Below are positions 1 through 17,865 of a stretch of 17,865 bases of DNA, one piece after another. The notes under the pieces were generated by a model. The model saw only the letters and a program-made list of their open reading frames with translations, ran no database searches and had not been told where the DNA came from. A program made the position numbers and the translations under genes. Numbering within the stretch: position 1 is the stretch's first letter; each line of letters opens with the position of its first letter. Source of the DNA: Holophagaceae bacterium (GTDB taxonomy: Bacteria > Acidobacteriota > Holophagae > Holophagales > Holophagaceae); NCBI GenBank assembly GCA_025355915.1, contig JANXYT010000380.1, positions 1 through 17,865 on the forward strand. The letters run 5' to 3'.

Positions 1-438
1 GGGCCGCCGGCTCCGGTGGCTTTGCTCGCAGGCGGACTGGATGATCCGCGTCCAGCGGTCCTGGCGGGCAGAGGTCTTGGCGGCATCGAACTCGCTGCGC
101 TGGTAGACCACGGGCTGGATAAGCGTGACGCCCAGCTCCACCAGCGGCGGCAGCCAGTCGTCGAACAAGCTGAGCTGGGCCGGGATCGGCAGACAGGCCT
201 GAAGCGCGATGGGCGGTTCGCGGTCCTCCTGCAGGGGGGAGACGAGCCGGGCCACGGCGCGGCCCCGGTCCAGTTCCGCCAGGTCCGCCTTCCAGATCTG
301 GTCGCCCAGCACCAGTTCCAAGGCAGCGCCGGGCTTGAGGCGGAGGGCCATAAGATGGCGGGCGGCTTCGGGGTCGAGGGGGACCCGTTGGCCCTCCAGG
401 GCGGGCAGGGCATCCAGGAACAGGCGAGGCAGGCTCAT
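1..438 (-). CDS. rsmE: 16S rRNA m3U1498 methyltransferase RsmE, N-terminal part (runs off window)
   Basis: RsmE methylates N3 of U1498 in 16S rRNA of the assembled 30S subunit, using S-adenosylmethionine. The 146 visible residues begin MSLPRLFLDA and hold the small N-terminal PUA-like RNA-binding domain (about 1-75). The beginning of the SPOUT methyltransferase domain follows. The family pattern is readable: LVELGV, then P-V-x-x-x-R-S, then R-W-x-x-I-x-x-S-A-C-E-Q-S-x-R-x-x-x-P at the very edge. The SAM-binding knot at the C terminus lies outside the window, so the gene is cut by the window, not shown to be broken. The start at 438 is the first workable ATG; no good Shine-Dalgarno precedes it. 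It is divergent from the small exported protein at 633. Family recognition is from motifs only. Confidence 0.9.
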   Translation of the reverse strand, partial: MSLPRLFLDALPALEGQRVPLDPEAARHLMALRLKPGAALELVLGDQIWKADLAELDRGRAVARLVSPLQEDREPPIALQACLPIPAQLSLFDDWLPPLVELGVTLIQPVVYQRSEFDAAKTSARQDRWTRIIQSACEQSHRSRRP

Positions 439-632
439 TTGGACATGATGCGGGATTCCGGGCGGGCTTGGGTGAGGCAGGCTGCATCAGCTAGGCCGAT
501 CCAACGAGGCAAGCTTCTACGGGGGCTTCCCTCAACCTTTCGCGAATTCTTGGGGTCAAGTCAGATACCCATCTGGCATGGGACGTGAGTAGTCCACCCT
601 GGGGCCGTTGCCCCTGACCGAAAGGAATCACC

Positions 633-989
633 ATGAACGCAGGTCGTGTCACCGCCGCCATCTTCGGTTCGCTGCTTCTGGGCGCCTCGCTCGTGGCCCA
701 GACCCCCGAACCGGGCACCCAGACCGCCACTCCCAAGCGCGAACAGCAGATGGAGAAGCGCGCTGAGCGTCAGCAGAAGCGCATTGGCCAGGGGGTCAGC
801 AGCGGTTCCCTGACCCCGAAAGAAACCGTCCGCCTGGAGCGCCAGGAGGGGAAGATCAACCGGGACATCGCCAAGGCCGAGGCCGATGGCAAGATCACCA
901 AGAAGGAAGCCGGCAAGATCAACAAGGAACAGAACCGCGAAAGCCGCCGGATCAAGCGGCAGAAGCACGACGCCCAGACCCGCAAGTAG
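633..989 (+). CDS. Small exported, highly basic protein of unknown function (118 aa)
   Basis: The first 22 residues (MNAGRVTAAIF, then GSLLLGASLVAQ) look like a cleaved signal peptide with cutting near A-Q. The mature part is about 96 residues, almost all charged or polar, rich in Lys, Arg, Glu and Gln, and has no cysteine. It reads as one or two long amphipathic helices. A loose internal pattern recurs: RIGQGVSSGSLTPKE then KAEADGKITKKE, each a short turn followed by a helix start (x-G-x-[LI]-T-x-K-E). This could be two copies of a helix-loop-helix unit. A clear Shine-Dalgarno (AAGGAA, 622-627) sits 5-6 nt before the ATG. I do not recognise an experimentally defined family. A periplasmic chaperone-like, nucleic-acid-binding or structural role is possible but is speculation. 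Confidence 0.8.
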   Translation: MNAGRVTAAIFGSLLLGASLVAQTPEPGTQTATPKREQQMEKRAERQQKRIGQGVSSGSLTPKETVRLERQEGKINRDIAKAEADGKITKKEAGKINKEQNRESRRIKRQKHDAQTRK

Positions 990-1007
990 GGGGCGGCACG
1001 CTGGCAC

Positions 1008-1032
1008 CAGGGGGCCCACGGCGGGCCCCCTG
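1008..1032 (+). terminator. Strong GC hairpin after the small basic protein gene
   Basis: Ten-base perfect arms, 1008-1017 (CAGGGGGCCC) and 1023-1032 (GGGCCCCCTG), enclose a 5-base loop. It begins 18 bases after the stop codon at 989. No T-tract follows, so it is not a classic intrinsic terminator. It may stabilise the mRNA 3' end or work with Rho, and it separates this gene from the TerC gene. Confidence 0.45.
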
Positions 1033-1096
1033 CGCGTTAAGGGGTTGGATGCCAGGCTCCTTCCAATCCAGATAAGCTGATGGTCCGGGAGGACCC

Positions 1097-2041
1097 TTGG
1101 TCGACGCTCTGCTGCAAGCCGCGCCCTGGTGGGCCTGGGCTGGATTCCACGCCTTCGTATTTCTGATGCTGGCCTTGGATCTGGGCGTCTTTAACCGGAA
1201 GGTGCATGCCCCATCGGTCCGCGAGGCGGCCGTCTGGAGTTCGGTCTGGATCTGTCTGGCGCTCATCTTCAACGCCCTGATCTTCCAGGCCGAGGGCACC
1301 CAGAAAGCCCTGGAGTGGTTGACGGGCTACGTGCTGGAAAAGTCCCTCAGTGTGGACAACCTCTTTGTGTTCGTCCTGGTGTTCCAGAGTTTCCAGGTGG
1401 ATTTGCGCCACCAGCATCGGGTGCTGTTCTGGGGTGTGTTCGGGGCGCTGATCATGCGGGCGGCCATGATCCTGGCGGGTACGGCCCTGTTGAACCGCTT
1501 CGAGTGGATGATGTATGTGTTTGGCGGCTTCCTGGTCTATACGGGCTTGAAGATGCTGCTGGTGCAGGGTGAGGATACCGACCCCACGCAGAATGCCATG
1601 GTGCGGGCCTTCAAGCGAATCGTGCCCTACGACGAGAACGGCGGCCACGAGCATTTCTGGGTGGTGCGGGAAGGCCGGCGCTTCGCCACCCCCATGCTGC
1701 TGGTGCTCCTGACCATCGAGGTGACGGACCTGGTCTTCGCCGTGGATTCCATCCCTGCGGTGCTGGCTGTGAGCCGCGATCCGTTCGTGGTCTACACCTC
1801 AAATATCTTCGCCATCATGGGCCTGCGGAGCCTCTACTTCCTGCTGGCCAAGATGATGGACCGCTTCCATCGCCTGAAGACGGGCCTGGCCGTGGTGCTG
1901 GCCTTCGTGGGTGTGAAGATGTGCATCGCGAACTGGGTTCACATCCCGGTGCAGTACAGCCTGTTGGTCATCGCCGCGATCCTGGCCGGTAGTGTGGTTG
2001 CGAGCCTGGCCTGGCCCGCGGAGCAGGACGGCGCCGAGTGA
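1097..2041 (+). CDS. TerC/Alx-family integral membrane protein
   Basis: This is a multi-spanning inner-membrane protein of 314 residues, close to the usual Alx/TerC length. Known members include E. coli Alx and tellurite-resistance TerC. They are linked to Mn2+ export or metal loading of secreted proteins; the substrate here cannot be told from sequence. Family hallmarks are visible: LEKSLSVDNLFVF at about 80-92 (acidic D87) and TIEVTDLVFAVDSIPAVLA at about 206-224 (E208, D211, D217). These intramembrane acidic residues are the likely ion ligands. The start is TTG at 1097, with GGGAGGA immediately upstream at 1087-1093; the ATG at 1080 is out of frame. The stop overlaps the start of ribF (TGATG), so the two are probably co-transcribed and coupled. 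I see no yybP-ykoY-like manganese riboswitch in the 107-bp leader. Confidence 0.92.
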   Translation: MVDALLQAAPWWAWAGFHAFVFLMLALDLGVFNRKVHAPSVREAAVWSSVWICLALIFNALIFQAEGTQKALEWLTGYVLEKSLSVDNLFVFVLVFQSFQVDLRHQHRVLFWGVFGALIMRAAMILAGTALLNRFEWMMYVFGGFLVYTGLKMLLVQGEDTDPTQNAMVRAFKRIVPYDENGGHEHFWVVREGRRFATPMLLVLLTIEVTDLVFAVDSIPAVLAVSRDPFVVYTSNIFAIMGLRSLYFLLAKMMDRFHRLKTGLAVVLAFVGVKMCIANWVHIPVQYSLLVIAAILAGSVVASLAWPAEQDGAE

Positions 2042-2976
2042 TGGAAGTCTGGCGTCATGCCCTGGAGGTCGCGCCGTCCTCCGGCCCCTTCGTGGTCACC
2101 CTGGGCACCTTTGACGGGGTCCATGCGGGCCACAGGGAACTGCTGCGGGTGGCGGCGGGCCGGGCGCGGGCGCTGGGTCAGCGGGCGGCGGTGGTGACCT
2201 TTGATCCCCATCCGGCGGTGGTGGTGGCCCCCCAGCGCCGACCCAAACTGCTCATGACCCTGGAGCAGCGACTGGCTGCTTTCGCGGCCGAAGGCATGGA
2301 CCTGGCCTGGGTGATCCCCTTCAGCCGGGGTTTTTCCGAGCTGGAACCGGAGGCCTTCCTGGATCGGATCCGGCGGATCCTGGCGCCGGTTGAGGTGCAC
2401 GTGGGCCGCGCCTTCTGTTTCGGCAGGGACCGCAGTGGCACCGTGGAGACCCTGGAGGCCTGGGGCGCCGCGCACGGCTGCCAGGTGCATACGCTGGCCC
2501 TGCGCGCGCCGGACGGAGGCCGCTTGTCCAGCACGCGCATTCGGGAGGCCCTGGACCTGGGCGATGTGGAGGCCGCGGCGCAGCTGCTGGGACATCCCTA
2601 CGCCCTGACGGGTGTGGTGGTGGAGGGCGATCGCCGCGGTCGCCACTTGGGTTTTCCCACCGCAAATCTGGCCTGGGAGCAGGAGCAGCTGCCGGCCTTC
2701 GGGGTCTACGTGACCGAAGCGTTCCTGCCTCACCATGGCGGTTCACACCCGGGCCTTACCAACGTGGGCGAGAAACCCACCTTTGAGGGCCAGTGCCTCA
2801 CGGTGGAGACTCATCTGCCGGGCTTTGAGGGCGATCTCTATGGCGCCCACATGGCGGTGCGATTCCTCCATCGCATCCGCGGCGAGGCCAAGTTCGCGTC
2901 CGTGGATCACCTGCGGGATCAGATTGCGAAGGACGTCGTCGAGGGCATGGCGTGGTGGTCTGGCCACCGGAGCTGA
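2041..2976 (+). CDS. ribF: Bifunctional riboflavin kinase / FAD synthetase RibF
   Basis: RibF converts riboflavin to FMN and then to FAD in the cytoplasm using ATP. Its 311 residues match the normal family length and both domains are complete. The N-terminal nucleotidyltransferase has TLGTFDGVHAGH at 20-31 (HxGH-type ATP site) and GRLSSTRIREAL at 160-171. The C-terminal flavokinase has GDRRGRHLGFPTANL at 196-210 with the essential P-T-A-N, then N-V-G-x-K-P-T-F and ETHLPGFEGDLYG at about 256-268. The start is uncertain between ATG 2041 and the GTG three bases upstream (2038). AGGA at 2025-2028 is nearer the ideal spacing for GTG, while ATG gives the usual 1-base overlap with the TerC stop. Nothing unusual is seen in the catalytic motifs. 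Confidence 0.96.
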   Translation: MEVWRHALEVAPSSGPFVVTLGTFDGVHAGHRELLRVAAGRARALGQRAAVVTFDPHPAVVVAPQRRPKLLMTLEQRLAAFAAEGMDLAWVIPFSRGFSELEPEAFLDRIRRILAPVEVHVGRAFCFGRDRSGTVETLEAWGAAHGCQVHTLALRAPDGGRLSSTRIREALDLGDVEAAAQLLGHPYALTGVVVEGDRRGRHLGFPTANLAWEQEQLPAFGVYVTEAFLPHHGGSHPGLTNVGEKPTFEGQCLTVETHLPGFEGDLYGAHMAVRFLHRIRGEAKFASVDHLRDQIAKDVVEGMAWWSGHRS

Positions 2977-3060
2977 CACCCTGCTCGGGGCCTCAATAAA
3001 GGTTCTCTGGTTGGGACGTGATCCTACGGGGCCAGATCCAGGGCTTGTGGAAAGGTCACC

Positions 3061-3261
3061 TCAGCTGGCGGCGTCCACCCGCCAGCGGGTGAGGGGGCGC
3101 TCGGATAGATCCCAGATCTGGAATCCCTGGGGCAGCCGCCCCACGCCCAGGCGCCGCCGGATCTCGGCCTTGGCAGCATCAGGGCTTTCGGCCTCGACGG
3201 GGCCGTATTCCATGAAGTAGCCGCTGAACTTGTAACCGAAACGGCGAAAGGGGGTCCGCAT
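3061..3261 (-). CDS. Small conserved-looking orphan protein (66 aa)
   Basis: The protein starts MRTPFRRFGYKF and ends LTRWRVDAAS. It has a basic, aromatic N terminus, an acidic middle (EYGPVEAESPDAAKAEIRRRLG), and a C-terminal part with GFQIWDLSERP. It has no signal peptide, membrane helix or cysteine. The pattern of a beta hairpin, one helix (about 31-41) and a further strand suggests a small alpha/beta fold. I recognise no family. The start at ATG 3261 is chosen for two reasons. GGAG lies five bases upstream, and a near-consensus promoter (3288-3316) predicts transcription from about 3281. That excludes the longer GTG start at 3285. It lies alone between ribF (convergent) and another minus-strand gene. 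Confidence 0.7.
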   Translation of the reverse strand: MRTPFRRFGYKFSGYFMEYGPVEAESPDAAKAEIRRRLGVGRLPQGFQIWDLSERPLTRWRVDAAS

Positions 3262-3287
3262 GGGAGCTCCGTAGGTCTCGTTCACCC

Positions 3288-3316
3288 ATTATTCGTCTTT
3301 TTTTCGCTGATGTCAA
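3288..3316 (-). promoter_or_regulatory. Near-consensus sigma-70 promoter for the 66-aa protein gene
   Basis: On the minus strand the -35 box is a perfect TTGACA (3316-3311). The spacer is exactly 17 bases (3310-3294) and contains a run of seven A residues. The -10 box is AATAAT (3293-3288), 5 of 6 matches to TATAAT. The predicted transcript begins near 3281 and gives a leader of about 20 bases containing the GGAG ribosome-binding site. This is the best promoter match I found in the window. Confidence 0.75.
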
Positions 3317-3426
3317 GGCCTGGGCTCGGGAAAAATTCAGGGGGTGGGGCGTCGGGCGTCCTTCCAATATGCCGAAAGCGAATGGACAGCGGCTGTCAAA
3401 TTCAGGCGAATCCGACTCCCCGCGAA

Positions 3427-3732
3427 TCAGTGGAGCCAGAGTTCCACTCGCCCCTGAAAGGGCGGCGCCAGGGGGCGGGGCAAGGGCCGGAGAAAGACGC
3501 GGTCATCGTCGCAGTCATAGCGGCGCTCGTAACGGCGCTCGTCACGGCGGACGTAGCGGTGATCGTGGCCGCGACGCTCCCAGCGATCCGCCTCCCAGCG
3601 GCGCTCGTACCCGCGATGGTACGGGCGAAAGGAATCCTCGACCATCATTCGGCGGGGGCCACGCCAATGGTCGCGGGCGGGCAAGGGCAAGGCCACGAGG
3701 GCCACGAGGGCGAGCAGGACCAGATGTCGCAT
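3427..3732 (-). CDS. Small exported Arg/Tyr/His/Asp-rich protein of unknown function (101 aa)
   Basis: The ATG at 3732 has an excellent Shine-Dalgarno (GGAGG) five bases upstream, which sets the start; the open frame continues upstream but that part is not expected to be translated. Residues 1-20 (MRHLVLLALVALVALPLPAR) form a typical signal peptide with cutting near A19. The mature part is about 80 residues of low complexity, with RRW, RRY and RRDERRYERRYD repeats, many His and Asp, and a hydrophobic tail ending RVELWLH. One cysteine is present. A metal-binding, envelope-associated or polyanion-binding role could be imagined from the composition. No family is recognised and no function is claimed. 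The low-complexity region is coded by imperfect CGC/CGG-rich repeats at about 3510-3580. Confidence 0.7.
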   Translation of the reverse strand: MRHLVLLALVALVALPLPARDHWRGPRRMMVEDSFRPYHRGYERRWEADRWERRGHDHRYVRRDERRYERRYDCDDDRVFLRPLPRPLAPPFQGRVELWLH

Positions 3733-3901
3733 GGTGCCTCCATCTCGGGGCGGGATGACAAAGGCCCCGGTCCTGGGAGTTCTCACATCCCGTGCCAAGG
3801 TTGAAAGGCCAATAACGACATTGCTTTGGGTGTTTCTCCCGGCTCGTGAGACCGCGCGAAGTGCAACATTCGGCCCCGCCGCGTGGCAGGGGGCGACATC
3901 C

Positions 3902-4516
3902 TCACCCCTTCCGGCGATCCCCCACCACCACCGCGGGCACGCCCGCCACGATGGCCCACTCCGGCACTTCCCTCGTGACCACGGCGCCCATGGCCACCAC
4001 CGCATGGTCGCCGATGACGACGCCGTCCGTGATGCCCGCGTTTGCGCCGATCCACACATCGCGGCCGACGCGGATGCCGCGGGAGCGCACGGGCTGATCC
4101 TTGATGTCGCGGTCCGGCTTCAGTCCGTGGTCGAAAGCATAGATGGCCGCACCGCTGGCGATGCGGGTGCCGTCGCCGATCACGAGACCCTTCCGCCCGC
4201 CGTCGAGCCGGGCCCCGGCATTGACGCTGACGTCATTCCCGAGGGTGATGGGGCCGTGCAGGAAGGCCTGCGCGGCGATGGCGCAGCGGTCGCCCAGCAC
4301 CACAGCTCGACCGGGCTCCCCGAAAATGGCGGCGTCCGGGGCAATGAAGCAGCCTTCGCCGAGCTGAACGGTCTCCTGAGCGATGAGACGCGCCTGGACC
4401 TCCGCCTGCCAGGACTCGGCCCAGGCCCGGTGCCGCTGCTTCAGGGCGAAGTAGAGCCAGGGCATCCAGGCCAGGCGTCGCTTGTGCTGGTCGCGAAGGG
4501 ATTCGGGATCGGGCAT
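3902..4516 (-). CDS. Left-handed beta-helix (hexapeptide repeat) O-acyltransferase
   Basis: This is a 204-residue enzyme of the trimeric LbH acyltransferase superfamily (maltose/galactoside acetyltransferase, CysE/XAT-like), which moves an acetyl group from acetyl-CoA to a hydroxyl. An N-terminal helical part (about 1-45, with RDQHKRRLAWMPWLYF) precedes hexapeptide repeats such as IAPDAAIFG, ITLGNDVSV and VIGDGTRIASGAAI. A loop with the likely catalytic His follows (AIYAFDHGL). The C-terminal signature is DVWIGANAGITDGVVIGDHAVVAMGAVV then VPEWAIVAGVPA, which binds CoA. The acceptor cannot be predicted; no glycan operon surrounds it. The start is the Met at 4516. The in-frame region upstream crosses a repeat and is probably not coding. 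No Shine-Dalgarno is visible before it. Confidence 0.87.
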   Translation of the reverse strand: MPDPESLRDQHKRRLAWMPWLYFALKQRHRAWAESWQAEVQARLIAQETVQLGEGCFIAPDAAIFGEPGRAVVLGDRCAIAAQAFLHGPITLGNDVSVNAGARLDGGRKGLVIGDGTRIASGAAIYAFDHGLKPDRDIKDQPVRSRGIRVGRDVWIGANAGITDGVVIGDHAVVAMGAVVTREVPEWAIVAGVPAVVVGDRRKG

Positions 4517-4543
4517 GGGGTAAGGGTAGTGGAAGGAGCGGGA

Positions 4544-4704
4544 GTCTGGAGTCTGGAGGTACTGCTCTCTGGGCGGATCACAGGGCCGCGTTGAATCGTT
4601 CGGTTTGGACTCGACCCACACGAACAGCTTGGCCCAAAGTGAGAAAGAAAATGCGGCCCAAGGCCGCCACAGGAATCCGTATCTCTAGTCTCCAGACTCC
4701 AGAC
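4544..4704. repeat. 161-bp element bounded by 15-bp perfect inverted repeats
   Basis: The left arm GTCTGGAGTCTGGAG (4544-4558) is the exact reverse complement of the right arm CTCCAGACTCCAGAC (4690-4704). Each arm is itself two tandem copies of the 7-mer GTCTGGA (the second lacks nothing but its partner's context), and the left side has a further partial unit (GGA at 4541-4543). The 131-bp interior has no convincing reading frame. The element occupies most of the 229-bp gap between the divergent acetyltransferase and MarC genes. It could be a MITE-like or palindromic intergenic repeat, or a large hairpin. No flanking target duplication is evident. Confidence 0.6.
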
Positions 4705-4733
4705 CATAGACTGCACCCACCGGCCCCACCCGC

Positions 4734-4745
4734 TAGACTTCCCCC
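4734..4745 (+). promoter_or_regulatory. Possible -10 box for a leaderless MarC transcript
   Basis: TAGACT (4734-4739) resembles the bacterial -10 consensus TATAAT and ends six bases before the MarC ATG, the spacing expected when transcription starts at or next to the start codon. The six bases between are TCCCCC, with no Shine-Dalgarno. No convincing -35 box lies 16-18 bases upstream. The call is weak. Confidence 0.3.
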
Positions 4746-5432
4746 ATGCCCCACCTCGGCCCCCTGCCTACCCTGTCGTTCGCCCTCGGGGTGACCACCT
4801 CGCTGTTTTCGGTGCTCAACCCCATCAGCGCCGCGGCCATCTTCGCCAGCGTCACCGTGGGCATGGACCGCAAAACCCTGCGGAGAAGTGCCAAGAAGGC
4901 CGCCCTGACGGCGGGCGCGGCCATGCTGGTCTTCGCCCTGGTGGGCCAGTTCATCTTCAGCTTCTTCGGCTTCACGGCCCTGGCCATGCGTTTTGTGGGC
5001 GGGGTGTTGGTGCTCTACCGCGCCATCTCGATGCTTTACGGCGAGGATCCCCGCGAACGGACCACGGAGGACGAAAAGGCCGAGGCCAGCCTGAAGCATC
5101 CCGAGGACTTTGCCATCATTCCCTTCGGCATTCCCCTGCTGGCCGGGCCCGGCACCCTGTCGACGGTGATGGGCATGATCGCGGGCGTGACCTGGTGGGA
5201 ATACGGGGTGGTGCTGCTGGCCATCCTCGCGAACACCTGGGCGACCTACCTGTTTCTGCGCAAGGCCCCCGCCGTGTTCGCCCGCATCGGCGCCATCGGC
5301 ACCAAGGTGGTGAACAAGCTCATGGGCCTCATCCTGGCGGCCGTGGCCATGCAGTTCCTCATCAACGGCGTGAAGGCGCTCTACATCGAGATGCAGCAGG
5401 CGCCGCCCACGGCCATTGTCTCGACGAAATAG
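4746..5432 (+). CDS. MarC-family integral membrane protein
   Basis: This is a 228-residue protein with about six membrane segments, at approximately 10-35, 52-78, 80-98, 127-150, 152-170 and 190-215. Family marks are SVLNPISAAAIF near 22-33 (conserved N-P in the first helix) and IPFGIPLLAGPGTLSTVMG near 121-139, with the conserved P-L-x-x-G-P-G re-entrant motif. E. coli MarC was once linked to multiple antibiotic resistance, but that role is not supported and the transported substrate is unknown. The charged cytoplasmic loop GEDPRERTTEDEKAEASLKHPEDF separates the halves. The ATG at 4746 lacks a Shine-Dalgarno and may be read from a leaderless mRNA. The gene is convergent with the peroxidase gene, with a repeat-filled gap between them. 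Confidence 0.9.
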   Translation: MPHLGPLPTLSFALGVTTSLFSVLNPISAAAIFASVTVGMDRKTLRRSAKKAALTAGAAMLVFALVGQFIFSFFGFTALAMRFVGGVLVLYRAISMLYGEDPRERTTEDEKAEASLKHPEDFAIIPFGIPLLAGPGTLSTVMGMIAGVTWWEYGVVLLAILANTWATYLFLRKAPAVFARIGAIGTKVVNKLMGLILAAVAMQFLINGVKALYIEMQQAPPTAIVSTK

Positions 5433-5435
5433 GCT

Positions 5436-5760
5436 GGCCGCGGAAGCCACAGAATGTGCGCGGAAACCACGGAATAAAATCAGGACCTGATTATCGGTGA
5501 GACTCCGCTTGAGGAGCAGGAAACCGTAGATGCCTCAGCTGACGCAGAAAGGCCTTGGGTCCACAGATTCCACCGATTCACACAGATCAAAACGGAGGCC
5601 GCCTTCGGCGTGCCCATGCGCGTTGGGTCGGCGCCAATCTGTGAAAATCTGTGGTTCCCGCTTTTGGGCTTGAAAAGAATCAGGCTGAGGGTCCCCGATA
5701 AGCGGGAATCAGGAATGCATTTCCCGCGCCTTCTGTGTGGATTCCGTGTTTTTCGCGACC
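5436..5760. repeat. Nested inverted-repeat element filling the marC-peroxidase gap (about 325 bp)
   Basis: The 344-bp region 5433-5776 has no gene I can support. Its outer ends, 5436-5455 and 5741-5760, are inverted copies matching at 15 of 20 positions (core CACAGAAT against ATTCCGTG). Inside, CCACAGATT and CACAGAT words at about 5561-5587 face AATCTGTG-type words at about 5636-5654. AATCAGG-A-CCTGATT (5478-5492) is a small perfect palindrome. A CCTGATT/ATCGG pair near 5486-5497 faces CCCGATAAGCGGGAATCAGG near 5694-5713. The transcript of either strand could fold into one long interrupted stem. It resembles a decayed intergenic repeat family of CACAGA/TCTGTG words. It lies between two convergent genes, where it could serve as a bidirectional transcription stop. 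Confidence 0.55.
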
Positions 5761-5776
5761 AGCTGCCTTTGGCTGA

Positions 5777-6319
<543 letters not shown>

Positions 6320-6460
6320 GGGGACTCCGGGAGCGAATCCTTGGGTGCCGGCCGCCGCCCTCCCGTTCCAAGGGGCCCCGGGTCACCGGGGACTTCGCTC
6401 GGGTCGGCGAGGTGGATCCCCCACCCGCCGGCCCCTCGCCGGGGAAGGTGGCCCCCGGTC

Positions 6461-7564
6461 ATGCTGGATCCCATGCGCCTCGCCCCCCTCCAGCAGTACT
6501 TCCGGTCCCGCCTGCGGAAGCGGACGAGTTGGCTGGTGGTGATGGTCTTCGCGCTCGTGTTCACGGCGCTCCAGCTGATGGTGGTGCCCGCCTCCCTGCA
6601 GTCGCACCCGCCCGGTGTGCTGGTGAACGCCCTGCTCATGCCCTTCCTCGTGTCCTTCTGCTACGGATTTCTCACGCCCCTGCCCTGGCGTTGGAGTGGC
6701 GACGACCGGTCCCGGCCGTCCCTCCCGCGGGGGGTGGTCCAGGCGTTGCTGTTCAATGCAGCCGTCATTCTGGTGTTGGTGACCTTCAGCTGGTTCATGG
6801 TTCGGGACGCCAGCCTCAAGGCCGAGGCCCTGGGCCTGGCCAAAGGGACGAAGCCGACCTTCGCCAGCCTCCTGGCGACCAACATGCTGGGTGGAGTGCC
6901 GCTGATGACTATCATCGGGGCCATCATTTCGTTCGCCGGGATCACCGAAGAAGAGAAGGCTGCCGCGGAGGCCCGGCTGGAGGAGGCCCAGTGGGTGCTG
7001 CTGCGGGGCCAGCTGAGCCCCCATGTGTTGTTCAATTCCCTGAATGGGCTGGCGGAGCTGGTGCGTCAGGATCCCCTGGCTGCGGAACAGGCCATCCTTG
7101 ACTTGGCGGAGTTGTATCGGGCCCTGCTCCGCCACGGCGACCGGCCCAAGGCGCCCCTGGGAGACGAGCGGGCCCTGGTGCAGCGGTTCCTGGCGGTAGA
7201 GGGTCTTAGGCTCGGCGCCCGATTGCGGGCGCGATGGGATTGGGACGAAGCGCTGGATGGCGTGGAAGTCCCACCCTTTCTGCTTCAACCCCTGGTGGAG
7301 AACGCCCTGAAGCACGGCATCGCGCCCCATCCAGAGGGGGGCGACCTGGCCATCTCGCTCCAGCGCGAAGGCCGGGGCCTCCGCCTGCGGGTGGAGAACA
7401 CCGGTCGCGGGCTGGGCCTGGTGCCGGGGACCGGGGTCGGTCTTTGCAACCTGGAGGCCCGGCTTCGGCTGGCTTGCGGCCCGACCGCCGCGTTCCACCT
7501 GCGTTCCGAAGGCGCCCGCACCGTGGCCACCGTGGATCTCCCGAACCTGGAGCTGCCCCGATGA
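6461..7564 (+). CDS. LytS/YehU-type membrane sensor histidine kinase
   Basis: This is a 367-residue sensor kinase. Four predicted membrane helices (about 23-43, 54-72, 94-114, 140-160) form the sensor, with no large extracellular domain. A short linker helix follows (EEEKAAAEARLEEAQ). The His-kinase motif QLSPHVLFNSLNGL has phospho-acceptor His188; the family normally reads PHFLFN, so here Phe is Val. The ATPase domain has LLQPLVENALKHGI (Asn281), VENTGRG (311-317) and GTGVGLCNLEARL (323-335), all intact. ATG 6461 is the first in-frame start; ATG 6473 is an alternative. The stop overlaps the response regulator by 4 bp (ATGA), so the two act as a pair. The ligand cannot be inferred. Confidence 0.93.
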   Translation: MLDPMRLAPLQQYFRSRLRKRTSWLVVMVFALVFTALQLMVVPASLQSHPPGVLVNALLMPFLVSFCYGFLTPLPWRWSGDDRSRPSLPRGVVQALLFNAAVILVLVTFSWFMVRDASLKAEALGLAKGTKPTFASLLATNMLGGVPLMTIIGAIISFAGITEEEKAAAEARLEEAQWVLLRGQLSPHVLFNSLNGLAELVRQDPLAAEQAILDLAELYRALLRHGDRPKAPLGDERALVQRFLAVEGLRLGARLRARWDWDEALDGVEVPPFLLQPLVENALKHGIAPHPEGGDLAISLQREGRGLRLRVENTGRGLGLVPGTGVGLCNLEARLRLACGPTAAFHLRSEGARTVATVDLPNLELPR

Positions 7565-8301
7565 AGCCGCTCCGCGTGGCGCTGGCCGACGACGAACCCC
7601 TGGCCCGGACTCGCCTGGCGCGGCTGTTGCGGGAGGCGGGTTGCGAGGTCCAGGCGGAATTGGCGGACGGTCCGGCGGTGCTGGCATGGCTGCGCGAGCC
7701 GAAAGAGGTCGATGCGCTCTTTCTCGATATCCAGATGCCGGGGGCCACGGGCCTGGAAGTCGCCGCCGAGCTGGCGGACTGCCGCCACTGTCCGCCCGTG
7801 GTGTTCGTCACCGCCTATTCGGAACACGCCGTGCGGGCCTTCGAGGCAGCCGCCACCGACTACATCATGAAACCCGTGTCCGCCGAACGGCTGGTGAAGA
7901 CGCTGGGCCGCCTTCGGGAGGGGGGGGCGCACCGAGGCGCGGAGGTCCCCGCGGTTTCGCCCCAGAGGTTTCCCGTGAAGGCGGGAGAAGGCCATGTGTT
8001 CCTGGAGCTGAAACGCACCAGCCACTTCGAGGTGGAGGAGGAAGTGGTCTGGGCCTGGGTGCCCGTGCAGGGGGTGGCCGCCAGGCACCGCACCGCCTGG
8101 ACCACCCTCGCCGAGGTGGAAAGCGCCTTCCCTGCGGCGGGCCTCCTGCGCATCCAGCGGCATCTGCTGCTCCGGCCCGAAGCCGTGTTGGGCTTGCGGT
8201 CGTTGGAGGGGGGCCGGGCCTCGGTGCGGGTCGCCGAGGGGGTGGACCTGGAAGTGAGCCGGAGCAGCACGCCGAAAATCAAGGAACTGCTGGGGCTTTG
8301 A
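7561..8301 (+). CDS. LytTR-family response regulator
   Basis: This is a 246-residue DNA-binding regulator and cognate partner of the upstream kinase. The receiver domain (about 4-118) has the acidic pair D10-D11 in LADDEP, phospho-acceptor D56 in LFLDIQMPG, T84 in FVTAYSEHAV and K104 in YIMKPVS. The linker is about 119-145. The C-terminal LytTR domain (about 146-246) shows its typical order: FPVKAGEGHVFLEL, a strand with VVWAWV, TLAEVESAFPAAGLLRIQRHLLL, then a final strand with GVDLEVSRS. LytTR domains bind direct repeats in target promoters; no such site was identified here. The 4-bp overlap with the kinase gene signals translational coupling. Confidence 0.94.
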   Translation: MKPLRVALADDEPLARTRLARLLREAGCEVQAELADGPAVLAWLREPKEVDALFLDIQMPGATGLEVAAELADCRHCPPVVFVTAYSEHAVRAFEAAATDYIMKPVSAERLVKTLGRLREGGAHRGAEVPAVSPQRFPVKAGEGHVFLELKRTSHFEVEEEVVWAWVPVQGVAARHRTAWTTLAEVESAFPAAGLLRIQRHLLLRPEAVLGLRSLEGGRASVRVAEGVDLEVSRSSTPKIKELLGL

Positions 8302-8351
8302 CGAGGAGGCCCCTAGACTTAGTGTCTATCCAGAAAACCTGGCCACTTCCC

Positions 8352-9710
8352 ATGCCCGAGCCGATACAAATCCATCCGAAAGCACCGGTGTCCGCCACGG
8401 CCGGAGCCCTGCGGGTGGTGCTCCTCTATGCCGGCTTCTCCGGACTCTGGATCCTGTTGTCCGACCGGGCCGTCGAAGCGGTGGTCCACGATCCGGCGGT
8501 CATGACCCTCGTCAGCATTTCGAAGGGCTGGGTCTTCGTGGCCGCCACATCTGCGATGCTCTTCGTCATGGTCAAGCGTCTGGTGGGGGCCGTGGCCAGC
8601 CGCGAGGCCAAGCTGCAGACCCTTCTCCACGCCATCCCGGATCTGGTGTGGCTGAAGGGTCCGGACGGCGTCTACCTCGGGTGCAACCATGCCTTCGAGC
8701 GTTTCTTCGGGGCCACGGAAGCCGAGATCCTCGGCAAGACAGACTACGATTTCGTCACGAGGGAGCAGGCGGACTGCTTCCGGCAGAAGGATCGGGAAGC
8801 CATGGATGCCGGTGCCACACGAAAAAACGAGGAGTGGATCACCCTGGCTGAAACGGGCAGGCAAGTTCTGCTCGAGACCCTCAAGACCCCCATGTACGGC
8901 GCTGACGGCGCCCTGATCGGGGTATTGGGCATCGGCCGCGATGTCACCGAGCACCACCGGATCCTCGCCGAGCAGGCGCAGCTCCAGGCCCAGCTGCAGC
9001 AGGCCCAGAAGATGGAACTGGTGGGTCGCTTCGCGAGCGGCATGGCCCACGACTACAACAACATGTTGGGGGTGATCCTCGCCAATGCGGATCTGGCCCT
9101 TTATCAGATGCCCCTGGACCGGCCCGAGCGAAAGCACCTGGAGGAGATCATGCGGGCGGCCCGCCACTCCGCCGAATTGACCCGTCAGTTGTTGGCCTTT
9201 GCCCGGCAGCAGCCCGTGAATCCAAGCCTGGTGGATCTCAACGAAGCCGTGTCCGCCATGCATGGGCTCCTGGGGCGCCTGGTGGGACCGGAGATCCAGC
9301 TCGTCTGGGCACCCGGGCCGGACCTCGGGAAAATCCGCATGGACCCCACCCAGCTGGATCAGATCCTGACCAACCTCGTGGCGAATGCCCGGGACGCCAT
9401 TGCGGGAGCGGGGCACATTGAGGTGGCCACATCCAACCAGACGCTGACTGCCTCGGATTGTGCGGCCTTACTGGACGTCGTTCCGGGTGACCATGTCTGC
9501 CTCAGCATCACCGACAGCGGCTGCGGCATGGCACCCGATCTGGTGGCACGCATGTTCGAGCCCTTCTTCACCACCAAGCCCTCGGGTAAGGGCACGGGCC
9601 TGGGCCTGGCCCTGGTCCACGGCGTGGTGAAGCAAAATCACGGCGCCATCCAGGTGGATAGCGAACCCGGCCGAGGCACCCAATTCCAGATCTTCTTCCC
9701 GCGGGTCTGA
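8352..9710 (+). CDS. Membrane-anchored PAS sensor histidine kinase (NtrB-like, HDxxN type)
   Basis: This is a 452-residue kinase. Two membrane helices (about 20-37 and 60-78) form a short anchor, followed by one PAS domain (about 86-200, with IPDLVWLKGPDGVYLGCN and GIGRDVTEHH). A coiled linker of Gln/Leu repeats (204-219) leads to the H-box GRFASGMAHDYNNMLGVI with His233. The ATPase boxes are complete: NLVANARDAI (Asn345), DSGCGM (388-393), FEPFFTTK and GKGTGLGLALV. No receiver is attached and no partner is adjacent, so it is an orphan kinase, although it follows the LytTR gene by 50 bp. The start is uncertain. ATG 8352 lacks a Shine-Dalgarno, while GTG 8322 has GAGGAGG (8303-8309) 12 bases upstream and would add 10 residues. 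Confidence 0.92.
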   Translation: MPEPIQIHPKAPVSATAGALRVVLLYAGFSGLWILLSDRAVEAVVHDPAVMTLVSISKGWVFVAATSAMLFVMVKRLVGAVASREAKLQTLLHAIPDLVWLKGPDGVYLGCNHAFERFFGATEAEILGKTDYDFVTREQADCFRQKDREAMDAGATRKNEEWITLAETGRQVLLETLKTPMYGADGALIGVLGIGRDVTEHHRILAEQAQLQAQLQQAQKMELVGRFASGMAHDYNNMLGVILANADLALYQMPLDRPERKHLEEIMRAARHSAELTRQLLAFARQQPVNPSLVDLNEAVSAMHGLLGRLVGPEIQLVWAPGPDLGKIRMDPTQLDQILTNLVANARDAIAGAGHIEVATSNQTLTASDCAALLDVVPGDHVCLSITDSGCGMAPDLVARMFEPFFTTKPSGKGTGLGLALVHGVVKQNHGAIQVDSEPGRGTQFQIFFPRV

Positions 9711-9716
9711 AGACCG

Positions 9717-10865
9717 CTACTTGCGGAGCTTCAACAGGTCCAGGACGATCACCAGGCCCATCAGGGAGGCCAGCAGCAGGAAGCCGCCGGTTAGGATTTT
9801 CTCCTTGAGTTCGATGGTGAGGTCTCTCCGCCGGAGCTTCTCATAGGTGAGCAAGGCCATGTGGCCGCCATCCAGGGCGGGAATGGGCAGGGCGTTGAGC
9901 AGGGCCAACTGCAGGCTGATGGCGCCGCACATGAAGAGGAACTCCTGCCAGCTGGACTTGGCGGCGCGGCTACCCGCCCGCAGGATGCCGATGGGTCCGG
10001 ATACTTCGGCGCTCTTGGCCTGGAAGGTGACGAGCTTCTTGAGGAAGCCGAAGACCTGGCCGCTCATGCGCCAGGAGGTCACCAGCGCGAAGCGGCCTCC
10101 CACCAGCAAGTCCCCGGCCTGGAGGGAGCGCCGTTGGAGATCGAAGGCCATGGGGCCGGCGGCGAGGCCGATGCGACCCGTTCCGCCTTCGGAAGCAGGG
10201 GTCACCTCGAGGTCGAGTACCTTGCCCTCCCGGCCGATTTCCACGCGCAGGGGTTGGAGCGGATGGGCCTGGATGTAGGCCACGGCATCCTCCCAGCGCC
10301 CGGCGGGGAAGACCACTGGCCCCAGGCGCCGCAGCTCGTCCCCCGCCTGGAGTCCAGCCCTGTCGGCGGGTTGACCCTTGACCACGTTATCGATGACCAG
10401 GGAGGACCCAGGCCTGGGTTCGGCCTTGGTCACCCGAGCCTGATCCACCCCCACGAAGGTGAAAAGGACCAGCGTGGTGGCGAGGTTGGCTAGGATGCCG
10501 CCGCTGTAGAAGAGCATCCGCTTGCCATAGGGTTGCTTGAGGAAGCCATAGGGATCGTCCGCGCCGGGTTCTTCGGGGTTGAAGCCCGCGAGCTTGACAT
10601 AGCCGCCCAGGGGCAGGGCGCACAGACAGACGTCGGTCTCCCGCCACTTGAAGCCGAAGAGGCGGGGGCCGAAGCCCAGGGAGAAGGTCTCCACGGGCAT
10701 GCCCATGTACTTGGCCGCCAGGAAGTGGCCGCCTTCATGGAGGAAGATCAGGCCACCGAGCATGAGCACGGGGCCCCAGAAACCGGCGCCCGGCATCTTG
10801 AGGGCAAAGATGAACACGGCGACAACGGACAAGGAGAGGGAAAGAGGCAGACGAAAGCGGTTCAT
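9717..10865 (-). CDS. rseP: Site-2 intramembrane zinc metalloprotease RseP (M50B)
   Basis: RseP cleaves membrane-anchored anti-sigma factors and leftover signal peptides inside the inner membrane. The protein is 382 residues, a little shorter than E. coli RseP. The first helices carry the zinc motif HEGGH (43-47, within FLHEGGHFLAAKYMG). The third ligand lies in NALPIPALDGGHMALL near the C terminus. A single PDZ domain is visible in the middle (GQPADRAGLQAGDELRRLGP); E. coli RseP has two. The N terminus carries an extra hydrophobic helix (about 8-24) before the catalytic helix. The start is taken at ATG 10865, 14 bases after the dxr stop; ATG 10901 would overlap dxr and add 12 residues. It is last in the uppS-cdsA-dxr-rseP operon and converges on the PAS kinase with a 6-bp gap. 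Confidence 0.92.
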   Translation of the reverse strand: MNRFRLPLSLSLSVVAVFIFALKMPGAGFWGPVLMLGGLIFLHEGGHFLAAKYMGMPVETFSLGFGPRLFGFKWRETDVCLCALPLGGYVKLAGFNPEEPGADDPYGFLKQPYGKRMLFYSGGILANLATTLVLFTFVGVDQARVTKAEPRPGSSLVIDNVVKGQPADRAGLQAGDELRRLGPVVFPAGRWEDAVAYIQAHPLQPLRVEIGREGKVLDLEVTPASEGGTGRIGLAAGPMAFDLQRRSLQAGDLLVGGRFALVTSWRMSGQVFGFLKKLVTFQAKSAEVSGPIGILRAGSRAAKSSWQEFLFMCGAISLQLALLNALPIPALDGGHMALLTYEKLRRRDLTIELKEKILTGGFLLLASLMGLVIVLDLLKLRK

Positions 10866-10879
10866 GGCCACCCAAAGGA

Positions 10880-12034
10880 TCAGGCCCGGGTTTGGACCCA
10901 TCCTTCAGCATGACGCCTTGCGGTCCGATCCGCATCCAGCACTTCGGGGAGGGACCCCAGCGGCCTGGCGGGAATCCGGGAGAGGGTCTCCTGGTTGCAG
11001 GCCTGGATGTCCCAGAATCCGATGCGTCCCTGGAGAAAAGCGGCCACAGCCACCTCGTTGGCGGCATTCAGCAGGGCGGGTGCCGTGCCGCCTTCCCGCA
11101 GGGCCTGAAAGGCCAGGCCCAGGCAGGGGAACCGGTCCAGATCGGGGGCCTCGAAGGTCCAGGCGCGGGCCTCGTCCCAGGGATAAGGCGCCACGGGGCC
11201 CGGCTGCTTCTCCGGGTAGAGCAGACAGTACTGGATGGGCAGCTTCATGTCGTTGGCACAGACCTGCAGCTGGTAGCTGCCGTCGTGGAAGCCCACCATG
11301 GCGTGCACTTGGCTTTGGGGGTGGACCGTGACGGCCACCTGGTCGGCGCTGAGGCCGAAGAGCACCGACGCCTCGATGACCTCCAGCCCCTTGTTCATGA
11401 GGGTGGCGCTATCGATGGTGATCTTGGGCCCCATCTTCCAGGTGGGATGGTTCAGGGCCTCTTGGATGGTGGCGGCCTGGATGCGCGCCAGGGGCCAGTC
11501 GCGGAAGGGGCCGCCGCTGGCGGTGATGCGGACTTCGCGGATGGACGCCGGATCGCGCCCGTCGAGGAGCTGGTGCAGGGCCGCATGCTCGCTGTCCACG
11601 GGCAACAGCTCGCCGCCCCCCGCCAGGGCCGCTTCATGCATGAGGGCGCCGCCGACCACGAGCGATTCCTTGTTGGCGACGCAGACCCGGCGACCGGCGC
11701 GCAACGCCGCCTCGGTACTGATCAACCCCAGGCTGCCCACGATGGCGGCCACCACGGTATCGACATCGGCATGGAGGGCGCAGGCCAGGAGTCCTTCGGC
11801 GCCCCAGTGCAACTCGGGCCGGTACGAGAGAGTCGCGCGCAGCCAATCAGCGTCCTCCTTCGAGCCCACCGACACGCAGCGGGGCCGGAAGGCTTCGCAC
11901 TGGGCCCGAAGCAACTCGCGGTTCCGCCCCGCCGCCAGCGCGACCACGGTCAGCCGCGACCCATGGGCTTGCACCACGTCCAGCGTGGAGGTGCCGATGC
12001 TCCCGGTGGATCCGAGGATCGCGAGGGATCTCAA
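10880..12034 (-). CDS. dxr: 1-deoxy-D-xylulose 5-phosphate reductoisomerase
   Basis: Dxr turns DXP into 2-C-methyl-D-erythritol 4-phosphate with NADPH, the second step of the MEP isoprenoid pathway, in the cytoplasm. The protein is 384 residues, normal for the family. Visible motifs are LGSTGSIG near the N terminus (NADPH binding), ANKESLVVGG, PVDSEHAALHQ (metal ligands Asp and Glu), ITASGGPFRDW (flexible loop), NHPTWKMGPKITIDSATLMNKGLEVIEA in pieces (substrate site) and LNAANEVAVAAFL. The start is TTG at 12034, one base beyond the cdsA stop. The longer open frame upstream lies inside cdsA and gives non-family sequence. The Shine-Dalgarno is weak, so re-initiation after cdsA is likely. The product feeds the substrate pool used by UppS, encoded two genes upstream. 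Confidence 0.95.
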   Translation of the reverse strand: MRSLAILGSTGSIGTSTLDVVQAHGSRLTVVALAAGRNRELLRAQCEAFRPRCVSVGSKEDADWLRATLSYRPELHWGAEGLLACALHADVDTVVAAIVGSLGLISTEAALRAGRRVCVANKESLVVGGALMHEAALAGGGELLPVDSEHAALHQLLDGRDPASIREVRITASGGPFRDWPLARIQAATIQEALNHPTWKMGPKITIDSATLMNKGLEVIEASVLFGLSADQVAVTVHPQSQVHAMVGFHDGSYQLQVCANDMKLPIQYCLLYPEKQPGPVAPYPWDEARAWTFEAPDLDRFPCLGLAFQALREGGTAPALLNAANEVAVAAFLQGRIGFWDIQACNQETLSRIPARPLGSLPEVLDADRTARRHAEGWVQTRA

Positions 12035-12035
12035 C

Positions 12036-12923
12036 TCAGTTGAACCCGTGGACGAAGTGCAGGTAGGCATAGAGCGCGGGGGCGGCGAAGACCAGGCTGT
12101 CGACGCGGTCCAACATGCCGCCATGGCCCGGGATGGACACCCCACCGACATTGGAATCCTTCACCCCGGCACTGCGTTTCCAGGTGCTCTCCACCAGGTC
12201 GCCCAACTGGCCGACGGTGCCCAAGATCAGGGCCAGGGCCACCACATCCACCCAGGTCCATTCGGGGCAGACCGTGGCCTGCATGAGGAAGGCGCCCACC
12301 AGGTTGCCCCCCAGGTTGCCGAAGGCGCCTTCCCAGCTCTTCTTGGGGCTGACCCGGGGCGCGAGCTTGTGTTTGCCGAGGTAGCTGCCCACGAAGTAGG
12401 CGGCGGTGTCGCCGAACCAGGTGATGATGAACAGGGACAGGATCAGCCGGCTGCCGGTCTTGGGCAGGGTGCCCTGCAGCATGAAGATCTTCTGCTGGAG
12501 GCCAAGACCAAGACCGAGGTAAAGGGCCCCAAGCCAGGTGATGGCCTGGCTGGGCAGGGCTTCTTCCAGTTTGGAATCAAAGAACAGGGCCCCGAAGTGG
12601 ATGACCATGGCCCCGACGGCAAAGATCAGCCAGAGCGGCAGGGGGTCCTGATGGCCGTTGACCAGGAAGAAGTGGGCCAGGAAGCCCCAGGCCACCAGGA
12701 CCCCAGACACCAAGGAAGGATTGAAGCCCCGCGCCCGGGCCACGAGGGTCATCTCGTGCATGGCCATGACCATAGCCCCGGCCATGGCGAACAGATAGGC
12801 CCAGGGCGCCCAGGGGCGGTCGCCGAACCACAGGAGGCTGAAGAAGAAGACACCGAACACCAGGGCCGTGGTCACGCGTACGGTCATGTTCTTGGTGTCC
12901 ACCTTGAGTGTGGTCCGTTCCAT
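12036..12923 (-). CDS. cdsA: Phosphatidate cytidylyltransferase (CDP-diglyceride synthase)
   Basis: CdsA makes CDP-diacylglycerol from phosphatidic acid and CTP at the inner membrane, the branch point of phospholipid synthesis. The protein is 295 residues with about eight membrane helices. The C-terminal CDS signature is intact: SPKKSWEGAFGNLGGNL, then STWKRSAGVKDS and IPGHGGMLDRVDSL, with the metal-binding Asp residues. The N-terminal stretch MERTTLKVDTKNMTVRV is cytoplasmic. The ATG at 12923 overlaps the uppS stop by one base (TGATG), with a G-rich run just before as a poor ribosome-binding site. This implies translational coupling from uppS. Family length and motif order are normal. Confidence 0.94.
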   Translation of the reverse strand: MERTTLKVDTKNMTVRVTTALVFGVFFFSLLWFGDRPWAPWAYLFAMAGAMVMAMHEMTLVARARGFNPSLVSGVLVAWGFLAHFFLVNGHQDPLPLWLIFAVGAMVIHFGALFFDSKLEEALPSQAITWLGALYLGLGLGLQQKIFMLQGTLPKTGSRLILSLFIITWFGDTAAYFVGSYLGKHKLAPRVSPKKSWEGAFGNLGGNLVGAFLMQATVCPEWTWVDVVALALILGTVGQLGDLVESTWKRSAGVKDSNVGGVSIPGHGGMLDRVDSLVFAAPALYAYLHFVHGFN

Positions 12924-13609
12924 CAAATCCCCCCGAAGCGGCGTTCGCGCTGGGCGTAGTCTTCGAGTGCGTCTTGAAGCTCCGCGGGGCCGAAATCCGG
13001 CCACAGGAGGTCGGTCATGTATAGTTCGGCGTAGGCGGATTGCCACAGCAGGAAATTGGAAATGCGGTGTTCGCCGCTGGTGCGAATCAGCAGGTCCACG
13101 TCGGGCACCTCGGCGGTCCAGAGGCGGGATCCCAGGGCGGCCTCGTCCACCTCCTCGGGGCGGAGGCCATCCTCCACGCAGCGCCGGGCAGCCTGGGCCA
13201 GTTCCAACCGGGAGCCGTAGTTCACCGCGAGATGGAACGTCATGCCCATATTCTGTGCCGTGGCGGCTTCCAGGGTCTTCATATCCGCCAGGACCCCCGC
13301 AGGCATCCCCTCCGAAGCCCCCAAGTGGTGGAAACGAATCCCCTGCTTGGCCAGGCGATGGACGAACATGCGCAGGTACATGCGGAGGAGGGCCATGAGG
13401 GCCCCCACCTCGAGGGCGGGCCGCTTCCAATTCTCCGTGGAAAACGCGTAGAGACTCAAGTGCCGGATGCCCGCGTCCGAGGCCGCCTCGAGGATGCGCT
13501 CGACGGCCTGAACCCCCGCCTTGTGCCCCTTGATCCGAGGCCAGCCCCGCTGAGCCGCCCAGCGGCCGTTGCCATCCATAATAATGGCGACATGGGTTGG
13601 CACCGTCAT
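12923..13609 (-). CDS. uppS: Isoprenyl transferase / undecaprenyl diphosphate synthase
   Basis: UppS makes cis-polyprenyl diphosphate (C55-PP), the lipid carrier for peptidoglycan and O-antigen. The protein is 228 residues, slightly short. Motifs present are HVAIIMDGNGRWA (6-18, catalytic Asp12), GHKAGVQAVERIL, LSLYAFSTENWKRP, FHLAVNYGSRLEL and LLIRTSGEHRISNFLLWQSAYAELY. The start at ATG 13609 has GGGAG six bases upstream and gives the exact family N terminus. A longer frame to 13678 adds non-family residues and passes through a palindrome, so it is rejected. The start is overlapped by the stop of a short leader frame (13606-13716) that begins with the same ten amino acids. It is the first gene of the uppS-cdsA-dxr-rseP operon. 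Confidence 0.95.
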   Translation of the reverse strand: MTVPTHVAIIMDGNGRWAAQRGWPRIKGHKAGVQAVERILEAASDAGIRHLSLYAFSTENWKRPALEVGALMALLRMYLRMFVHRLAKQGIRFHHLGASEGMPAGVLADMKTLEAATAQNMGMTFHLAVNYGSRLELAQAARRCVEDGLRPEEVDEAALGSRLWTAEVPDVDLLIRTSGEHRISNFLLWQSAYAELYMTDLLWPDFGPAELQDALEDYAQRERRFGGI

Positions 13610-13716
13610 CGCGTGCTCCCAAGCACGGTAAGGTTGGGCCATTCCGCGTGGCCAGCCTCGCGTATGCCCGCAGGGCATACCGAGAAGATGATCGCGACAT
13701 GGGTCGGGACGGTCAT
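13606..13716 (-). pseudogene. Leader reading frame carrying a second copy of the uppS first ten codons (36 aa)
   Basis: The frame reads MTVPTHVAII, then diverges (FSVCPAGIRE...) and stops with TGA inside the uppS start (ATGA overlap at 13609-13606). The first 30 bases (13716-13687) match uppS 13609-13580 at 24 positions; all six differences are third-codon changes that keep the amino acid. The 107-bp offset shifts the frame. AGAGG lies about 11 bases before its ATG. It looks like the remains of another uppS start joined in front of the present gene. If translated, it could couple ribosomes to uppS. Confidence 0.45.
13662..13680. repeat. Perfect 19-base palindrome in the uppS leader
   Basis: GTATGCCC (13662-13669) and GGGCATAC (13673-13680) are perfect inverted 8-base arms around a 3-base loop. 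The palindrome sits between the two copies of the uppS start. Just downstream toward uppS, TGGCC and GGCCA words at about 13638-13653 allow a second, weaker hairpin. Together they are reminiscent of REP-type palindromic elements, but this is not established. Confidence 0.6.
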
Positions 13717-13751
13717 CGAGCCAGAAACCTCTGAAGGGTGAAAAAGGTCAT
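13713..13751 (-). other. Possible 12-codon leader frame before the duplicated uppS start
   Basis: It reads MTFFTLQRFLAR and stops with TGA overlapping the ATG at 13716 by four bases. No Shine-Dalgarno precedes it. It may be chance, but it makes two successive ATGA junctions ahead of uppS. Confidence 0.2.
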
Positions 13752-13822
13752 GCTAGCACGGGGCCTGCCGTTGAGAGGGAGGGGTGGCTTGTGCCGCGCG
13801 CCCCCGTGATAGGCTGGTCCCC

Positions 13823-13851
13823 ATAATATTCCTGGCGAACCCATGGTTCAG
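13823..13851 (-). promoter_or_regulatory. Candidate promoter for the uppS-cdsA-dxr-rseP operon
   Basis: On the minus strand CTGAAC (13851-13846) and TATTAT (13828-13823) are 17 bases apart, with 3/6 and 5/6 matches to consensus -35 and -10. It overlaps the first codons of the divergent GTPase-kinase gene. The leader to uppS would be about 205 bases and include the short reading frames and palindrome. The -35 match is poor. Confidence 0.3.
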
Positions 13852-16221
13852 TTCAATACCCGTGCAAATGAGATTCTGCTCAAGCTGGTCTATTACGGGC
13901 CGGGCCTATCGGGCAAGACGACCAACCTGCAGTCCCTGCATGCGATGTGTTCGGATACGCAGCGGGGTGAGATGTTTTCCGTCAACACCCAGGAGGATCG
14001 CACCCTCTTCTTCGACCTGCTCCCCATCAATCTGGGCTACATCTATGGGAACGCCATCCACCTGCAGATCTACACAGTGCCAGGCCAGGTGCAGTACGAC
14101 GCCAGCCGTCGCGTGGTGCTGGGCGGGGCCGATGGCGTGATCTTCGTAGCGGATTCCAGCGAAGCCAAGATGCAGGACAACGTGGATTCGCTGTCGAACC
14201 TGTACCACAACCTCAACGCGAACCGCCTGAACATCAAACAGATTCCCTTCGTCTTGCAGTACAACAAGCGGGATCTGCCGGACGCCATGGCCGTGGGCGT
14301 CATGAACCGCCGCCTGAATTTCCGCAGCGTCCCCTATTTCGAGTCGGTGGCCAACCGGGGCCCCGGCGTGCTGGACACCTTCCTGTCGATCACGCGCGAG
14401 ACGGTGAGTTACACCTTCAAGAAGTACCACCTGGACAAGAAGATCAAGGACTTCGACGAGATGCTGAATCTCATCGAGTCCAACGTGCGTACCAGCATGC
14501 GGGAGCTTCCCCCCCGCGAGGACGCGCCCTTGTTGCCTGCGGGGGAGACGACTATCCTGCGGCACGGCAATGTGAGTGTCGCCGATCTGGTGCCCGGGAA
14601 GGTCGCGGATGCTCAGGACCTGTTGGAAGACGCCCTCAAGTCCAACATGGAGACGGCCCGGCTCTACTCCGAGCTGAAGCAGGCCAAGGAGACGCTGGAA
14701 AAGAAGACCGAGGAACTGAGCCAGCTCTATTCCCAGCTCGACCGGGCCAATCAGGACAACCTGAAGACCCGGAAGTACCTGGAAGGCCTGGTGCAAAACA
14801 TCGGCGAGGCGGTCATCTCTTTTTCGCCAGAGGGAAAGATCCTCACCTGGAACGTGGCGGCAGAGCGCATCTTCGGGTACGCCCGGCCGGAGATCGTGGG
14901 CCGAAGCATGGCTCAACTGACGCCGGATACTCTGCTGGGCGAACTGGACCGGGTGGCCCAGCAGGTGGGACGGGGCCAGGTCATCCGGGACATGGTCACC
15001 ACGCGGCTGCGCAAGGGTGGAGTCGCCTTTCCGGCCAGCATCACCTATGCGCCGGTCCGGGGCGGCGACGACCGGATTCTGGCCTTTTCGGCCCTGGTGC
15101 GCGATACCAGCGATCAGAGGAACCTGGAAGACCGGCTGGTCCATTCCCAAAAGCATGAAGCGCTCGGCCGTCTGGTTCCCTCGCTGTTCCACGAGGTGTC
15201 CAACCGGCTCACGCCGGTGCTTTTGGAGTCGCGCCTGCTATCTGAATCGGCCATGGATCCTCATCAAGCTGAACAGGCGGCGCGACTGGTGAAGGCCGTC
15301 GAGTCCGTCCAGAGCCTGCTGCAGCCCCTGCAGACCGTCCTGAATCCTCCCAGGCCGAGGCCGCTGCCCGCGCAGCTGAACCGGCTGGTCCAGGAGGCGG
15401 TGGCTTGCGTGGAGGCCAAGGCCCAGCGGATGGGCGTCACGGTGGAGCTGAACCTGGATGCCTCTCTGCCGGAAACCGCCTTTGATGCTGGGCAGATGGT
15501 CCAGGCCCTCGCCCACCTTCTGCAGAATGGCCTTCACGCCATGACCCTCAGCCCGGTCAAGCGTCTGCGGGTGGCGACCCGGATGTCTGGCGACAACTTG
15601 CAGGTGGTGGTCCAGGATACGGGCACTGCCTACACAGAGGCCCAGCAGGCCGAGATGTTCGATCCAGCCAGCGCCACCACCACGGATGCGCTGGGCCTGC
15701 CCATCGCCGACATCATCGCCCGCCAGCACGGCGGCCGCCTCAGTGCCCGTAGCCAGGAAGGCATGGGGAACGCCTTCCTGATGGACCTGCCCCTCGTCAT
15801 GGCCGTCGTGGCTCCCACGGTCATCCCCCCCGTGGGGCTGAAGGGGGCCAAGGTCCTGGTGGTGGATGACGAAACCTTTCTGCTGGAGTGCCTCGTGGAT
15901 GCCCTTGGCACCTGGGGCATGGAGGTCACCGCCAGCACCCGGGGCGATGAGGCCATCCAGAAATTGGAGGCTGGTACGTTCGATCTGATCGTGTCCGACA
16001 TCCGGATGCCGGGCCTGTCGGGGGTCGAACTGTACGATTGGCTGAAGACCGAGCGCCCCGCCATGACGCAGCGAATCCTGTACACCACGGGCGATTCGTT
16101 CGATGTGAAGACGCGGGAGTTTCTGGAATCGAGCCAGGTGCCCTACCTGGGTAAGCCTTTCGATCTAAAGCAGCTCAAGCAAAGTCTCGAGCGGTTGCTA
16201 GAGACTCCGGTCCAGGCGTAG
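13843..16221 (+). CDS. MglA-like GTPase fused to PAS, histidine-kinase-like core and receiver (792 aa)
   Basis: Residues 1-195 are an MglA-family Ras-like GTPase. The P-loop is GPGLSGKTT (19-27), R53 in EDRTLFFD sits at the position of the M. xanthus MglA arginine finger, the MglA-type G3 is TVPGQVQY (78-85, Gln82), and the base-recognition loop is NKRD (141-144). Residues 196-315 are helical with a coiled coil (262-312). A PAS domain spans about 316-425 (NIGEAVISFSPEGKILTWN). The H-box SLFHEVSNRLTPVL has His450. The ATPase region keeps the N-box Asn (LLQNGLHAM, N562) but has DTGTA and DALGLP where DxGxG and GxGxG are normal, so ATP binding may be weak. The C-terminal receiver (668-788) is complete: D675-D676, D719 in VSDIRMPG, T749, K771. 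It has no membrane segment and is thus cytoplasmic. No MglB (GTPase-activating protein) gene is in the window. No Shine-Dalgarno is clear; ATG 13843 gives the exact MglA N terminus. Confidence 0.92.
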   Translation: MVQFNTRANEILLKLVYYGPGLSGKTTNLQSLHAMCSDTQRGEMFSVNTQEDRTLFFDLLPINLGYIYGNAIHLQIYTVPGQVQYDASRRVVLGGADGVIFVADSSEAKMQDNVDSLSNLYHNLNANRLNIKQIPFVLQYNKRDLPDAMAVGVMNRRLNFRSVPYFESVANRGPGVLDTFLSITRETVSYTFKKYHLDKKIKDFDEMLNLIESNVRTSMRELPPREDAPLLPAGETTILRHGNVSVADLVPGKVADAQDLLEDALKSNMETARLYSELKQAKETLEKKTEELSQLYSQLDRANQDNLKTRKYLEGLVQNIGEAVISFSPEGKILTWNVAAERIFGYARPEIVGRSMAQLTPDTLLGELDRVAQQVGRGQVIRDMVTTRLRKGGVAFPASITYAPVRGGDDRILAFSALVRDTSDQRNLEDRLVHSQKHEALGRLVPSLFHEVSNRLTPVLLESRLLSESAMDPHQAEQAARLVKAVESVQSLLQPLQTVLNPPRPRPLPAQLNRLVQEAVACVEAKAQRMGVTVELNLDASLPETAFDAGQMVQALAHLLQNGLHAMTLSPVKRLRVATRMSGDNLQVVVQDTGTAYTEAQQAEMFDPASATTTDALGLPIADIIARQHGGRLSARSQEGMGNAFLMDLPLVMAVVAPTVIPPVGLKGAKVLVVDDETFLLECLVDALGTWGMEVTASTRGDEAIQKLEAGTFDLIVSDIRMPGLSGVELYDWLKTERPAMTQRILYTTGDSFDVKTREFLESSQVPYLGKPFDLKQLKQSLERLLETPVQA

Positions 16222-16235
16222 GGTTGTCCCCTACG
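16217..16235 (+). other. Hairpin spanning the stop codon of the GTPase-kinase gene
   Basis: CGTAGGG (16217-16223) and CCCTACG (16229-16235) form a perfect 7-base stem with a 5-base loop, and the TAG stop lies in the left arm. No T-run follows. The next gene starts 43 bases further on, so this could partially separate the two genes or protect the mRNA end. CATAAT at 16237-16242 just after it is a possible -10 box, without a matching -35. Confidence 0.35.
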
Positions 16236-16278
16236 GCATAATGGGGGCATCCACAGCACCCTCACCGAGGAGTCTTCC

Positions 16279-17421
16279 ATGCAGCGAAGTTGGGTCATGG
16301 CCATCATCCTGGCCTCGGGCCTCCTGGCCCAAACGCCACCTCCCGCACCACCGCCTGCTCCGGCCCCGGCGTCTGTGCCCGAGCCCAAACCCGCAGACGT
16401 GAAACCCGAGATCCCGGCCCTGCCCAAGGTGGACGAGCCGAAGCCCGCCGCGGAGAAGGCTCTCGAGTCCAGGGCTTTCGACCAGCTCCGGCCCACGCAG
16501 CGCAAGATGGCTTACACCCTGCACCGGGCCGCCCTGTCCGCCCATGAGTTGGGGTACTACCGAAGCCATCCCAAGACCATCGAGGTGCGCGATGCGTTGG
16601 AAGCGCTGCTGGAGGCCAAGCTGTACATCCCGGAAAAGGCCCAAACGGGCCTCCCCGCGGTGGAAACTTACCTGGTGAAGCTCCGGGCCAACCATGGTCT
16701 CTATGATGCCGAGGGGAAGAAGGTCCTGCTCGAAAGCACCTGGAAGGAGCTGCAGGCCGCTGCCCGCACCGCCGCCAAGACGGGCCCCATGGGGCTGGAA
16801 CCGCGACTGCTCAAGCTCAAGGGCCTGCTTTTCGACGCCAAGGTGGACGCCGTCGCGCCCAGTTTTGCCGAACCCGAAGCGCCTGCCCCCAGCAAGAAAG
16901 GCAAGAAGGCCAAGGCCGTGAAGGGCCCCAAGGCCCCCGAGGGCTTCGCAAGCCAGAAGGCCATCGCCGCGCTGTGGGTGAAACGCTCCCAGGCCTGGAT
17001 CGAGAACACCCCTCAAGAGGTCGAAATCAAGGGGGAGAAGAAGACCCGCCGCCTCCCTGATCCCTCACAAACCAAGGCTCTCAACGATCTGCTGGTGTGG
17101 CTCGATAAGGATGACCTCGAGCTGCTCCGCGACCCCGGCTTCGGCTGGCTGGACCTGCGTCGCCTGGGTGCGACGCCCGGCGCCGGCCTGATGGCCCGGG
17201 CCGGAGACATCGCCGCGGCGAAGGCCCCCGAAGGCGCCGCTGGAGAGTTGGTCCTTCTGCCCACTTTTGAGCCCGTACTCGGCGACAGCAAGTTCATCAA
17301 GGGCGAAGAGAAGCGGAGTGTCCTCGTCGAGGTGAAACAGGGTGCCCCCGCCGCCAACCTCACCGACCAGATGGCGGCCTTCGAGAAGCTGGGTCGCAGC
17401 CGGGAGATCGAGGTCAAATAA
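16279..17421 (+). CDS. Exported protein of unknown function with Pro/Ala-rich linker (380 aa)
   Basis: An N-terminal signal peptide (MQRSWVMAIILASGLLAQ, cut near A17) is followed by a Pro/Ala/Lys linker (about 19-60), common in periplasmic proteins tethered near the wall. A helical domain spans about 65-190 (LRPTQRKMAYTLHRAALSAHE, then YLVKLRANHGLYDAEGKKVL). A Lys/Ala/Pro-rich spacer follows (about 205-225), then a C-terminal domain of about 150 residues (KAIAALWVKRSQAWIENTP, FGWLDLRRLGATPGAGL). The segment 68-175 faintly recalls the N-terminal part of M49 dipeptidyl peptidase III, but the HELLGH zinc motif is absent, so no peptidase activity is proposed. The start has GAGGAG (16267-16272) six bases upstream. 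It follows the GTPase-kinase gene by 57 bases in the same direction and may share its transcript. Confidence 0.8.
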   Translation: MQRSWVMAIILASGLLAQTPPPAPPPAPAPASVPEPKPADVKPEIPALPKVDEPKPAAEKALESRAFDQLRPTQRKMAYTLHRAALSAHELGYYRSHPKTIEVRDALEALLEAKLYIPEKAQTGLPAVETYLVKLRANHGLYDAEGKKVLLESTWKELQAAARTAAKTGPMGLEPRLLKLKGLLFDAKVDAVAPSFAEPEAPAPSKKGKKAKAVKGPKAPEGFASQKAIAALWVKRSQAWIENTPQEVEIKGEKKTRRLPDPSQTKALNDLLVWLDKDDLELLRDPGFGWLDLRRLGATPGAGLMARAGDIAAAKAPEGAAGELVLLPTFEPVLGDSKFIKGEEKRSVLVEVKQGAPAANLTDQMAAFEKLGRSREIEVK

Positions 17422-17440
17422 CCTCGCGGACAGCCGCATG

Positions 17441-17470
17441 AACGGGGTGCCCATGGCACCCCGTTTTTTT
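17441..17470 (+). terminator. Intrinsic terminator after the exported protein gene
   Basis: An 11-base perfect stem, AACGGGGTGCC (17441-17451) with GGCACCCCGTT (17455-17465), has a 3-base loop. It runs directly into seven T residues (17464-17470). It lies 19 bases after the stop codon at 17421. This is the clearest terminator in the window. Confidence 0.92.
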
Positions 17471-17816
17471 GGCGCAAGGCCGGGTATTTGGGCTGACTCA
17501 CGCCCAGTTGAAGGCCCTCGGGGGGTGGGGCCCGAAGCTCGAGCGAAGGAGGCAGATCCTTCCGGGTCAGAAGCTGGCTCCGGGAATCCAAAGGGCTGGT
17601 GCGAAACGAGGCCGCCAAGCATGGGGGCAGGGCCCTACCCCCCAGGCCCGGCGAGTGGCATAAAAACGATCCTGGATACTCCCTTCCGATGGCGGCCTGA
17701 CGTAAAAAACCTATTCTTTCGCGTAGAACCCATTTCAAAAGCGGGTTTTCTGGACTCCGTTCCGGAAACACGACGGTTTCGTCTGTCGGCGAGAACCGGG
17801 AAGACCAGGAGACAGC
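17471..17816. other. 346-bp intergenic region with no supported gene
   Basis: Short open frames exist on both strands but none has a good start signal or recognisable protein. Small inverted words are present, for example TGGGGG (17622-17627) with CCCCCA (17639-17644). An A/T-richer patch at about 17655-17745 is where the promoter of the last gene is expected, though no box pair is convincing. The length and GC-rich structure of the leader leave room for a regulatory RNA, but I match it to no known riboswitch or tRNA. Confidence 0.4.
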
Positions 17817-17865
17817 ATGATGAAGGCAGCTCTGGTGGTGGCGCTCGGCGGGTTTCTGGCAGGGA
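17817..17865 (+). CDS. Start of an exported protein (cut by window end)
   Basis: Only 16 codons are visible: MMKAALVVALGGFLAG, a typical signal-peptide beginning with one Lys then a hydrophobic run. AGGAG (17807-17811) lies 5 bases before the first ATG (17817) and 8 before the second (17820), so the second Met may be the real start. It is preceded by a strong terminator and a long leader, so it is an independent transcription unit. Nothing can be said of its function. Confidence 0.65.
   Translation, partial: MMKAALVVALGGFLAG

Follow-up and report, generated by a model that had tools for sequence, protein, structure and literature searches.

In the literature covered here, bacterial Ras-like switches occur as free-standing proteins, and other proteins adjust them. 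In Myxococcus xanthus, one molecule of the GTPase MglA is bound on a dimer of MglB (PMC6876712), and RomR/RomX act as a GEF (PMC13343842). A survey of prokaryotic Ras-like GTPases dropped sequences longer than 240 amino acids (PMC4316618). In Caulobacter, DivL provides the precedent for a transmitter that has become a reader of receiver phosphate, with reversed flow (PMC4211667). We analysed a window of 17,865 nucleotides (the whole stretch of DNA under study) from a genome of the Holophagaceae, whose members live in soil and sediment. It encodes an MglA-type GTPase fused with a two-component core whose kinase part looks worn. The fusion is real and conserved. As far as our literature searches go it is also undescribed; no title or abstract opening among the open-access matches listed names an MglA-PAS-kinase fusion.

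A conserved fusion gene and its GTPase domain

The gene and its surroundings are laid out below. Here, transmitter means the DHp and HATPase domains together.

13843..16221, + strand, stop included: whole gene, 792 amino acids, MglA-coil-PAS-transmitter-receiver (open reading frame, Pfam and orthologs)
13843..14412, + strand: MglA GTPase domain, residues 1-190, with P-loop 19-27, Arg53, Thr54, Thr78, Gln82 and NKRD 141-144
14452..14496, + strand: short helix behind the GTPase domain, residues 204-218 (predicted structure)
14518..14595, + strand: linker predicted to be disordered, about residues 226-251 (pLDDT below 50 for 226-246 and 248-251)
14611..14796, + strand: single predicted helix, probable coiled coil, about residues 257-318/319 (predicted structure, heptad test)
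14620..14664, + strand: helix-start motif L260, A264, N268, L274, found in PAS-type and most GAF-type MglA fusions
14779..15105, + strand: PAS domain, residues 313-421 (Pfam PF00989, 6.9e-12)
15106..15342, + strand: DHp (HisKA-like) domain, residues 422-500
15190-15192, + strand: His450
15202-15204, + strand: Asn454 (H+4)
15343..15795, + strand: HATPase (CA) domain, residues 501-651 (Pfam, 1.4e-11)
15616-15630 and 15682-15696, + strand: degenerate G1 and G2 boxes of the HATPase domain (motif loss)
15847..16206, + strand: receiver domain, residues 669-788 (Pfam, 1.7e-19)
15997-15999, + strand: phospho-Asp719 of the receiver
12923..13678, - strand: uppS, divergent neighbour, present at 49/52 named family loci
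16279..17421, + strand: downstream gene of 380 amino acids, 58 nt past the fusion stop, no Pfam match

The original prediction for this DNA was that a complete MglA domain is joined via a long helix to a PAS domain, a transmitter and a receiver, with a readable P-loop, Arg53, Gln82 and NKRD. Both points held. The architecture is conserved among relatives, and the GTPase motif residues are identical in 161/161 distinct family proteins. Three further proposals, namely replacement of MglB, MglB-induced dimerisation and output from GTP state to a phosphorelay, were not supported, for reasons given below.

The host genome is a fragmented draft of 506 contigs, 77.6% complete, and this is what could be said for an artefact of assembly or frameshift. 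However, the 792-residue gene is intact and a full-length fusion lies on a single contig in 56 family genomes, including the isolates Geothrix fermentans DSM 14018 and G. limicola. The full-length orthologs rule such an artefact out, and its probability is practically nil. Absence of the architecture in relatives, named with artefact as grounds for giving the prediction up, was not seen either: orthologs match at E <= 1e-100 in 66/77 family genomes. Among genomes with a completeness of 90% or more and a contamination of 5% or less, the figure is 44/48. Named carriers include G. fermentans (including DSM 14018), G. limicola, G. rubra and G. campi; databases call the protein 'PAS domain S-box protein', 'response regulator' or 'histidine kinase'. 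No fusion match was found in G022 and G031 (95-96% complete, PilT present), and G026, counted among the genomes without the fusion, carries a fragment of it. In genus g2 (G001-G003, small genomes of 0.9-1.2 Mb), neither the fusion nor free MglA nor MglB was matched, and PilT did not exceed its cut-off.

The neighbourhood was compared at 52 named family loci (L005-L056). Beside the fusion lie the divergent uppS, then cdsA, dxr and rseP. At the three loci without uppS the fusion gene begins at most 320 bases from a contig end; at L020 cdsA is in its usual position and the best uppS match lies on the opposite side of the fusion. Of six shortened forms among the named loci, five (L041, L042, L052, L054 and L055) have the uppS neighbourhood and hence are orthologs. 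Receivers are missing from the genus g6 orthologs; transmitter and receiver are both missing from L055 (genome G054) and from G075 of genus g11, where uppS adjoins the GTPase-PAS gene. The usual uppS-side neighbours were not found on the piece from G073, also of genus g11, whose fusion gene is cut by the contig end, nor at loci of the lineages f2 and f3. Downstream of the receiver-less orthologs we found no convincing receiver remnant; L055 has one weak receiver-like match about 3 kb off on the opposite strand. We met no ortholog lacking the GTPase, a form that would resemble an ordinary kinase. The downstream 380-residue gene accompanies the fusion in most near relatives. At L052, L054 and L055 the gene in that position encodes 705-711 amino acids, with an N-terminus similar by eye. 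Elsewhere in the window, a LytS-type kinase gene (Pfam His_kinase) at 5846-8301 is overlapped by a response-regulator-like frame, LytTR-type by eye.

The GTPase is the invariant part of the chain. Its domain matches 6h17 at 2.2e-54, and its motif residues are identical in 55/55 rows across PAS- and GAF-type fusions. It has the P-loop, the Thr at the G3 Asp position, Gln82, NKxD and the intrinsic Arg53 of its family. GTP binding and hydrolysis of the Group 1 MglA type would be expected of it. The GTPase is also the slowest-evolving part, with a pooled dN/dS of 0.07 (919 overlapping pairs) against 0.41 for the HATPase. Structure prediction with 70 close sequences gave a poor GTPase domain; addition of GAF-type relatives modelled it well.

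At 792 amino acids, the protein exceeds the 150-240 residues that the survey used as its working limit for single-domain MglA (PMC4316618), and the fused domain does not fall among free MglA proteins. In a 58-row tree of MglA domains, 41 PAS- or GAF-fused domains lie on one side of a 100/100 branch; the 17 others, comprising free MglA, M. xanthus MglA and MglA with C-terminal tails, lie opposite. PAS-type domains form their own group (35 rows, 100/99). This tree is midpoint-rooted, has meeting long branches and one non-acidobacterial MglA, and excludes the f2 GAF-type proteins L181-L184, which the P-loop filter did not match. In f3, 7/7 genomes have a GTPase-PAS-transmitter protein of 621-639 amino acids with no receiver; in f2, 5/9 genomes have a GTPase-PAS protein of 406-413 amino acids. 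GTPase-GAF-kinase proteins of about 710-770 amino acids occur in other Acidobacteriota as well as in f2 and f3. MglA matches in 146/396 genomes of the phylum mix free and fused forms and are no count of fusions.

Most family genomes hold four MglA-type proteins. The host genome has two further ones with C-terminal tails, of about 290 and 447 amino acids (L160:3998-4870 on contig C424; L161:559-1902 on contig C314), which lie outside the sensor-fused group of the tree; a Pfam search of the L160 tail gave no match. At a contig end (contig C504 of G000, bases 16-239; L162) lie two short fragments of the MglA N-terminus that run in opposite directions and are probably an assembly artefact.

A degenerate transmitter and an intact receiver

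Motifs were counted in an alignment of 70 family sequences (A1), the best 120 of 6954 database matches and L156, a set that over-represents near relatives of the window protein. DxGxG is kept in 0/159 family proteins with a transmitter, as are the first two glycines of G2; the third G2 glycine is kept in 54/67 rows. By comparison, G1 and G2 are kept in 10/10 other kinases fetched from the host genome (the H pattern missed one of the ten) and in 12/12 paired orthologs of the window's neighbour kinase. The D.G.G motif is present in 31/32 distinct GAF-type MglA fusions (from 36 proteins; only the G1 count is used, as the G2 pattern can match G1). The phosphoacceptor position in 144 receiver-bearing family proteins is His in 125, Asn in 18 and Arg in one; in 15 receiver-less proteins it is Asp (11), Thr (two), Glu (one) or Ser (one). 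Three changes on the tree explain the loss of His. Hence, these counts are not independent, since few events suffice. The phospho-Asp, Thr and Lys of the receiver are intact in 144/144 receiver-bearing proteins.

A first set of 67 distinct rows, 61 with a receiver, gave the same picture. The phosphoacceptor was His in 44, Asn in 16 and Arg in one; DxGxG was kept in 0/66, the receiver D/T/K in 61/61, the DD pair in 61/61 and the N-box Asn in 39/61 receiver-bearing rows. Judged by its motifs, the kinase core is degenerate, and most of the "kinase" part seems worn. We considered whether the HATPase decays faster, as a sign of a dead kinase, and rejected this. Its identity is 66%, against 69% for the bona fide neighbour kinase (12 paired loci of L005-L056), which diverges as much; thus only the motif loss is specific to the fusion. 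In f3, G1 is kept in 6/7 proteins yet His in only 1/7. Hence, the family and f3 lineages lost different motifs. In the f3 GAF-type fusions L146:5905-8121 and L147:5633-7855 the phosphoacceptor position is Gln although G1 and G2 are intact, another loss of the His in an MglA fusion.

The original prediction held that GTP state or polar position could be coupled to phosphorelay output. This would make the protein an active hybrid histidine kinase, with GTPase and PAS domain as inputs. The window protein does retain His450, Glu451, Asn562, Asp592 and Gly594, as do 34/61 of the first set, so that weak kinase activity is possible. Set against hybrid histidine kinases, it has the phosphoacceptor His and the receiver Asp, Thr and Lys and lacks the G1 and G2 boxes. 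However, the kinase glycine motifs that the control kinases keep are absent from all 159 transmitters, 19/144 receiver-bearing orthologs have lost the His while every receiver is intact, and transmitter-less forms persist at the same place. We consider an active kinase of this kind unlikely.

A second alternative is that the transmitter is a kinase-minus, phosphatase-plus enzyme for its own receiver, gated by PAS and/or GTPase, while another kinase charges the receiver. In HisKA proteins the H+4 Asn is needed for phosphatase activity only, and H+1 Glu/Asp is a kinase-only residue; in CrdS, H371A and E372A retain phosphatase activity and N375A abolishes it (PMC3510030). Consistent with such an enzyme, the H+4 Asn occurs in 143/144 receiver-bearing and 0/15 receiver-less family proteins, and DrBphP sets the precedent of a kinase-shaped protein that acts as a phosphatase and has no kinase activity (PMC8292422). 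However, DrBphP required ATP and its phosphatase activity was abolished by Asn at H+4 (PMC8292422), whereas the ATP lid is degenerate here. Among receiver-less f3 proteins, Asn at H+4 is present in 1/7 (L175), and in L140 the residue is Glu. Independent events are few as well. Receiver and H+4 Asn differ jointly in only one to two independent pairs (four changes were counted with L175 as Asn), so the association keeps its direction and has no significance. Conservation of H+1 is also left unexplained. The acidic residue is kept in 142/144 receiver-bearing family proteins and in 16/17 His-less receiver proteins of the first set. Since a dead kinase does not explain the keeping of a kinase-only residue, this conservation equally counts against a dead kinase. 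A dedicated phosphatase is, in our judgement, improbable.

The long helix, MglB and a proposed direction of signalling

In the heptad test, a/d positions of the long helix are hydrophobic at a frequency of 0.69, against 0.20 elsewhere. Dimerisation through this helix is plausible on that pattern. Its start carries a motif common to both fusion types: L260 in 54/55, A264 in 51/55, N268 in 50/55 and L274 in 55/55. An HMM trained on PAS-type helices scored at least 9.7 bits in 9/10 GAF-type proteins from genomes and 11/19 from databases, with at least one sequence in both lists; L148 and 8/19 database GAF-type proteins scored below 9.7 bits. For f2 PAS proteins, 4/5 reached at least 5.5 and one 2.3. 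All 16 ORFs at control kinase loci scored below 0, and 0 of 580 shuffles reached 5 bits. This motif may be what links the GTPase functionally to the sensor.

The C-terminal two-component part could instead be a mere platform for dimerisation or localisation that concentrates the GTPase, with no signal along the chain. The hydrophobic a/d pattern fits this, as do shortened forms that retain GTPase, helix and PAS. Nevertheless, a platform does not account for receiver phosphorylation residues kept in 144/144, nor for a motif directly behind the GTPase that two sensor types share. We think a platform decidedly unlikely.

The original prediction also suggested that the coiled coil could stand in for the arrangement induced by MglB. 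Replacement of MglB does not apply to the host genome, where a separate mglB adjoins a free mglA on contig C54. The survey of mglB that the prediction called for found Robl_LC7 matches in 67/77 family genomes, 56 of them strong (E <= 6.2e-14) and 11 weak only. A strong match is missing in 14/66 fusion-bearing genomes, mostly incomplete ones. The best cases of a fusion without any Robl_LC7 match are G017, G040, G073 and G075 (92-98% complete). Genus g11 had no such match in 4/4 genomes (two of them 64-69% complete), and its members G073 and G075 keep the GTPase-PAS part. No mglB lies beside the fusion, whose neighbours are uppS-cdsA-dxr-rseP and the 380-residue gene, and no conservon-type four-gene operon was found there. 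The notion of an MglB-induced GTPase dimer is likewise at odds with the single MglA on its MglB dimer (PMC6876712).

Every motif is in place in the MglA-type GTPase and in the receiver of the chain; between them lie a long helix, a PAS domain and a histidine-kinase-shaped transmitter that has lost its ATP-lid motifs. At the same place, shortened orthologs without the receiver (g6) or without both transmitter and receiver (G054, G075) still have the GTPase. As most of the kinase part looks worn, the GTPase switch probably serves the sensor as output, not as input. Since GTPase and receiver are kept while transmitter motifs decay, a signal that runs from receiver and PAS to GTPase appears more likely than one from GTPase to phosphorelay.

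We propose a sensor-controlled Ras-like switch in one chain, with the GTPase as output, and put its chances at even. Briefly, the protein would dimerise through the long helix and DHp. Its receiver would be phosphorylated in trans by another kinase. An outside donor is required at least where the protein's own His is gone (19/144), since a His-less transmitter cannot charge the receiver. The transmitter would no longer make phosphate; it would read, and perhaps remove, the receiver phosphate, as DivL reads DivK~P. The states of receiver and PAS would then pass back up the helix and set the GTP state, or the effector access, of the GTPase. By family resemblance and weak co-occurrence, the likely target would be the type IV pilus or polarity machinery. 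Fusion and PilT are found together in 65 family genomes, fusion only in one, PilT only in six and neither in five (Fisher 1.3e-4, kinship not corrected; the genomes with neither belong to two genera, whose genomes are small or incomplete). For pilus or polarity control this gives no more than a lead.

Comparison with known systems

A wider and more tentative claim, which we hold to be possible and somewhat short of probable, combines two elements. The fusion would be a reversed two-component chain, running from a trans-charged receiver and PAS via a pseudokinase and a transmission helix to a Ras-like GTPase output. PAS- and GAF-fused MglA would make up a class of its own in the Acidobacteriota, sensor-coupled GTPases passed on by vertical inheritance, which a survey of small proteins missed. 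PAS/GAF-fused MglA is absent from the main survey because proteins above 240 residues were removed; the reference account of MglA thus leaves out a whole class (PMC4316618). From a conserved protein that unites sensor and switch, the route of a sensory signal to a Ras-like switch could be read directly, and a GTPase would join the outputs of two-component proteins. With GTPase, helix, transmitter and receiver in a single polypeptide, one purified protein is enough to test their coupling.

Domain order PAS-HisKA-HATPase(-REC) recalls the hybrid histidine kinases EspA, EspC and AtoS, which gave NCBIfam scores (AtoS 160.1 bits, EspC 145.5, EspA 140.3) all far below their cut-offs. Unlike these, the fusion lacks the G1 and G2 motifs, has partly lost the His within the family and carries an N-terminal GTPase. 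The likeness to a DivL-type pseudokinase is one of motif loss and fold similarity. DivL acts on CckA and reads DivK, which is a separate protein, whereas the fusion has receiver and GTPase in the same chain; kinship is shown no closer than the common kinase fold, and the window protein keeps its His.

MglA of M. xanthus and Thermus (Group 1) is a free single-domain protein. Conversely, the fusion is multi-domain, lies across the 100/100 branch and has no mglB alongside. In M. xanthus, a receiver-domain protein, RomR, regulates MglA (PMC3441718, PMC3420945). However, RomR is a separate response regulator, while the receiver of the fusion is linked via PAS and transmitter. The conservons of actinobacteria (CvnA-D) also couple a histidine-kinase-like protein with an MglA-type GTPase (PMC4316618, PMC13343842). 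There, the components are separate proteins of a four-gene operon, encoding HK, Robl_LC7 (MglB-type), CvnC and GTPase; the fusion is one chain.
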